From assembly GCA_035627955.1 (NCBI GenBank), contig DASPKU010000004.1, positions 1 through 64,000 of the forward strand: a stretch of 64,000 bases of DNA, in the 5' to 3' direction. The notes below the pieces were generated by a model. That model was given only the letters and a program-made list of their open reading frames with translations. It was not told where the DNA came from and did not search any database. The stretch is from Phycisphaerales bacterium. GTDB lineage: Bacteria; Planctomycetota; Phycisphaerae; Phycisphaerales; UBA1924. Every line of letters begins with the position of its first letter. Position 1 is the first letter of the stretch. Shown in pieces: positions 1-64,000 of this stretch. Position numbers and translations under genes: made by a program.

Positions 1-1
1 C

Positions 2-1042
2 CGCTCGCAGGACCCCCTTACGGCCGTGCGCCTCATGCCCGGCCCCGAGCCCCTCCGCCGCCTCGTCCGCGCCGCCAGCAAGCGCGGCGCAAGCCAGGGC
101 GATTCCGCCGCCGCCAACTCCGCCATCGACGCCTTCGAGGAGCTCATCCGCACGCACTTCGGCGACCGCAGCCTCCTCGACGCCATGCTCTCCGCCTGGG
201 TCCCCGAGGCCCGCCGCGAGTTCGAGCTCCGCCGAAAACAGGCCGCGTTCAAAGCCATGAGCCAGCTCAAGGGCGCGCAAGCCGACGTCCTCGGCGCCAC
301 CGTCCTCCTCGCCCCATCAACCGACGGCGAGCACATCGACGTCGTCTGGCTCAACCAGCTCCACGGCCTGCACCGCGTCCGACCCGGCGTCACCGTCAAG
401 CTCTCCAGCCGCCGTCTCACGAAGGGCCCCACCGCCCGCCAGCCCTTCACCCTCGCCGGCCAGCCCATCACCCACGACACCAGCCCGCTCGTCGAGCCCT
501 TCTGCTCCTCACCGCTCCCGCGCCTCGACGTCCGCCAGGTCGGCGAGACCGTCTTCTACCTCCTGGGCGAAGAGGACCTCGGCGGCGACTCCGCTGTCGA
601 CCTCGTCTTCGCCGAAGTGAACCGCGACGAGCTCAACCGCTACATCCCCCGCGGCACCAGCCGCAAGTCCTACTTCTTCGCCGAGGTCACCACCCCTGCC
701 CAGCTCCTCCAGTTCGACCTGCTGGTGCACGAGGACCTCTACAGAGGCCAGGAACCCCAGCTCCGCCTCTACGACGCCAGCTTCGAAGGCGTCGCCAACC
801 CCAACGACCCCACGCGCGACATCGACCAGATCGACATGATGGAGTCCATCACCGCGCTCGGCAAAGGCCCCCGCGGCTTCCGCTCCGCCGAAATCAGCCG
901 GTACGGCGAGCTCGTCGCCCATGTGCTCGACCGCGCCAACTTCGACGGCGAACGCATGCGCGGCTACCGCTGCCGCATCGACTACCCGCTCTACGGCTCC
1001 CAGGTCATGATGGTCTTCGACGCCGTCGAACGCCCCGCCTGA
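2..1042 (+). CDS. Regulator-like protein, 5' end outside window (paralogue of 23398..24627)
   Basis: The reading frame is open from the first bases of the window, so the true start lies upstream; a GTG at 26 is only the first in-window start codon. The visible protein aligns by eye with the gene at 23398..24627. Shared features are a P-L-x-x-x-x-x-M/L-P-G segment near the window start and a stretch around visible residues 90-125 with 'GL' then 'RVRPGV' matching 'RRLRPNV'. The paralogue has an N-terminal helix-turn-helix ahead of this region, so this copy probably has one just upstream of position 1. No named family was recognised for the large C-terminal domain. It ends in TGA and the next gene follows on the same strand after about 60 nt. 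Confidence 0.7.
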   Translation, partial: RSQDPLTAVRLMPGPEPLRRLVRAASKRGASQGDSAAANSAIDAFEELIRTHFGDRSLLDAMLSAWVPEARREFELRRKQAAFKAMSQLKGAQADVLGATVLLAPSTDGEHIDVVWLNQLHGLHRVRPGVTVKLSSRRLTKGPTARQPFTLAGQPITHDTSPLVEPFCSSPLPRLDVRQVGETVFYLLGEEDLGGDSAVDLVFAEVNRDELNRYIPRGTSRKSYFFAEVTTPAQLLQFDLLVHEDLYRGQEPQLRLYDASFEGVANPNDPTRDIDQIDMMESITALGKGPRGFRSAEISRYGELVAHVLDRANFDGERMRGYRCRIDYPLYGSQVMMVFDAVERPA

Positions 1043-1104
1043 CGCCCCCCACAGCTTGTTTTCAGGTCCGTGTGCCACGCTCCCTCATCAGAGAAGGAGC
1101 AGGC

Positions 1105-1611
1105 ATGACCAACACCCTCACCCACGATATCCCCCGCGCCATATGGGGCCCCTACTTCGACGGCCTCTCCCGCATGTACCAGGGCTGGCGAGTCACTGTC
1201 GAGGTCCTCAGCTCGGACATGGGCGACCAGCCCGTCGCCGAGGGCGCCCGCCTCTACGCCATCACCCTCGAGCCCCGCGGCGACGAACCCCCCGCCGTGC
1301 TCATCCAGACCGGCGACGACCTCGAAGGCGTCCACGACCACTACGCCGACGCCCCTATCGCCGTGCGCGAAGTAAACACCCAGCCCGGCTACGAGGCCGA
1401 CGTGCAGATCGAATCCCTCGGCGGCGTCACCACGCTCCTCCGCATCCAACGGCGCGCCGAACTCCCACCCGCGCGCACTCCATCACGCCTCCCCACCGCG
1501 CGCGCCGCCAGCCTCCCAGTGGCCGGCGCCGTCCTCGGCCTCGCCTTCGCCGGCCTCGCCGTCTGGCTCGTCATGCAACTACTGAGACCGACCGAGCGTC
1601 GCGCGATGTAG
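1105..1611 (+). CDS. DUF5335-like small protein with C-terminal membrane anchor
   Basis: I chose ATG 1105 over an upstream GTG at 1072 because AGAAGGAG sits about 7 nt before it. The 168-residue product begins with an 'IPRAIWGPYFDGLSRMYQGW' segment and has a 'GDQP' turn and a late 'GGVTTLLRI' strand. This resembles the DUF5335 family, which I recall only approximately. A hydrophobic helix near residues 135-160 should anchor the C-terminus in the membrane. The gene follows the regulator-like gene on the same strand and is followed by a 9-nt tandem repeat tract. Molecular function is unknown. Confidence 0.65.
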   Translation: MTNTLTHDIPRAIWGPYFDGLSRMYQGWRVTVEVLSSDMGDQPVAEGARLYAITLEPRGDEPPAVLIQTGDDLEGVHDHYADAPIAVREVNTQPGYEADVQIESLGGVTTLLRIQRRAELPPARTPSRLPTARAASLPVAGAVLGLAFAGLAVWLVMQLLRPTERRAM

Positions 1612-1614
1612 CTG

Positions 1615-1655
1615 ATAGGTCCTATGAGTCCTATTAGTCCTATGAGTCCTATCTG
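1615..1655. repeat. 9-nt tandem repeat tract
   Basis: Units of CCTATGAGT/CCTATTAGT repeat three to four times between two converging genes. Read on the other strand the unit is ATAGGACTC. Related ATAGGA-type units occur at four other intergenic loci in this window (13414-13453, 23191-23222, about 33851-33895, 49093-49140). Confidence 0.75.
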
Positions 1656-1670
1656 ACCTACTCCTCTCCC

Positions 1671-2867
1671 CTACCGCTTGAACGGCCGCGCACTCACCCA
1701 CTCCTCAAACGCCGCACGCGCGCTCGGCGCCTTCTTCGCCGCCGTGCGGATCCCCCGCGCGACCGGCTGACCGGCCCTGTTGTACGTCTTCGCCACCCGC
1801 GTGAACGCCCGCGGCACGCCCCGCCGCAGGTCCGGCGTGCGCAGCGTCCTGCCCCGCATCGGCCCCCGCCCCGTCGCCCCGAACACGACCGCCGTCACCG
1901 CCAGCGCCGCCCCCAGCACCGCCACGCTTGCCATCAACGGGTGCAGCCGCATCGCCGTATAAAGGCTCGACTCCGACACGTGCCCCGGGTACTCGCCCCG
2001 CTCCTCCAGGTCGCGCCCGCTCGGCTCGTGCAGGCTGTCCTGATCGCCGCGATTTGGTTCGCTCCTCTTCTGCCCCTGGAAGAACATCCCCTCCATCACC
2101 TTGTCCGTCAGGCGCGGGGCCACCGCCCCGATCGTCGACAGGATCTTCCCCCCCGCCCCCACCGTCACGTCCCTTTGCGGGTTCTCGCAGCAGTACAGGA
2201 TCGTCCGCGCCACCACCTCGGGCGCATACACCGGCGCCGGGTTCTTGGGCTCGCTGTCCATGTAGTTCTTCGCGTGCTTGGTGTACGGCGTATCGATCGC
2301 GCTCGGCTTGATCAGCGTCACGCTGACCGGCGAGCCCTCCTCCTCCAGCTCCATCCGCAGCGCATCGGTGAATCCCTTCACCGCGTGCTTGCTCGCGCTG
2401 TACATCCCCTGCAGCGGGATCGCCCGATCACTCAGCACGCTCCCGATGTTGATGATCGCCCCGCCCCGCTGCTTCAGGAGCTTGGCCGCCGTGAGCGACC
2501 CGTACACCAGCCCCCAGAAGTTCGTCTCAAATAGCCGCCGGTGGTCCTCCGCCGGCACATCCTCCAGCCTCCCATACACGCTCACGCCCGCGTTGTTGAT
2601 CCACGTGTCAAACCCGCCGTACGCCTCCGTCGCGGTTGCCGCGATCCGCTCCACCTCGTGCTCGTTCGCCACGTCCGCCAGCACGCACACCGCGTCCGTC
2701 CCGCTCGACGCGAGCTCATCCTGCAGCTCCCGCAGCGCCTGCTCGTTCCGCGCCGCGATCACGAGCTTGGCCCCCTTCTTCGCCGCCAGCCGCGCCGTCA
2801 CCAGGCCGATGCCGCTGGTGCCGCCGGTAATCACGATGACCTGCTGATCGAGCTTCTTGAGCTTCAT
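1671..2867 (-). CDS. SDR-family oxidoreductase with C-terminal membrane segment
   Basis: The 398-residue product is a classical short-chain dehydrogenase/reductase. The cofactor-binding TGGTSGIG lies at residues 14-21, NNAG at 91-94, the catalytic Ser near 143 and Y156-x3-K160. It is expected to oxidise or reduce an alcohol/ketone with NAD(P)(H); the substrate cannot be told. The fold ends near residue 260, and a tail with a hydrophobic helix follows, longer than the usual 250-residue enzyme, so it may be membrane attached. The ATG at 2867 has GGAG 7-8 nt upstream; a longer reading frame extends upstream but lacks a better site. It is transcribed divergently from sppA. Confidence 0.85.
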   Translation of the reverse strand: MKLKKLDQQVIVITGGTSGIGLVTARLAAKKGAKLVIAARNEQALRELQDELASSGTDAVCVLADVANEHEVERIAATATEAYGGFDTWINNAGVSVYGRLEDVPAEDHRRLFETNFWGLVYGSLTAAKLLKQRGGAIINIGSVLSDRAIPLQGMYSASKHAVKGFTDALRMELEEEGSPVSVTLIKPSAIDTPYTKHAKNYMDSEPKNPAPVYAPEVVARTILYCCENPQRDVTVGAGGKILSTIGAVAPRLTDKVMEGMFFQGQKRSEPNRGDQDSLHEPSGRDLEERGEYPGHVSESSLYTAMRLHPLMASVAVLGAALAVTAVVFGATGRGPMRGRTLRTPDLRRGVPRAFTRVAKTYNRAGQPVARGIRTAAKKAPSARAAFEEWVSARPFKR

Positions 2868-2904
2868 GGCAACTCCGTGTGGGTGTAGTCCGACCCATAC
2901 ATCG

Positions 2905-2930
2905 TGCCACCGAGATGCCTTCATCTCGGC
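2905..2930. repeat. Dispersed palindrome, copy 1
   Basis: CCGAGATG-CCTT-CATCTCGG forms an 8-bp stem in the divergent gap between the SDR gene and sppA. A near-identical element, including the flanking GTGCCA, occurs inverted at 28401-28431, which suggests an interspersed palindromic repeat family. Confidence 0.6.
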
Positions 2931-2965
2931 GTCTTCACCATCTGCCGCCCCACTCTCACGCGGTT

Positions 2966-2971
2966 TACACT
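2966..2971 (+). promoter_or_regulatory. Candidate -10 box (TACACT) for leaderless sppA
   Basis: TACACT lies 7 nt before ATG 2979 and no Shine-Dalgarno sequence is present. This spacing would put the transcription start at or next to the start codon. No clear -35 box was found. Confidence 0.4.
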
Positions 2972-2978
2972 TCGCCCC

Positions 2979-3992
2979 ATGAGAACCGCTCACGCCGCGT
3001 TCGTGCTGCTCCTAACCACCCTCGCATCCACGCTGCTCACCGCCTGCTCGCCCCGGGTGGAGATCGGCATCGGCGAGTTCCCCGAGCGAAACCTCAAGCC
3101 CGCCACCGTCCTCGCCGACCAGAACGCCGGCTCCCTCCGCGTCGCCATGATCGACGTCAAGGGCCTCATCATGGACGCCGACAAGCCCTCGCTCCTGGGC
3201 GCCGGCGCCAACCCCGTCGACCGCTTCACCGTCCGCCTCGCCATGGCCGAGAACGACCCCAGCGTCCGCGCCATCGTCGTCCGCATCAGCTCCCCCGGCG
3301 GCACCGTCACCGGCAGCGACATCATGTACCACGAGCTGCGCCGCTTCGCGGAGTCCAGCCGCAAACCCGTCGTCGCCTCTATGGGCGAGATCGCCACCAG
3401 CGGCGGCTACTACCTCGCCCTCGCCGCCGACCACATCGTCGCCGAGCCCACCACCATTACCGGCTCCATCGGCGTCATCATGCCAACCTTCAACTTCAGC
3501 GAAGGCATGCGGAAGATCGGCATCTCCTCGCGCTCCGTGAAGAGCGCCGCCAACAAGGACATCGCCAACCCCTTCGAGGCCCCGCGCGAGGGCCACTTCG
3601 CCATCCTCCAGGGCCTCGTCGACGAGTACTACGCCCGCTTCCGCTCGCTCGTCCTCGCCCGCCGCAAGATCGACCCCGCCAAGGTCGACACCGTCGCCGA
3701 CGGCCGCGTCTTCTCCGGCGCCCAGGCCCTCGAGCTCGGCCTCATCGACGAGCTCGGCGGCGTCCGCGAGGCCTTCGCCGCCGCCAAAAAACTCGCCGGC
3801 CTCTCCCGCGCCACCCTCGTCAAGTACTCCGACGAAAACTACCCCGCCCGAACCCCCTGGGCCGTCGCCCCCACGACCGAGCCCGCCAAGTCAACCCTCT
3901 CCCTCCGCATGGACCTGAACAACCCGTTGGCCGACCTCACCACCCAAGAGACCGCCGGCGTCTACTACCTCTGGTACCCCGGCATGGAATAG
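2979..3992 (+). CDS. sppA: Signal peptide peptidase SppA-like serine protease, lipoprotein
   Basis: This 337-residue S49-family protease is expected to degrade cleaved signal peptides or membrane proteins at the outer face of the membrane. It starts with a lipoprotein signal whose lipobox LLTAC places the lipid on Cys23. The nucleophile is likely Ser141 in 'ATSGGYYLA'. Lys193 in 'SAANKDIANP' is spaced 52 residues later, as in the Bacillus SppA Ser/Lys dyad. The short single-domain length fits the bacterial 36-kDa type rather than the duplicated E. coli form. ATG 2979 is chosen because the signal peptide begins there. A hairpin cluster follows the stop codon. Confidence 0.88.
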   Translation: MRTAHAAFVLLLTTLASTLLTACSPRVEIGIGEFPERNLKPATVLADQNAGSLRVAMIDVKGLIMDADKPSLLGAGANPVDRFTVRLAMAENDPSVRAIVVRISSPGGTVTGSDIMYHELRRFAESSRKPVVASMGEIATSGGYYLALAADHIVAEPTTITGSIGVIMPTFNFSEGMRKIGISSRSVKSAANKDIANPFEAPREGHFAILQGLVDEYYARFRSLVLARRKIDPAKVDTVADGRVFSGAQALELGLIDELGGVREAFAAAKKLAGLSRATLVKYSDENYPARTPWAVAPTTEPAKSTLSLRMDLNNPLADLTTQETAGVYYLWYPGME

Positions 3993-4088
3993 GCCCGCGC
4001 GAAACCGAGGCTGGCTGGTTCAGGAAGCCCTCTGTTTCGCGGCGGACGGTGCCTTCCCTCTTCGCGGCAGAGCCGCGCACGGTCTTAG

Positions 4089-4152
4089 CCGGGGGCGGCG
4101 CTTCGACGCCCCCGGTACCAGTCACACCCCAATCGCCGCCCCAGCGGGGCGG
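4089..4152 (+). terminator. Paired GC hairpins downstream of sppA
   Basis: CCGGGGGCG pairs with CGCCCCCGG (4089-4097 with 4107-4115), and CCGCCCC pairs with GGGGCGG across AGC (4136-4152). Neither is followed by a T-run, so a factor-independent terminator is uncertain; they may be REP-like palindromes. Confidence 0.4.
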
Positions 4153-4218
4153 GTGAATCACACCGATGCACCACGCCAGCGCCCGCCCTTGACACTCAAT
4201 GGCTGCGTCTGCAGGCTT

Positions 4219-4300
4219 CCCACATCCCACATCCCACATCCCACATCTCTCCTCCTCTCCTCCACTCCTCCACTCCTCCACTCCTCCACTCCTCCACCCC
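4219..4300. repeat. Simple tandem repeats (7-nt then 8-nt units)
   Basis: Four copies of CCCACAT (4219-4246) are followed by about five copies of an 8-nt CTCCTCCA unit up to roughly 4300. The second tract runs to within a few bases of the stop codon of the amine oxidase gene on the opposite strand. Confidence 0.85.
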
Positions 4301-4301
4301 C

Positions 4302-5789
4302 TCACCCCACCCCCACCCCACTCCTCCCCGCAATCCGCCGCGCCACCGCCGCCCCCGAGCTCAACCCACCCTCCATGTACCCGCAGAACCGGTAGCACGC
4401 GTGCTCGCCCACAAAGTGCAGCCGCCCGAGTCCCTCGTGCAGCACCGGCCCATTCCGCGTCACCTCGCCCGGCGACGGGAACGAGTACCCCGCCCCCGTC
4501 CACTCGTCGCGAGGCCAATCCATGTGCGCCTCGCGCATGAACTGCCCCTCGAACCCAGGGTGCAACGCCTCCATCTGCATGCGCCGATCGGTCCCGCTTC
4601 TCTTCCCCAGCATCGGATCAGCCAACCGCGGCTCTGAGTCCCTCGCCCCACTGAACCCCACCAGCACCGCCGGCCCCGGCCCGCGCTGACCATCCGTCCC
4701 ATCCCACGTCTCGTTGATCGGACCATCGCTGAACGCATCCGGCGATCGCCGCGCCTCTTCCCAGAACCGCGACTTCACGGCCGCGAGGTACTTGCTCGCC
4801 TCGCCCATCTGCGGCGACAACTGCCACGGCAGCTTCGGCCTCATCGCAATCTTCTGCCACACCGAAGGCGGCACCGCCAGCACCACCTCATCACACTCCA
4901 GCACCGACCCGTCCGCCAGCGTCACGCGGCCAACCGCCTCCTCCGTATCGATCTCCGCCACCGGCGTTCCCAGCAGCACCCGCGACTTCCCCACCTCCCG
5001 CGCCAGCGCCAACGCCAGCCGCTGATTGCCCCCCTCGCACCGGTGCGTCTCGCTGTGCGTCCAGTACCGCTCGAGCCCGCCGCCCTTGATGCACGCCAGC
5101 ATCCCCAGCAGACTCTGCCGCGCCGTCGGCACCGCGTTGTCCGCAGCCAGCTGCACACCCGCCGCGTACAGCGCCAGCTCATCACCCTTGATCCGCGACA
5201 GCCGCTGCGCCACCGACACCATGTCGATCTCGGGCCCCATCTCCCACGGCCTCTCCGCGTCCACCCCCGCCGCCTCCCGCGTCAGCTCCGCGAAAATCGG
5301 CTCCATCCCCTTGTACAGATCCCGCGCCTCACCATCCGACAGCGCCCGGCCCCGCAGGTGGATCGGCCCCGGGTCCTCGCTCTCCGTCACATCCAGCAGC
5401 TTCAGCCCAAACCGCCGCGCGTACTGCTGCCATGTCGGATGATTGCTCCCAATCAGCTCGCCCCCGCCCTCGACGTTCCGCCCCGCCGCGAACTCATTCC
5501 CGTTCTTCGCGTTGAACGACAGCACCCGCCCGCCCACCCGCTTGCGGGCCTCGACCACCACCACATCACACCCCGCGCACCGCAGCTCGTACGCGCACGC
5601 AAGCCCCCCAAACCCCGCCCCCACAACGACCACCCGCGGCCCCTGCGCCCGGCCTCTCGGCTGACTGCGACAACTGATCAGCAGCGAAGCCGACGCGGCT
5701 AAAGCCGCGCCGATCACCTCGCGCCGCGAGAGCCGATGGTCGCCGTCAGAAAAACGCTGGTGCAGCTGCGCGTAAAGCGACCTCGCCAT
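4302..5789 (-). CDS. Flavin-containing amine oxidase, Tat-exported
   Basis: This 495-residue FAD enzyme of the monoamine oxidase/phytoene desaturase-like superfamily should oxidise an amine (substrate unknown) outside the cytoplasm. A twin-arginine signal (SRRE at 21-24) is followed by a hydrophobic stretch ending LLISC (Cys40), so the protein may also be lipidated. The dinucleotide-binding GAGFGG is at 57-62, with Glu80 for the ribose and the GG-doublet motif RVGGR at 84-88. The C-terminal 'GEHACYRFCGYMEGGLSSG' is the typical FAD-pyrophosphate closing motif. A TAGTCT box lies 6 nt before the ATG without a Shine-Dalgarno site. Confidence 0.85.
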   Translation of the reverse strand: MARSLYAQLHQRFSDGDHRLSRREVIGAALAASASLLISCRSQPRGRAQGPRVVVVGAGFGGLACAYELRCAGCDVVVVEARKRVGGRVLSFNAKNGNEFAAGRNVEGGGELIGSNHPTWQQYARRFGLKLLDVTESEDPGPIHLRGRALSDGEARDLYKGMEPIFAELTREAAGVDAERPWEMGPEIDMVSVAQRLSRIKGDELALYAAGVQLAADNAVPTARQSLLGMLACIKGGGLERYWTHSETHRCEGGNQRLALALAREVGKSRVLLGTPVAEIDTEEAVGRVTLADGSVLECDEVVLAVPPSVWQKIAMRPKLPWQLSPQMGEASKYLAAVKSRFWEEARRSPDAFSDGPINETWDGTDGQRGPGPAVLVGFSGARDSEPRLADPMLGKRSGTDRRMQMEALHPGFEGQFMREAHMDWPRDEWTGAGYSFPSPGEVTRNGPVLHEGLGRLHFVGEHACYRFCGYMEGGLSSGAAVARRIAGRSGVGVG

Positions 5790-5795
5790 GCACGC

Positions 5796-5801
5796 AGACT
5801 A
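5796..5801 (-). promoter_or_regulatory. Candidate -10 box for leaderless amine oxidase mRNA
   Basis: On the minus strand TAGTCT is followed by 6 nt and then the ATG at 5789, with no ribosome-binding site. Confidence 0.4.
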
Positions 5802-5910
5802 ACGAATCTATCCATTGAATGCTCACTGACAGCGCGCACCCTCCGCGCCCCCTGCGAGCTCTGCGTTCAGATCTCTTCTTTCAGGACGAGGAACGAGCAC
5901 CCGGATCGAC

Positions 5911-7161
5911 TCACGCCACCGCCGCCACAACCTTCCGCGCAGCGTCCGTCAGGTCCGTCGCCGCCTGCATCGTGGGGATGTCCGCGCGCGCCGACGACAG
6001 CAGCTGCCGCCCCGCCTCCACGTTCGTTCCTTCCAGCCTCACCACCAGCGGCACCTTGAACCCCACGCTCCCGTCCGGGTTCTTGAACTTCCGCGCCGCG
6101 TTGATGATCCCCTGCGCGATCACGTCGCACCGCATGATGCCGCCGAAGATGTTGACCAGCACCCCCTTCACCTTGGGGTCGCTCAGGATGATGTTGAACG
6201 CCTCGGTCACCGCCTCTTCGCTCGCCCCGCCGCCGACGTCCAGGAAGTTCGCGGGCTCGATGTTCTTGCTCGCTCCCTCGAGCTTCACGATGTCCATCGT
6301 CGCCATCGCCAGCCCGGCGCCGTTCACCAGGCACCCGATGTTCCCGTCCAGCGCGATGTAGGTCAGCCCAAACTTCTTCGCCTTCAGCTCCGCCGGGTTC
6401 TCCTCCGTCGGGTCCTCCAGCGCCTGGATGTCCGTGTGCCGGAACAGCCCGTTCTCATCGAACGAGAACTTGGCGTCGATCGCCACCACCTGCCCCGGCG
6501 TGCTGCCGTTGCTCGCCGTGATGATCAGCGGGTTGATCTCCGCCAGCGTGCAGTCCTTCTCGATGTACAGCCGCGCCAGGTTCTGCATGATCGCCGCCGC
6601 CTGGTTCACGTGCTTCCCCGTGAACCCCAGCGCAAACGCGATCTTCCGCGCCTGGAAACCCTGCAACCCCAGCAGCGGGTGCAGCGGCTCCTTGATGATC
6701 GCGTCGGGCCGGTCATGCGCGACCTGCTCGATCTCCACCCCGCCCTCGCGGCTCGCAATCAGAATGTTCCGGCGCGTCGTGCGGTCCGTCGTGATCGCGA
6801 GGTAGAACTCCTCATTGCCCCCGCCCTTTCGCTGTGCAATGTCCACGCCGTTGGCGATCAGCAGCTTCGTGACCTCCAGCCCCTCCGGCGGCGTCTGCGG
6901 GCTCACCATCCGGTTCGTGAACATGAACCGCGCGGCCGCCGTCGCCTCCTCCGCCGTCTTCACGAGCTTCACGAAACCGGCCTTGCCGCGCCCGCCCGCG
7001 TGCACCTGCGCCTTCACCACCGCCAGCGGCGAGGCCTGCCCCGCCGTCACGCTCTTGAACGCGCCTGCCGCTTCCTCGATGGAGCCGATCGCCTGCCCCG
7101 CGGGCACCGGGATGTTGTACTGACGAAGGAGGTCGCGGGCCTGGTATTCGTGGATCTTCAT
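5911..7161 (-). CDS. sucC: Succinyl-CoA synthetase (ADP-forming) beta subunit
   Basis: The 416-residue protein has the ATP-grasp start '[12 protein letters not shown]', the ATP-site 'EINPL' region, '[10 protein letters not shown]' and the CoA-ligase part 'FLDVGGGA' and '[11 protein letters not shown]'. It forms the nucleotide-binding half of the TCA-cycle enzyme that makes ATP from succinyl-CoA. It is slightly longer than the roughly 388-residue E. coli protein. ATG 7161 is preferred to GTG 7167 because GGAG lies 5 nt before the ATG. The alpha subunit sucD, normally next to it, is not on either side here. Confidence 0.95.
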
Positions 7162-7354
7162 GAGCACTCCTCAGCCGCCGTTCAGGCGTGGGGGCCATGG
7201 TAGCGGCGTCCCGCGCGGGGTGGCGACACCGCTCGCCTGGGGGCTCCGGTGAATCGAGGCTCATCGTCCATCTGCCCCACTTGGTGCGCGGTGGGCGTAC
7301 ACCCGCCGCGCCTGTACGGTGCATGGAGGAACACCCAGGAAAGGAGTCCCAGAC

Positions 7355-8416
7355 ATGACCACGCGCACCCTCACCAGCCTCGCCGGCCTCGCGGCGATCG
7401 CCCTCACAACCGCATCCTTCGCGCAGACGACAACCTCGCCGCGCACCAGCCCCAGCACCCCACAACGCACCACCCCCGGTACCAACCAGAACACAGGCAC
7501 CAACCAGAACACCGGTGCCAACCAGAACACAGGCACGAACCAGAACCAGAACACCGGTACGAATCAGAATACTGGCAACAACCAGAACACCGGTACGAAC
7601 CAGAATCAGAACACCGGCACGAACCAGAACCAGAACAACCCCAATATCCCGCCCACCTTCAACGACCCCAGCGTGCAGCCCGTCCTCCCGCCCAACGGCA
7701 CGCAGAACAACCAGGGCATCATCGAGACGCCCATCATCCCCGGCGGCAACCTGAACAACAGCAACAACCGCGTCTTCTCGGTTGACCCCGCGATGGAGCA
7801 GCGCTTCCAGCAGCTCCAGCTCCGCCTCGCGCGCCTCGAAGCGCAGCTCCAGCAGAACAACGACCAGATCCTCCAGCAGCTCGGCCAGGCCCGTCAGCTC
7901 GCCGACAGCAACACCCGCTTCGACCGCCTCGCCACCGTCGTGCAGAACGCGCTCCTTCAGAACCGCATCCTCCTCCAGTACCTCGTCGAGATCCGCACCT
8001 CCCTCACCGGCCAGGTGAACACCGACGGGTTCGACGACCGCTTCGATGGCAACAACAACGTCTTCGGCAACAACAATCAGAACAACAACCAGGGCAACAA
8101 CAACACCGGTCCCGGCCTCAGCCCCGACGGCACCGTCAGCGGCCAGCCCGGCGCGACGCCCTCCGGCCCCGGCACGCGCACCGTCCCCGGCTCCCTCCAG
8201 GGCCCGACAACAACCTCGCCGCGCCGCCAGGACAACACTCCGAGCTCCTCGCCCGGCCGGCCCAACGCCCCCGTGACCCCCAGCCCCGGCAGCGGCAACG
8301 GCCAGCCGACCACCACCCCCGGCACCACCACGCCCTCAACCGCGCCGGCGACCGGCACCACGCCGACCACTTCGCCCAACACCTCCCCCAACACCAGCCC
8401 CACCACGCCGCGGTAA
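7355..8416 (+). CDS. Secreted Asn/Gln-Thr-rich repeat protein
   Basis: No enzyme family was recognised. The 353-residue product has a signal peptide ending 'TTASFAQ'. Residues 40-95 are about ten degenerate 6- to 8-residue repeats of the type TNQNTG. A predicted coiled coil follows at about residues 150-215 (many Q/L heptads), then a second Asn-rich stretch, and a Pro/Thr/Ser tail ends the protein. It is probably an envelope or extracellular matrix protein; the composition resembles prion-like low-complexity regions. AAAGGAG lies about 9 nt before ATG 7355, and a strong terminator follows. Confidence 0.8.
   Translation: MTTRTLTSLAGLAAIALTTASFAQTTTSPRTSPSTPQRTTPGTNQNTGTNQNTGANQNTGTNQNQNTGTNQNTGNNQNTGTNQNQNTGTNQNQNNPNIPPTFNDPSVQPVLPPNGTQNNQGIIETPIIPGGNLNNSNNRVFSVDPAMEQRFQQLQLRLARLEAQLQQNNDQILQQLGQARQLADSNTRFDRLATVVQNALLQNRILLQYLVEIRTSLTGQVNTDGFDDRFDGNNNVFGNNNQNNNQGNNNTGPGLSPDGTVSGQPGATPSGPGTRTVPGSLQGPTTTSPRRQDNTPSSSPGRPNAPVTPSPGSGNGQPTTTPGTTTPSTAPATGTTPTTSPNTSPNTSPTTPR
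7480..7640 (+). repeat. In-gene 18-nt repeat encoding TNQNTG
   Basis: Near-identical 18-nt units (ACCAACCAGAACACAGGC-like) with some 24-nt variants encode the Asn-rich repeats of the secreted protein. This is coding minisatellite, not a CRISPR, because there are no unique spacers. Confidence 0.85.
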
Positions 8417-8441
8417 CTCACGCGTGAACGCAGGATCCCCG

Positions 8442-8472
8442 GGGCGGGCCACGCAGGCCCGCCCTTTTTTTT
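8442..8472 (+). terminator. Rho-independent terminator
   Basis: GGGCGGGCC pairs perfectly with GGCCCGCCC around a 5-nt loop and is followed directly by eight T residues. It ends the transcript of the Asn-rich secreted protein. Confidence 0.92.
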
Positions 8473-8545
8473 CGTGCGCGCCCTTCGTTCGCGCTGCTAA
8501 CACCCCCGCACCCCCGCGCGTCTCCTCTACACAAAGGAGGCCGCC

Positions 8546-9700
8546 ATGCCCATCACACTCTCCGCCATCGCGATCGCCACCCTGCTCTCCGCCACCACCC
8601 CGACCGAGCCGCGCAGCTTTACCGTGCACGAGTGGGGCACGTTCACCAGCTTCTCCGGGCCCGTCGCCCAGAACGTCCCGCACAACCTCCGCATCGCCGA
8701 CGACCTGCCGCCCTTCGTGCAGGCCCGCTTCGTCGGCGACCGCTGGTTCCCCGCCGACACCCCTGACTTCATCAAGAACGCCCTCCGCTGCACCCACCGC
8801 ATGGAGACGCCGGTCATCTACTTCCACTCCAAGTCGCCCCTCGAACTCTCCGTGCAAGTGAACATGCCCAAGGGCCTGATCACCGAGGTCTACCCGCCCG
8901 TCTCCGCCAGCACCCCCGCCAAGCTCGAGTCCCCCACCATCCCCGCCGAGGGCTCCTCCATCCGCTGGGAACGCGTCAAGGTCGTCCCCGAGGCCTGCTG
9001 CGACTCCCTTTCCCTCCCCGACGCCGGCGCCTCCCACTACGCCCACGCCCGCAAGACCAAGGGCGACACCGTGCACGTCACCCACGACGGCAAGGAGCAC
9101 GCCGAACGCTTCCTCTTCTACCGCGGCGTCGGCAACCTCGACCTCGGCCTCACCGCCGCCCCCCTCGGCGCCGACCAGTTCAAGCTCACCACGCCCAACG
9201 CCAAGCCCATCACCCACGCCTTCACGCTCGAGCGCCTCAATGGCAAGCTCCGCTTCTCCGAGCACCGTGCCGTCAGCAACAGTTCCGTCCTCACCCTCGG
9301 CAACGACAACACCACCGACTCGCAGCTCGAGTCCGCCATGACCTCCGCCCTCACCAGCGCCGGCCTCCTCCCCGACGAGGCCGCGGCCATGGTCTCCACC
9401 TGGAAGCACCACTGGTTCGGTGAAGAAGGCACCCGCGTTCTCGTCCTCCTGCCCCAGCAAGTGATCGACCAGCACCTCCCCCTCACCATCTCCCCCACGC
9501 CGGACAAGGTCACGCGCGTCTTCGTCTCCCGCCTCGAGGTCCTCACCCCAGAGCGTCTCTCCACCATCCGCGACCTCCTCCGCAACGCCGAGCAGACCGA
9601 CTTCGACAAGCTCCGCCTCGAGAACGAGCTCAAGAAGCTCGGCCGCTTCCGCGACGCCGCGGCCCAGATGGCCCGCGACGCCCTCGACGACGGCTGCTGA
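8546..9700 (+). CDS. Exported protein of the 'HEWGTFT' type
   Basis: The 384-residue product has an N-terminal signal segment followed at once by 'FTVHEWGTFTS', a motif I associate with exported planctomycete proteins of unknown function. A CC pair (in 'PEACCDS') and a mostly beta-type body follow. The C-terminus is helical and charged (residues about 340-380). Translation should be strong, since AAAGGAGG lies just upstream of ATG 8546. It sits between a terminator and the ECF sigma gene, which begins only 37 nt after its stop. No catalytic motif is evident. Confidence 0.75.
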   Translation: MPITLSAIAIATLLSATTPTEPRSFTVHEWGTFTSFSGPVAQNVPHNLRIADDLPPFVQARFVGDRWFPADTPDFIKNALRCTHRMETPVIYFHSKSPLELSVQVNMPKGLITEVYPPVSASTPAKLESPTIPAEGSSIRWERVKVVPEACCDSLSLPDAGASHYAHARKTKGDTVHVTHDGKEHAERFLFYRGVGNLDLGLTAAPLGADQFKLTTPNAKPITHAFTLERLNGKLRFSEHRAVSNSSVLTLGNDNTTDSQLESAMTSALTSAGLLPDEAAAMVSTWKHHWFGEEGTRVLVLLPQQVIDQHLPLTISPTPDKVTRVFVSRLEVLTPERLSTIRDLLRNAEQTDFDKLRLENELKKLGRFRDAAAQMARDALDDGC

Positions 9701-9737
9701 GCCCCGCCTGTAGGATGCACGCTCAAGGAGCACCCCA

Positions 9738-10337
9738 CTGCTGCGGCTGACCTCGGACACCCCACTCGCACCCGAGCCCGGCGACGACCTCGTCGCCGCG
9801 GCCGCGCGCGGGGACCGCGCCGCCTGGTCCGACCTCTACCGCTGGTACGCCCCCATCATCCACTCGCTCCTACTCATGACCGTCGCGCGGCGTGAGGCCG
9901 ACGAGCTCACCCAGGAAGTCTTCCTCAAAGCCCTCCCGCGCCTCAAGGACCTCCGCGACACCCGCGCCCTGGGCGCCTGGCTCTGCCAGATGGCCCGCAA
10001 CGAGGCCAACACCTGGGGCCGCAAGCAGAAGACCGCCCAGGCACACAACAAGTCCGTTGCTGTGAAACTGGCCGACGCCGCACCCTCGAACACACCGCAT
10101 GCCACGCCCGACCCGAAGCTGGACCCAGACCACGTGCTCCACCATCTGCGACAGCTCCCCGACGCGTACCGCGAGACGCTCGCGCTGCGGCTCATCGCCG
10201 GCCTCACCGGCCCGCAGATCGCCGCCGCCACCGGCATGACCCACGCTTCCGTCCGCGTCAACCTCTGCCGCGGCATGTCGATGCTCCGCGCCGCGCTCGG
10301 CCTCGCCGCCGAAGCCGCCAAGGAGGGCACGCCGTGA
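9738..10337 (+). CDS. ECF RNA polymerase sigma factor, apparent CTG start
   Basis: The product directs RNA polymerase to a specific promoter set. From ATG 9876 it would be only 153 residues and would lack most of region 2. The frame is open upstream and encodes 'DDLVAAAARGDRAAWSDLY', the typical region 2.1 start, but no ATG, GTG or TTG occurs in that stretch. A CTG at 9738 sits 7 nt after AAGGAG (9725-9730) and gives a normal 199-residue ECF sigma. Region 2 continues through 'ADELTQEVFLKA'. Region 4 contains 'LPDAYRETLALRLIAGLTG' and 'IAAATGMTHASVRVNLCRG'. Its stop overlaps the GTG of the FecR-like gene. Confidence 0.85.
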   Translation: MLRLTSDTPLAPEPGDDLVAAAARGDRAAWSDLYRWYAPIIHSLLLMTVARREADELTQEVFLKALPRLKDLRDTRALGAWLCQMARNEANTWGRKQKTAQAHNKSVAVKLADAAPSNTPHATPDPKLDPDHVLHHLRQLPDAYRETLALRLIAGLTGPQIAAATGMTHASVRVNLCRGMSMLRAALGLAAEAAKEGTP

Positions 10338-11362
10338 GCGACGAACGCCGCGACAACTCGCCCCTGCTGCCCGACGAGCAGTACCTCTGGGACGGCACCG
10401 GCACGCCCGACCCCACGACCGCGCGCGTCGAAGAGTCCCTCGCCTCCCTCCGCTACCGGGGCGAGCTCCGCGCACCCTCGCGTGCGTGGTCCGCCCGCTC
10501 GCTCCGCCCGCTCCTCGTCGCCGCGGCAGTGCTCCTCGTCAGCTTCACCAGCTACGTCCTGGTCACCACCCACCCCAAGAAGCTCCCGCCACCCGCGCCC
10601 ACCACCACCTGGGCGATCGCCTCGACGACCGGCAACGTGCAGGTGGGCGAGCCGCGCCCGCTCAAGTCCACCGCCACGCTCCGCGCGATCACCGTCGGCG
10701 AAGGCGGGCGCGTCTCCCTTACCGCCGGCCCCAGCTCCAGCGTGCAGGTCGAGGGCAACGCCACGCTCGAGATCGGCGAGGGCCCGGACCAGTTCCCCTG
10801 GCTCACCCTCACCCGCGGCAACATCATGGCCCAGGTCGGCTCCGCCGATCAGCCGCTCATGGTCGGCGTCCACGCCAACCCGATCACCCTTAAGCCCGGC
10901 ACCGCAGCCTCGATCACCACCACCCCCGACGCCACGCAGATCATCTGCAAGGTCGGCGAAGCCCACATCCAGTGGCCAAAGCGCGAGACCCGCGTGCTCG
11001 GCCCCGCCACCTGCGAGATCGACGCCCGCTCGGGCCCCTCGCTGCCGCTCAGCGTCCTCGCCTCCAAGGAAGCCTGCGGCGCCGTCGAAGCCCTCGACGA
11101 CGGCGTCCGCTTCATGATCAAGGACCCCAAGTACGGCGAGGACATGCTGCTCAAGTACCTCGACCAGAGCAAGCCCGCCGACGCCCCCACGCTGTGGAAC
11201 CTCCTCCACCGCGTCCCGCCCGACTACCGGCGCGAGGTCCGCAACGCCCTCGCCCGCCACATCGGCCCCACCAAGGTCGACCCCGACCTCATCCTCAAGC
11301 TCGACCCCGCGGCCATGGACGCCTGGTGGCACGCCGCGGTGGACGCATCGACGCGGAACTGA
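10334..11362 (+). CDS. FecR-like transmembrane anti-sigma/sensor protein
   Basis: The GTG start overlaps the sigma-factor stop by 4 nt, indicating translational coupling and a sigma/anti-sigma pair. The 342-residue product has a short cytoplasmic N-terminus, one transmembrane helix at about residues 58-77 and an extracytoplasmic FecR-like beta domain ('ITVGEGGRVSLTAG', 'LTLTRGNIMAQVG', 'TLKPGTAASI'). A helical C-terminal segment follows. By analogy it would hold the sigma factor until an outside signal releases it. No canonical zinc-binding anti-sigma motif was seen. Confidence 0.75.
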   Translation: MSDERRDNSPLLPDEQYLWDGTGTPDPTTARVEESLASLRYRGELRAPSRAWSARSLRPLLVAAAVLLVSFTSYVLVTTHPKKLPPPAPTTTWAIASTTGNVQVGEPRPLKSTATLRAITVGEGGRVSLTAGPSSSVQVEGNATLEIGEGPDQFPWLTLTRGNIMAQVGSADQPLMVGVHANPITLKPGTAASITTTPDATQIICKVGEAHIQWPKRETRVLGPATCEIDARSGPSLPLSVLASKEACGAVEALDDGVRFMIKDPKYGEDMLLKYLDQSKPADAPTLWNLLHRVPPDYRREVRNALARHIGPTKVDPDLILKLDPAAMDAWWHAAVDASTRN

Positions 11363-11420
11363 GCGAACATCGATAACACCCGCGAGCGCTCGCGCGTCCA
11401 GCATGCAAAGGAGTACCCGC

Positions 11421-12572
11421 ATGCTGACCTCACTGGTCGCTCTCGCTCTTGTCGCCGCAAACCACACCAGCAAGCCGCAGTTCGTCGAAGCGCCTGGGTC
11501 GCCGTTCCCTGTCGGGCCGCAGGCGGGCCGGCTGGTCAGCGCCGACGTGAACGGTGACACCTTCAAGGACATCGTGCTCGCGTGCGGGGCGTGCTGCGGG
11601 CAGAAGCACGACGCGAACGCCGGGCACGTGGCCGTGCTGCTCAATAACGGGAAGGGCTCGTTCAGCGCCGCGGGCCACAACGTCAAGGTCGGGCCCACCG
11701 CTCTTCGCGTGGCCGTCGCCGACCTGAACGGCGACAGGCACGCCGACATTGCGTGCATCGAGCACGACACGTACAACGTCCACCTCCTGTGGGGCGACGG
11801 CAAGGGCGCGTTCACGAAGTCCGACGTCACCGTCAAGTCGCGCGACGGCACGCGCCCCCACTCGCACGACATCGTCGCGGCCGACCTCAACGCCGACGGG
11901 CGCGCCGACCTCGCTGTGACCAATGCCAATGACAACACCATCTCCGTGCTCCTGAGCAACGGCGGCGGCGCGTTCTCGCCCGCAAAGGGCTCGCCCTTTG
12001 CGGCGGGGCGCCATCCTTATGAGGGCCTCACGGCCGCGGACTTCAACGCCGACGGCAGGCCCGACCTCGCGGTGACCAACCTCCAGGGCAACGCGGTGGC
12101 CGTGCTGCACAACGACGGGCACGGCGCGTTCACCATGGCCCGCGGCTTCCCCATCACTCTCGGCGAGCGCCCCGGGTACGTCTGCGCCGGCGACCTCAAC
12201 GCCGACGGGCGCGCCGACCTGCTCGTCTCGCACGATGACGTCGGCATGATCGACGTCCTCCTCGCCCAGCCCGACGGCACGCACAAGCCCGCCAAAAACT
12301 CACCGCTCACGCTTGACGTGCCCGTGTGGGGCATCGACATCGCGGACATGGACGCCGACGGCACCAACGACGCCGTACTCGCCGGCCTCCGCGGCCACAT
12401 CCTCATCCTCCGCGGGAACGGCCATGGCCAGCTCGGCCCCGAGCGCGTTGAGCTGAAGGCAGGCAAGGCCCCCTGCTACGCCATCGCCGCGGACTTCAAC
12501 AACGACGGGAAGATGGACGTGGCGTCGAGCAACTACAAGAGCGGGGATGTGACGGTGTGGCTGGGGAAGTGA
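11421..12572 (+). CDS. Secreted FG-GAP/VCBS-repeat beta-propeller protein
   Basis: ATG 11421 is chosen over 11403 because AAAGGAG (11407-11413) is correctly spaced. After a signal peptide the 383 residues form about seven blades, each with a calcium-loop motif such as DLNADGRADL, DFNADGRPDL or DMDADGTNDA. This is the FG-GAP/VCBS pattern of integrin-like propellers, which usually bind calcium and mediate surface binding. The gene is 58 nt downstream of the anti-sigma gene and may be a target or partner of that pair. No catalytic domain is present. Confidence 0.88.
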   Translation: MLTSLVALALVAANHTSKPQFVEAPGSPFPVGPQAGRLVSADVNGDTFKDIVLACGACCGQKHDANAGHVAVLLNNGKGSFSAAGHNVKVGPTALRVAVADLNGDRHADIACIEHDTYNVHLLWGDGKGAFTKSDVTVKSRDGTRPHSHDIVAADLNADGRADLAVTNANDNTISVLLSNGGGAFSPAKGSPFAAGRHPYEGLTAADFNADGRPDLAVTNLQGNAVAVLHNDGHGAFTMARGFPITLGERPGYVCAGDLNADGRADLLVSHDDVGMIDVLLAQPDGTHKPAKNSPLTLDVPVWGIDIADMDADGTNDAVLAGLRGHILILRGNGHGQLGPERVELKAGKAPCYAIAADFNNDGKMDVASSNYKSGDVTVWLGK

Positions 12573-12643
12573 ACAACCCCGCGCTTTGGCGCGGTCGCCT
12601 TGCTATTGAGATTGGGTCGGCCGTCCCGTTGGGGTGATGAGAA

Positions 12644-13321
12644 CTAGGGCGCGGGGAGGCCTGCGGTGGCGAGGAGGTGGGAGGCGGAGTGCTTGCGCTT
12701 GGTGCGCGCGAGGGGGAGGTCTTGGCTGTAGAAGGGTGGGGAGAGTGGGATTGAGATTGGGGGTGTAGACGGGAGGGCCGGTATGTCGGCGCGGTCGGCG
12801 AGGTCTGCTTGGCGGGGTGTCGCGGGAGCGGAGGTCTTCGCGGGTGCGGGCTGCAATGTGAGCGGTAGCGGGGCCAGCTCGCGAGGAGGAGTCGACGCGG
12901 GCTGTGGGTCGCGCGCCAAACGTTCTTCGCCACGGCGACTCTGCGACTCGGCCGTGGTCACCTCTCGGGAGGGCGTGCGGGGGCGGAAGGCGCGTCCGCT
13001 GAGGATTGCGGTGGCGCCGCGGAGGATGGCGGTGAGGATGCGGCGTTTTTCGATTGGGTTGTCGGTGGTGGCGGCGAGTTTTTCGAGGTCGTCGAGGTTG
13101 CGGGTGACGCGGGAGAGTTCGCGGTGCTCGCGGGCGATTTGTGCGAAGTGGTTGTGGGCCTCGAGCCAGGCGTGGACCGCTTCGGAGTGGGCCCACCTTG
13201 TGAGTTCATCGAGGGGCGTGCGGGTGCGGGCAGCGACTGCCGGAAGGTCGGCGTTGAGCTCCAGGAGCGCGGTCAGTAGGTGCCGCTGCGGGAGGTCTGG
13301 GAGTGGGGACGGCGCGACCAT
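12644..13321 (-). CDS. Hypothetical protein with N-terminal HTH-like helices
   Basis: The 225-residue product is of unknown function. Residues 10-100 look helical: 'DLPAVAARTRTPLDELTRWA' resembles a helix-turn-helix, and 'NPIEKRRILTAILR' follows. This arrangement recalls small-terminase-like or resolvase-like DNA-binding domains, but similarity is too weak to name. The C-terminal half is Pro/Ala/Ser rich and probably disordered. No good Shine-Dalgarno site precedes ATG 13321. It converges on the VCBS gene, and a dense repeat tract lies upstream. Confidence 0.6.
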   Translation of the reverse strand: MVAPSPLPDLPQRHLLTALLELNADLPAVAARTRTPLDELTRWAHSEAVHAWLEAHNHFAQIAREHRELSRVTRNLDDLEKLAATTDNPIEKRRILTAILRGATAILSGRAFRPRTPSREVTTAESQSRRGEERLARDPQPASTPPRELAPLPLTLQPAPAKTSAPATPRQADLADRADIPALPSTPPISIPLSPPFYSQDLPLARTKRKHSASHLLATAGLPAP

Positions 13322-13413
13322 GACGAGGGGAGAATACGGGATTTGGTTGGGGTGTCAAGGGGTGTGTTTGGGATTTGCAAGGTCGTGGATGTAAGGGGTT
13401 GTGGTGGAGGGGA

Positions 13414-13453
13414 ATAGGAGGTCATAGGAGATCAGAGGACGGCATAGGAGGCG
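13414..13453. repeat. 10-nt tandem repeat tract
   Basis: Four 10-nt units follow one another: ATAGGAGGTC, ATAGGAGATC, AGAGGACGGC and ATAGGAGGCG. The ATAGGA core is shared with four other intergenic tracts in the window. Confidence 0.75.
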
Positions 13454-13527
13454 TCGGGACTGGTTGATGTCGCGGAGATTGCGGCGGGAGACCCTCGCTT
13501 GCGCGGCGGGCTCGTGAGGCCCCATGC

Positions 13528-14115
13528 TCAGTGCGTCGCATGGCTCGCTAGCAACTCCTCGTCGCTCACGTGCGATGACCGAGTCACCGCGCCCGAAGTG
13601 AAGACGACTTGGGCGTGGAGCGAGCGCCAGAGCGCGACCACTTCGTGGCGGTCGAGCGGGTGGCCGTACTCAGAGAACGGCCCCTCGTAGACATGGGTCC
13701 ACCTACGGCCGTCGTGTCGGTGAACCCAGATGTAGTCGGGGTCGCCCAGGCGCTCAAGCACCTCCGAAGCCTTTGAGCCCCTGGGGGCGAGACGCTGAAC
13801 GGCGATCATCCGCTCAACCCACTCACGGCGGTTGGGGTCCAGTGGTTCGATGGCACGGAGGGTGTCTTCTCTGAAGCCGACGCGGTAGCCTCGGGAGAGG
13901 TAGTACAGGGACGCTGTTCTGACGGGGCCGCCGATGATGCCGAAGGGGTCGACGCCCTCGTGCACGAGGTCGGGTGGCCCGAGCTCCTTCTGTACAGCGG
14001 CCTGGTTGGCGGACCTCCGGAAGGTGTGGCCGTCGGGCGTGGTGTGGCGCAGGGCGCACGCGGTGAGCAGGAACAGGGCCGGAGCAAGAAGGAGTAATAC
14101 AGCGGCACGGGTCAT
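13528..14115 (-). CDS. Lipoprotein of unknown function
   Basis: The 195-residue product starts with a lipoprotein signal (lipobox FLLTAC, Cys about 20). The mature part has 'QKELGPPDLVHEG' and 'EVLERLGDPDYIW' segments. Both look like the SmpA/OmlA-type lipoprotein fold (a turn before 'GxPD'), which appears twice, but I am not sure of this. Its ATG overlaps the stop of the upstream gene as ATGA, so the two are translationally coupled. It is the last gene of a three-gene lipoprotein operon. Confidence 0.72.
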   Translation of the reverse strand: MTRAAVLLLLAPALFLLTACALRHTTPDGHTFRRSANQAAVQKELGPPDLVHEGVDPFGIIGGPVRTASLYYLSRGYRVGFREDTLRAIEPLDPNRREWVERMIAVQRLAPRGSKASEVLERLGDPDYIWVHRHDGRRWTHVYEGPFSEYGHPLDRHEVVALWRSLHAQVVFTSGAVTRSSHVSDEELLASHATH

Positions 14116-14714
14116 CGGTGGGCCTCCGCGCTTTGGTAGGGCGCGATCGTGAACGTCACCGGGTCGGTATCGGGCTCCACGGTGTGCTCGCCGACGCGCC
14201 ACGGCCGGACCGTCACACACTGCCCCACCTCAAGCGGCCGCGCCGTTCTATAGACGAGCGGGAACACCGTGTAGATGCGGGCCGGCGTGCTCGTCTCAAG
14301 TGTCTTGGGCAGGAACCCGTCGCGGCTGTACTTCGACGGCGAGGAGATATCGATCGGCAGCACCTCGACGCGCGCCCCGTCGCACATCTCGAGCGTCAGC
14401 CCCTTGCCCGCCATGGCTCCCCACAGTTCGCCGTTGTAGATGTACCTCGCGACGCGGGCTTGCGAACTCACTGTGTCCCACCTGCGACTCACGTAGAGGG
14501 TGTCGACAATCAGCAGGTTCGGCTCCAGCAGCCGCACGCCGACCGGCTTCAGCACCCCGCGGGAGTTACCCGGGAGCGGCGCCCTCGCCCACGCTTCCGG
14601 TACCGTCGCTGGGTCTATCGCGTCGGGGATGTAGGGGTGACCGTAGAGCGTCGTCCCGCCACAGCCAGCGAGTGTGACACAAACCGCGGACAGCATGGCG
14701 ACTAGCAATCTCAT
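14112..14714 (-). CDS. Lipoprotein of unknown function
   Basis: The product has 200 residues and a lipobox of VTLAGC. The mature domain appears beta-rich; no named family was recognised. GGGGGAGG lies about 8 nt before ATG 14714. The gene sits between the ankyrin lipoprotein and the next lipoprotein. The frameshifted reading frame of the ankyrin gene runs about 150 nt into it, an overlap that is unlikely to be original. Confidence 0.72.
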   Translation of the reverse strand: MRLLVAMLSAVCVTLAGCGGTTLYGHPYIPDAIDPATVPEAWARAPLPGNSRGVLKPVGVRLLEPNLLIVDTLYVSRRWDTVSSQARVARYIYNGELWGAMAGKGLTLEMCDGARVEVLPIDISSPSKYSRDGFLPKTLETSTPARIYTVFPLVYRTARPLEVGQCVTVRPWRVGEHTVEPDTDPVTFTIAPYQSAEAHR

Positions 14715-15507
14715 GAATGCTTCCTCCCCCAGGTTTCTCGTCGCGCTTATTGCCGCGACTCCGCCTTGCCCTTCTCAATGGCCTCGACCAGCACCTGCTA
14801 GATGTCGCCACGGTTGAAAGCGCGCGCGTGCTTGAGCGGCGTGGACGTGGACGCCACCCCGGGGCGAGGCTGGCCGGATTCTCTTCGCCCGCGGGGTCGG
14901 CTCCCGCGGCAATGAGAAGCCTCGCAACCGTCGGTCCTCGTTTGGTCTCATGCCACCAGAAACACATCAGCGGCGTCTCGCCATCCTTCGCGCGTGCATT
15001 TGGATCTGCGCCGCGTTCCAGCAACAACTTCACCACGCCAGGGTTCTCGTAGTACACGGCCCAGTGGAGCGCGGTGGCGCCGTCGAAGGGCGACCCGGGA
15101 ACGGGGGCGTTGGGGTCTAGGCCGCCATCCAGCAACGCGCGGATCATCGGTTCCCCGTGAGACACAGCGTGCGGAATGACGAACGGCTTCACCTCGGCCC
15201 CGGCCTTCATCAACGCGCGCGCGGCGACAACCTTGCCGTTCTGGATCGCTAGCGTCAATGGCGCCACCGGTGCAACGGGCTTTCGTCCCGTGTAGTCACG
15301 CCGCGGAATCTGCGCCTCCTCGTTTGGGTCGGCTCCCATCGCGAGCGCCGCCTCGACGGCGCGGACATCCCCGCGATGCGCCGCACGGTGCAGCGCCCCA
15401 GCATCGCCCCAGCCAGCGCTGTAAGGGCCGCTGCATGCGGTGAGGGCGAGCAGCAACGTGGCGAGGACGACGAGGCGAACGGTGCTGCACCGGAACGGGT
15501 GGGACAT
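14566..15507 (-). CDS. Ankyrin-repeat lipoprotein with frameshifted 3' end
   Basis: The signal ends in the lipobox ALTAC (Cys about 25), followed by ankyrin repeats such as 'ALHRAAHRGDVRAVEAAL', 'TALHWAVYYENPGVVKLLL' and 'TPLMCFWW'. After 'ASLAPG' (near 14860) the frame changes character and runs with arginine-rich sequence into the next gene. A one-base shift at the CCCCGGGG run (14857-14864) restores an ankyrin end, 'TPLKHARAFNRGDI'. That frame then meets TAG (14798-14800), continues 'QVLVEAIEKGK' and reaches TAA at 14747. The 3' end therefore looks mutated or mis-sequenced. Ankyrin repeats bind proteins; the partner is unknown. Confidence 0.7.
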   Translation of the reverse strand: MSHPFRCSTVRLVVLATLLLALTACSGPYSAGWGDAGALHRAAHRGDVRAVEAALAMGADPNEEAQIPRRDYTGRKPVAPVAPLTLAIQNGKVVAARALMKAGAEVKPFVIPHAVSHGEPMIRALLDGGLDPNAPVPGSPFDGATALHWAVYYENPGVVKLLLERGADPNARAKDGETPLMCFWWHETKRGPTVARLLIAAGADPAGEENPASLAPGWRPRPRRSSTRALSTVATSSRCWSRPLRRARRSRGNKRDEKPGGGSIHEIASRHAVRGLCHTRWLWRDDALRSPLHPRRDRPSDGTGSVGEGAAPG

Positions 15508-15513
15508 CGGGTT

Positions 15514-15519
15514 AGCCTA
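15514..15519 (-). promoter_or_regulatory. Candidate -10 box for leaderless ankyrin lipoprotein operon
   Basis: On the minus strand TAGGCT lies 6 nt before ATG 15507, and TCGACA lies 17 nt further upstream as a possible -35 box. No Shine-Dalgarno sequence is present. Confidence 0.45.
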
Positions 15520-15530
15520 GTGAACACTAA

Positions 15531-17192
<1,662 letters not shown>

Positions 17193-17227
17193 TCCGATTC
17201 GCGGGGGTTTCGAATCGTCAACCACCA

Positions 17228-17260
17228 CGGGCCGCGCTCCACAGGCGCGGCCCGTTTCCA
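17228..17260 (+). terminator. Terminator after atpD
   Basis: CGGGCCGCGC pairs perfectly with GCGCGGCCCG around a 7-nt loop and is followed by a T-rich stretch. It isolates atpD as a single-gene transcript. Confidence 0.85.
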
Positions 17261-17276
17261 TTTCCCAGGACATCCC

Positions 17277-17306
17277 TTGACAGACTAGTATGCACTAACA
17301 TACACT
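17277..17306 (+). promoter_or_regulatory. Sigma70-type promoter of leaderless operon
   Basis: A consensus -35 TTGACA (17277-17282) is separated by 18 nt from TACACT (17301-17306). The ATG follows 7 nt later, so the transcript should begin at or beside the start codon. TATG-N6-CATA inside the spacer is a small inverted repeat that could bind a regulator. Confidence 0.75.
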
Positions 17307-17313
17307 CCGCCAC

Positions 17314-18072
17314 ATGTTCGTCTTCATCACCGTCCTCGCGTTCGCCGTCGTGATGATCCTGGTCGAGGCGCTCCGCCCGGCCCGCAACTGGCCGAGGGTG
17401 AAGGGGTGGTGGCCACGGGCGATCTTCGTGAACCTGGTGCAGGTGGGGTTCGTGTTCATCGCGGGGCTGCTGTGGGACCGGTGGTTCAAGCAGTGGCAGC
17501 CGTGGTCGGCCGAGCCGCTGGGGCGCGTGGGGGGCGCGCTGCTGGGCTACTTCGTGATCACGTTCGTGTACTACTGGTGGCACCGGTGGCGGCACGAGGT
17601 GCCGCTGCTGTGGCGCTGGGTGCACCAGCTGCACCACAGCCCGCAGCGGATCGAGGTGATCACCAGCTTCTACAAGCACCCGATCGAGCTGTTCATCAAC
17701 GGCGTGCTCTCGAGCACGATCACATACCTGGTGTGCGGACTGAACGCCGAGCAGGCCGCGGGGGCGGTGCTGCTGACAGGGCTCGCGGAGCTGTTCTACC
17801 ACTGGAACGTGCGGACGCCCTACTGGCTGGGATACATCATCCAGCGGCCCGAGAGCCACTGCGTGCACCACCGGGAGGGCATCCACCACTACAACTTCTC
17901 CGACCTGCCGCTGTGGGACATGCTGTTCGGCACATTCCACAACCCGCGCGACGTGGACTTCCGCTGCGGGTTCGGCGAGCAGGAGCAGCGGCTGGGTGAC
18001 ATGCTGCTGGGCGTGGACGTGACCAGCGTGGGCGCGACGCAGCCGGTGCCGATGGAGGGGAGCAAGCCGTGA
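17314..18072 (+). CDS. Sterol desaturase/fatty acid hydroxylase family membrane protein
   Basis: The 252-residue integral membrane protein has the histidine clusters of the di-iron hydroxylase family: HRWRH at 90-94, HQLHH at 104-108 and a later 'HCVHHREGIHHYN'. Such enzymes hydroxylate or desaturate lipids using O2. Two to four hydrophobic helices surround the clusters. No ribosome-binding site precedes the ATG, but a consensus promoter ends 7 nt before it. Its stop overlaps the GTG of the next gene, and the operon continues with a HTTM-DCC protein, which suggests a membrane redox or lipid modification role. Confidence 0.88.
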   Translation: MFVFITVLAFAVVMILVEALRPARNWPRVKGWWPRAIFVNLVQVGFVFIAGLLWDRWFKQWQPWSAEPLGRVGGALLGYFVITFVYYWWHRWRHEVPLLWRWVHQLHHSPQRIEVITSFYKHPIELFINGVLSSTITYLVCGLNAEQAAGAVLLTGLAELFYHWNVRTPYWLGYIIQRPESHCVHHREGIHHYNFSDLPLWDMLFGTFHNPRDVDFRCGFGEQEQRLGDMLLGVDVTSVGATQPVPMEGSKP

Positions 18073-18563
18073 AGCGCGAGACCATCGCCGCGTGCGCTCT
18101 TGTGGGGCTGGGTGTCGCGCAGATGGCGGGCGACATCTTCCGTGTACCCGCGTTGAAGGGGGTGGCCGCGGCCACGGGCGCGTCGCCGGCGCCCAAGGTC
18201 TTCTCCGCGGCCAAGGGGCTGGAGACGTTCTCGACGCGATTCGCGCTGGAGTGGAACCGGGGCGACGGGACGCTGGTGACGGTGGAACTCACGCCGGAGA
18301 TCTACACGAACATGCGCGGGCCGTACAACCGGCGGAACGCGTACGGTGCGGTTCTGGCGTTCGCGCCGGTGATGACCACCGAGCCGGCGCTCGAGCCGAT
18401 GCTGTGGCCAATCCTGGAGTATGCGCTCGCGGGTGATGCCCCGCTGCTGAAGGAGCTTGGAATCGACGACACCGGGCGGGGCTCGCCCGTGCGCATCCGC
18501 TACACGCCGCTGCACCCGGAGCGAGTCGAGAGCCTTCCGCTGCTGCTGGAGGCTCCGCGATGA
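18069..18563 (+). CDS. Hypothetical exported or membrane-anchored protein
   Basis: The 164-residue product begins with a hydrophobic segment (about residues 5-22) that may be a signal anchor. The rest is soluble, with a beta-type 'TLVTVELTPEIYTNMRGPYN' region. No family was recognised. GTG 18069 overlaps the preceding stop by 4 nt and its own stop overlaps the next ATG by 4 nt, so it is translationally coupled in the middle of a three-gene operon. Confidence 0.7.
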   Translation: MKRETIAACALVGLGVAQMAGDIFRVPALKGVAAATGASPAPKVFSAAKGLETFSTRFALEWNRGDGTLVTVELTPEIYTNMRGPYNRRNAYGAVLAFAPVMTTEPALEPMLWPILEYALAGDAPLLKELGIDDTGRGSPVRIRYTPLHPERVESLPLLLEAPR

Positions 18564-19828
18564 GCACCCCCACCACCGCCGCGAGGCGTCCATTGGGCGA
18601 GAACGGCTGGACCGGGGGGCAGTACAGCCTGATCCGCGCCACTGTCGGCGCGTACCTGCTTGTGCACTTCGTGCACCTGATTCCCTGGGCGGGCGAGACG
18701 TTTTCGAACGCGGGCATGCTGCCCGAGGGCGCGGCGAGCCCGCTGATGAAGCTGTTTCCCAGCGTGCTGCTGATCAATGACTCGCCGGCGTTCGTGCAGT
18801 TGCTGCTGGCCATTGCGGGCGCGGCGGCGGTGGCGTTCCTCCTGGGGTGGCGCGACCGCGTCGCGGCCATCCTCATGTGGTACGTGCTCGCGTGTCTTTT
18901 CGGGCGCAACCCGATGACCGCGAATCCCAGCCTGCCGTTCGTGGGGTGGATGCTGCTGGCGCACGCGTGCCTGCCGGTGGTGCCGTACGGCTCTCTCGTG
19001 GCCCGCGGGCGGGTGGACCCAGCGGGATCGTGGCGGTTCCCGCCGGCAATCTTCGCGGGGGCGTGGGTCCTGATGGCGCTTGGATACTCCTACAGCGGCT
19101 ACACCAAGCTGATCAGCCCCTCGTGGGTCGACGGCTCCGCGCTGCACCACGTGCTGGAGAACCCGCTGGCACGCCCGACGTGGCTGCGCGAGTTCCTCCT
19201 GTCACTGCCGGCGGAGCTGCTTCAGTGGGCGACGTGGGGCGGGCTGGGACTGGAGCTTGCGTTTGCGCCGCTGGCGATCATCCGCCGCATCCGGCCGTTC
19301 ATCTGGCTGGCCATGCTCATGATGCACGTGAGCCTGATGGTGCTCATCGACTTCGCGGACCTGAGCTTCGGGATGGTGCTGCTGCACCTGTTCACGTTCA
19401 ACCCCGCGTGGATTCCGGCTCGACGCGGCGGGCGGCCGCTGGAGGTTTTCTTTGATGGGCACTGCGGGCTGTGCCACGGGTTCGTGCGGTTCGCGCTGGC
19501 GGAGGACCGCCGCGGTGGCCTTGTGTTCGCCCCGCTGGACGGGGAGACGTTCCGGGACCGGGTTTCATCCGCGGGTGCGACGCTCCCCGACAGTCTCACG
19601 GTCCTCGGCGATGACGGTCAGCTGCTGGCACGATCGGCGGCGGTTGGGCGAGTGCTGGGGGCGCTGGGAGGGCTGTGGCGGGTGGCTTCAGTGGTGCTCG
19701 CCGCTGTTCCGCGACCGATCGCGGACGCGGCGTACGACATTGTCGCCCGGAACCGGCGTCGGCTGGGGAGGCCGGAAGAGGCGTGCCCGCTGCTGCCGCC
19801 GGGGTTGCGGGCGCGGATGCTGCCGTGA
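18560..19828 (+). CDS. HTTM-like membrane domain fused to DCC (DUF393) thiol-disulfide domain
   Basis: Residues 20-285 form about seven membrane helices resembling the HTTM domain (the membrane part related to vitamin K-dependent gamma-carboxylase). Residues 293-405 form a DCC/DUF393 domain with the signature DGHCGLC (299-305), giving a redox pair Cys302/Cys305 in a thioredoxin-like context. The fusion suggests that electron or thiol transfer is coupled to the membrane domain; the substrate is unknown. ATG overlaps the previous stop. The sterol-desaturase-like enzyme in the same operon may be its partner. Confidence 0.8.
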   Translation: MSTPTTAARRPLGENGWTGGQYSLIRATVGAYLLVHFVHLIPWAGETFSNAGMLPEGAASPLMKLFPSVLLINDSPAFVQLLLAIAGAAAVAFLLGWRDRVAAILMWYVLACLFGRNPMTANPSLPFVGWMLLAHACLPVVPYGSLVARGRVDPAGSWRFPPAIFAGAWVLMALGYSYSGYTKLISPSWVDGSALHHVLENPLARPTWLREFLLSLPAELLQWATWGGLGLELAFAPLAIIRRIRPFIWLAMLMMHVSLMVLIDFADLSFGMVLLHLFTFNPAWIPARRGGRPLEVFFDGHCGLCHGFVRFALAEDRRGGLVFAPLDGETFRDRVSSAGATLPDSLTVLGDDGQLLARSAAVGRVLGALGGLWRVASVVLAAVPRPIADAAYDIVARNRRRLGRPEEACPLLPPGLRARMLP

Positions 19829-19875
19829 CGGGAATGGCGGCGGGTGGTCTCCTAGTTAGTAGAACGGAGCGAACC

Positions 19876-20694
19876 ATGAGCACCGATCAACTGTCACGCC
19901 GCTCGATGCTGGCCGTGTCCTCGCTGCTGGGGCTTGCGCCGGCGGCCCTTGCGATGCAGCCCGGCTCGGGCACGAAGGGTGCGGAGCCGGCGGTGAGTTT
20001 CGAGCACTTCCCCAGGCAGAACCCGGACCTGGTTCGGGATATGGTGGGCGCGTCGCACGGCAACCTTGCACGGGTCAGGGAGCTTGTGACGCGTCATCCC
20101 ACGCTGGCCAAAGGCGCGTGGGATTGGGGGTTCGGGGACTGGGAGTCTGCGCTGGGCGCGGCGTCGCACGTGGGGAACCGCGAGATCGCGATGCTGCTGA
20201 TCGAGCACGGGGCGCGGCCCGACCTGTTCACGTTCGCCATGCTGGGGGACCTTGCGAGCGTGAGGGCGATGATCGAGGCTCGCCCGGGCATCCAGCGGAT
20301 ACCGGGGCCGCACGGGATTCCGCTGCTGGATCATGCCCGCGCGGGCGGGGACGCGGCTAAGGGCGTGTACGAGTACCTGCTGTCGCTCAAGGATGCGGGC
20401 GAAGGGCCGAAGTCCGAGCCGCTGAGCGAGGGTGAGATGCAGCGGCTCGTAGGGAGTTATGCAGGGACGGGGAGCGCGGCGGGCGTGTTGATCGAGATCA
20501 AGATCGACAAGGGCGCGCTGCACCTCCAGCGCAAGCCCCAGCCGGCGCGACGGCTGTTCCACCTTGGGAATGGCGAGTTCTACCCGACGGGCGCGCCGCA
20601 GGTGCGGATCGTGTTCGCGGCGGGGATGAACGGGCCGGGGACGCTCACGGTGCGGGATCATGACGTGGTGCTCACGGCCGTGGCATCCTCCTGA
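19876..20694 (+). CDS. Tat-exported ankyrin-repeat protein
   Basis: I start at ATG 19876, where a twin-arginine signal begins (LSRRSML at 6-12) and GGAG lies about 7 nt upstream; a longer frame upstream is spurious. The mature part has ankyrin-like units ('LARVRELVTRHPTLAKG', 'REIAMLLIEHGARPDLF', 'LASVRAMIEARPGI'). A C-terminal beta domain at about residues 190-272 follows. Members of this type are often annotated only as ankyrin proteins. It sits 47 nt after the HTTM-DCC gene and may belong to the same transcript. Confidence 0.82.
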   Translation: MSTDQLSRRSMLAVSSLLGLAPAALAMQPGSGTKGAEPAVSFEHFPRQNPDLVRDMVGASHGNLARVRELVTRHPTLAKGAWDWGFGDWESALGAASHVGNREIAMLLIEHGARPDLFTFAMLGDLASVRAMIEARPGIQRIPGPHGIPLLDHARAGGDAAKGVYEYLLSLKDAGEGPKSEPLSEGEMQRLVGSYAGTGSAAGVLIEIKIDKGALHLQRKPQPARRLFHLGNGEFYPTGAPQVRIVFAAGMNGPGTLTVRDHDVVLTAVASS

Positions 20695-20776
20695 TGGGGG
20701 CTGATGGGCCACAGGGCGGGTGCAAGGATGGTCGGGTTCCCGCTATCCTGCGGGCTTGACGCCCACGAACCGATTC

Positions 20777-23194
20777 ATGCGTATCCCGGACGACACCCGC
20801 GGCAACCGGCGGGTGCTGATGTTTGTTGCCCTTGTGCTCGCGAGCATCGGCGCGTGGGCGTGGTTCGGGCCGGTGCTGCTGCGGCGGCATGTGTTCGCCG
20901 AAGTAACGGCGCCCACCGCCCGCGACTGGACGGTGGAGTGGACCCGCGCGGACGATGGCACACGGCACGGGGCGTACGTGGAGCTCGACGACCACCAGTC
21001 GCGGGTGGTGGAGATCACGGTCGAGCCGCGTGAGGATGCGCCGGACCAGCCGTATGAGTTCTGGTTGTACTCGCTCAAGACTGACGCTGACACCAAGTAC
21101 AACCTGGTGAAGCTGACCGATCACGGGCGGGCGAAAGGGTGGGTGCCCAACGAGCACGGGCCGGGGATTCTGTACGTGGGACCGGGGCCGGGAACACTGC
21201 GGATTCCGGTGGACACGGGCGTGATCGCCGTCGGGTACGGGAAGACCCCGCGGACCGGGAAGGTGACGGTGCGGTTCCGCGGCGAGGTGGTGACGCTGCC
21301 CACCGGGGGCGCGGGCGGGTCGGAGATCGCTGTGATTCCGGGCGACCTGCGGCGGCCGCCGTCGGGGACGCTGACGCGCCGGCTGCCGGTGTATGACACC
21401 GGTGAGGTGACGTTTGCGTGCGCAGCGTCGCCGGGGGACACGCTTGCGATCACGCGGGCGCGGCTGACGTTTGCGGTCGCGAACCGCTGGGTGTTCAGCC
21501 GCGGGGCGACGCTGGAGCCGGTGGAGGACATCGAGCGGGTGGACGAGACGACGTGGCGCGTGACCGGGGCGCGCCCGACGGTGCGATTCATAGTCGATCA
21601 CGCGGCGGGGCCGGTGGCGTTTGCGGCCGGCTCGCTGGCGATGTTCGGGGTGCTCGTTGTCGTGTGCGCGGGGCTGTACGGCGTGATCCGTTTGGTGCCG
21701 CCGGTTTTGCGGTGTCGCGGGACGCCGACGGTGGTCATCGCGCTGCTGGTGCTGACGGTGCACACGCTTGTGGCGGTGTTCGTGCCGACGCTGATCACCA
21801 GCGACGGAATGGACTACATGGACGCCGCGGACGGGCTGGCCAACGGCAAGGGGTTTGCGAACTTCCCCGACTACAAGGCGCCTGGGCTCAGCATCCTGAT
21901 CGCGGCGGCGATGAAGGTGTCCAACCACTTCCTGGACACCTTCGCGTGGATGATGGCGCTGATGGCGGTGGGCACGAGCCTGATGGCGTACCACTTCGTG
22001 CGGGCGCGGGCGTCGCACGGGTGGGCGGTGGGGGCGGCGCTGGTGGTCGGTGTGCACCCTTCGCTGATCACGTACGAGGCGCACCTGCTGCGGGAACTTC
22101 CCTCGGCGGCGATCATGATGGCGGTGTCGCTGGGGATCCTCACCATCCGCGACCGGCTGGGCAAGGGGCTGGGCGTGGCGTGGGGGTGGACGTTGTCGCT
22201 GGCACTGCTGTGCGCGGCGGGGGCGGCGACCCGCGAGAACCTGCAGATCTTGGCGTTTATTGTGCCACTGGTGCTGCTGCTGCCGGGGGCGGGGACGCTG
22301 CGGCGGCGGGCGGTGCCGGCGGTCGTGGTGTGCGTGGTCTCGGCGCTGATCGTGCTGCCGGGGGTGCTCTCGATCCGCAGGGTGTACGGCAACCTGTCGC
22401 TGGTGCGGCCCAAGATCCACTACAACCGCCTGCTGGCGGCGCAGGGCAACCGGGCGCACGACGCCAACTTCGCGGAGTTCTTTACGAAAGAGCAGTGGCT
22501 CACGTTCCGCAACGAGCACCTCAAGCGGGCGCTCGTGGACAACGACCTGAGCGCGCTGCTCAACCGGTCCAAGCTGGCGACCGATGCGCGCTTCACCGGG
22601 CCCAACAAGGGCGACCAGCAGCAGAGGGCGTTCATGGAAGAGGCGACCGCGCGCGAGCCGCTGGCGTTCTACAGGGCGTCGGTGCGGGCGTTCGTCAGCC
22701 AGCTGGGGCTGTGGAACATCCAGACGGGGGCGATGAAGCCGGTAGCGCCGTCGGACGAGTACTACTCGCGGGCGCTGCGCGGGGAGCCGATCGCGGCGCC
22801 GACGAACTTCCCGAGCGACACGGTGGTGGCGGTGAACAACGCGCGTCTGAAGCCACGCAAGGATCGGCTGCTGTTCCTGGTGGCGGACAACCGGCGCGGG
22901 ATCGACCACCTGGAGGACCAGCCGCTGACGCGCCTGTTCAACGAGTGGTTCTACACCTCGCGGGCCCTGCGCCCGTTCGCGGGGTGGCTGTTCCTGGTCG
23001 GCGTGGGGCTGGCGGTGTACCGGCGCGACGTATCGCTGGCGGCGGTGGGCGGGATCGTGCTGCTGTCGACGTTTGCCGCGGCGTTCGTGGTGGGGACGCC
23101 GACGGACCGCTTCGGGGTGCCGTTCATTCCGGTGATCTGGTGTGTGGCGTTGATCGCGTTGTCGCAGCTGCTGCGTCGCGGCGCGCGGCCATAG
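20777..23194 (+). CDS. Large polytopic membrane protein, GT39/ArnT-like glycosyltransferase candidate
   Basis: The 805-residue product has one N-terminal membrane helix (about 15-35), a soluble beta-rich region up to about 270, and then roughly ten membrane helices. 'TSDGMDYMDAADGLANGKGF' and 'KAPGLSIL' resemble the first-loop acidic region of dolichol- or undecaprenyl-linked glycosyltransferases (GT39/ArnT class). A soluble loop with a 'TFRNEHLKRAL' helix precedes the last helices. It would transfer a sugar at the outer membrane face if the assignment holds. ATG 20777 is chosen as the start of the first helix; a TATCCT box is about 28 nt upstream. Confidence 0.6.
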   Translation: MRIPDDTRGNRRVLMFVALVLASIGAWAWFGPVLLRRHVFAEVTAPTARDWTVEWTRADDGTRHGAYVELDDHQSRVVEITVEPREDAPDQPYEFWLYSLKTDADTKYNLVKLTDHGRAKGWVPNEHGPGILYVGPGPGTLRIPVDTGVIAVGYGKTPRTGKVTVRFRGEVVTLPTGGAGGSEIAVIPGDLRRPPSGTLTRRLPVYDTGEVTFACAASPGDTLAITRARLTFAVANRWVFSRGATLEPVEDIERVDETTWRVTGARPTVRFIVDHAAGPVAFAAGSLAMFGVLVVVCAGLYGVIRLVPPVLRCRGTPTVVIALLVLTVHTLVAVFVPTLITSDGMDYMDAADGLANGKGFANFPDYKAPGLSILIAAAMKVSNHFLDTFAWMMALMAVGTSLMAYHFVRARASHGWAVGAALVVGVHPSLITYEAHLLRELPSAAIMMAVSLGILTIRDRLGKGLGVAWGWTLSLALLCAAGAATRENLQILAFIVPLVLLLPGAGTLRRRAVPAVVVCVVSALIVLPGVLSIRRVYGNLSLVRPKIHYNRLLAAQGNRAHDANFAEFFTKEQWLTFRNEHLKRALVDNDLSALLNRSKLATDARFTGPNKGDQQQRAFMEEATAREPLAFYRASVRAFVSQLGLWNIQTGAMKPVAPSDEYYSRALRGEPIAAPTNFPSDTVVAVNNARLKPRKDRLLFLVADNRRGIDHLEDQPLTRLFNEWFYTSRALRPFAGWLFLVGVGLAVYRRDVSLAAVGGIVLLSTFAAAFVVGTPTDRFGVPFIPVIWCVALIALSQLLRRGARP

Positions 23195-23222
23195 GACTCA
23201 GAGGAGCCGTATGACGCGTAGG
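23191..23222. repeat. ATAGGA-type intergenic repeat
   Basis: The stop codon of the membrane protein lies inside CATAGGACTCAGAGGAGCC, which matches the ATAGGACTC unit at 1615-1655 and continues with a weaker GTATGACGCGTAGGA copy. Confidence 0.5.
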
Positions 23223-23232
23223 AAGGGGAAAG

Positions 23233-23320
23233 CGGAGAGGGGGAGATTCGAACTCCCGATGAGGACGAGCCCCATACTGGTTTTCGAGACCAGCGCATTC
23301 AACCGCTCTGCCACCTCTCC
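23233..23320 (-). tRNA. tRNA-Ser (anticodon CGA)
   Basis: On the minus strand the 7-bp acceptor GGAGAGG/CCTCTCC encloses a D arm, an anticodon stem TGGTC/ACCA with loop CTCGAAA (anticodon CGA, reading UCG), a long variable arm and the T arm GTTCGAATC. The long variable arm and discriminator G fit tRNA-Ser. CCA is not encoded. Confidence 0.95.
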
Positions 23321-23397
23321 GAGCGGAAAGTGATCGTTGGACCGCGGAGGGCGTGGGTCAACCCTTGGGGCGTGCGACCACGTGTGTTCACACGGGT

Positions 23398-24627
23398 TCA
23401 GGCCTGCGGGCGCTCGCTGAGCTTCCAGCGGAGCACGACCCGCGAGGACATGGGCGGGTGTGGGACGTGCAGGCGGATGCCGCGGAAGTCGGCGGGGTTC
23501 CACCGCATCCGGGCATAGACCCGCTCGGCGATCCGGTGCAACACCGGGGCGAGGGGCGTGGCGACCGCGGGCGGCGAGCCGGCCAGCTCGGAGGGCTTTT
23601 CGCTGAGCGGGAGCTGGTTGCGGATGGTCTGCTCGGTGACATCGTCGGGGCCGCCGTGGGGGAAGCCGTAGAGGAGCGCCTCGACGGTTTCGCCGATGGG
23701 GATTTCGCGGTGGTAGATGATGTCGAAGATCAGGTTCTCGGCTGGGAGCGTGATGGGCACGGCGAAGGAGCCGACGCTGTCGTCGGGGGTGCGGTACGCG
23801 GGCAGGCCGTGCATCACGTAGCCGTAGAAACAGTCGAAGACGGCGCGGTTGCCGACCTCGCCGGAGGGCAGGTAGAACTCGCGCCCGGCGGGGGTGTCCA
23901 TATAGCTCAGCGGCGGCATGTTGGCGGAGCTGAACTCCTTGATGAGGAGGGGCTGGTCGCCGGGGCGCTTGGGCTCGAGCTCTTCGCGGCCACCGGAAAG
24001 CTCGCCGCCCCTGTCGTCGTGGGCCTGCGAGCGGAAGAGGCGCCACTCGACGTTGGGACGGAGGCGGCGGAAGCCGACGAGACCGGAGACGAAGGCGACG
24101 CTGTGCGTGTCGGCGCCGAGTGAAGACGGCGCGAGGAACGCGGCGGTGACGCGGGTGCGGGCCTGCACGCCCCAGACGGCGCTGTTGCCGCGGAAGGCGA
24201 GCTCGCGCCCCGTGTCGCCGGTGGACTCGCGCTCGAAGACGCCCATGCTCTCGAGGGTGAGCTCGAGGTGCTCACGGTCGCCGGCGTGGGATTCAACGAC
24301 GGCGAGGAAGTGCTTCATGGCGGCGCGGACCTGCTCGACGGCGGGCTTGGGGGCGCCGGCGTTCTCGAAGGCCCCCACTGCGAGCTCCAGGCCCTGCTGG
24401 CCCGGGAGGTGGTTGAGGCTGGCGAAGGGGGAGGGGGCGTTGATGACCTTTGAGAGCTTCCAGGTCAGGTTGCGGTTGACGCCGTACTTGCGGGAGATGT
24501 CCTGGGGGGAGCCGGGGTCGGCGCCCATGGAGGCGTAGAGCTCGATGAGGGAGCGGCGGACGCCCTGGAGGGCGTTGCGGGTGTCTTCGACCAACTGAAC
24601 GGGTTTTGCTAGGGAAACAACACTCAT
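23398..24627 (-). CDS. HTH regulator-like protein with large unknown C-terminal domain
   Basis: The 409-residue product carries a helix-turn-helix at about residues 41-61 ('PQDISRKYGVNRNLTWKLSK') and a long C-terminal domain shared with the gene at the left window edge. That domain contains 'RLRPNVEWRLFR' and 'VFDCFYGYVMHGLP'. It may sense a ligand, but no known effector domain was recognised. The ATG at 24627 is chosen as the first residue after the non-coding gap; a TATGAT box lies about 36 nt upstream and a small palindrome (24684-24698) sits behind it, which would fit autoregulation. It is divergent from the secreted protein at 24829. Confidence 0.75.
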   Translation of the reverse strand: MSVVSLAKPVQLVEDTRNALQGVRRSLIELYASMGADPGSPQDISRKYGVNRNLTWKLSKVINAPSPFASLNHLPGQQGLELAVGAFENAGAPKPAVEQVRAAMKHFLAVVESHAGDREHLELTLESMGVFERESTGDTGRELAFRGNSAVWGVQARTRVTAAFLAPSSLGADTHSVAFVSGLVGFRRLRPNVEWRLFRSQAHDDRGGELSGGREELEPKRPGDQPLLIKEFSSANMPPLSYMDTPAGREFYLPSGEVGNRAVFDCFYGYVMHGLPAYRTPDDSVGSFAVPITLPAENLIFDIIYHREIPIGETVEALLYGFPHGGPDDVTEQTIRNQLPLSEKPSELAGSPPAVATPLAPVLHRIAERVYARMRWNPADFRGIRLHVPHPPMSSRVVLRWKLSERPQA

Positions 24628-24683
24628 TGACCACCCACTCGTTCCGGTGCCACCCCGACTGGGAGCATCATACCACGGTTTCG

Positions 24684-24698
24684 GCGGTTCTAAACCGC
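24684..24698. promoter_or_regulatory. Candidate operator palindrome
   Basis: GCGGTT-CTA-AACCGC is a perfect 6+6 palindrome in the divergent gap between the HTH gene (24627) and the secreted protein gene (24829), just upstream of TATGAT on the minus strand. It could be a binding site for the adjacent HTH protein. Confidence 0.4.
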
Positions 24699-24828
24699 AG
24701 GGTGACAACGGACGATGATATTTCCGAGATTTTCACTACAAACAATCTTGAAGACACGGCGACCCGGCTGTATTGTCCACCTCGCGGCGTTTTCCATTGG
24801 TTCCCCGGTCCTTCCACGGAGCAGCGTT

Positions 24829-27636
24829 ATGAAGCGTTTCATCACGGTCGGAGCGGTTGTCGCGATGGTGGCGGGTCAGGCGCTGGCACAGCCGGTGATC
24901 ACCTCGCTGGGCAGCGGCACGCCCAACTCGCTGGGCCAGAACGGGAGCACGCTGTACGTGGGCGGCTCGGGCCTGGGCGGGGGCGGGGCGTCGAGGTGGA
25001 CGCTGAGCGGCGGATCGCTGAGCGGCGCTTCGGCGACGGGGACGAGTGGCGGCGGGTTCATCTCTGCGGATGGCGCGTTCAGCACGGCGGTGGTGCTGAA
25101 CAACACCGCTCGCGTGTTCGGCAATACGGCGACGGGTGTGACGCCCACGTTCAGCACCACCCCGACACTGGTTGCGTCCACGACGGACCCGGCGAGCACG
25201 GAGTTTGGTGCGGGGCGGTGGAGCTTCGGTGGGGGGTCTCTGCAGCGGCTGGGCGGGCTTCCGATTGTCCCCGAGTTGATGGTGTACGGCTCGGGATCGA
25301 GCGGCAGCAGCACGGGTTCGTTCATGACGCCGCACTTCATCTCGAGCACGGGACGGTTCGTGGTCGGGCAGGCGTACATCTCGAGCTACAGCAACTCCAG
25401 CGGGAACACGATCTCGGCGTCGACCTTCAACTGGCGGCCGTTTGTGTGGGACGCGCAGGGCGCGGGCGGGGCGGGGTCGTTCACGGTGCTGCCGACACCG
25501 ATGCGGACCTCGAGCAACACATGGCGGCGGCGCACGGGCACGGCGTACGCGGTGAGCTCGGATGGAACCGTGATCGTGGGTGCGCAGGAGCACAATGTGT
25601 CGGCGGCGGGCGCGGTCGATCCGGATGGCGGGCGGCTGGTGGTGTGGCGGTGGGATGGCAGCGCGTACACGATGTCGTACCTGCCCAACGGGGTTGACGC
25701 GGGCGGGTTCCCGATCACGTACAGCACGACTGCCGGAACGGTGCTGATGAACAGCGCGGGCACGATCATCGTCGCCAGAGCGGCGGACGCGTCGGGGATG
25801 TACCTGGGCCGATGGACGTGGAACAGCGCGACCTCGAGCTGGAGCAGCCCTGAGAACCTGGGGTCGAACCTGACGACGCCGGCGAGCTGGTTGCCCGGGA
25901 GCGTCACCTCGTGCGCGATTCCCCCGAACCTGACGCCCACGGGCATGAGCGAGGACGGCCAGACCATTGTCGGGACGGCGGTGTACAGCACGTGCGGCAG
26001 CTTTATGTCGGGCGGGTTCATCAAGGTGTTCGACGGGCCAATCCAGGACTGGTACGACTACCTCGTTGCGGCGAGCACCCCGGGGATCACGGAGAACTAT
26101 GGGCCGATCGGTGACAACGGCGACCCGGCACGCGGCCTGCCGCGGCTGGGCTACCCGACGGCGATCTCGCAGGACGGGAACGCGGTGGCGGGGTTGCAGG
26201 GCGGGACGCTGCGGATCCCGGGGGCGACGCCGTGGCTGGTGCAGATGACCGGCGGGACGGCGTGCGTGGCGCCGACGATCACGCAGCAGCCCTCGAACGC
26301 GAGCTTCTCACGGTGCTCGGTGGGGAGCACGCTGAACTTCGTGAGCCTGTCGGCGTTCGCGTCGGGCACGGCGCCCTTCACGTACCAGTGGTTCAAGGAC
26401 GGCGTGGCGATCAATGACGGGACGACGGCGTCGGGCTCCAGCGTGACCGGGGCGACGACGTTCCAGATGAGGATCAATAAGCCGATGCCGGCGGATGCGG
26501 GCGCGTACACGTGCGTGATCACGGGCTGCAACGGGCAGACAGCGACCACCGTGGCGGCGACGGTGGCTCCGGACGCGGCGATGCCGACGCCCGCGAACGA
26601 CACCTGCCAGACGGCGCAGGACATCGGGGAGGGCACGGCCAACTTCAACGTGTGCGGGGCGTACGTGGATGACGGGTTCGCGGCGTGCAGCAACCAGGAG
26701 GCCGCGGACGTGTGGTTCCGGTACACGCCGACGTTCACGGGGCCGGCGCGGTTCCAGACGTGCGGCTCGACGTTCGACACGACGGTGCAGGTGTACTCGG
26801 ACTGCAACGGCAGCCTGCTGGCGTGCAACAACGACGTTGGGCAGCGGGGGCTGGTGGGCGTGAGCTGCAACTCAAATCGCAGCGTGGTGGATCACAGCGT
26901 GACGGCGGGGCAAGCGGTGCTGGTGCGGGTGGGCGCGCTGGGAACGCCCTTCACGAACTCGGGCACGAGCGGGGCGCTCACGATCGGCGCGGCGCCGGTG
27001 GCGCCGCCGAATGATCAGTGCGAGGGTGCGCTGCCGATCGCGATGGGGACGCACAGCACGCCGAGCGCGTACTTCAACCTGGGCGAGGCGACGGAGGACA
27101 TGCAGATCGGCGTGGACGTGTGCGGCGGGGGCAGCGCGAGCACCTCGACGCGCGACGTGTACTTCCGGTTGAGCGCGGGGTGCGGCGGGACGTACACGAT
27201 CGATACGTGCGGCTCGACCATGACCAACCCCATGCTGCACGTGTTCAGCGGGTGCTCCGGCATCCTGCTGGCGTGCCACGACAACGTGGGCTCGGGCGTT
27301 TCGGGCTGCACCAGCAACCAGGCCCGGATCGCGGACCTCGTGGTGGGCGGGGATGTGATCATCCGCGTGTCGAGCAGCGGGGCGTCGGCTCCGAACAGCG
27401 GCGCGTTCCAGCTGAACATCACGGGGACGCCGACGGCGTGCTGCGGGCCGCAGGACTTCAACGGCGACGGCGACAGCGGGACGGACCAGGACATCGAGGC
27501 GTTCTTCGCGTGCCTGGGCGGAACGTGCTGCCAGGCGTGCTGGCCGGCGGGCGCCGACTTCAACGGCGACGGTGACACCGGGACCGACCAGGACATCGAG
27601 GCGTTCTTCCGCGTGCTTGGCGGCGGGACCTGCTGA
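24829..27636 (+). CDS. Large secreted HAF-repeat/Ig-like protein with C-terminal dockerin-like pair
   Basis: The 935-residue product has a signal peptide ending GQALAQ. HAF-type propeller repeats follow at about 190-460 ('SSDGTVIVGAQ', 'SEDGQTIVGTA', 'SQDGNAVAGLQ'). An Ig-like domain follows at about 480-580 ('PFTYQWFKDGVAIN', 'DAGAYTCVITGC'), then two Cys-containing domains at about 590-870. Two calcium-loop modules close the protein ('NGDGDSGTDQDIEAFF' and a second copy) and the last residue is Cys. The C-terminal pair occurs in two other proteins here and probably serves surface attachment. GGAG precedes ATG 24829 by about 9 nt. Confidence 0.88.
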   Translation: MKRFITVGAVVAMVAGQALAQPVITSLGSGTPNSLGQNGSTLYVGGSGLGGGGASRWTLSGGSLSGASATGTSGGGFISADGAFSTAVVLNNTARVFGNTATGVTPTFSTTPTLVASTTDPASTEFGAGRWSFGGGSLQRLGGLPIVPELMVYGSGSSGSSTGSFMTPHFISSTGRFVVGQAYISSYSNSSGNTISASTFNWRPFVWDAQGAGGAGSFTVLPTPMRTSSNTWRRRTGTAYAVSSDGTVIVGAQEHNVSAAGAVDPDGGRLVVWRWDGSAYTMSYLPNGVDAGGFPITYSTTAGTVLMNSAGTIIVARAADASGMYLGRWTWNSATSSWSSPENLGSNLTTPASWLPGSVTSCAIPPNLTPTGMSEDGQTIVGTAVYSTCGSFMSGGFIKVFDGPIQDWYDYLVAASTPGITENYGPIGDNGDPARGLPRLGYPTAISQDGNAVAGLQGGTLRIPGATPWLVQMTGGTACVAPTITQQPSNASFSRCSVGSTLNFVSLSAFASGTAPFTYQWFKDGVAINDGTTASGSSVTGATTFQMRINKPMPADAGAYTCVITGCNGQTATTVAATVAPDAAMPTPANDTCQTAQDIGEGTANFNVCGAYVDDGFAACSNQEAADVWFRYTPTFTGPARFQTCGSTFDTTVQVYSDCNGSLLACNNDVGQRGLVGVSCNSNRSVVDHSVTAGQAVLVRVGALGTPFTNSGTSGALTIGAAPVAPPNDQCEGALPIAMGTHSTPSAYFNLGEATEDMQIGVDVCGGGSASTSTRDVYFRLSAGCGGTYTIDTCGSTMTNPMLHVFSGCSGILLACHDNVGSGVSGCTSNQARIADLVVGGDVIIRVSSSGASAPNSGAFQLNITGTPTACCGPQDFNGDGDSGTDQDIEAFFACLGGTCCQACWPAGADFNGDGDTGTDQDIEAFFRVLGGGTC

Positions 27637-27672
27637 ACCACAACACCTCTACTGAACACAACCAATCCCCCT

Positions 27673-27719
27673 GAGCCCGGGTCGTCCGCTTCACGGCGGA
27701 TGGCCCGGCTCTCATTTTT
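27673..27719 (+). terminator. Terminator after secreted HAF/dockerin-like gene
   Basis: GAGCCCGGGTCGTCCGC can pair, with G-U pairs and one bulge, with GGCGGATGGCCCGGCTC, and TCATTTTT follows. Confidence 0.8.
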
Positions 27720-27763
27720 GGGAGCCTCTTGTTTGGTTTGGGCGATCAGGCGCGTAGTCGGGA

Positions 27764-28384
27764 TCAGGCGCGGAGCGTCTGCGCGACGACGCGGAGGATC
27801 TCTTCGGGCTCGGTCATGCGGCCTTCGCCGACGGTGCGGCAGGCCTGCCAGCCGGTGCCGGGGCCGATGGTCTTGAAGCCGTCGGCGAGGAGGGTGGCGA
27901 GGTTGCGCTGGGTGGAGGGCTGGCCCCACATGGCGGCGTTCATGGCGGGGGCGAGGAGGACAGGGGTCTTGGCGCGGTCGACTGCGGAGATGATGAGGGT
28001 GACGACGTCGTCGGTGAGGCCGTGGGCGAGGCGGGCCATGCAGTCCATGGTGCAGGGGGCGACGAGGACGAGGTCGGCGTCGCGGGCGAGGGAGACGTGC
28101 TGGGGGTCCTTGCTCTCGATGTGGTCCCAGGCGCTGGTGTAGACGGGGTTGGCGGAGAGGGCCTGGAAGGTGAGGGGGGTGACGAAGCGGGTGGCGCTCT
28201 CTGTCATGGCGACGTGCACGTTGGCGCCGGCCTGGGCGAGGCGGCTGACGATGGTGCAGGTCTTGTAGGCGGCGATGCCGCCGGTGAGGCAGACGAGGAT
28301 GCGCTTGCCGCGGGCGGGCTCGAGCAGGCGCATGTCAAAGGCCCCGGGCTGCGGTGCTCCGGGGGTGGGTGCGGCGTCGGTCAT
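27764..28384 (-). CDS. coaC: Phosphopantothenoylcysteine decarboxylase (flavoprotein)
   Basis: The 206-residue HFCD-family flavoprotein decarboxylates 4'-phosphopantothenoylcysteine in coenzyme A synthesis. 'LVCLTGGIAAYK' binds FMN, 'RFVTPLTFQALS' precedes the usual active-site region, and 'PAMNAAMW' is the substrate-recognition motif PxMNxxMW. The CoaB synthetase domain that is often fused is absent, so CoaB must be encoded elsewhere. It lies directly after rpoZ on the same strand, a common arrangement. Confidence 0.9.
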   Translation of the reverse strand: MTDAAPTPGAPQPGAFDMRLLEPARGKRILVCLTGGIAAYKTCTIVSRLAQAGANVHVAMTESATRFVTPLTFQALSANPVYTSAWDHIESKDPQHVSLARDADLVLVAPCTMDCMARLAHGLTDDVVTLIISAVDRAKTPVLLAPAMNAAMWGQPSTQRNLATLLADGFKTIGPGTGWQACRTVGEGRMTEPEEILRVVAQTLRA

Positions 28385-28400
28385 GGGTCACTGTTTGCTG

Positions 28401-28431
28401 AGCACCGAGATGAGGACATCTCGGTGGCACG
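28401..28431. repeat. Dispersed palindrome, copy 2
   Basis: CACCGAGATG-AGGA-CATCTCGGTG is a perfect 10-bp stem between rpoZ and coaC. Read on the minus strand it matches the element at 2905-2930 with its GTGCCA flank. Confidence 0.7.
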
Positions 28432-28435
28432 CCGA

Positions 28436-28660
28436 TCAGGTGTTGCTGGTGTGGTCCAGCTGGGCGGCGTCGAAGTCGAGGGTGATCTTGTCCTGCAGGA
28501 TCTCCTCGATGGCGAGCTCCAGGTCGCTGCGGCCGTCGCGGGGGACGAGCGGGCGGGCGCCCTCCATGAGCTGGACCAGGCGGCGCTGGATCAGCGAGCA
28601 GAGCTTGAAGCGGCCCCCGACCTTGTTGACGATCTCGTCGCTCTTGAGTGCCTCAATCAT
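28436..28660 (-). CDS. rpoZ: RNA polymerase omega subunit
   Basis: The 74-residue product has 'IVNKVGGRFKLCSLIQRRLVQL', the conserved omega core that helps assemble beta-prime. Its length is typical. The start is uncertain: ATG 28660 gives the family-like start, although GAGGAG is 13 nt upstream, and a GTG at 28681 is the other option. It leads into coaC with a palindromic spacer. Confidence 0.85.
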   Translation of the reverse strand: MIEALKSDEIVNKVGGRFKLCSLIQRRLVQLMEGARPLVPRDGRSDLELAIEEILQDKITLDFDAAQLDHTSNT

Positions 28661-28815
28661 GATCTGGGCCAAACTCCTCACCGGCCCGCCCCCCCTGGAA
28701 AGGGGCGACGAGCCCGGCACTTGTGCGGCCGTGATGCTATTCTCATCAGACCCGCGGGACAATCCTGACGTTCTCTGCTCTGTGCGGGCATCTTAGACCG
28801 GGCCAGACCCCTCCC

Positions 28816-29409
28816 ATGTCCTTCTCCAAAGGCGATCGTGTCGTGCATGCCGGCAGGCCCGAGTGGGGCGCCGGGGCGGTGCTGTCGGCGGAGAGCTACC
28901 TGCATGAGGGCAAGCCTGCCCAGCGGCTGAGCATCCGGTTCGACCGGGCGGGTACGAAGTCGATCTCGACGGCGTTTGCGGATCTGCGGCCGGCCTCGGA
29001 CATGCCCCGGCTGCTGGAATCACCGGAGGAAGAGCCGGACCCGATCGCGCAGGCGGCCCTGAACGCGAATGTCGAGGAGCTGATGACGCGCCTGCCGGAC
29101 CGGGCGACGGACCCGTTCTCCAGTCTGCGGTCGCGGCTGACGGCGACGCTGGACCTGTACCGGTTTACGGAGTCTGGGGGGGCGCTGCTGGACTGGGCGG
29201 CGATTCAGACGGGGCTGAAGGATCCGCTGTCGCGGTTCAACCGGCACGAGCTGGAGCAGTGGTTCGTCAAGTTCAAGATTGAACTGGACAACCACCTCAG
29301 GAAGCTGCTGCGGGATGTGCGGAAGCAGGAGCCCGCGACGATCGATGCGGTGCTGGCGACGACGAACCCCGCGGGGAAGGCGGCGGTGCGGCGGGTGGAG
29401 ATGCGGTAG
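28816..29409 (+). CDS. DUF3553-domain protein
   Basis: The 197-residue product starts with 'KGDRVVHAGRPEWGAGAVLS', the DUF3553 signature, a small beta-barrel seen alone or at helicase C-termini. The rest is helical: 'FSSLRSRLTATLDLYRFTES' and 'FVKFKIELDNHLRKLL'. The function is unknown but might involve nucleic acid or protein binding. It is divergent from rpoZ. Confidence 0.8.
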   Translation: MSFSKGDRVVHAGRPEWGAGAVLSAESYLHEGKPAQRLSIRFDRAGTKSISTAFADLRPASDMPRLLESPEEEPDPIAQAALNANVEELMTRLPDRATDPFSSLRSRLTATLDLYRFTESGGALLDWAAIQTGLKDPLSRFNRHELEQWFVKFKIELDNHLRKLLRDVRKQEPATIDAVLATTNPAGKAAVRRVEMR

Positions 29410-29600
29410 GCGCGGGGCGCTTCCATTCCCCATTCAAACCCGGGCGGGTCTGTCCCGGCGAATCCGGCGGTTCCGTCTGTGACGGGCGGCGGCTGCTGTT
29501 CCCCGGCTTCAAGTTCTTCAAGGGCTGGCTTCCCGCTCAAGTGCGGGCATGTTCATCCACGTCAGCCGACCACAACACAAGACTTGAAAAGGAGAGAGGG

Positions 29601-29888
29601 ATGAACGAGCAGGACTTCCAGCAGAAGCTTGGCGACCTCATCAGCCAGATCAGCAACCTGCCCGAGTCTGAGCGGGGCCCGATCGAGCAGCTAGCCGCGG
29701 AAACCCGCACCCGCCATGATCAGATGAAGAAGACGGTGGCCGACCTGCAGGAGTCGCTGGATTACCTGCGACTGAGCATCAAGTACCTGGTGTTCGATCT
29801 GGAAGCGACGCGGCGGGAGAACGAGTTTCTCCGCAAGCTGATCGACACCCAGACCGGCGGGGGCGGCGAGGAGCACGAGGCCGAGTAA
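29601..29888 (+). CDS. Small coiled-coil protein
   Basis: The 95-residue product is almost entirely helical ('MKKTVADLQESLDYLRLSIK', 'ATRRENEFLRKLID') and ends in a Gly/Glu tail. AAAGGAGAGAGG precedes ATG 29601, so it is probably well expressed. Function is unknown. It has its own terminator and precedes tRNA-Ser. Confidence 0.8.
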   Translation: MNEQDFQQKLGDLISQISNLPESERGPIEQLAAETRTRHDQMKKTVADLQESLDYLRLSIKYLVFDLEATRRENEFLRKLIDTQTGGGGEEHEAE

Positions 29889-29955
29889 GGCCGGGAAGAG
29901 ACCGAGAGACTGAACCTTCCAGCGAGATTCACACACTCGCAGACACGCACCAGAG

Positions 29956-29983
29956 AACCGGGGCTTTGCGGCCCCGGTTTTCT
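29956..29983 (+). terminator. Rho-independent terminator
   Basis: AACCGGGGC pairs with GCCCCGGTT across a 6-nt loop, followed by TTCT. Confidence 0.85.
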
Positions 29984-30041
29984 GTTGGGGACGCCCGGGG
30001 GGTGGGTACGGGGCTATATTTCCGCCCAACGACTGATCGCC

Positions 30042-30132
30042 GGAGAGGTGGCCGAGAGGCTGAAGGCGACGGTTTGCTAAACCGTTATACGGACCAAAAT
30101 CCGTATCGGGGGTTCGAATCCCCCCCTCTCCG
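30042..30132 (+). tRNA. tRNA-Ser (anticodon GCT)
   Basis: Acceptor GGAGAGG/CCTCTCC, anticodon loop TTGCTAA between ACGGT/ACCGT stems (anticodon GCT, reading AGC/AGU), a long variable arm (ACGGA...TCCGT) and T arm GGTTCGAATCC are all visible. Discriminator G is followed by a T-run that may end transcription. CCA is not encoded. Confidence 0.96.
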
Positions 30133-30158
30133 CTTTTTTCCGCTTTGGGCGACCCGGG

Positions 30159-31076
30159 CTAAGGCTGCCCGGACATGAGTCGCTCTTCAGAGGCGATGCC
30201 TTCGCTGAGGGCGCTCGAGAGCAAGCGGATGATCCTCATCTTGGGGTCGGACTGGGGCATGCGGGGCACAAGCCGCGAAGATCGCCACGTACCAAAGTGG
30301 ATCGGGGCCGAACTCCTCGTCTGGGCAAACAGGAAATTCAAAGCTCCGAGCACGCGGTCGCTCATTCTCCAGAGCGAAGCTCGCACGTCGTCGTCAACCG
30401 CGGGCAGCGCCTCCAGGAGCACCCTCGCGGTGGGATCGCCCCGTATTTCGAAGACGCAGTGTTTCGCGGCGTTCGACTTCTTGACCGCCTCTCCTCCGTA
30501 AAGAGTCGCGAAGAACACACAGGTCATGTCGATCGAGACGAACCCGAAGAACTTGGACTTCTCGATCTGGTGAGACGCGTCGCTGTAGGCGCGATCGAGC
30601 TTCTGCGGCACCTGCACACGTTTGCAGGCAACCACGAATGTCATTCCACCGAAGCGACACTTCAAGTCCGGCTCAGCGGGGCGGACGTCAATACCCGCAT
30701 GATGGAGAGATGCCGCGGTGACCAACTCGAACTGCGCGTTCCGAGCATCGCTCGTTGCCGGTGTTTCATCGATGAGTTCAAGTGCTCCCGAGTACATCCT
30801 CTTGAAGGTGGGCCACCACCCCCGAGGATTTGACCGTAGCAGTGGAATGATGGGGGCGAGCTGACGGATGTCATTGATGCACGCGTGGCCCGTCAGTACA
30901 TCGGGTTCATGGTCGGCCTTGGCATTGCGAAGGATGTCAGGCTATCGCGATGCCACCTTGACAACCTGAAGCAGCCGACAACCAGGCGGAATCGAGTAAC
31001 CGACCTCTTCAAGGCCCGTGTTGAATGCGCGAGCAAGAGCACGGTACTGGAACGGGTCAATCCAGTTGATCCCCAC
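30159..31076 (-). pseudogene. PD-(D/E)XK nuclease-like gene interrupted by TAG
   Basis: The frame is open from a GTG at 31076 to the stop at 30159 except for one TAG at 30942-30944 (codon 45). The GTG has GAGAGG 6 nt upstream and lies 10 nt after the GNAT stop, so translation very probably begins there. Past the TAG the frame stays protein-like ('HEPDVLTGHACINDIRQL') before any ATG; the first ATG is at 30797 and would give a 212-residue remnant. That remnant has 'AEPDLKCRFGGMTFVVACKR', which fits the PD-x(n)-(D/E)xK nuclease core with C in place of the acidic residue. Base composition is less GC-rich than its neighbours. It could be a decayed defence nuclease or need read-through. Confidence 0.55.
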
Positions 31077-31086
31077 GATCCACCTC

Positions 31087-31572
31087 TCAAGACAAGAGCT
31101 TCAACTCGAACCAGAGGGTGTCGTCCATGGGGTCGTCGTTGTAGCGCTCGCACTCCGTGAAGCCCAGGGAGCGGTAGAGGGTGATGGCGGGGTGCATGTC
31201 GCTGGAGGTGTCGAGCTTCATGGTGGTGTAGCCGGCGGCGCGGGCTTCGGTGAGGAGCAGGTCGCAGAGGCTGCGGGCGAGGCCGGCGCGGCGGTGCTGC
31301 GGGCGGACATAGAGGCGCTTCATCTCGCAGGTGTTGGCGGCGTTCACCTGTTGCGAGATGTCGCGGAGGGCGATGCAGCCGGCGGGCTGGTTGGCGTCGT
31401 CGTAGGCGATGAAGAGGCGGCCGGCGGGCCTCGCGTAGCGGCCGGGGAGGGTGGCGAGTTCGTGCTCGAAGCCCTGGAAGCAGAGGGAGAAGGGGAGGCT
31501 GGCGGCGTACTCGCGGAAGAGGAGCGCGGCGTCGGCGAGCGCGGGGCCGGACTCGGCTTCCACGATCCTCAT
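31087..31572 (-). CDS. GNAT-family N-acetyltransferase
   Basis: The 161-residue product has the acetyl-CoA binding motif region 'MKRLYVRPQHRRAGLARSLC' (R/Q-x-x-G-x-A) and 'ITLYRSLGFTECERY', which are diagnostic of GNAT enzymes. The acceptor is unknown. ATG 31572 overlaps the stop of the metalloprotease gene as ATGA, so the two are coupled. A degraded nuclease-like gene follows after 10 nt. Confidence 0.9.
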   Translation of the reverse strand: MRIVEAESGPALADAALLFREYAASLPFSLCFQGFEHELATLPGRYARPAGRLFIAYDDANQPAGCIALRDISQQVNAANTCEMKRLYVRPQHRRAGLARSLCDLLLTEARAAGYTTMKLDTSSDMHPAITLYRSLGFTECERYNDDPMDDTLWFELKLLS

Positions 31573-33830
31573 CGGGCGCCGGCTCCGGCGGTCTCGGGCT
31601 TGGGTGCTTCCTTGTCGGCCTTCTTCGCGGGGGCCGCGGCTTCGGCCTTGTCCTCGTCCGCGTCGTCCTTCTTCGGCTCGGGCTGGGGGAGGGAGGCGCG
31701 CCACTCCTGGTCGAGCTGTGCGAAGGGACGGCCGAGGACTTCGCGGGTGGCTTCGTCGAGGGTCTTGCCGTTGGCCATGGAGGTGAGCCACGCGACGCGC
31801 TTGTCGCGGCCCCAGCGGTCGCTGATGTAGCCGAGCATGTGGTGGCCCTGCTGGTAGACGTACATCTGGTACTGGGGCTTCACGGTTTCGAAGTCGGCGA
31901 GCTCATCCCAGGGGGCGAGCTTGCCGGCCTTGGCCTGGCGCTCGATGAACTGGCCGCCCTTGCCCGAGTACTTCTCGGCGGCGAGGTCGGCGACGCCCTC
32001 GAGGATCCACCACGGCATGTTGTTGGCCTTGGGGCCGAGCTCGAAGGTGGCGCAGTGGCCGTACTCGTGGGCGATGACGTTGCGGAGGCCGCCGGAGCGG
32101 CTGCCGGGGCGGACCAGGAGCTTGATGGGCTCGTTGGGCTCGTTCCAGCCGCCCAGGCCGTTCTCGTACGAGAGGCAGATGGAGAGCTGGAGGTGCTTCA
32201 TGGAGGCGTAGAGCTTGATCTTCTGGGTGCGGTTGGGGAGGTCCTTGCCGCGCATGTTGAAGCCGGTCTCGACGTGCTCGCGGACAAGAGCGAAGCCCTT
32301 GAGGGCTTCTTCGCCGGACTGGTCGAGGCCGTCGTCGTACATGACGACGGCGCCGGGGGCGACCTTGCGCTGCCAGACCTCACCGGCGTAGAGCCAGACG
32401 GGCTTGCCGTCGCGGTCCTCGCGGATGAAGCGGGCGTCGAAGGAGACGGTGCGCTGGTTCTTGTCCGCGGCCATCTTCCAGGTCCAGGTGAGCTTGGCTT
32501 CGGCGACGTCGCCACGGAGGGTGAGGTCGCTGAAGGTGAGCTCGATCTCGTGGGCGGGCTTCTTGGAGGCGTCGTTGGCGAAGTACTTCTGCTCGTAGAC
32601 GAACTCGCGGTCGCCCTCGTAGATGTTCTTCATGTAGGCCGCGGCGTCGCCCTTGAGGCAGGCCTGCTCCATGGCGGCGAGGGTGGCGTCGATACCTTCC
32701 TCGGCGGCGGCGATCTCGTCGTCGGTGGGGTCGGGGTGGGGCAGGGTGCCGCGCCACTCGCGGTCGAGGTCGGCGAAGCAGAGGCCCATGACGTCGATGG
32801 TGGCCTGGTCGAGTGACTTGCCCGCGCCCATGGCCTTGAGCCAGCGGGTGCGGCCTTCGCGCCCCCACTTCTCGCTGATGTAGCCGAGCATGTGGTGGCC
32901 CTGGGTGTAGGCCATGCGCTTCACGGGCTGCGCGGCATTGTCGTAGCTGGCGATCTCGTCCCACTTGACGAGGGTGCCGTTGGCGGCCATGCGGCGGATC
33001 TGACGCTCGAGGGCTTCGCGCTTGCGGGGGATGAGGTCCTCGGCGGCGAGCTCGGCGACGCCCTCGCTGACCCACCAGGGAGCGTGCTTCATGCCGGGGC
33101 CGTACTCCCAGGTGGCGACGTGCCCGTACTCGTGGCCGTAGGCGGCGGTCCAGCCCTTCACGTCGCGGGCGTAGTTGTGCATGAACTTGATGGACTCGCC
33201 GGGCTCGTTCCAGCCCATGAGGATGGGGTCGGGCTGGTTGAGGTAGACGGTGGCCTTGAGGTGGTCCATGCTCGTGAAGAGTTTTATCTGCTGGAAGCCG
33301 GGGTTCACGTTGAAGCCCTGGTTCACGTGCTCACGGGCGGGGGGGAAGGCTTCAAGGGAGAGGCGGGCGGCGTGCTCGTCGCCCTTCCAGTAGAGGACGC
33401 GGAAGTTGTCACCCTTGAGCTCCTGCCAGTCTTCGCCGGCGTAGAGGAGCTTGCCGTTCTTCTTGGTGAAGCGGGCGGGCCAGGAGGCCTGCGTGCCCTT
33501 GGTGGCCGCGCCGACGTTGCTGGTGTAGTTGATGACGAGGTCGGCGGTGAGGGCGTCATCGGTGACCGTGGGGCCGCCCTTGGTGGAGAAGCGCACGTCC
33601 TTGACGCCGTTCTTGACGAGGTCGTCGCACCAGGCGGACTGCTCCTGCTTGAAGAACGGGTCGGAAAGGTCAAGGCAGGCGAGGAAGCCTTCCTTGTCGG
33701 CCTTCTGGGCCGCGGCGGTCATGCGCTCCAGGAGCTTGTTCAGCGCCCCGGCGTCTCCCTGGGCCAGGCAGGTCGCGGCTGTGAGGAGGAGGGCGAGGAG
33801 GAAGGCGGTGCGGGGGAGGGCGGTGCGCAT
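31569..33830 (-). CDS. Secreted tandem-duplicated HEYGH metalloprotease-like protein
   Basis: The 753-residue product begins with a signal peptide. Residues about 140-360 and 490-715 are two copies of one domain. Each has 'HEYGH' (233-237 and 588-592), a downstream 'WW(V/I)xEGVA(E/D)LAAE' giving the third zinc ligand (Glu256 and Glu611), and a shared 'QGHHMLGYIS(E/D)(K/R)WGR'. This is a gluzincin pattern similar to peptidase MA-like proteins. A linker domain (375-490) separates the copies and the tail is Lys/Glu/Ala/Pro rich. Both active sites look intact. It is coupled to the GNAT gene. Confidence 0.85.
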   Translation of the reverse strand: MRTALPRTAFLLALLLTAATCLAQGDAGALNKLLERMTAAAQKADKEGFLACLDLSDPFFKQEQSAWCDDLVKNGVKDVRFSTKGGPTVTDDALTADLVINYTSNVGAATKGTQASWPARFTKKNGKLLYAGEDWQELKGDNFRVLYWKGDEHAARLSLEAFPPAREHVNQGFNVNPGFQQIKLFTSMDHLKATVYLNQPDPILMGWNEPGESIKFMHNYARDVKGWTAAYGHEYGHVATWEYGPGMKHAPWWVSEGVAELAAEDLIPRKREALERQIRRMAANGTLVKWDEIASYDNAAQPVKRMAYTQGHHMLGYISEKWGREGRTRWLKAMGAGKSLDQATIDVMGLCFADLDREWRGTLPHPDPTDDEIAAAEEGIDATLAAMEQACLKGDAAAYMKNIYEGDREFVYEQKYFANDASKKPAHEIELTFSDLTLRGDVAEAKLTWTWKMAADKNQRTVSFDARFIREDRDGKPVWLYAGEVWQRKVAPGAVVMYDDGLDQSGEEALKGFALVREHVETGFNMRGKDLPNRTQKIKLYASMKHLQLSICLSYENGLGGWNEPNEPIKLLVRPGSRSGGLRNVIAHEYGHCATFELGPKANNMPWWILEGVADLAAEKYSGKGGQFIERQAKAGKLAPWDELADFETVKPQYQMYVYQQGHHMLGYISDRWGRDKRVAWLTSMANGKTLDEATREVLGRPFAQLDQEWRASLPQPEPKKDDADEDKAEAAAPAKKADKEAPKPETAGAGAR

Positions 33831-33850
33831 GGAGGGATGGTAGAGGAAAT

Positions 33851-33895
33851 GGGACCTATGGGACAGATGAGACTGAGGGGTCGGATGGGACAGGC
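33851..33895. repeat. ATGGGAC-type intergenic repeat
   Basis: GGGACCTATGGGACAGATGAGAC and a following GGTCGGATGGGACAGG contain repeated (A)TGGGAC units related to the ATAGGAC tracts elsewhere in the window. Confidence 0.45.
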
Positions 33896-33937
33896 GGAGG
33901 AAGAGGGATGGGGGAGGCGCGCGAGCGGGGTTGGTGG

Positions 33938-33943
33938 TAAGGT
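33938..33943 (+). promoter_or_regulatory. Candidate -10 box for leaderless OPT gene
   Basis: TAAGGT lies 8 nt before ATG 33952 without a Shine-Dalgarno site. Confidence 0.3.
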
Positions 33944-33951
33944 TCCCGCCT

Positions 33952-36063
33952 ATGGCGCTTCAGCACCTTACCGACGAGCAGGTTCGTACGTGGTCACTCG
34001 AGCAGAAGGACCGCTGGTGGCTGGCAAACGTGTACCGCGGGGACATGCCGCAGCTGACGTTCCGCTCGGCCCTCACGGGGTTCATCCTGGGCGGGCTGCT
34101 CTCGGCGACGAACCTGTACGTGGGCGCAAAGACGGGGTGGACGCTGGGCGTGGGGCTCACGAGCGTCATCCTCGCGTTCGCGATGTTCAAGATCCTGAGC
34201 CGGATGGGGGCACGGGACTTCACCATCCTTGAGAACAACGCGATGCAGAGCATCGCGACCAGCGCGGGGTACATGACCAGCCCGCTGGTCGCGGGGTTCG
34301 CGGCCTACATGTGGATCGAGAACCGCATCGTTGACGGATGGCACATCTTCTGGTTCATGGTGGTGCTGAGCGTGCTGGGCGTGCTGGTTGCGTTCCCGCT
34401 CAAGCGGCGGTTCATCAATGACGAGCAGCAGCCATTCCCCGAGGGGCGTGCGTGCGGCGTGGTGCTCGACACGCTGTACACGTCGGATGCCCGGTCGGGG
34501 CTGTTTCAAGCGAAGGTGCTGGCGATGGCGGCGGGTTTCGCGGGGCTGATCTCGTTCATTGCGGGCGAGGCGTACCTCAAGGCGATCCATGGGCTCATCC
34601 TGATGCTGCGCACCGGGCAGTCTTGGGCCGACACGCTGGCCGCGAACAAGGACAAGCTCAACGCGACGTGGCACCTCCCCCACTCGCTGGACGGGTGGTA
34701 CTACTCGCTGGCGGCGAAGATGGGGTGGCCGACGCCGAAGCTGGCGGGGGTGGAACTGCGGCAGCTGGGGGTGAGCCCGGCGCTGGACCTGGCGATGGTG
34801 GGCGCGGGCGGGCTGATGGGGGCGCGGCCAGCGCTGAACATGCTGCTAGGGATGGCGATCAACTTCCTGATCATCGTGCCGTGGATGATCCATGAGGGTG
34901 AGATTCTTCCCCGCACCGCCGAGATGCTGGCCGCGAATCCGAAGCTCAAGCCAATTGACCGCGTGTGGATCCTGAACAGCTGGGCGCTGTGGTGGGGTGT
35001 GTCGATCATGGTGGTGGCGTCGCTGGTGGCGATGTTCGCCAAGCCGAAGCTGCTGATCTCGGCGTTCACGGGCATTTTCAAGAAGCGCGCGGCGTCGGCG
35101 GATGTGCTGGGGCACATCGAGCTGCCCACCTGGGTCAGCTTCGTCGGCGTGCCGATCTTCGGCGCGATCGGCGTATGGATGGCTCACGACTGGTTCGGCG
35201 TGGACTGGTACCTGGGGGCGCTCGCGATCCCGCTGATCATCGTGCTGACGCTGATCGCGGTGAACTCCACCGCGCTGACGGGGATCACGCCCACGGGGTC
35301 GCTGTCGAAGATCCCGCAGTTCATTTTCGGGGTGATGCGTCCCAAGCACCCGGCGACGAACCTGATGACGGCCGTGATGTGCGTGGAGGTGGCGGGCAAC
35401 GCGTCGAACCTGCTGATGGACATCAAGCCGGGTTACATGCTGGGGGCCAAGCCGCGCCAGCAGGCGATCGGCCACTGCATCGGGATCATCGCTGGCGCGC
35501 TCGCGGCGGTGCCGCTGTTCCACCTGCTGTTCCTGTCGGAGTTCAAGCCGGGCGACCCGGGCGAGGCGGGGAACCTGCGCGAGGTGATGGTGAGCGATCA
35601 GTTCGGCTTCCCCTCCGCGTTCCAGTGGTTCGGCATCTCCGAGCTGATTTCGAACGGGTTCGGGAGCCTGAAGCCGTCGATCCAGTGGTCGATGGGGATC
35701 GCCGCGGCGGCGGGGCTGGTGTTCGAGGTTGCGCGCATCCTGACCCGCAACAAGTTCCCGCTGTCGCCCCTGGCGATCGGGCTGGGCGTGGTGGTGCCGC
35801 CGGAATCGACCATCGCGATGTGCTTCGGCGCCCTGCTGTTCTGGGGCATGGGCAAGCTGTACGCGGGCAAGGGCGCGGTCGGCGCCGGGGCCGAGCACGG
35901 CGGGGTCGCGGGCGAGCTGGGCACACCGGTCAATGCGAAGCCGCTATCGATCGGGCACCGGATCTGGATCGGTGCACAGGAGCCCATCTGTGCGGGCCTC
36001 ATCGCGGGCGCGGCGCTGGTGGGGATCGGGGACATCCTGGTGCGGGTGTTCGTGCTGAAGTGA
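33952..36063 (+). CDS. OPT-family oligopeptide transporter
   Basis: The 703-residue protein has about 14-16 membrane helices and the family motifs 'TFRSALTGFILGGLLSATNL', 'FPEGRACG' and 'TNLMTAVMCVEVAGNASNLL'. It imports oligopeptides or metal-siderophore compounds with protons. ATG 33952 is chosen as the start of the conserved 'LTDEQVRTWSLEQKDRWWL' region. Transcription converges with the CYTH-ligA pair, and an imperfect inverted repeat lies between. Confidence 0.9.
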   Translation: MALQHLTDEQVRTWSLEQKDRWWLANVYRGDMPQLTFRSALTGFILGGLLSATNLYVGAKTGWTLGVGLTSVILAFAMFKILSRMGARDFTILENNAMQSIATSAGYMTSPLVAGFAAYMWIENRIVDGWHIFWFMVVLSVLGVLVAFPLKRRFINDEQQPFPEGRACGVVLDTLYTSDARSGLFQAKVLAMAAGFAGLISFIAGEAYLKAIHGLILMLRTGQSWADTLAANKDKLNATWHLPHSLDGWYYSLAAKMGWPTPKLAGVELRQLGVSPALDLAMVGAGGLMGARPALNMLLGMAINFLIIVPWMIHEGEILPRTAEMLAANPKLKPIDRVWILNSWALWWGVSIMVVASLVAMFAKPKLLISAFTGIFKKRAASADVLGHIELPTWVSFVGVPIFGAIGVWMAHDWFGVDWYLGALAIPLIIVLTLIAVNSTALTGITPTGSLSKIPQFIFGVMRPKHPATNLMTAVMCVEVAGNASNLLMDIKPGYMLGAKPRQQAIGHCIGIIAGALAAVPLFHLLFLSEFKPGDPGEAGNLREVMVSDQFGFPSAFQWFGISELISNGFGSLKPSIQWSMGIAAAAGLVFEVARILTRNKFPLSPLAIGLGVVVPPESTIAMCFGALLFWGMGKLYAGKGAVGAGAEHGGVAGELGTPVNAKPLSIGHRIWIGAQEPICAGLIAGAALVGIGDILVRVFVLK

Positions 36064-36090
36064 TCGGAAGTAAGTTCAGCGCGGAGGAGG

Positions 36091-36223
36091 TTGAACGCGA
36101 AGGTCGCGAAGCGGGGACGAAGACGCGAAGAGGAGTGGGTGATCAGGCTCAGGCAGGATCAGCGCTCTCCCACTTCCGCTCTTCTTCGCGCCTTCGTTCT
36201 TCCTTCGCGCTCTTCGCGTTCAA
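36091..36223. repeat. Long imperfect inverted repeat built of GCGAAG units
   Basis: The left arm starts TTGAACGCGAAGGTCGCGAAG and the right arm ends CGCGCTCTTCGCGTTCAA; about 50 nt on each side pair imperfectly around a centre near 36150. It fills the gap between two converging genes and could form a large bidirectional hairpin. Confidence 0.75.
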
Positions 36224-36231
36224 GAGACCCC

Positions 36232-39029
<2,798 letters not shown>

Positions 39030-39296
39030 CTAGGCCGCGCTGGTGCCCTGTTTGAGCAGCTTGCCTGCTTTGAAGAGCACGTCGGGGCTCAGGTCGGCGC
39101 CGGTGCTCCAGCAGATCGTGCCGATGTCGGGGTTCACGGTCGCCGAAGCGACGAACTCGGGACGGTGCAGATCCTTGAACACGCCCTCAGGGCGGGCCAG
39201 CAGCGCGATATCAACGCGGCGCTCGGAGCCGTCCGCGAAGGTCAGGTCCAGGCAGGTGCCGCCGGCGGGCCGCACGCTCACGACGTCTGGTGCCAT
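39030..39296 (-). CDS. DUF2442 protein
   Basis: The 88-residue product has 'LDLTFADGSERRVDIALL' and 'VNPDIGTICWSTGADLSPD', the DUF2442 pattern. DUF2442 genes often sit next to DUF4160 genes, as here (3-nt gap), and the pair is commonly regarded as toxin-antitoxin-like. Biochemical role is unproven. Confidence 0.85.
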   Translation of the reverse strand: MAPDVVSVRPAGGTCLDLTFADGSERRVDIALLARPEGVFKDLHRPEFVASATVNPDIGTICWSTGADLSPDVLFKAGKLLKQGTSAA

Positions 39297-39299
39297 GCT

Positions 39300-39560
39300 T
39301 TATTCTAGGAGCGCGATGGGGAGCAGGGGCTGCTGCGCACGGGCCAGGTCCCAATCCCGTCGCAGTTCATCGAGGTGCATGGTCGCCCATTCGACCACTA
39401 GCGCTCGCACCCGCGGCGGCACCGACCCTTCGATGATGCGGAGGTCGTCGATGGCGAACTTCGCCTTCGCGCCGGCGTAGCGCACGTGGAAGTGCGGCGG
39501 CGGGTGGTCGTTGTGGTAGATGGTGATCACGATCCCGTAGAACCGGCTGATTTCTGGCAT
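39300..39560 (-). CDS. DUF4160 protein
   Basis: The 86-residue product contains 'GIVITIYHNDHPPPHFHVRY', the hallmark of DUF4160. It is followed directly by DUF2442 and preceded by the HepT-like gene after 16 nt, so four small genes probably form one transcript. GGAGG lies 3 nt before the ATG, closer than usual. Confidence 0.88.
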   Translation of the reverse strand: MPEISRFYGIVITIYHNDHPPPHFHVRYAGAKAKFAIDDLRIIEGSVPPRVRALVVEWATMHLDELRRDWDLARAQQPLLPIALLE

Positions 39561-39576
39561 GTGCCTCCGGGATGTT

Positions 39577-39951
39577 TCAGGTCGACTTGGGCCAGGGGAG
39601 CTTGTCTACGTTGGCCTCGAGTTCCTGGAGCATGGTTCCGAAGTGCACGCGCAAAACGCGCCAGAGCTTTGCGGGCATCAGCTGGTCGTACTCGTGTGAG
39701 AGGATGTTGCGCATCCCCACGACTTGATTCCATGGGATCGATGGGAAGACAGAGCGGGACTCGTCACTGACGCGTGCCGCGGCTTCACCCACAGCTTGAA
39801 TGTACCAGGCCGCGGAGGTCTGAAAGAGCCTGCGCGACAGGAACTGCTCTTCGGTCACAGGCGCAAACTCGGCGATCGCCTCGTGTATGAGGGCGATCAT
39901 GTGATCGACACGCACTCGGTCCTGTGGTCCGGGGATTCGCTTAGGCCGCAT
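39577..39951 (-). CDS. HepT-like ribonuclease toxin (DUF86)
   Basis: The 124-residue helical protein has the active-site pattern R-x4-H-x-Y in 'MRNILSHEYDQL', the HEPN signature of HepT RNases. HepT is normally held in check by the partner MntA nucleotidyltransferase, which is encoded directly upstream with an 11-nt overlap. Confidence 0.9.
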   Translation of the reverse strand: MRPKRIPGPQDRVRVDHMIALIHEAIAEFAPVTEEQFLSRRLFQTSAAWYIQAVGEAAARVSDESRSVFPSIPWNQVVGMRNILSHEYDQLMPAKLWRVLRVHFGTMLQELEANVDKLPWPKST

Positions 39952-40255
39952 AGCCGATGACCGATGAGCTCATGATCCGCCGCAGGTTCTCGGGGCTGAA
40001 CATCTCGCTGACCTTGAGATCGACCTCGCGGCTGAACAACTCGCTGAGTTCCTGCTGCATTCCGCCGAGTTCCAAGAGGTCGGGGTCTACTCCAGGCTCG
40101 AACTCGACCAGGAGGTCGAGGTCGCTCTCGGGGGTGAGTTCACCACGGACGGCGGAGCCGAATACTCGCACTGTGCGCACGCGGTGGCGGCGGCAGAACG
40201 CCGCGAGAGCAGCGCCGTCGACGGGGACCAGTCCGGGAAGGGCGGGTGCGACCAT
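39941..40255 (-). CDS. MntA-like minimal nucleotidyltransferase antitoxin
   Basis: The 104-residue product has the nucleotidyltransferase motif G-S-x10-D-x-D in 'GSAVRGELTPESDLDLLVEF'. In characterised pairs MntA adenylylates HepT and neutralises it. It overlaps hepT by 11 nt. TACAAT lies 8 nt before the ATG, suggesting a leaderless start for the four-gene toxin-antitoxin stack. Confidence 0.9.
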   Translation of the reverse strand: MVAPALPGLVPVDGAALAAFCRRHRVRTVRVFGSAVRGELTPESDLDLLVEFEPGVDPDLLELGGMQQELSELFSREVDLKVSEMFSPENLRRIMSSSVIGYAA

Positions 40256-40263
40256 GCTCGGTC

Positions 40264-40269
40264 ATTGTA
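40264..40269 (-). promoter_or_regulatory. Candidate -10 box for toxin-antitoxin stack
   Basis: On the minus strand TACAAT ends 8 nt before ATG 40255. It faces the folD promoter only about 45 nt away. Confidence 0.4.
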
Positions 40270-40314
40270 TCGTCAACCGAGACCCAGCCGGTGCAACCGG
40301 CGGACCTGAAGCTC

Positions 40315-40320
40315 TACCAT
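40315..40320 (+). promoter_or_regulatory. Candidate -10 box for leaderless folD
   Basis: TACCAT lies 5 nt before ATG 40326 and there is no Shine-Dalgarno sequence. Confidence 0.4.
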
Positions 40321-40325
40321 TGTGC

Positions 40326-41237
40326 ATGCCCGCCCGCACCATTGACGGCGTCCAGCTGAGTAATGCCTTCCGCGACCAGATCAAGGCGCGGGTGCAGAGC
40401 GTGCGCGCGGTGGGTGGGCATGTGCGGCTGGATGCGGTGCTGGTGGAGTCGGGGGATAACGGGGCGCGGGTGTACGCGGAGAACCAGGCGAAGACGTGCA
40501 CCGCGATGGGCATCGAGTACAAGCTGCACCGCCTGCCGCAGGGGGCGCAGTACGACGACATCGCGGGGCGCATCCTGCTGCTGTCGACCGATGACTCGGT
40601 GTCGGCGATGATGCTGCACCTGCCGCTGCCGGATGGGGTGGACACGCACCGCATCCAGGGGCTGATCCACCACGAGAAGGACGTCGAGGGCGTGAACCCG
40701 GCGAACATCGGGAACATCGTGTACGGGCGGAGCTCGCTGGCGCCGTGCACGGCCCTGGGCGTCGTCAAGATGCTCGAGCATGTATATGGGGTGGACGGGA
40801 AGACGCCGTTCCTGAAGGGGAAGCTGGCGGTCGTGGTCGGGGCGGGGGATGTGGTGGGCAAGCCGATCGCGGTGCTGCTGATGCGGCAGGAGGCGACGGT
40901 GATCTCGTGCAACAAGCACACGCCGATGCTGCCGGACCTGACGCGGCAGGCGGACGTGCTAGTGGCGGCCGCGGGGGTGCCGGGTTTGATCAACGCGGAG
41001 ATGGTGAAGCCGGGGGCGGTGGTGATCGACGTGGGGGTGAACCGCGTGCCCGGCGAGGGTGGGAAGACGAGGACGGTGGGTGATGTGCTGTTTGACGAGG
41101 TTTCGCAGGTCGCGGGGCACCTCAGCCCGGTGCCGGGGGGTGTGGGGCCGGTGACGGTGGCGATGCTGCTCCTGAACGTGGTGGAGGCGGCGGAGCGGCG
41201 GGTGGGGAGGCGTGCGGCTCCGGCGCCGGTGCTCTAG
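40326..41237 (+). CDS. folD: FolD-family methylenetetrahydrofolate dehydrogenase with altered cyclohydrolase residues
   Basis: The 303-residue product matches FolD end to end: Y50 in 'ARVYAENQAKTC', 'LHLPLPDG' (97-104), 'EGVNPANIGN' (121-130), a Rossmann 'VVVGAGDVVGKP' and 'PVPGGVGPVTVAMLL'. It should interconvert one-carbon tetrahydrofolate forms with NAD(P). However, the residues aligned with E. coli FolD Lys54, Gln98 and Asp121, needed for cyclohydrolase activity, are Gln54, His98 and Glu121 here. It may therefore be dehydrogenase only or have shifted function. A longer frame upstream is spurious. Confidence 0.85.
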   Translation: MPARTIDGVQLSNAFRDQIKARVQSVRAVGGHVRLDAVLVESGDNGARVYAENQAKTCTAMGIEYKLHRLPQGAQYDDIAGRILLLSTDDSVSAMMLHLPLPDGVDTHRIQGLIHHEKDVEGVNPANIGNIVYGRSSLAPCTALGVVKMLEHVYGVDGKTPFLKGKLAVVVGAGDVVGKPIAVLLMRQEATVISCNKHTPMLPDLTRQADVLVAAAGVPGLINAEMVKPGAVVIDVGVNRVPGEGGKTRTVGDVLFDEVSQVAGHLSPVPGGVGPVTVAMLLLNVVEAAERRVGRRAAPAPVL

Positions 41238-41330
41238 GAGGGGCAATCGCGACGGGTTATGAGCGTTGGCTCATCAGGTGCATACGATTCGGCCCACACG
41301 GCCATGATGGCCGGATTCCTGGAGTTCCCG

Positions 41331-41687
41331 ATGAACACCCTCGCCTTCTTCCCACAGTTCAGCGGCTGGGAGCTGCTGATCATCGCGGGCATCGCCCTGC
41401 TGATTTTCGGCAAGCGCCTGCCCGAGGTTGGCCGCAGCCTGGGCAAGGGGATTGTCGAGTTCAAGAAGGGGCTGAAGGGGGTCGAGGAAGAGATCGACAA
41501 CCCCAGGCGTGACGAGCGGCGGTACGACGAGCGTCGTTACGACGACCGGCGCGACCTGCCGCCGGCGGAGCGGCAGCCGCTGCCGCAGGGCGCGGCGTAC
41601 GACGATCGGCGGGTGTCGCGGGAGCGGTACGAGCAGCCGGTGGCTGAGCGGCCGGCGACGGAGCCGCCGGCGGATGACCGGCGGTAA
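41331..41687 (+). CDS. tatA: Sec-independent translocase TatA/TatE
   Basis: The 118-residue product has a short N-terminal hydrophobic helix 'WELLIIAGIALLIFG' followed by the amphipathic 'KRLPEVGRSLGKGIVEFKKG', the TatA signature. The tail is very charged with repeated RRYDE/RRYDD units. GGAG is about 8 nt before ATG 41331. It supports Tat export, which the window uses for an amine oxidase and an ankyrin protein. The factor tatC is not nearby. Confidence 0.92.
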   Translation: MNTLAFFPQFSGWELLIIAGIALLIFGKRLPEVGRSLGKGIVEFKKGLKGVEEEIDNPRRDERRYDERRYDDRRDLPPAERQPLPQGAAYDDRRVSRERYEQPVAERPATEPPADDRR

Positions 41688-41755
41688 GGCGATGTTCCCG
41701 AGTTGATGATGATGACGCTCGCCGCGGGGGCGGGCGTTTTTCATTTGCGGCGCGG

Positions 41756-41761
41756 TATCGT
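41756..41761 (+). promoter_or_regulatory. Candidate -10 box for leaderless beta-helix gene
   Basis: TATCGT lies 6 nt before ATG 41768 and there is no ribosome-binding site; this favours ATG 41768 over GTG 41762. Confidence 0.4.
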
Positions 41762-41767
41762 GTGCGG

Positions 41768-43426
41768 ATGCTGACATTCGCCCTCGTCGCCTGCCTGTCG
41801 CCCGCGCTCGCCTCGCAGACTGCTGTGGATGCACCCGCAGGCACACCGGTCCTTGAGGTGACGAGCGACAACACCGAGGTCACGCGCTCGTGCGTGGTGC
41901 GGATTGCGCCCGGGGCGATCATCGAGGACACGGACGGGAATGGCGTGCTGCACGTCAAGGCCGACGGCGTGACGGTGGAGTTCGAGAAGGGGGCGGTGCT
42001 GCGGGGCGCGAAGATCGACAACAACTGGAACGAGCTGAAGGGTGTGGGCATCCGCATCGACGGGCACAAGAACGTGTCGGTCAAGAACGCCGAGATCGCG
42101 GGGTTCAAGGTGGGGCTGCACGCGACGCGCGCGGATGGGCTCACGCTCGACCGGCTCAATGTTCACGACTGCTACCGCCAGAGGCTCAAGTCCACGCCGC
42201 AGAAGGAGCACAACGACGACTGGATGTTCCCGCACAACAACGACGGGCGGGAGTGGATGACGCAGCATGGCGGGGCGGTGGTTGTGGAGCGGAGCAGGGA
42301 GTGCACGCTCTCGAACATCACGGTGCGGGCGACGCAGAACGGGATCATCCTTGACCGCGTGACGGGGTCGAAGGTCTTCGACAACGACTGCTCGTTTCTG
42401 TCGGGGTGGGGGCTGGCGATGTGGCGGTCCAGCGAGAACACCGTTGCCCGCAACGCGTTTGACTTCTGCGTGCGCGGGCACAGCGAGGGGGTGTACAACC
42501 GCGGGCAGGACTCGGCGGGGATCCTGATGTTCGAGCAGTGCAGCAGCAACGTGATCGCGGAAAACTCGGTGACGCACGGCGGGGACGGGCTGTTCGGGTT
42601 CGCGGGCAGGGTGGCGCTGGGGGAGGCGGCGCACAACCCGGAGGACGGGGCGTTCGATCCGACGAGCGCGGGGTGCAACGACAACACGATCTTGGGGAAC
42701 GACTTTTCGTACGCGCCGGCGCACGGGCTGGAGATGACGTTCTCCTCGGGCAACCTGATCCTGGGCAACCGCTTCGTCGAGAACGCCATCTGCGGGATCT
42801 GGGGCGGTTACTCGCGGAACATGATCATCGCCCGCAACACGTTCGAGGGCAACGGCGGCATGGCGTACGGGCTGGAGCGGGGGGCCATCAACATCGAGCA
42901 CGGCTCGGACAACACCATCGCCGAGAACACGTTCACCAACAACCGCTGCGCGTTCCACCTGTGGTGGGACGACGACGGAGCACTCCTCGAGAAGCCGCTG
43001 GTTAAGGCCAACGACAAGGGCGTCAGCAACAACATCATCGCCAACAACACTATCACCATCAACGACGACCACCCCTTCACGCGCGACAAAGACAAGGACC
43101 GCCCGCTCGTCGTCCTGCACCTCAGGGACGTCCCGCCCAAGGGCCAGCCTGCCCCCGCAACCCCGCACCTAAAGGACAACATCTACGCCGGCAACACAGT
43201 CACGCTGACCGCCAAGAACGCCAAAGAGATCGACGCCGACGCCGGCAGCGAGCCCCTCACCCTCACCACGATGCCCGACCTCCACATCCCGCAGATCAAG
43301 CTCAAGCTCCCCGGTGTGAGAACCCCCGTGGGCGCCAGGCACCACCTTCGCGGGCGCGCCAACATCGTGATGACGGAATGGGGGCCGTGGGAACATGTTG
43401 GGAAGGATCCTCGCGTTTCTCCGTAG
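41768..43426 (+). CDS. Secreted right-handed beta-helix (PbH1/NosD-like) protein
   Basis: The 552-residue product has a signal peptide (ending SPALASQ) and about fifteen beta-helix coils, visible as repeated 'N-x-I-x-x-N' turns ('NVIAENSVTHGGDG', 'NTILGNDFSYAPAHG', 'NMIIARNTFEGNG', 'NTIAENTFTNNRCA'). This fold is shared by polysaccharide lyases and surface repeat proteins; the clustered Asp/His in 'HNDDWMFPHNNDGREW' might be catalytic, but I cannot tell. It is not obviously in an operon. Confidence 0.87.
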   Translation: MLTFALVACLSPALASQTAVDAPAGTPVLEVTSDNTEVTRSCVVRIAPGAIIEDTDGNGVLHVKADGVTVEFEKGAVLRGAKIDNNWNELKGVGIRIDGHKNVSVKNAEIAGFKVGLHATRADGLTLDRLNVHDCYRQRLKSTPQKEHNDDWMFPHNNDGREWMTQHGGAVVVERSRECTLSNITVRATQNGIILDRVTGSKVFDNDCSFLSGWGLAMWRSSENTVARNAFDFCVRGHSEGVYNRGQDSAGILMFEQCSSNVIAENSVTHGGDGLFGFAGRVALGEAAHNPEDGAFDPTSAGCNDNTILGNDFSYAPAHGLEMTFSSGNLILGNRFVENAICGIWGGYSRNMIIARNTFEGNGGMAYGLERGAINIEHGSDNTIAENTFTNNRCAFHLWWDDDGALLEKPLVKANDKGVSNNIIANNTITINDDHPFTRDKDKDRPLVVLHLRDVPPKGQPAPATPHLKDNIYAGNTVTLTAKNAKEIDADAGSEPLTLTTMPDLHIPQIKLKLPGVRTPVGARHHLRGRANIVMTEWGPWEHVGKDPRVSP

Positions 43427-43766
43427 GTGTGAACGAAGGCAGGTACGCGGAGTTGCGCGGGAGGGGCGGAGTTTCGCGGAGGGAGGGCAGGGAAAGGGCA
43501 GAACACGGAGGGGGCGGAGGGGAACGGAAGCCACAGAGAGAGTGGATTGGGGGAGCCGTCACGCCGGTTGATTGCAGAATGCGGAGACCGAGTGCATGAG
43601 CGCGCCCTCATTGGCGGACGCAGATACCGATTTGTTTCGCGGCCATTTCTCGAAGGACGATGGTGCCGAAGGCTTGACACCCGCCTCAGCTTGGTAGGCT
43701 GGGCGTGCTGGGGCATTCGCACTCGCGCCGACCGGCGCATCTCTCATTTCGTATCAGGAGAGCTCG
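43427..43766. other. Intergenic region with degenerate GCGGAG repeats
   Basis: This 340-nt gap contains no convincing gene. From about 43445 to 43545 it is purine-rich with scattered GCGGAG/ACGGAG/GGGAGGG units, a degenerate repeat tract. Closer to the next gene, AGGAGAG at 43760 serves as the ribosome-binding site of 43767. Confidence 0.6.
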
Positions 43767-46103
43767 ATGCTGACACGTACCACGTTGATCCTTGCAGCCC
43801 TCACCACCACCGCAGCCGCTCAGACCGCACGTCTCACGGATGACGGGCGCACGCTCGTTGACGTTGATGGTAATAAGGCCGCGTACGCGCCGGGGCTGCC
43901 GCGCGGAGAGGCGGAGCCGGAGTCCCCCACTTCTTCCGTTGTGGGCGCGTGGTCGACGTTCGGTCCGGCGGGGGCGACGGCGGTGACGGTGGCCGCGCAC
44001 CCGACGACGCCGGGCGTGGTGATCACGGGCGTGAACCTGGGCGGGGGCGGGGCGATCTACCGCACGACGGGCACCTTCTGGTCCACGACGACGGGCACGG
44101 GCACGCGCGCGATCAACCGGCTGGACTTCGCTTCGACGGGGCGCGGCTGGGCGGCGACCGACAACGGGCTCTTCACCAGCACCGACGGCGGGCAGACGTG
44201 GACGCAGGTGACGCTGCCGGTGAGCGGGCAGGCGCTGGTCGAGGCGCTCGCGATTGATCCGACGAACCCGAACGTGATCTGGATCGGGCTGGGGCAGTTC
44301 CTGGGCGGCACGTCGCCGGTGGTGGTGCTGCGCAGCACGACCAACGGTGCGTCGTGGGACAACCTCTCGCCGCCGGTGACCAGCGGCTACGGCGCGACGA
44401 CGATCGAGGTGGATCCGGCGAACCCGCAGCGGGTGTACGCCGCGTTTACGCCGAACTTCGGCGGGGCGAACGAGCTGTGGATCACGACCGACGGCGGGCA
44501 GAACTGGGTGGAGCGGTCGGCGGGCACGCCGCTCAATGCGCCGATCAACGATGTCGCGTTCAGCAACGGCAAGGCGTACGTCGTCGGCGGGCAGGACTTC
44601 GGCAATCAGCTGATGGGCCTGTACACCACGACGGATGACGGGCAGAACTGGTCGGACGAGAGCCAGCTGTGGCCGAGCCGCGCGGCGACGTCGGTGGCGG
44701 TTGATCCGGCGAACCCGCAGCACATCCTCGTGGGCACCACGCGCGGAGGGATTTCCCGCAGCACCAACGGCGGCGTCGACTGGACGTACAGCGCGGGCAG
44801 CACGGCGACGTATCAGGTGAACTCGGTTGAGTTCTCCCCCACTTCCGCATCCACCATCTATCTCGGCATGGGCTCAATTGCGGTTCTGCGCAGCACGAAT
44901 AGCGGCGCGGCGTTCTCGCCCTTCTCGGTGGGCATCAGCGGGTTGGAGCTCGTGAGCTTCGCGGCGAACCCGATGAACCCGCTGGAGATCGCCGCGGCGT
45001 ACGTGGGGGACAACGACGGCGGCATCTACACGACGACCGACGGCGGGGAAACGTGGACGCTGTCGTCGGCGCCGCTGCCGCGGTGGCAGCGGGTGTACTT
45101 CGGGCCTGACGGCACGCTGTACGCGTGCCACGACGGGCCGCTGGGGCGGGCCGATGACGGGCTGTGGAAGCGCAACGCGAACGGCACGTGGACGAACCTG
45201 ACGCCGGCGTCGCCCAGCACGCTGAACTCGCTGGGGCGTGACATCGCGGCCTACCCCGCGGGAGGCGTGGTGCTGATGAGCGGCAGCCGCAACATCCCGT
45301 TCACTACGCCGTACGGGCAGATCTTCGCGTACGGCCTCGCGGGCGCGGGCTCGTGGACGATGGAGTACGAGAGCACGCACTTTGATCAGGTGAACTCGCT
45401 GGCGATCCGTAATGACGGCACGGCGGTGGCGGCGTTCATGTCCTTCTACAGCGATGAGGTCGGCGGCATCCTGCGCTCGACCGACAACGGCGACAACTGG
45501 AACCCGGCGCAGGTGGGCTTCCCCGCGACGTGGCACGCATGGGACGTAACGCTGGGATCTGGGCCCGACTTCTTCCTCGTCGGCACGCCCAACACCGGCG
45601 CGGCCGGGGCGATCTTCCGCTCGCCCGACGGCGAGAACTGGACGCAGCAGGGCAACACCAGCCACTCGCGCTCGATCGCGGCCGACGGCGGGGCCGACGG
45701 GACGCTGTTCGCGATGGACTCCTTCGGTAACTCGCGCCCGCAGCGGTCGACCGACGGCGGGATGTCGTTCAGCTTCTACGACACGGGCTACTTCCCCGGC
45801 CCGGCGCCGCGGGACCTGGCGTACGGCTTCACGGTGAACGGGGCGCGCCGGCTGTACATGGCGAGCAGCTCGGGCGGCTTTGCGGTGAACATCGCCGAGA
45901 CCAGCGCCTGCGGCACGGCTGATTACAACGGCGACGGCGACACCGGGACGGACCAGGACATTGAGGCGTTCTTCGCCTGTATCGGTGGGCACTGCTGTGA
46001 TACGTGCTGGCACCTGGGCAGCGACTTCAACGCCGACGGCGACGCGGGGACGGACCAGGACATCGAGGCGTTCTTCAGGGTGCTGGGGGGGAACCCCTGC
46101 TGA
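43767..46103 (+). CDS. Secreted BNR/sortilin-like propeller protein with C-terminal dockerin-like pair
   Basis: The 778-residue product starts with a signal peptide. Many Asp-box/BNR motifs follow ('TSTDGGQTW', 'TTDGGQNW', 'TTDDGQNWSDES', 'TTDGGETWTL', 'STDNGDNW', 'SPDGENWTQQ'), which together form one or two beta-propellers of the sortilin/photosystem-stability-factor type. The C-terminus has two calcium-loop modules (both with GTDQDIEAFF) around a CC/C cluster, and the protein ends with Cys. It is probably surface attached. AGGAGA is 5 nt before the ATG. Confidence 0.9.
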   Translation: MLTRTTLILAALTTTAAAQTARLTDDGRTLVDVDGNKAAYAPGLPRGEAEPESPTSSVVGAWSTFGPAGATAVTVAAHPTTPGVVITGVNLGGGGAIYRTTGTFWSTTTGTGTRAINRLDFASTGRGWAATDNGLFTSTDGGQTWTQVTLPVSGQALVEALAIDPTNPNVIWIGLGQFLGGTSPVVVLRSTTNGASWDNLSPPVTSGYGATTIEVDPANPQRVYAAFTPNFGGANELWITTDGGQNWVERSAGTPLNAPINDVAFSNGKAYVVGGQDFGNQLMGLYTTTDDGQNWSDESQLWPSRAATSVAVDPANPQHILVGTTRGGISRSTNGGVDWTYSAGSTATYQVNSVEFSPTSASTIYLGMGSIAVLRSTNSGAAFSPFSVGISGLELVSFAANPMNPLEIAAAYVGDNDGGIYTTTDGGETWTLSSAPLPRWQRVYFGPDGTLYACHDGPLGRADDGLWKRNANGTWTNLTPASPSTLNSLGRDIAAYPAGGVVLMSGSRNIPFTTPYGQIFAYGLAGAGSWTMEYESTHFDQVNSLAIRNDGTAVAAFMSFYSDEVGGILRSTDNGDNWNPAQVGFPATWHAWDVTLGSGPDFFLVGTPNTGAAGAIFRSPDGENWTQQGNTSHSRSIAADGGADGTLFAMDSFGNSRPQRSTDGGMSFSFYDTGYFPGPAPRDLAYGFTVNGARRLYMASSSGGFAVNIAETSACGTADYNGDGDTGTDQDIEAFFACIGGHCCDTCWHLGSDFNADGDAGTDQDIEAFFRVLGGNPC

Positions 46104-46186
46104 TCCCATAAGAACCGCGACCGTCAGGGAGCGACACAGCCGCGCTTCGCGGCGAGCGCAGAGCTGCAGACCCTGGATAGAAACGA

Positions 46187-46220
46187 CAACGCTCACCCCC
46201 GCGGGTGAGCGTTGTTGCTT
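46187..46220. terminator. Hairpin between converging genes
   Basis: CAACGCTCACC pairs perfectly with GGTGAGCGTTG across a 6-nt loop and is followed by TTGCTTTC on the plus strand. It lies between 46103 and 46241 and could terminate both directions. Confidence 0.7.
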
Positions 46221-46240
46221 TCAGCACCAGGACGAGTCGC

Positions 46241-46558
46241 TCACCGCGACATTCTCGCCTCGAACTCGGCCGACATGGCCGGGTCGGCGGCGATGTCGTA
46301 CATGAGGTCGTCGTACTGCTCGAGCGTCATGCCGTGCTCGCGGAGGATCTCGTCGGCCCGCCCCGGGTTGGCGTCAACTGCCTTGGCGATCTCGGCGGCC
46401 TTCGCCACGCGGGAGGAGCCGCCGCGGGAGAGCGTTCCGCTGGGCTCGGCGCGCGTGCCGCTGTCGGCACGCCCTGACCCACTCGAGCCGCCCGACGAGC
46501 ACGCGCCCAGCGTGAGCGCACACGTGAACACCACCGTTGTCTTCAGCACATTCTTCAT
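46241..46558 (-). CDS. Small lipoprotein
   Basis: The 105-residue product has a lipobox LTLGAC (Cys20), a Ser/Gly-rich linker and a helical C-terminal domain ('AAEIAKAVDANPGRADEIL', 'MTLEQYDDLMYDIAADP') that resembles DUF-type small helical domains. Function is unknown. It follows the charged-repeat protein gene by 10 nt, so the two are likely cotranscribed. Confidence 0.78.
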   Translation of the reverse strand: MKNVLKTTVVFTCALTLGACSSGGSSGSGRADSGTRAEPSGTLSRGGSSRVAKAAEIAKAVDANPGRADEILREHGMTLEQYDDLMYDIAADPAMSAEFEARMSR

Positions 46559-46568
46559 CGCACCCTCC

Positions 46569-47234
46569 TCAGTTCTTACCCTTGCCCTTGGACCTGGGGG
46601 CCTTGTCCTTCACGTCTCGCTCCTTCGCAGCCTTCTCGGCACGCTCGCGGTCCTCGCGCTCGCGGTCGCGGGCGTCCTTCTCACGGTTGCGGGCGTCCCG
46701 TTCGCGGGCGTCCCTGTCCCGTTCACGCGCATCGCGGTCGCGGTCGTCACGGCCCTGGCCACGCTCGCGTGTCTCGGGGTCGCGCCGGGAGGCGTCGGCG
46801 TTGCCGCGGCCCTTGCCCTTGCCGCGGGCGGCGTGCTCGGCGCGGATGGCGGAGGCCAGCTCGCGCCCGCGCAGCCCCTGGTCGAGCTTGCCCTGCACGA
46901 AGGCGCCGAAGTTGTCGGTGGGCCCGTGCTCGTCGATGGCGCGGGAGTGCTCGTCGGCGACGTCGGACATCTCGCCGGCAGGGACCCGCTTGTCCTTAGC
47001 GGCCTTCAGAGCCTTGCGCATCTCGCCCGCGGGGACGCCCTTCCTGCGGACCTCCTCGGCCTTGCGGGGCAGCCGGGAAGCCTGCCGGACCCGCTCCGCC
47101 GTGCTGCCGCGTGCCTGCTGTGTTTCTCGCGTCTGCGGCTGCGTGTCGCGCGTGGGGCGCGACTGCGCCATCGCCGGAACACCTGCCGCACCGACCAGCC
47201 CCGCCATCACCATCGCCAGAATGCCTGTGCGCAT
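46569..47234 (-). CDS. Exported Arg/Asp/Glu-rich repeat protein
   Basis: The 221-residue product has a signal peptide ending GVPAMAQ. Two 'KGVPAGEM' / 'KRVPAGEM' repeats follow, and a long highly charged tail from about residue 150 has repeats of RDARE/RDARERD. The tail should form a single charged helix or disordered polyampholyte. AAAGGAG lies upstream of the ATG. No function is known. The partner gene downstream encodes a small lipoprotein. Confidence 0.78.
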   Translation of the reverse strand: MRTGILAMVMAGLVGAAGVPAMAQSRPTRDTQPQTRETQQARGSTAERVRQASRLPRKAEEVRRKGVPAGEMRKALKAAKDKRVPAGEMSDVADEHSRAIDEHGPTDNFGAFVQGKLDQGLRGRELASAIRAEHAARGKGKGRGNADASRRDPETRERGQGRDDRDRDARERDRDARERDARNREKDARDREREDRERAEKAAKERDVKDKAPRSKGKGKN

Positions 47235-47346
47235 GCAACACTCCTTTCACGGGGAAGGTACCCGAGTGAAGTGAGGCGCGGCTCAGGGCGTGTGTGGGTT
47301 GCGTGCGGTCCGAGCGCGGACGGGAGCCGGGAGCCGGGGCTGCGGG

Positions 47347-47961
47347 CTAGAGCAACCGCAGGCCGCTGAGGTCCGCGACGATGGGCTCATCGGGCGCGGG
47401 CAGCACGTCGGTGGGCGCGGGGGTAGGTGCGGGAGCGGGCGTCGGCAGCGGGCCGGTGTTGGGGGTGATCTCGCCATCGACCGCGGGGACCTCGGTGTCG
47501 GTGGGCGGGACGACCTCCCCGTCCGTGGGCGCGGTCGGGGTCTCCGTCTCGCGGGCGCGGAAGCCGGCGAGGGCGTCCTTGATCTGGCTGAGGACGCGCG
47601 CGGGCGGGGTGCTGGGGTCGGCCGTGTAGGCGGCGGCGAGACCCTCGACCTGGGTCTTGAACGCGTCCACGCTCGCGGCGTCGCCGCCCGCGGCCACGAC
47701 CCGCGCGGTCTCGCGCTCGATCATTTTGGCCACGTTCTTCTCGATGTTCTGCGCGACGCGGGCATGGCCAGTGGCCTTGCCCTGCTTGTTGGTGCGGCCG
47801 GCCGCGGCGTTGGTGGCTTCTTCGGAGACCTCGACGGTGTCCACCGGTGCGGGGGCGGGCTGGATGGGCGTCTGGTTCGTGCTCGCGGGAGCGGGCGCGG
47901 GCGTCAGCGGCTGCTGCATGGGCTGCGTCAGGACCGGCTGCGTGGACGTCGTGATCTGCAT
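47347..47961 (-). CDS. Hypothetical Pro/Ala/Thr-rich protein with helical core
   Basis: The 204-residue product has disordered Pro/Ala/Thr ends and a helical middle (about residues 45-130, 'ARVAQNIEKNVAKMIERETA', 'VLSQIKDALAGFR'). No signal peptide is clear. Family unknown. It is divergent from the succinate dehydrogenase operon. Confidence 0.65.
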   Translation of the reverse strand: MQITTSTQPVLTQPMQQPLTPAPAPASTNQTPIQPAPAPVDTVEVSEEATNAAAGRTNKQGKATGHARVAQNIEKNVAKMIERETARVVAAGGDAASVDAFKTQVEGLAAAYTADPSTPPARVLSQIKDALAGFRARETETPTAPTDGEVVPPTDTEVPAVDGEITPNTGPLPTPAPAPTPAPTDVLPAPDEPIVADLSGLRLL

Positions 47962-48107
47962 CTGTGGCTCCTTGGGTCGGGGCGCGACGGGGCCGCGGCC
48001 TACAGCCTTATCGGCCCCCTTGCACGCAACCTCCAGACCAACTCCCGGTTTGCCTCGCCGACCCCCAACAAACCCCGCAACGCCCGCCTAAGCACGTTCT
48101 TAGTCGG

Positions 48108-48113
48108 TATGAT
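48108..48113 (+). promoter_or_regulatory. Candidate -10 box of sdh operon
   Basis: TATGAT lies about 25 nt before ATG 48138. No good -35 was found at 17 nt. Confidence 0.4.
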
Positions 48114-48137
48114 GCCGCCCCTCCCGGAGCCGCCTTG

Positions 48138-49082
48138 ATGACCGCGACCCCCACTTCCCCCACCTCCCCGGGCCTGCCGAACCCCCTGCACCCGGGCCTG
48201 AAAGACACCGGCAAGAGCCTCCCCATGCCCCAGTCGCTGCCGCAGCTGCGGCCGGCGGGCAAGACGCTCCGCAAGGACAACTGGTGGGTGGCCCCGCTGC
48301 TCACCTTCCTGGGGCTGTCGGCGTTCATCGTGTACTCGACGTGGGCCGCGCTGCAGGGGGAGCACTATTGGGCCAAGGGCACGAACTACCTGAGCCCGAT
48401 GTACTCGCCGGTGCTGTTTGACTCGTGGAAGCCCGACCCGCACACGGGCGGGGCGCAGGTCTCGGGGCACGCGTGGTTCGGGGCGTGGCCGAGCTGGCTG
48501 CCCACGATGCTGGCCGTGCTGCCGCTGACGCCCGCGTTCCTGATCCTGTGGGCGCCCGGCGGGTTCCGATTCACCTGCTACTACTACCGCGGGGCGTACT
48601 ACAAGGCCTTCTGGGGCGACCCCGTGAGCTGCGCGGTGGGCGAGCCCAAGTTCCGTGGGCGGAACTACCGCGGCGAGCAGAAGTTCCCCCTCATCTTCCA
48701 GAACATCCACCGCTACTTCTTCTACATCGCGGTGATCTTCATCGGGCTGCTCACCTACGACGCGATCATCTCCTACAGCTTCCCGCGTGCCGACGGCACC
48801 AAGGCCTTCGGCATCGGCGTGGGCTCCATCGTCCTCACCCTCAACCCCATCTTCCTGGGCTGCTACACGTTCGGCTGCCACGTCGCCCGCCACCTCGTGG
48901 GCGGCAAGAAGGACGCGCTCAGTGAGCTGGGCGGGGCCAAGGCCGGGTACGACTGCGTCAGCTGCCTCAACCGCCGCCACATGATGTGGGCGTGGATCAG
49001 CCTCTTCTGGGTGGGCTTCACCGACTTCTACGTGCGGATGGTGAGCATGGGGAAGATCACCGACCTCCACTGGATCTCCTGA
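48138..49082 (+). CDS. Succinate dehydrogenase membrane anchor subunit
   Basis: The 314-residue protein has about five membrane helices. Histidines in 'NIHRYFFYIAVIFIGLLTY' and 'CHVARHLVGGKKD' may ligate heme. 'YDCVSCLNRRHMMW' has a CxxC pair. By position and layout it resembles the single anchor of the mycobacterial Sdh1-type complex (anchor-flavoprotein-iron-sulfur order). It would pass electrons from succinate to quinone. ATG 48138 has GGAG about 9 nt upstream. The flavoprotein gene follows after a 60-nt palindromic gap. Confidence 0.8.
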   Translation: MTATPTSPTSPGLPNPLHPGLKDTGKSLPMPQSLPQLRPAGKTLRKDNWWVAPLLTFLGLSAFIVYSTWAALQGEHYWAKGTNYLSPMYSPVLFDSWKPDPHTGGAQVSGHAWFGAWPSWLPTMLAVLPLTPAFLILWAPGGFRFTCYYYRGAYYKAFWGDPVSCAVGEPKFRGRNYRGEQKFPLIFQNIHRYFFYIAVIFIGLLTYDAIISYSFPRADGTKAFGIGVGSIVLTLNPIFLGCYTFGCHVARHLVGGKKDALSELGGAKAGYDCVSCLNRRHMMWAWISLFWVGFTDFYVRMVSMGKITDLHWIS

Positions 49083-49092
49083 GCAAACTGCG

Positions 49093-49140
49093 ATAGGTCG
49101 TAGAGGTCCTCGAGGACCTCTAGGACCCATAGGACCTACG
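49093..49140 (+). repeat. Palindromic repeat in sdh anchor-flavoprotein gap
   Basis: TAGAGGTCCTCGAGGACCTCTA (49101-49122) is a perfect 22-nt palindrome. It is flanked by GATAGGTC and GGACCCATAGGACCTA, extending the stem partly and linking it to the ATAGGA repeat family. It occupies nearly the whole intercistronic gap. Confidence 0.85.
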
Positions 49141-49142
49141 CC

Positions 49143-50987
49143 TTGAACCAGTACGAAACCTACGAGCACGACGTTGTCGTCATCGGCGCCGGGGGCGCCG
49201 GCCTGCGGGCCGCGATCGAGGCCTCCGCCATGGGCTGCTCCGTCGCCCTCATCTGTAAGAGCCTTTTGGGCAAGGCCCACACCGTCATGGCAGAGGGCGG
49301 CATGGCCGCCGCCATGGCCAACGTCGATGACCGCGACTCCTGGAAGGTCCACTTCGCCGACACCATGCGCGGCGGGCAGTACCTCAACAACTGGCGCATG
49401 GCCCAGCTCCACGCCCAGCAGGCCCCCGACCGCGTCAAAGAACTGGAAGCCTGGGGCGCCGTCTTCGACCGCACCAAGGACGGCCGCATCCTGCAGCGCA
49501 ACTTCGGCGGCCACCGCTACCCGCGCCTCGCCCACGTCGGCGACCGCACCGGCCTCGAAATGATCCGCACCCTCCAGGACCACGGCGTCCACAAGGGCAT
49601 CCAGGTCTTCATGGAGATGACCGTCACCGACCTGCTGATGTCCGGAGGTGGCACCGGTCTCCCGACCGGTGGTCAGAAGTGCATCGGCTGCGTCGGCTAC
49701 GACCGCGAGCGCGGCCGCTTCCGCGTCTGGAAGGCCAAGGCCGTCGTCCTCGCCACCGGCGGCATCGGCCGCGCTTTCAAGATCACCTCCAACAGCTGGG
49801 AGTACACCGGCGACGGCCAGGCCCTCGCCTACCGCGTTGGCGCCGAGCTCATGGACATGGAGTTCGTCCAGTTCCACCCCACCGGGATGGTCTGGCCGCC
49901 CTCCGTCCGCGGCATCCTCGTCACCGAGGGCGTCCGCGGCGAGGGCGGCGTGCTGCGCAACAGCAACGGCAAGCGCTTCATGTTCGACGACATCCCCGAC
50001 AACTACCGCTCCTCCACCGCCGACAACGAGGAAGAGGGCTGGCGCTACGTCACCGGCGACAAGTCCGCCCGCCGCCCGCCAGAGCTCCTCACCCGCGACC
50101 ACGTCGCCCGCTGCATCAACCGCGAAGTCAAGGCCGGCCGCGGCTCGCCCCACGGCGGCGTCTTCCTCGACGTCTCCTGGCTCAAGGAAAAGGTCCCCAA
50201 CTCTGCCGACCACATCAAGAAGAAGCTCCCCTCCATGTACCACCAGTTCATCACGCTGGCGGGCCTGGACATCACCAAGGAGCCCATGGAGGTCGGCCCC
50301 ACCACCCACTACGTGATGGGCGGCGTCAAGGTCGACGGCGACACGCAGATGTCCACCGTCCCCGGCCTCTTCGCCGCCGGTGAAGTCGCGGCGGGCCTGC
50401 ACGGCGCCAACCGCCTCGGCGGCAACTCACTCAGCGACCTCGTCGTCTTCGGCAAGCTCGCGGGCGAGCACGCGGCCAAGTGGGCGAAGTCGCAGGGCGG
50501 CGGCGTCGACGCCGACAAGGCCCAGATCGACCACCACGTCAACAACGCCCTCGCCCCCTTCAGCCGCGAGAAGGGCGGCGAGAACCCCTATGCCATCCAG
50601 CACGAGCTGCAGGACATGATGCAGGCCCTCGTCGGCATCGTCCGCATCGAGGACGAGATGCTGCGGGCCCTGGAGAACCTCCAGAAGCTCAAGGCCCGCG
50701 CCCGCAACGCCGCCGCCTACGGCCACCGCGAGTACAACCCCGGCTGGCACACCTGCATCGACCTGCAAAACCTCCTCACCGTCGCCGAAGCCGTCACCCG
50801 CGCGGCCATCGAACGCAAGGAATCCCGCGGCGCCCAGTTCCGCGACGACTACCCCGAGAAGTCCAACGAGTTCTCCAAGTTCAACCACGTGCAGAAGCTG
50901 GGGCCCAACGGCGAAATGCAGCTCACCCGCCAGCCCGTGAAGCCTTTGCCCGCCGAGCTGCAGCAGATCATCGAGGAAAACAAGTAA
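49143..50987 (+). CDS. sdhA: Succinate dehydrogenase flavoprotein subunit
   Basis: The 614-residue product oxidises succinate to fumarate with covalent FAD. GAGGAG is at 15-20; His46 in 'KAHTVMAEGG' is the FAD-linking histidine; 'EFVQFHPTG', 'THYVMGGVKVD' and 'HGANRLGGNSLSD' are substrate and FAD motifs. The start codon is TTG 49143, with AGGA about 8 nt upstream; no ATG or GTG fits the conserved N-terminus. The sequence is close to the mycobacterial Sdh1 type. Confidence 0.94.
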   Translation: MNQYETYEHDVVVIGAGGAGLRAAIEASAMGCSVALICKSLLGKAHTVMAEGGMAAAMANVDDRDSWKVHFADTMRGGQYLNNWRMAQLHAQQAPDRVKELEAWGAVFDRTKDGRILQRNFGGHRYPRLAHVGDRTGLEMIRTLQDHGVHKGIQVFMEMTVTDLLMSGGGTGLPTGGQKCIGCVGYDRERGRFRVWKAKAVVLATGGIGRAFKITSNSWEYTGDGQALAYRVGAELMDMEFVQFHPTGMVWPPSVRGILVTEGVRGEGGVLRNSNGKRFMFDDIPDNYRSSTADNEEEGWRYVTGDKSARRPPELLTRDHVARCINREVKAGRGSPHGGVFLDVSWLKEKVPNSADHIKKKLPSMYHQFITLAGLDITKEPMEVGPTTHYVMGGVKVDGDTQMSTVPGLFAAGEVAAGLHGANRLGGNSLSDLVVFGKLAGEHAAKWAKSQGGGVDADKAQIDHHVNNALAPFSREKGGENPYAIQHELQDMMQALVGIVRIEDEMLRALENLQKLKARARNAAAYGHREYNPGWHTCIDLQNLLTVAEAVTRAAIERKESRGAQFRDDYPEKSNEFSKFNHVQKLGPNGEMQLTRQPVKPLPAELQQIIEENK

Positions 50988-50999
50988 ATCGAAGCAGGA

Positions 51000-51119
51000 G
51001 TGGCAAAGTGGCAGAGTGGCAGAGTGGCAAAGTGATGAAGACAGGAGCGCCCCCACGCGGCCCGCGCCCTTGCCTTTCCCACTTTGCCACTTTGCCACTT
51101 CGCCACTTTGCCACTTTCT
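51000..51119 (+). repeat. Long inverted repeat of AGTGGCA units in sdhA-sdhB gap
   Basis: From 51000 to about 51036 the sequence is a tandem of 9-nt AGTGGCAAA/AGTGGCAGA units. From about 51079 to 51117 the reverse complement (CCACTTTG/CCACTTCG) follows. The two arms can form a stem of about 36 bp around a 45-nt GC-rich loop. Confidence 0.9.
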
Positions 51120-51132
51120 AGGACCCGCTCCT

Positions 51133-51978
51133 ATGGCAACGCCCGCCGTCCCCAAGTCCTACACCACCCCCGACGCCTCCGACGGCAAGCCCGACCAGCC
51201 GCTGAAGGAGAAGCCCGTCGCCATGAACACCGGCCCCGGCCGCCCCGTCACCTTCAAGGTCTGGCGCGGCGACTCCACCAACGCCGGCTTCCAGGACTAC
51301 ACCACCACCATCACCGTCGGCATGGTCGTCCTCGACGCCATCCACCAGATCCAGGCCGAGTCGGCCCCCGACCTCGCCTGCCGCTGGAACTGCAAGGCCG
51401 GCAAGTGCGGCTCCTGCTCGGCCGAGATCAACGGCAAGCCCCGCCTGATGTGCATGACCCGGATGGACGAGCTGCCGGAAGGCCCCGTCACCGTCGAACC
51501 GATGAAGGCCTTCCCCCTCATCAAGGACCTCGTCACCGACGTCTCCTGGAACTACGAGGTCAAGAAGCGCCTCAAGCCGTTCAAGCCCCGCAAGCCCGAC
51601 GCCCCCGACGGCACCTGGCGCATGCAGCAGCAGGACGTCGACCGCGTGCAGGAGTTCAGGAAGTGCATCGAGTGCTTCCTCTGCCAGGACGTCTGCCACG
51701 TCCTCCGCGACCACCACAAGCACGACGAGTTCATCGGCCCCCGCTTCTTCGTCTACTCCGCCGCCCTCGAGATGCACCCCCTCGACACCGAGGACCGCGT
51801 CGCCGACCTCAAGGAACGCAACGGCATCGGCTACTGCAACATCACCAAGTGCTGCACCAAGGTCTGCCCCGAGCACATCACCATCACCGACAACGCCATC
51901 ATCCCCCTGAAAGAACGCGTGGTGGACGAGTTCTACGACCCGCTGACGAGGCTGTTCCGGGTGTTCAAGGGGAAGTGA
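51133..51978 (+). CDS. sdhB: Succinate dehydrogenase iron-sulfur subunit
   Basis: The 281-residue product has the 2Fe-2S ligands Cys83/87/92/95 and 107 ('CRWNCKAGKCGSC'), then 'CIECFLCQDVC' (178-188) and 'CNITKCCTKVC' for the 4Fe-4S and 3Fe-4S clusters. It carries electrons from SdhA to the membrane anchor. ATG 51133 is the first start after the inverted repeat. The 3' end overlaps by 14 nt the 3' end of the converging STAND gene. Confidence 0.94.
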   Translation: MATPAVPKSYTTPDASDGKPDQPLKEKPVAMNTGPGRPVTFKVWRGDSTNAGFQDYTTTITVGMVVLDAIHQIQAESAPDLACRWNCKAGKCGSCSAEINGKPRLMCMTRMDELPEGPVTVEPMKAFPLIKDLVTDVSWNYEVKKRLKPFKPRKPDAPDGTWRMQQQDVDRVQEFRKCIECFLCQDVCHVLRDHHKHDEFIGPRFFVYSAALEMHPLDTEDRVADLKERNGIGYCNITKCCTKVCPEHITITDNAIIPLKERVVDEFYDPLTRLFRVFKGK

Positions 51979-54900
51979 GACTGTCGCCGGCTTCGGGCCC
52001 GGGCAGAACTCTTACACGAAGTCGATGCCAGAAGTACCGCAGTTCGATGATCCATCCAGCGGCGGCGGCGTTCGCCTCGGCTACCTGCTGAGCCCGTAAC
52101 TTGCTCAGGTACTCCGCCTCTTTCGCGTCCTCACCTCGGATGCGCCAAAGAAATGATGAGTGGCGGAACAATCGCATGAGCGAACCGGTGTCACCATCCG
52201 CTTCGAAGACGGACCAGAGCGCATCATGGCACCGATCGAACAGACTCGAAAACCGCTGCGAGTACAAGTATGAGTAGGCGGTGGTCAAGATTTGGACCTC
52301 GCCCGGCCTCACCGACTTGCCTGGGTTTTCTAGGATCGCACCTGCCTTCAGGATGATTGCTCTTGTCCTGTTGTACCCTGGGGTTCTCGAGTCTATCACC
52401 CGGTCCGCCAGCTTTGTTTTCTCCCGGTCGGACCCACTCAAATCTGCGAGTTGAAGCGCGAGAATATTCGCCAGCTTGGTCTTTCCTGAGGCACGCGCCG
52501 AGTCCTCCAGCTCTGCGAGTCGTTTCCGCGCATCTGCAACGGACAGCGTTGCCACAGCGATGATGGCTTGGGCATGGACGTACTTTGCATCCTTCTTCGA
52601 TGTTAGCTCCACAACCTTGTTGGCGGCGTCGACAGCAGCTTCAGCGTCTCCCTGGAAATCATGCACCAGCGCGATGCCGAGCCAAATGGATGCCTGTTCG
52701 TCCTTGGAAAGGAAGGTGCTCCCGGCCTCCAGTGCCTCGTTTAGATAAGTAAGGGCCTCGTCCTTTCGGCCGTCGAGCATGCGGACTGCGCGGCCATGTA
52801 TTGCCACTAGCCTGGCCCATAACGCTGCGTGCTCCCGCTTAGGGACCATGTCAAGGAGGGGTTCGGTGACCAGACTGGCGTCACGGTACCTGTCGAGGTC
52901 ATACAAATGGTGGGCGAAAGTCAAACTCATCGCCGCCGCCTGCCCCACTCCTCTCTGATCACCCTTGTTCCTGCACTGCAGCAGGTACTGGTGGACCAGT
53001 GCCGCCTCGTTGCCGGCCCCGCCACCGATGAAGTCGCGATAGGCGAGGTCCTGCGCACGAACCTTCGCTCTGCCCTCCCGCCAGCCGCGCCCGAAGTACC
53101 GCTCGAGTCCATATCCGACGATCTGCTCCCGCTCCGCTTCATTCAACAGTGTCTGAACGTAGTCGCGGACTTGCCTTGGCACCCGTAGCACCTTCGCGAG
53201 GTCCCTTTCACTTTTCTTGCCCGTGACACCCGGCTGAAGTGGAACCACATCTAACAATGAGAGCTCGTTCAATTCAACCGCATTCTCAAGGAAGAAGGGC
53301 TCTGCCGGCAGAAAGTGCCGAAGGACCTCAAGGGTCTCTCCATAGGGCAACATCGACAGTACCTTTAGGAGCTTCAAGCTCCGCTTGCTCTTAGTAGTCT
53401 CCGAGCTTGCCAACCGGTTTACCGCGCTCATCAGCGCAGCTGCATCCGAACCGTCTAGGGACTCGGCTGGCAGAGAGCCCTCCAACTCAGCCTCGATCAC
53501 TGTGCTCAAGGAAGCTACTTTCATCGCCTTGAGCAGACGATCGATATGCATCGGTAGCCCGTCGGAGTGCCGGTGGATCGCTTCGATCGTCTCCGCATCG
53601 ACTCCCGAGACTGGGGCGTCCCGATGCGCAGTGATGTAGGTACGCGTGTCAGGCAACTCCAGTGGTTGCAGCGCGACAGAGTCGTATTCGCTGATCCCTG
53701 GTCGCTGCCGGGTTGTGATCACAATCTTGAGCGCGGGGCAATAGTCCAGTATTGCGCCGATCAACCGCTCGAACCTAGGCCGCTCTTCATTCTGTAACAA
53801 CTCGGGGTGTAGGTCATCCAGCAATAGGAATGCATTCGGTAGCTGAGCGATGATGTTGCAGAACTTCTGAATCGGATGCCCGAACTGTTGGGGGAATAAC
53901 GATTCGAATGCTGTGACCCTCGACGCCTCGTCACACCTGAGGTGGAATGCCTCAAGAGCAACGGTGGCTTTCCTAAACCGCTCAAGCGCGGTCGCTATGA
54001 ATTCATTGCGCCCCGTTCCCCAGTCTGCTACAAGCCAAACGCATCGATCGGAGCGGAGCGCGTGTTCGAAAGCGCTGAGTTCGTCCAAGCGTACGCCGCG
54101 GTGCTGGGGTCCTGGCTGTTCAATGAAACGGGGGCAGGACACTACCATACGTAGCGCATCAGCTTCCCCCGGCGGCGCGGTGAGGAGCTGGAACTCCTCC
54201 CCTACTGGCTCTGGAGTCGGTTCCGGCTTCCCAGTTGGATCCTCCGCGGTGCCCGGCGACTCGAAGACTCGGCTCAAGGAGCCGTCCTCCTCTGGTCTAA
54301 GTGAGGCATCTGCGGTGAGGTGGTAGCCACCACCCCTTACTCGCACCGCGATGCGAGGCCAAAGCTTCTCTGTCAGTGCTGTGCCGTCGAAGCTGTACTG
54401 TCCCGCGGTGTAGCCGTGAGTACGTTTCTGCACCTGCGCATCGCCCCAGCCTTCAAGCCCAAACAACGAGCTGGCCTGTCTTAGCCGCCGTGCACCCGTG
54501 CCCCCCTCGAATGCGTCGATGACATTGGCCTCGTGCAAGTGCCCGCAAAAGTGCCCTACGAAGCGGCCCGGCGGGTAGATTTCGTCCTGAAACCGTCGAA
54601 GCCCTCTGGGGTCGAACCAATCGGGCGCATGGTGAGTCAGAAGCACAGCCGCCGTTCTAGCACGGACCCATCCCTCCGCATCGCCATCACAGACTCGGGC
54701 AATTTGCGACATGTGTACGTCGAGTTTCCCTAGAAAGTTCCCCGCCGCGACCTGCAGGAAAGTCGTGTTCAATCCAACGATTCCGAGCGATACCGAGCCC
54801 TTGTTGAATGTCGCACTGAAATCCCCAGGGATGCAGCCTTCCGTATCCCTCAGCAACGGAACGGGGACGGAGTCGAGCCACCGCATGTAGTTCTCAAGCG

Positions 54901-55309
54901 CGGTGGCAACCAACGCGCGAGTGTCAGCGTTCGGATCACGCCAGAAGTGATCGCGAACTGATTGATCCTCCCACCAGAGCGACGTCATGGCCTTCAGGAC
55001 GGACGAGCCTGGATCGGGACGCACAATGTCGTGGTTTCCAGGCACGGCGCAAAGAAAAGGGGTTGACCCGCCTTTGCCCAACACATCCCATAGTTCCTGT
55101 AGCAGGTGGTTCAACTGTGCGTACTCGGCCTCATTCCCTCGCTGCACGAAGTCGCCGGTGAAAAATACGAGATCGATGGCGCCATTCCTGGCGAGCATCC
55201 TCTCTAGGTCGACGAAAAGGTCGTGTTTCACTTTGGGCCACAGCCACGCGTCACCGTCCAGCCCGAGATGGAGGTCCGACAAGTGAAGCCAGTTGATCAC
55301 ATCAGGCAT
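51965..55309 (-). CDS. Metallophosphoesterase-STAND ATPase-TPR fusion protein
   Basis: This 1114-residue protein has three parts. Residues 5-265 form a calcineurin-like phosphoesterase with every metal motif: D12/H14 (SDLH), GD 52-53, GNHD 91-94, HH 226-227 and GHLH 256-259. Residues about 400-700 form a STAND-like P-loop ATPase. Its nucleotide loop 'ADWGTGRNEF' (428-437) has Arg for the usual Lys, its Walker B is LLLDD (495-499), and 'ITTRQRPG' (531-538) resembles the STAND TTRxR motif. Residues about 760-1080 are helical, TPR-like repeats. The layout effector-STAND-repeats is that of bacterial NLR-like (Avs-type) antiphage proteins. Codon use is less GC-rich than in neighbouring genes, suggesting transfer. 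Confidence 0.85.
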   Translation of the reverse strand: MPDVINWLHLSDLHLGLDGDAWLWPKVKHDLFVDLERMLARNGAIDLVFFTGDFVQRGNEAEYAQLNHLLQELWDVLGKGGSTPFLCAVPGNHDIVRPDPGSSVLKAMTSLWWEDQSVRDHFWRDPNADTRALVATALENYMRWLDSVPVPLLRDTEGCIPGDFSATFNKGSVSLGIVGLNTTFLQVAAGNFLGKLDVHMSQIARVCDGDAEGWVRARTAAVLLTHHAPDWFDPRGLRRFQDEIYPPGRFVGHFCGHLHEANVIDAFEGGTGARRLRQASSLFGLEGWGDAQVQKRTHGYTAGQYSFDGTALTEKLWPRIAVRVRGGGYHLTADASLRPEEDGSLSRVFESPGTAEDPTGKPEPTPEPVGEEFQLLTAPPGEADALRMVVSCPRFIEQPGPQHRGVRLDELSAFEHALRSDRCVWLVADWGTGRNEFIATALERFRKATVALEAFHLRCDEASRVTAFESLFPQQFGHPIQKFCNIIAQLPNAFLLLDDLHPELLQNEERPRFERLIGAILDYCPALKIVITTRQRPGISEYDSVALQPLELPDTRTYITAHRDAPVSGVDAETIEAIHRHSDGLPMHIDRLLKAMKVASLSTVIEAELEGSLPAESLDGSDAAALMSAVNRLASSETTKSKRSLKLLKVLSMLPYGETLEVLRHFLPAEPFFLENAVELNELSLLDVVPLQPGVTGKKSERDLAKVLRVPRQVRDYVQTLLNEAEREQIVGYGLERYFGRGWREGRAKVRAQDLAYRDFIGGGAGNEAALVHQYLLQCRNKGDQRGVGQAAAMSLTFAHHLYDLDRYRDASLVTEPLLDMVPKREHAALWARLVAIHGRAVRMLDGRKDEALTYLNEALEAGSTFLSKDEQASIWLGIALVHDFQGDAEAAVDAANKVVELTSKKDAKYVHAQAIIAVATLSVADARKRLAELEDSARASGKTKLANILALQLADLSGSDREKTKLADRVIDSRTPGYNRTRAIILKAGAILENPGKSVRPGEVQILTTAYSYLYSQRFSSLFDRCHDALWSVFEADGDTGSLMRLFRHSSFLWRIRGEDAKEAEYLSKLRAQQVAEANAAAAGWIIELRYFWHRLRVRVLPGPEAGDSLTSP

Positions 55310-55473
55310 GCTGGGTCCCCTCGCTCCGAACCATACTACCAGTTCACCGGTGGTCGGAAGTGGTGCGGGTGGCAGCGCCCTCGGCCCGTTCGTCCAGGAG
55401 CTCTGTCCGGCTTCGGCCTTAGGCAGACAGCGTGCGAGCGCTCATCAGCTGGCCCTGTTCGGCCCCGAGCCAC

Positions 55474-55794
55474 TCAACCCTTCCGAAACCCCTTCACCAC
55501 GATCGGGCGCGTGGGGCGGCCGCACTCGGGGCAGCGGGGCATGGCGTCGTCGAGGGGGTACTTGCACTGGGGGCAGGCGTTTGGCGGGGGCGGGCCGAAG
55601 TGGCGGCGGTTGTACCGGGCCGCGGCCCACCACACCCCGCCCCACACCACCGCGTGGAACGCGATGGGCACCAGGTGGTGATCCAGGTTGCGGAACCCGC
55701 GCTCGAGCCCGAACCGCACCGTGCTGACCACCACGAGCGCCGCGTAGGCGATCAGCACATTGCGGGCGGTGAGCCAGCGGCGGCGGGGTTGCAC
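55474..55794 (-). CDS. Small membrane protein with zinc ribbon
   Basis: The 106-residue product has two hydrophobic helices (about 13-28 and 43-60) and a C-terminal zinc ribbon with CPQCKYP and CPECGRP (two CxxC pairs). Such proteins are common in planctomycetes and of unknown function. It is oriented like the STAND gene, about 165 nt upstream of it. Confidence 0.75.
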   Translation of the reverse strand: MQPRRRWLTARNVLIAYAALVVVSTVRFGLERGFRNLDHHLVPIAFHAVVWGGVWWAAARYNRRHFGPPPPNACPQCKYPLDDAMPRCPECGRPTRPIVVKGFRKG

Positions 55795-55864
55795 GGGGGG
55801 AGTGTAACGGGATGGGTGGCGCTGTTACGCCTGAGCCTTCGAAACCGGCGGCGGCCCCAATCGT

Positions 55865-56383
55865 TCATGCACCCCAACCCTTCGCGGTATAGCCGGGGCG
55901 TCCGGAGACAAGTTTGCGCAGGTCGTCGGGCACCTCCGCACTGGTGATTGGGTAGGAGCATCGCAGCTCCCACGACTGCGGCGGCGTGGGGTTGCGGTTT
56001 TCGGGGTGGTAGTGCGGGCGGATGTCCCTCCCCATGGGCAGGTCGTAGTTGATGACGAGCGCCCCCATCCAGCCCATACCGACGCGGAGCTTGGCGCTAT
56101 TCCAGTGCATGCGTCGGAGGAGCGCTTCGAACTTGTCCAGCCACAGCCCGAGTGAGTCGTAAAAGTGGTTGAAGTAGCCTGCCACCAGCAGCACCCGCGC
56201 TCGCTTCTCGGAGCCGGTCGACCAGTCGTCGCCTGTGCGCGTGAACATGGCTGGAACAAGCGCCGGCCCGGTCGTGTCCCGCGCCGGCAGCGTGGCGATG
56301 ACCGCGTCGTTGAACGCGAGTACATCGAGGCCGGGAATGCGCGGCTCGAAGATGGAGCCGGTCGTGAGGTCAGCGTTGCTCAT
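55865..56383 (-). CDS. Hypothetical protein
   Basis: The 172-residue product is of unknown family. It has no signal peptide; 'GYFNHFYDSLGLWLDKFEAL' and 'LVINYDLPMGRDIRPHYHPE' are the most distinctive segments. Composition is less GC-rich than the conserved genes. It lies in the accessory block between the STAND and AIPR genes. Confidence 0.6.
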   Translation of the reverse strand: MSNADLTTGSIFEPRIPGLDVLAFNDAVIATLPARDTTGPALVPAMFTRTGDDWSTGSEKRARVLLVAGYFNHFYDSLGLWLDKFEALLRRMHWNSAKLRVGMGWMGALVINYDLPMGRDIRPHYHPENRNPTPPQSWELRCSYPITSAEVPDDLRKLVSGRPGYTAKGWGA

Positions 56384-56434
56384 AGGTGCCGGTCATTCTA
56401 ACGGCGTGGGGCGGCCGAATCGGCGGGGTGGGCC

Positions 56435-56470
56435 GGTGGCACCAGGCACGTTCTAAACGGTGGTGCCACC
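56435..56470. repeat. 10-bp inverted repeat over stop codon
   Basis: GGTGGCACCA (56435-56444) pairs with TGGTGCCACC (56461-56470) around a 16-nt spacer. The stop codon of 56453..56791 lies in the spacer, so the structure may act as its terminator. Confidence 0.65.
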
Positions 56471-56791
56471 CGCCGCATCCCGCACGGGGCCTTCGCCGAT
56501 GGCCTCGCGGAACCACTTTCGGATCACCCGGTCGTTGACCGTCCCTTTAGCGCCTTTGAGATAGAGCCAGACAAGAGAGAAGATGATGCCGAGGCTCTCA
56601 TCACTGAAGCGGCCGAAGACCTCCGGGTACTCTCTCTTGAAGTCGGCGGGGAGATCGACAAAGGTGAGCTGCCCCCGGCCAGGGTCGGCTCTGTAGCTCT
56701 CATACACGCGGTAGACATGATCGAAGATTGTTTCGTTCGGCAGGGCGAACCGCTCTTTATCGGTGGTCGCGTGGATCTTCGGGTCGTACAT
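56453..56791 (-). CDS. Hypothetical protein
   Basis: The 112-residue product begins 'MYDPKIHATTDKERF' and has aromatic, charged helices ('IFDHVYRVYESYRADPGRGQ', 'SDESLGIIFSLVWLYLKG'). No family was recognised. It belongs to the small-gene cluster of the accessory block. Confidence 0.6.
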   Translation of the reverse strand: MYDPKIHATTDKERFALPNETIFDHVYRVYESYRADPGRGQLTFVDLPADFKREYPEVFGRFSDESLGIIFSLVWLYLKGAKGTVNDRVIRKWFREAIGEGPVRDAAGGTTV

Positions 56792-56867
56792 GCCGCGAGC
56801 ATACCAATGGGGGTGAGCAGAACTGAACCTTCCCTGCCGTCAAATGACAGGTGGCATCACCCTCGTG

Positions 56868-56977
56868 CCATCACCCTTCCGCTCTGGGAAGGGTGATGGT
56901 TGGGCGCGGGTGGAGCGGGCCATCACTGCGTGATGCGGCGCTCCTCCACCACCCTTTGCAGAGCCAAAGGGTGGTGG
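56868..56977. repeat. Cluster of three hairpins with complementary loops
   Basis: Hairpin 1 (56868-56899) has a perfect 13-bp stem and loop GCTCTG. Hairpin 3 (56946-56977) has a perfect 13-bp stem and loop CAGAGC, the exact complement. Between them GGAGCG...CGCTCC and CATCAC-TGC-GTGATG form a shorter one (56912-56944). Hairpins 1 and 3 look like inverted copies of one palindromic element. Confidence 0.85.
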
Positions 56978-57043
56978 CACGTCCGGAGGTTGATCGCACG
57001 CGGCGGACCGTTCGTCGCCAACCCTCTACCTTCCGTCCCAAAA

Positions 57044-57211
57044 GGTCTACAGACCGCCCCGGAAGGTCTTCAGTTTGCCCCGGCGGGTCTTCAGTCTGGT
57101 CCGGAAGGTCTACAGACCGCTCCGGAAGGCCGCCAGTCTGCCCCAAAGGGTCTACAGACCGGGGCGGAAGGTCTGCTGTTTGGCCCGGATAGTCTGCTGT
57201 TTGCTCCAAAC
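57044..57211. repeat. 21-bp minisatellite, eight units
   Basis: Eight consecutive 21-nt units vary around GGTCTACAGACCGCCCCGGAA. Units 1, 4 and 6 contain the small inverted repeat GGTCT-AC-AGACC. It is not a CRISPR because units abut without spacers. Confidence 0.9.
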
Positions 57212-57398
57212 CGGGCCAGGAGCAGAGCAAACGGCAGGGCCCCATAAGCCTCGCAACACCCGCGGCCGGACGGGCGGGGGCGTTGGGGCGGCAGGGCGGG
57301 TGTTTTTATTGGGCAGCGCGTTCTCGGTCCTTGCTTGAGGACGGCTTGACGCTCGCGGCGCGGCCGCTTCTACTGGTCAACTGGACTGGAGGGGAAGC

Positions 57399-57512
57399 AT
57401 GCAGAACTTGCGCGTTGCGGCGGCGGTGGGTGTCGCCGCTGCCGCTTTCGCCGTGCCAACTGCGGCTTCCCCCGCGGACCCGGCTGCGGCCCCGGGCACG
57501 CGGCATGTTTGA
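57399..57512 (+). pseudogene. Short signal-peptide ORF, probable gene remnant
   Basis: ATG 57399 has GAGGGGAA just upstream and encodes 37 residues: a clean signal peptide ('LRVAAAVGVAAAAFAVPTAA') then 'SPADPAAAPG' and TGA. Nothing resembling a mature domain follows; the AIPR gene begins 52 nt later on the other strand. It could be a truncated 5' end left by an insertion, or a small secreted peptide. Confidence 0.4.
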
Positions 57513-57563
57513 GAGCTCTGCGCAAGAGCGGTACTGCCCGACCGAGCGACCACGCGAACCAAG

Positions 57564-59354
57564 CTAAAGCGGCTTCTTCACCCAATCGAACTTCTTGTTC
57601 GCGTCGGCCATGCACTTGGTGAAGACCTCTTTCGTGCGGAGGAACTCGTACTTCTCATCCGCGAGTTTGGGCGCGTACATCTTGTCGTCGAGAATCGTCT
57701 TCAGGAGCGGTAGCACCTCTCGCCGGGCGAGAACCACCAATAGCTCCTTGAACGCGACCTCCTTGGTCATCCTGGTGCCGAAGAGGTCGAGGTATTCCAG
57801 CAGCTTGTTGCTGTTGTAGATCGCTTGGACCAGCAGGGACCACACCAGGTTGCGCGCCTTTGCGATAGCAGGCCGGTGCTTGCCCGCAGCGCGTTCATCG
57901 AGCTCATCCATCGCGGCCCGCAGCATCAGCCCGGTCTTGTAGGCGATGACGATGCGGCGCGGGTCCGAGTCAACGTAGCTCTCGCGGAATGTCTCCGTGT
58001 ACCACTTCTGGTTTTCGAAGACCTCCGGCAGCTGCGACATCTTGGGGATTTCGCCCTGGATAGCAAGCAGCGTCTGTGCCATCGGGCGGATGCGAAGGTC
58101 GCGCGTCGTATCGTACCCGGCCTTTTCGAGCTCCTCGTCGGAGTACCCGGCGAAAGAATTTTCCTGGCGCGAGTAGAAGAGTTCCAGCTTCTCTTTGAAC
58201 AGATCGTGGAGGTCGGACTGCACCCGGTCATTGGCGCGGAGGTTCCAGGAGTTGACCGGGTTCTGCCGGTTGTTGCTGATGGTGACGGTGGTCACGAAGT
58301 CGCTCGCCGGATCGGCCACGACGACTTTCGCCAGCACTTTGACCCGTGACAGCGGCGAGTCGGGGCCTGACATCGAGGGGTGCTTCTCATGCTCCTTCAT
58401 GAACCGTGCGACGCTGGTAATAGTCTGCGCCCCGTTGAGCAGCCGCGGTACCTTGACCTCGCAGACACCCTCCTTTTGCACGAACTGCTCCACCGCAAGG
58501 GTGACTCCGTTGTGGTTGAACGCGAATACTTCCGGCTCAACTTTCCGTTCCAGCACGATCTCGGAAAGCGCCTGGCGGATCTTCTTGTTGGGCGGATTGT
58601 CCTCCGAAAGGCCCGATCGGATGTTCCGGTCCAGGAAGCGCTGGTTCAACGCCAGGTAGATCGCGTGCAGGTCCATGAGGGGCACGAACCCAACATGCAT
58701 CGTGTGCTCCCCGTCGGGAGTCGTGATGCTTGCGGCTTCCGACAACCTGATCCGGAAGGATTGGGGCGGCGGCGGTAGCGGCGGGCGGCGAGTGTCGGCG
58801 ATGAACTCCACCCGGAACTCGATGTCTCGCTTGACCCCGTCGTCCCCCTTGAAGAAGTCTTCGACGATGTAGTGCTTGTTCTCGACGTCCTCGCGTCTCG
58901 CCTGCAACCCCTGGCTGTTCTCGGCAGCGTCCAGATCGCCCTTGAACACCATGTGAACCAGTACACGCTTGATCAGGTCGCGTGAGTCGGCCAGCTCGGC
59001 CCGCAGACCGGCCAGCAGCTCGTTCTTGTGCGGGTCCGCCTTCGCGTTCCCGAAGATTCGCTCGATGCCGTCCTTGGCAAGCCGCTCGAGAGACTCACGG
59101 AAGAGGGCATGGTTCTCTGACCACTTGAACTGGAACAGGTACAGGTTCTTGGAGGCCCGCTCGATGAAGTAGGCGTCAATCCCGTAGTCGTTGTTACCGA
59201 ATGCGACGAAGGGACGGATGTCCTCGATTGGACGCTCGAACTTCCGCGAGAGGTAGAGGCACGCGAAGTAATCCTCTTTACAGCCCCCCCACTTCGACTT
59301 GAAGTCGCTATAGAGCTGTTCGATTTCCTGCTTGTCCTTCGATGTGATTGGCAT
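57564..59354 (-). CDS. AIPR-family abortive infection protein
   Basis: The 596-residue product matches the AIPR (abortive infection phage resistance) family: 'FAFNHNGVTLAVEQF', 'LLNGAQTITSV' and 'TISNNRQNPVNSWNLRANDR' are its conserved blocks. The N-terminus carries 'NNDYGIDAYFI' and 'LYLFQFKW' (D60 and Q75-x-K77), which fits a PD-(D/E)XK-type nuclease core. It is expected to block phage by nuclease attack. ATG 59354 is preferred to an upstream start because AGGAGA lies 10 nt before it and homologous sequence starts there. A TATACT box lies about 30 nt upstream. Confidence 0.88.
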   Translation of the reverse strand: MPITSKDKQEIEQLYSDFKSKWGGCKEDYFACLYLSRKFERPIEDIRPFVAFGNNDYGIDAYFIERASKNLYLFQFKWSENHALFRESLERLAKDGIERIFGNAKADPHKNELLAGLRAELADSRDLIKRVLVHMVFKGDLDAAENSQGLQARREDVENKHYIVEDFFKGDDGVKRDIEFRVEFIADTRRPPLPPPPQSFRIRLSEAASITTPDGEHTMHVGFVPLMDLHAIYLALNQRFLDRNIRSGLSEDNPPNKKIRQALSEIVLERKVEPEVFAFNHNGVTLAVEQFVQKEGVCEVKVPRLLNGAQTITSVARFMKEHEKHPSMSGPDSPLSRVKVLAKVVVADPASDFVTTVTISNNRQNPVNSWNLRANDRVQSDLHDLFKEKLELFYSRQENSFAGYSDEELEKAGYDTTRDLRIRPMAQTLLAIQGEIPKMSQLPEVFENQKWYTETFRESYVDSDPRRIVIAYKTGLMLRAAMDELDERAAGKHRPAIAKARNLVWSLLVQAIYNSNKLLEYLDLFGTRMTKEVAFKELLVVLARREVLPLLKTILDDKMYAPKLADEKYEFLRTKEVFTKCMADANKKFDWVKKPL

Positions 59355-59383
59355 TTGCTGCGATTCTCCTGCTCGAACCCGCG

Positions 59384-59389
59384 AGTATA
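59384..59389 (-). promoter_or_regulatory. Candidate -10 box of AIPR gene
   Basis: On the minus strand TATACT lies about 30 nt before ATG 59354 and upstream of its Shine-Dalgarno site. No -35 consensus was seen. Confidence 0.5.
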
Positions 59390-59613
59390 CCGCCAGGCGG
59401 AGGTCCCCCTGCGTATGCGCAACTCCTTGCCCACACGCGATCTCCGAAAAATCCGTCACATTCGATAAACCCGCGCCCTCGCCTTCCCGATCCCTTTTTC
59501 AGCACACGCGGCAACCACGTAGGCCCGCGAGTGTGGTCAGAGAGGTTTGGATAGGCCAGGCGGGCTGCCACACCTGAACCAGCCCATGCGGCCGCACTCG
59601 CGGAGTCAGTCAC

Positions 59614-60300
59614 ATGTCGAACATCCCTGAGACGTAGTCCGAGTTCATCGCGTGGGCGAAGGTGCGCCAGGCCCAGTGGATTTTGAACCAGGCGCAAATC
59701 GGATTGTCGGGGCCCCAGACCGTCGCATTCAAGACGCTGGTCGAGGCCCTGGAGGCGGCCGAGGACGACGCGCAGGTGAAGCGCGAAGCGAGCAAGGACG
59801 CCACCCGGACGCTCAACAACTCCGAGTCGGCGGCCCGCATCGTGGCCGGGGCCTACGTCAACCTCATCAAGGCCTTCGCCGAGACCACCGGCAACCCGAG
59901 CGTGTACTCCCTCAGCGGCGTCAACGCCGACTCGCCCCCGGGCACCCTTCCCGCGCCCGTGCCGCCCTCCAAGTTCTTCGCGACGCTCAACGCCGACGGC
60001 TCGCTGACCCTTCGCTTCCGCGCCAGCCAGCCCAAGGGCGTGACCGGCGTGGTCTACCAGATCTTCCGCCGCTTCAGCAGCGATGCCCCCTTCACGCAGG
60101 TGGGCAGCACCGGCGCCACAAAGCGCTGGGTCGACCAGACCATCCCCTTCGGCACCGACCGCGTGGAGTACATGGTGACCCCGGTCCGCGGCGAGGTGGT
60201 GGGCGAGTCCAGCGACGCCTTCCCCGTGCAGTTCGGCAGCGTGGGCGGCGGCAACTTCAGCATCAGCTCCGGGAGCGGCGAGAACAAGCTGGCGGCGTGA
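59614..60300 (+). pseudogene. Fibronectin III-like protein gene with TAG at codon 8
   Basis: ATG 59614 has GCGGAG at the right distance and encodes MSNIPET, then TAG (59635-59637). The same frame continues without a break as 'SEFIAWAKVRQAQWILNQA' to 60300. The N-terminal segment resembles other Phycisphaerae proteins I have seen starting MxNIPxTxxEL, so the TAG interrupts a real gene. A GTG at 59662 could restart a 212-residue product but lacks a ribosome-binding site. The C-terminal half (about 110-200) is fibronectin III-like ('GSLTLRFRASQPKG', 'VVYQIFRRFSSDAPFTQVG'). A perfect terminator follows. Confidence 0.6.
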
Positions 60301-60361
60301 GACGTCTGAAGTCCGGGTCCTGATCCTGGGTCCTGGGTCCTGAATGTGTGCCTCCTTTCCG

Positions 60362-60400
60362 GCGTGGGCCCTGTGAGATGACAGGGCCCACGCTGTTTTT
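60362..60400 (+). terminator. Rho-independent terminator
   Basis: GCGTGGGCCCTGT pairs perfectly with ACAGGGCCCACGC over a 6-nt loop, followed by TGTTTTT. Confidence 0.92.
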
Positions 60401-60486
60401 GCGCTCGGCGCTGGGGACGGTAACGCGGAGGGGCGGTTGGGGGGGCCGGAATAAACCCACCCGCCGGGCACGCCGATAACCGGGGT

Positions 60487-62427
60487 ATGGACCAGACCCC
60501 AGCCGCGAGCTCAGCCCCCGCCGCCCCCACCACCCACACCACCCCCACCACCCCCACCACCCCCGCCACGCCCAGTTCAAACCTCGTCGCGCCCGTGGGG
60601 AAGAAGCGGGCCTACCGCGCCCCCGGCGTGCTCCCCCCGCCCCCGGCGGGCCAGGAGTTCTGGACCAAAGAGCAGTGCGCGGGTTACTTCAACGTGGGCA
60701 AGGGCAAGTGGTCGGCGTGGGAGCGCGTGGGGAGGGTCACGATCCCGCGGTACCGGCTTGCCCAGCGGGCGGGCTCGCCGATCGTGTACCTGCGGCGGGA
60801 CGTGGAGACGCTGGGGTTTGCGCGCGCGGTGCCCTTTGCGCCCGAGGGCGCGGCCGTCATGACACGGATCGAGTGCGCCGAGCACTTCGGGGTGACGGAG
60901 GACACCTTCTGCGGCTGGGAGAACTCGGGAAAGGTGCCCATCCCGCGGTACAAGGTGAAGGGCCCGCACCGGCCGCTGGTGGTGTACCTCACGAGCGACG
61001 TGGCCACGCTGCCTTTCGCCGCGCCGCTGCCGCTGCCGCCGGCGGGTGCGGCGGTGATGACGCGGGACGAGTGCGCCGCGCACTTCGGGGTGACGGAGAA
61101 CACGTTCATGCACTGGGAGACGGGCGGCCTCGTGCCCATCGCCCGCTACCGCTACACGGGGCCGCGGGCCAAGGTGTGCTACCTGCGGGCGGATGTCGAG
61201 GCCCTCCGGCTGGAGACGCCCCCGCCGCTGGCCCCGGCGGGGTTGGAGGTGATGACCCGCGAGCAGTGCGCTGAACACTGGGGCCTGTGCATCGAGGCCT
61301 GGGGCGACCGGGAGCGGCAGGGCCTGGTGAACATCCCCCGCTACAGCATGATCGAGAACCGCACGCGCAAGCACTGCTACGCCGCGGCGGAGGTGCGTGC
61401 ACTGCCCTTCGCCGCGCCGCTGCCGCTGCCGCCGGCGGGGGTGGAGGTGTGGACGCGGGACGAGTGCGCGGAGCACTTTGGGATCACCGAGGACGCGTGG
61501 GAGGAGCGCGAGAAGAAGGGCGAGGTGCCGTTGCAGCGGTACCGCTGGACCGGGGCTTCGCAGCACAAGTGCTGCTACATCGCCGCGGAGGTGGCGAAGC
61601 TGGACGGGCGGGTGCTGCCGCCGCCGCCGCCCGAAGGGCTGGCGGTGATGGACCGCGGCGAATGCGCGGCGTTCTTCGGGATCGCTCCGGACACCTGGGG
61701 CAGCTGGGAGCAGCAGGGCAGAGTGACGATCCCGCGCTACCGGCGGGCGATGCCCGACGGTAAGCGGCGCATGTGCTATGCAGTCGAGGACGCGACGCGG
61801 CTGCGTGAGCAGATCCGGACCGAGTACGCTCCGTTCCCTGATCCGGAGCGGCCGGGCTGCTACCGGGTCCCGATCTACACCCACAGCGGCAAGCGGTTCG
61901 CCGTCATTGATGCCGCGGACCTTCCCAAGGTGGATGGCAGGAGCTGGAACGTGTCGCAGCGCACCGACGAGGACGCCCCGCGCGGGGACGTGGTGCTGGC
62001 GACCGAGCCGCACATCCCGCTCAAGCGGATCATCTCGGGCGAGGAGCACTCCGGGCCGGAGGTACGCATCACGTTCGCCAATGGTGATTACCTCGACCAC
62101 CGGCGCGAGAACCTGGTCGTGCGCAGCTACGCCGAGCAGTCGTACAACATGCGCAAGCCCCGCACAAGGCACGGACGGCCGTGCACGTCCAGGTTCAAAG
62201 GTGTGTCCTGGTCCGAGCACACAGGGAAGTGGACGGCCCACATCGGCAAGGATGGCAAGTCGTACTACCTCGGCCTCTTCTATGAGGAGGAGGACGCCGC
62301 CCGCGCCTACGACGAGGCGGCGCGGCGGATGTTCGGCGAGCACGCCCGGCTCAACTTCCCGGATGAGGGGGCGCTGCTGATGCACCGCGAACTGCGCGGG
62401 GGAGAGGGCGGTCGGCGGGCGGCATGA
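60487..62427 (+). CDS. Six tandem HTH-like repeats fused to degenerate HNH and AP2 DNA-binding domain
   Basis: The 646-residue product has a Thr/Pro/Ala leader (1-45). Six repeats of 65-66 residues follow (about 50-440), anchored on Cys at 64, 130, 196, 261, 327 and 393, with the pattern 'ECAEHFGVTEDTF..WE..G.VPIPRY' that resembles an excisionase/MerR-type winged HTH. Residues 455-550 resemble an HNH homing endonuclease: 'IPLKRIISG', then 'ANGDYLDHRRENLVV'. The first catalytic His of the HNH is missing. Residues 567-625 form an AP2/ERF domain ('SRFKGVSWSEHTGKWTAHIG', 'EEDAARAYDEAARRMFGE'). It is probably a DNA-binding protein derived from a homing endonuclease. Confidence 0.85.
   Translation: MDQTPAASSAPAAPTTHTTPTTPTTPATPSSNLVAPVGKKRAYRAPGVLPPPPAGQEFWTKEQCAGYFNVGKGKWSAWERVGRVTIPRYRLAQRAGSPIVYLRRDVETLGFARAVPFAPEGAAVMTRIECAEHFGVTEDTFCGWENSGKVPIPRYKVKGPHRPLVVYLTSDVATLPFAAPLPLPPAGAAVMTRDECAAHFGVTENTFMHWETGGLVPIARYRYTGPRAKVCYLRADVEALRLETPPPLAPAGLEVMTREQCAEHWGLCIEAWGDRERQGLVNIPRYSMIENRTRKHCYAAAEVRALPFAAPLPLPPAGVEVWTRDECAEHFGITEDAWEEREKKGEVPLQRYRWTGASQHKCCYIAAEVAKLDGRVLPPPPPEGLAVMDRGECAAFFGIAPDTWGSWEQQGRVTIPRYRRAMPDGKRRMCYAVEDATRLREQIRTEYAPFPDPERPGCYRVPIYTHSGKRFAVIDAADLPKVDGRSWNVSQRTDEDAPRGDVVLATEPHIPLKRIISGEEHSGPEVRITFANGDYLDHRRENLVVRSYAEQSYNMRKPRTRHGRPCTSRFKGVSWSEHTGKWTAHIGKDGKSYYLGLFYEEEDAARAYDEAARRMFGEHARLNFPDEGALLMHRELRGGEGGRRAA
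60634..61806 (+). repeat. Six tandem coding repeats of about 198 nt
   Basis: The unit encodes one HTH-like module plus a proline-rich linker (LPFAAPLPLPPAG-type). Units are similar at nucleotide level, especially the linkers, which suggests expansion by unequal exchange. Confidence 0.85.
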
Positions 62428-62549
62428 GCGAGGCGGGGGCGCGACGGCACGCGAGCATCGCACCCCGCCGGTGGTCCGCAATCTGCTTGCATGCCTCCCC
62501 CGCTGTGGTAGTCTCGTTCCCCAGAGACCCGAGAGGGGGGATACCACGC

Positions 62550-63635
62550 ATGCCTGTCCGTACCGCCGTTGTGACCGCGGTGTCCGCCGCGCTGGGTATC
62601 GCTGTCGCCCCCGCGCAGGCGCAGTGGAACGTCACCGCCCTGACGCCGCCCGATGCCAGCACCAACGCCTTTGCCAACGGCACCGCCGGGGGCGTGCAGG
62701 TGGGGAACTACGGCAACAACCCGGCGCTGTGGACGGGGACGCAGGCCTCGCACGTCAACATGCTCCCCGCCGGGGCGCACTCGGGGCAGCTGCTCAGGAC
62801 CGACGGCGGGCAGCACGTGGGGCTGGTGCGCTGGTCGGGGTTCTCTGACCGCCAGGCCACGCTGTGGGGCGGGACCGCCGCGTCCGCCACCAGCCTGCAC
62901 CCCGCGGGCGCGTTCCTCTCCACCGCCCACGGCATCGGCGGAGGCCAGCAGGTGGGCGAAGCCACGTTCACCAGCGACCAGAACCTCACCCGCGCGGGAC
63001 TCTGGAGCGGCACCGCGGGCTCGTGGGTCAGCCTGCACCCCTCGGGCGTGAACACCTCTACCGCACGCGGCACCGACGGCACGCAGCAGGTTGGGCAGGT
63101 CAATATCGGCGGCCAGGGCAACCGCGCCGCCTTCTGGAGCGGCACGGCCGCCAGCTTCGTCAATCTCCACCCCACCGGCTACCAGATCTCGATCGCGGTC
63201 GCGGTGCACAACGGCCAGCAGGTCGGGCTGGTGCAGGGCACCCCCGGAAACCATGCGGCCCTGTGGAGCGGCTCCGCGGCGTCGTTCCTCAGCCTCACGC
63301 CCGCCGGCGCCTTCGGCTCCAGCGCCCGGGGCGTGTTCAACGGCGTGCAGGTCGGCACCGCGAGCTTCCCCGATGCCCAGCGGGCGGGCCTCTGGCGCGG
63401 CACCGCCGCGAGCTGGGAAGACCTGCACCAGTACCTGCCCGCGGGGTATAGCAGCTCCGCCGCGAACAGCATCTGGTCCGACGGCACGACGACCTACATC
63501 GCCGGCAGCGCCTTCAACCCCGCCACCGCCCGCAACGAGGCGATGCTGTGGACGTACACCGTTCCCGCGGCGCCCACGACCGGCGTGCTGGGCCTCGCGG
63601 GGCTGCTGGCGGCGGGGCGGCGGCGGACGCGGTAA
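62550..63635 (+). CDS. Secreted HAF-type repeat protein with PEP-CTERM-like tail
   Basis: The 361-residue product has a signal peptide (ending APAQAQ) and about seven repeats of the type 'AxLWSGTAASxxxLHPxG' followed by 'GGQQVGxAxF'. These propeller-like blades are of the HAF/autotransporter-extracellular kind. The C-terminus 'TTGVLGLAGLLAAGRRRTR' is a hydrophobic helix with a basic end, like PEP-CTERM-type sorting signals but without a clear PEP motif. ATG 62550 is preferred because the signal peptide starts there. Confidence 0.82.
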   Translation: MPVRTAVVTAVSAALGIAVAPAQAQWNVTALTPPDASTNAFANGTAGGVQVGNYGNNPALWTGTQASHVNMLPAGAHSGQLLRTDGGQHVGLVRWSGFSDRQATLWGGTAASATSLHPAGAFLSTAHGIGGGQQVGEATFTSDQNLTRAGLWSGTAGSWVSLHPSGVNTSTARGTDGTQQVGQVNIGGQGNRAAFWSGTAASFVNLHPTGYQISIAVAVHNGQQVGLVQGTPGNHAALWSGSAASFLSLTPAGAFGSSARGVFNGVQVGTASFPDAQRAGLWRGTAASWEDLHQYLPAGYSSSAANSIWSDGTTTYIAGSAFNPATARNEAMLWTYTVPAAPTTGVLGLAGLLAAGRRRTR

Positions 63636-63683
63636 TCACCGGGCCCGCCCGCCGATCGTGAGCCGCGCGCGCCCGCTTGGAAC

Positions 63684-64000
63684 TCAGCACGCCCCCCCGC
63701 CCAGCACCCTGAAGAAGCTCTCGATGTCCTGGTCGGTGCCCACGTCGCCGTCCTGGTTGAAGTCGGCGGTGGGCGGGCAGGTCTGGCAGCAGTTCCCGCC
63801 CAGGCAGGCGAAGAAGGACTCGATGTCCTGGTCGGTGCCGGTGTCGCCGTCGCCGTTGAAGTCGGCGGTGCAGCCGGTCGCGCCCGCGGGGATGAGCAGC
63901 ACGGCCCCGGCGCCGGAGGTGATGCCCACGATGTGGCCGTGGTCGTTGATGTCGAGCACGCTGTGCAGCGTCTCGCCCCCCGCCGGGCCCTCGACGTGCT
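63684..64000 (-). CDS. Secreted HAF-repeat protein, C-terminal part with dockerin-like pair (5' end outside window)
   Basis: The frame is open to the window edge on the minus strand, so only the C-terminus is seen. It shows 'LDINDHGHIVGIT', a HAF repeat, then two calcium-loop modules ('NGDGDTGTDQDIESFF' and 'NQDGDVGTDQDIESFF') around a CC/C cluster, and ends with Cys. It is the third protein in the window with this terminal module. Confidence 0.85.
   Translation of the reverse strand, partial: HVEGPAGGETLHSVLDINDHGHIVGITSGAGAVLLIPAGATGCTADFNGDGDTGTDQDIESFFACLGGNCCQTCPPTADFNQDGDVGTDQDIESFFRVLGGGAC

Follow-up and report, generated by a model that had tools for sequence, protein, structure and literature searches.

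The window analysed here, a stretch of 64,000 nucleotides from a Phycisphaerales bacterium, carries near its end a gene for a 646-aa protein (Table 1). The gene is a single ORF running from an ATG to a stop codon, and its third-position GC is of the coding type. The protein begins with a Thr/Pro/Ala-rich segment (residues 1-45), which is followed by six repeats (~48-447) and an HNH-AP2 tail (~449-630). Comparison of residues 1-430 with themselves gave peaks at shifts of 197, 66, 263, and 131 (mean BLOSUM62 scores of 1.35, 1.23, 1.04, and 0.51, respectively); the best of 200 shuffled controls scored -0.57. Using a profile built from the repeats, we detected six modules of ~66 aa each, which are 33-58% identical in pairs and joined by linkers of ~9-11 residues. 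The original prediction, made by a model from the sequence, had described six such repeats ahead of a C-terminal HNH-AP2 part, and this layout was recovered by self-comparison, the profile, and Pfam. It had also placed Cys residues at 64, 130, 196, 261, 327, and 393, and these positions are exact. The repeat Cys is present in six of the 60 modules of the family, all six in the window protein, which points to recent common descent of these repeats and not to a functional role; a metal-binding or structural role for the regularly spaced Cys was thereby ruled out. A pseudogene or an assembly artefact was also ruled out, given 14 related open-frame proteins from 13 genomes (two of them, in G387 and G390, truncated at contig ends) and dN/dS values of at most 0.46, obtained from genus g23 alone.

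Table 1. Features of the array gene and its upstream region in the window
Feature	Position	Strand	Basis or remark
Helical + Fn3-like gene	59662..60297	+	Fn3 label by eye; Fn3-like half fused to C-terminus of five relatives
Intrinsic terminator between Fn3-like and HTH-array genes	60360..60395	+	-35.3 kcal/mol, z -5.9
CCGATA-N8-ATG start context	60473..60489	+	common to seven family genes
Gene for 646-aa tandem winged-HTH / degenerate HNH-AP2 protein	60487..62427	+	ORF, self-comparison, third-position GC 0.92
Thr/Pro/Ala-rich low-complexity N-terminus	60487..60621	+	translation, TRF; 9-bp DNA repeat at 60515-60574
Winged-HTH module 1	60649..60819	+	profile match
Winged-HTH module 2	60847..61017	+	profile match, structure model (one model with module 3)
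Winged-HTH module 3	61045..61209	+	profile match, structure model, MerR_1 best stretch
Winged-HTH module 4	61240..61410	+	profile match
Winged-HTH module 5	61438..61602	+	profile match
Winged-HTH module 6	61636..61809	+	profile match, structure model (one model with tail)
HNH-AP2 homing-endonuclease-derived tail	61831..62379	+	tail alignment, catalytic columns, tail tree
Degenerate HNH motif (canonical D-H -> T-F, LDN -> LDH)	62062..62142	+	Pfam HNH_3 stretch, alignment columns
AP2 domain	62188..62337	+	Pfam AP2; plant AP2/ERF structures as near folds

Each repeat is a winged helix-turn-helix (HTH) of the MerR/BldC/excisionase type; the original prediction had supposed a MerR/excisionase winged helix. 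In the window protein, Pfam MerR_1 passed its cut-off (26.3 bits, cut-off 21.6), and HTH_17 was absent from the Pfam matches listed. In L066, a relative with nine modules, HTH_17 (85.7 bits, cut-off 27), MerR_1 (65.5 bits, cut-off 21.6), and the NCBIfam excisionase model TIGR01764 (30.0 bits, cut-off 28.8) all passed. Module 3 of the window protein also matched the NCBIfam BldC model, but at 27.8 bits (E 1.6e-6) it stayed short of the cut-off of 77. Structure models of modules 2-3 and of module 6 with the tail had mean pLDDT values of 91 and 87, respectively, and each modelled module ran in the order strand, helix, turn, recognition helix, two-strand wing, and helix, the winged HTH expected from the prediction and not some other, non-DNA-binding fold. 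The nearest folds were a MerR-type protein (5d90, Z 7.4), BldC (6ama, Z 7.0), and RdfS (8dgl, Z 6.8), with RacA also among them, and BldC superposed on the module at ~2.1 A with 28% identity over 54 columns. With Z values of 6-7 and Foldseek E values above 0.001, these fold matches were modest, yet they agreed with the sequence profiles. The models left the placement of the modules relative to each other unfixed (pTM 0.58 and 0.64; two-module model 0.58). In both the sequence and the models, the C-terminal dimerisation coiled coil and the effector domain of MerR regulators are missing, and the modules are followed by the HNH-AP2 tail.

In the tail, Pfam AP2 covered residues 568-617 with 35.8 bits (cut-off 33.3). 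HNH_3 reached 12.7 bits in the window protein, against a cut-off of 24.8, which it passed in relatives L068 and L070 (44.0 and 35.3 bits). Both Pfam and the model place HNH and AP2, in that order, in one polypeptide. The best three structure matches of the AP2 domain had Z values of 9.3-10.8 over 60-66 residues, with plant TEM1 (Z 10.8, 39% identity) and ERF1 (Z 9.3, 45% identity) among the near folds. The tail could be aligned, up to full length, to HNH-AP2 homing endonucleases of phages and bacteria, with 26-51% identity in the best segments. Descent of the C-terminus from such an enzyme, another part of the original prediction, was thus borne out by Pfam, alignment, model, and folds.

The prediction had further noted that the first HNH His was lost. 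It is Phe in the window protein, and further catalytic positions are gone as well. We compared the family with canonical tails (71 genomic and 91 viral, 162 in all), which came from the best 80 loci of the genome and viral searches each and were picked out by patterns derived from the alignment of the family tails themselves; they do not form a random sample. The HNH Asp was kept in one of 20 family tails, compared with 71/71 genomic and 88/91 viral tails, and the His after it in 14/20, compared with 71/71 and 89/91. The Asn of LDN was kept in 0/20 (63/71 and 83/91 in the canonical tails), the His of MHR in 1/20 (63/71 and 71/91), and the last Asn in 2/20 (59/71 and 72/91). The roles of these positions, including that of the Asp as a metal ligand, are assumed from I-HmuI-type enzymes. 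For the columns and the tail tree, 202 matched rows were reduced to 182 distinct ones, and 35 family rows to 20, owing to duplicate contigs. The 20 family tails formed one clade among the 182 (support 0.88), and G70, N84, D89, R91, N94, and L95 were invariant in all 20. Loss of the catalytic positions together with these invariant residues suggests that the fold was kept while catalysis has most probably gone, a loss that extends beyond the window protein to the whole monophyletic family. Fourteen of the 20 tails keep the HNH His, and on sequence grounds some residual or altered nuclease activity is possible.

Genome searches gave matches in 6/61 relatives, 16/400 genomes of the order, 8/392 of the phylum, and 11/163 of the family-level group. 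Three genomes (G023, G252, and G260) had a weak tail match and no module, which reduced the 16 to 13. The module-bearing family thus consists of 14 proteins in 13 genomes, all of one order, Phycisphaerales. Module number varies widely, an outcome on which the original prediction had depended: nine in the four g23 species, six in the window protein, three in a second copy in the same genome (G000:C9:8111-9463), two in G390, whose gene runs off a contig end, and one in G057. Six relatives have the unit of one HTH plus HNH-AP2 twice, and five of these end in an Fn3-like domain. Beside the three-module paralogue lies an AP2 tail remnant with an internal stop (L027, G000:C9, 7448-7621, - strand), a decayed extra copy.

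A scan of genome contigs with the whole protein gave no match; the tail alignment did give matches. With the module profile (E 1e-4), modules were found in nine of 79 genomic tail loci, all nine being family loci (L066-L074), and in none of the best 80 viral tail loci. All 24 module-bearing ORFs in the tail loci searched were family copies. Among 50,697 phage records, the tail matched 86, each at <60% identity, and tblastn of the array matched nothing; a phage origin of the array was rejected on this result within the phage records searched, the viral contig collection having been covered with the tail only.

In a tree of the 60 modules, the six of the window protein grouped together (0.89), and so did the 36 of g23 (0.92), with one G057 module inside the g23 clade. 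The six- and nine-module arrays therefore expanded independently. Within g23, each of the nine positions formed a clean four-species clade (support 0.68-1.0), and this one-to-one orthology indicates that the array kept its nine modules throughout the divergence of the four species from their common ancestor. Orthologous g23 modules are 56-91% identical, and modules inside the G022 protein 13-44%. Among the four species, the array had dN/dS values of 0.31-0.46, the tail 0.16-0.40, and mutL 0.11-0.18. Selection in g23 is purifying, and weaker than on this core gene.

The original prediction had also proposed comparing the repeats for variation confined to the recognition helix. Set against other polar columns, such a contrast was seen in g23 and is absent in the window protein taken alone. 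Between modules of one g23 protein, variation at polar columns of the recognition helix was 0.87, compared with 0.75 at other polar columns (P 0.014); between orthologues, it was 0.26 compared with 0.33 (P for lower 0.15). At polar recognition-helix columns, the between-module value exceeded the between-orthologue value by 0.61, and at other polar columns by 0.41 (P 0.0008, for a measure combined after the fact). In the window protein, the corresponding values between modules were 0.77 and 0.72 (P 0.35). When seven recognition-helix columns of our own choice were set against all others, a lax control, P was 0.0008 in the window protein, 0.0022 among g23 modules, and 0.21 among orthologues. The respective values were 0.064, 0.060, and 0.60 for the whole recognition helix and 0.20, 0.085, and 0.013 for the wing columns. 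The wing columns diverged faster between g23 orthologues than the rest (0.33 vs 0.21, P 0.013), which fits poorly with a fully fixed contact surface. Taken together, the g23 comparisons provide moderate evidence that each g23 module keeps its own specificity. The part of the original prediction that sees a modular, sequence-specific DNA binder thereby gains indirect support.

The start context CCGATA-N8-ATG is common to the genes of the window, its paralogue, G022, G105, G243, G061, and G276. The whole genome contains 16 instances of it (none of the reversed control pattern), and in 17 loci totalling 286 kb its seven matches are the seven family starts. The CCGATA box may perhaps be the -10 element of a leaderless transcript. 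A sigma-70 scan found no promoter-like site. When the sequences preceding the g23 genes of the four species were aligned, one short conserved block appeared ~70-90 bp before the start. As candidates for a nearby operator, we considered a 7-bp repeat found by TRF at 60311-60342 and the 9-bp repeat in the coding start; neither could be tied to the protein.

The product of the helical + Fn3-like gene upstream matched no family in Pfam or NCBIfam. The gene has 25 matches in the 4.26-Mb genome and lies within 1.5 kb of both array genes there. In G029, G241, and G071, the array-family gene is closely preceded by the end of another gene that looks similarly built on inspection, and a remnant was seen in G078. 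In the window, a common operon of the Fn3-like and array genes is unlikely because the strong terminator separates them.

In three g23 genomes, the gene is found on the 3' side of mutL (G061, G022, and, with three genes between, G105); in G243, the copy and mutL are on different contigs. At the mutL 3' site of G062 (L245, 6299-11259), we observed genes for a HATPase protein and a DNA methyltransferase, which look like a restriction system, together with a helical-Fn3-like gene. This site, which holds the nine-module gene in the sister species, is a probable insertion hotspot. The stretches of G063 and G094 that were examined contained neither module nor tail.

Outside g23, defence-type genes lay beside or near six of ten loci, a count that is not blind because the first ten neighbours had been selected for scanning by their defence-like look. 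The genes were AIPR/AbiU in the window, on the far side of the Fn3-like gene; Cas9 and OLD in G078; a methyltransferase and NB-ARC-TPR in G241; an OLD-like ATPase in G071; a PDC-S06 ATPase in G387; and HerA, two genes away, in G057. The scanned neighbours of the window gene's own paralogue, G029, G276, and G390 included no defence-type gene; the paralogue adjoins a WapI-like immunity protein, and the G390 gene a serine recombinase. As a control, PADLOC (1e-6) matched one of ten window genes, via a desaturase model, and one of eight g23 neighbours, a TatD-like protein via the QatD model, with no clear defence gene among the latter. By eye, no recombinase was seen beside family genes other than that of G390; three loci end at contig ends, and the scan took in some of the neighbours across the loci.

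Several further features were noted in these regions. In the window, the AIPR/AbiU-like protein (57564-59459, - strand) and a calcineurin-like phosphoesterase with TPR repeats (51965-55309, - strand; PADLOC PDC-S60, E 7.5e-14) probably belong to a defence stretch. TRF found a 21-bp / 63-bp tandem repeat at 57042-57174, whose unit contains the short inverted repeat GGTCT..AGACC. On the other side of the array gene, 62424-63635 (+) and 63684-63998 (-) had no or weak Pfam matches; by eye, we take the former, which adjoins the array gene, to be a secreted-type repeat protein and the latter another, ending in a dockerin-like D-F-N-G-D-G repeat. The Cas9 of G078 (1351 aa; L033, G078:C4, 2855-6907, - strand) lies directly downstream of the family gene, with a cas2-like gene, identified by eye, nearby.

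We propose that the protein is probably a non-cleaving DNA-binding regulator, derived from a domesticated phage-type HNH-AP2 homing endonuclease, with a head-to-tail array and a dead tail as an anchor. The tandem winged helices would lie head-to-tail along neighbouring turns of the DNA, each with its recognition helix in a major groove, and the tail would hold one end as a DNA-binding, possibly partner-binding, anchor. The array would then be the covalently linked counterpart of a BldC or RdfS filament and would read a fixed, extended site, which for six modules may measure ~55-65 bp if each module spans the 9-10 bp of a BldC protomer. It would most likely regulate accessory loci, as a repressor or by shaping DNA architecture; among these loci would be the variable regions where the genes reside, many of them rich in defence genes. 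Computation shows the folds of module and tail, the descent of the tail, the lost catalytic residues, the varying module number, the separate growth of the arrays, purifying selection in g23, and the patchy distribution; DNA binding itself, the register, the site length, and the regulatory role are what we infer here, and the head-to-tail binding of BldC and RdfS, together with the precedents of WhiA and AP2/ERF, favours this reading.

A sequence-independent coat, in which the array bends, compacts, or silences DNA as a filament in the manner of RdfS and lambda Xis and carries no modular code, seems unlikely to us. It does agree with the near folds, which include excisionases and BldC; as the account in PMC11963761 describes partly indirect readout for such proteins, the array could be architectural and not sequence-specific. 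The proline-rich linkers of the window protein, the unequal wing lengths among g23 modules, and the lack of special variability in the window recognition helices point in the same direction. Such a coat would not, however, call for g23 recognition helices that are module-specific and preserved between species, and the one-to-one orthology with a constant nine modules suggests a fixed register.

Still more doubtful is a homing-type element that remains mobile, recognising a long target and inserting itself through a residual or recruited nuclease, with the array as an enlarged recognition part. The patchy distribution in the family-level group, the location in variable regions, the other cassette (ATPase + methyltransferase) at the G062 mutL site, and the serine recombinase adjoining the G390 gene are consistent with mobility, but the catalytic Asp is lost in 19 of 20 tails and the Asn in all 20, no common insertion site was seen by eye among the loci outside g23, and the g23 gene stays 3' of mutL in three of four genomes with its modules in one-to-one correspondence. 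We regard as equally improbable an anti-phage component, whose array would recognise invading DNA or control a linked defence system. The six defence-associated loci speak for it, set beside the single matches in each PADLOC control. Yet the neighbouring systems are all different and their orientations vary, which fits shared residence in variable islands; the count behind the association was drawn partly from pre-picked neighbours; the g23 genes show no clear defence neighbour; and there is no conserved operon.

A broader idea can be put forward tentatively. Phycisphaerales may have evolved, at least twice and on the same domesticated tail, a covalent chain of non-identical readers, each with its own recognition helix and with the length of the chain set by module number, following a logic like that of zinc-finger and TALE arrays and built from bacterial HTH domains. 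Should each module read its own stretch of DNA, the family would offer a natural winged-HTH array for learning reading rules, and the series of 1, 2, 3, 6, and 9 modules makes the idea of modular reading directly testable.

Among known systems, BldC shares the fold and size of the module, with ~28% identity at ~2 A. As described in PMC5859096, BldC binds 9-bp direct repeats head-to-tail, with the recognition helix in the major groove and the wing in the minor groove. It is a single free domain that forms non-covalent oligomers and has no dimerisation helix, whereas the array modules are covalently joined, non-identical, and end in HNH-AP2. The account in PMC11963761 reports that RdfS forms superhelical head-to-tail filaments and that indirect readout contributes to DNA binding by both BldC and RdfS. 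RdfS and Xis share the fold, and the HTH_17 and excisionase models match relative L066; they are single-domain recombination directionality factors that serve an integrase, whereas no conserved integrase was seen with the array family.

The canonical HNH-AP2 homing endonucleases, which the tail resembles over up to its full length, keep D-H and N, and no HTH module occurs in their loci among the best loci searched. NUMODs are modular DNA-binding units on active HNH or GIY-YIG nucleases. They are likewise add-on DNA-binding modules; by description, they are set apart as other domains on active nucleases. In the open-access PMC literature searched, we found no description of the present architecture, an array of up to nine distinct covalent winged-HTH modules on a dead HNH-AP2.

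Plant AP2/ERF factors, which are eukaryotic, have the AP2 fold in common with the tail (39-45% identity over 60-66 residues), and we know of none with an HNH or an HTH array. Their origin from HNH-AP2 endonucleases has been proposed (Magnani 2004, cited in PMC5318435). The combination of a domesticated homing endonuclease with an HTH is already known from WhiA. As PMC3781837 presents it, WhiA (DUF199) is a transcription regulator found in essentially all Gram-positives, in which a degenerate homing endonuclease that has lost its metal and catalytic residues is fused to a DNA-binding HTH. WhiA thus resembles the array family in joining a degenerate homing-endonuclease domain to an HTH; it has a LAGLIDADG scaffold and one HTH, whereas the array family has HNH-AP2 and an HTH array and is patchy in one planctomycete order. 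No LAGLIDADG family was among the Pfam matches of the window protein and its relatives. Transcription factors of both bacteria (WhiA) and plants (AP2/ERF) are believed to have arisen from homing endonucleases, and the present family would add a bacterial case in which HNH and AP2 are still attached, catalytically broken, and extended by arrays whose expansion to six and to nine modules took place independently.
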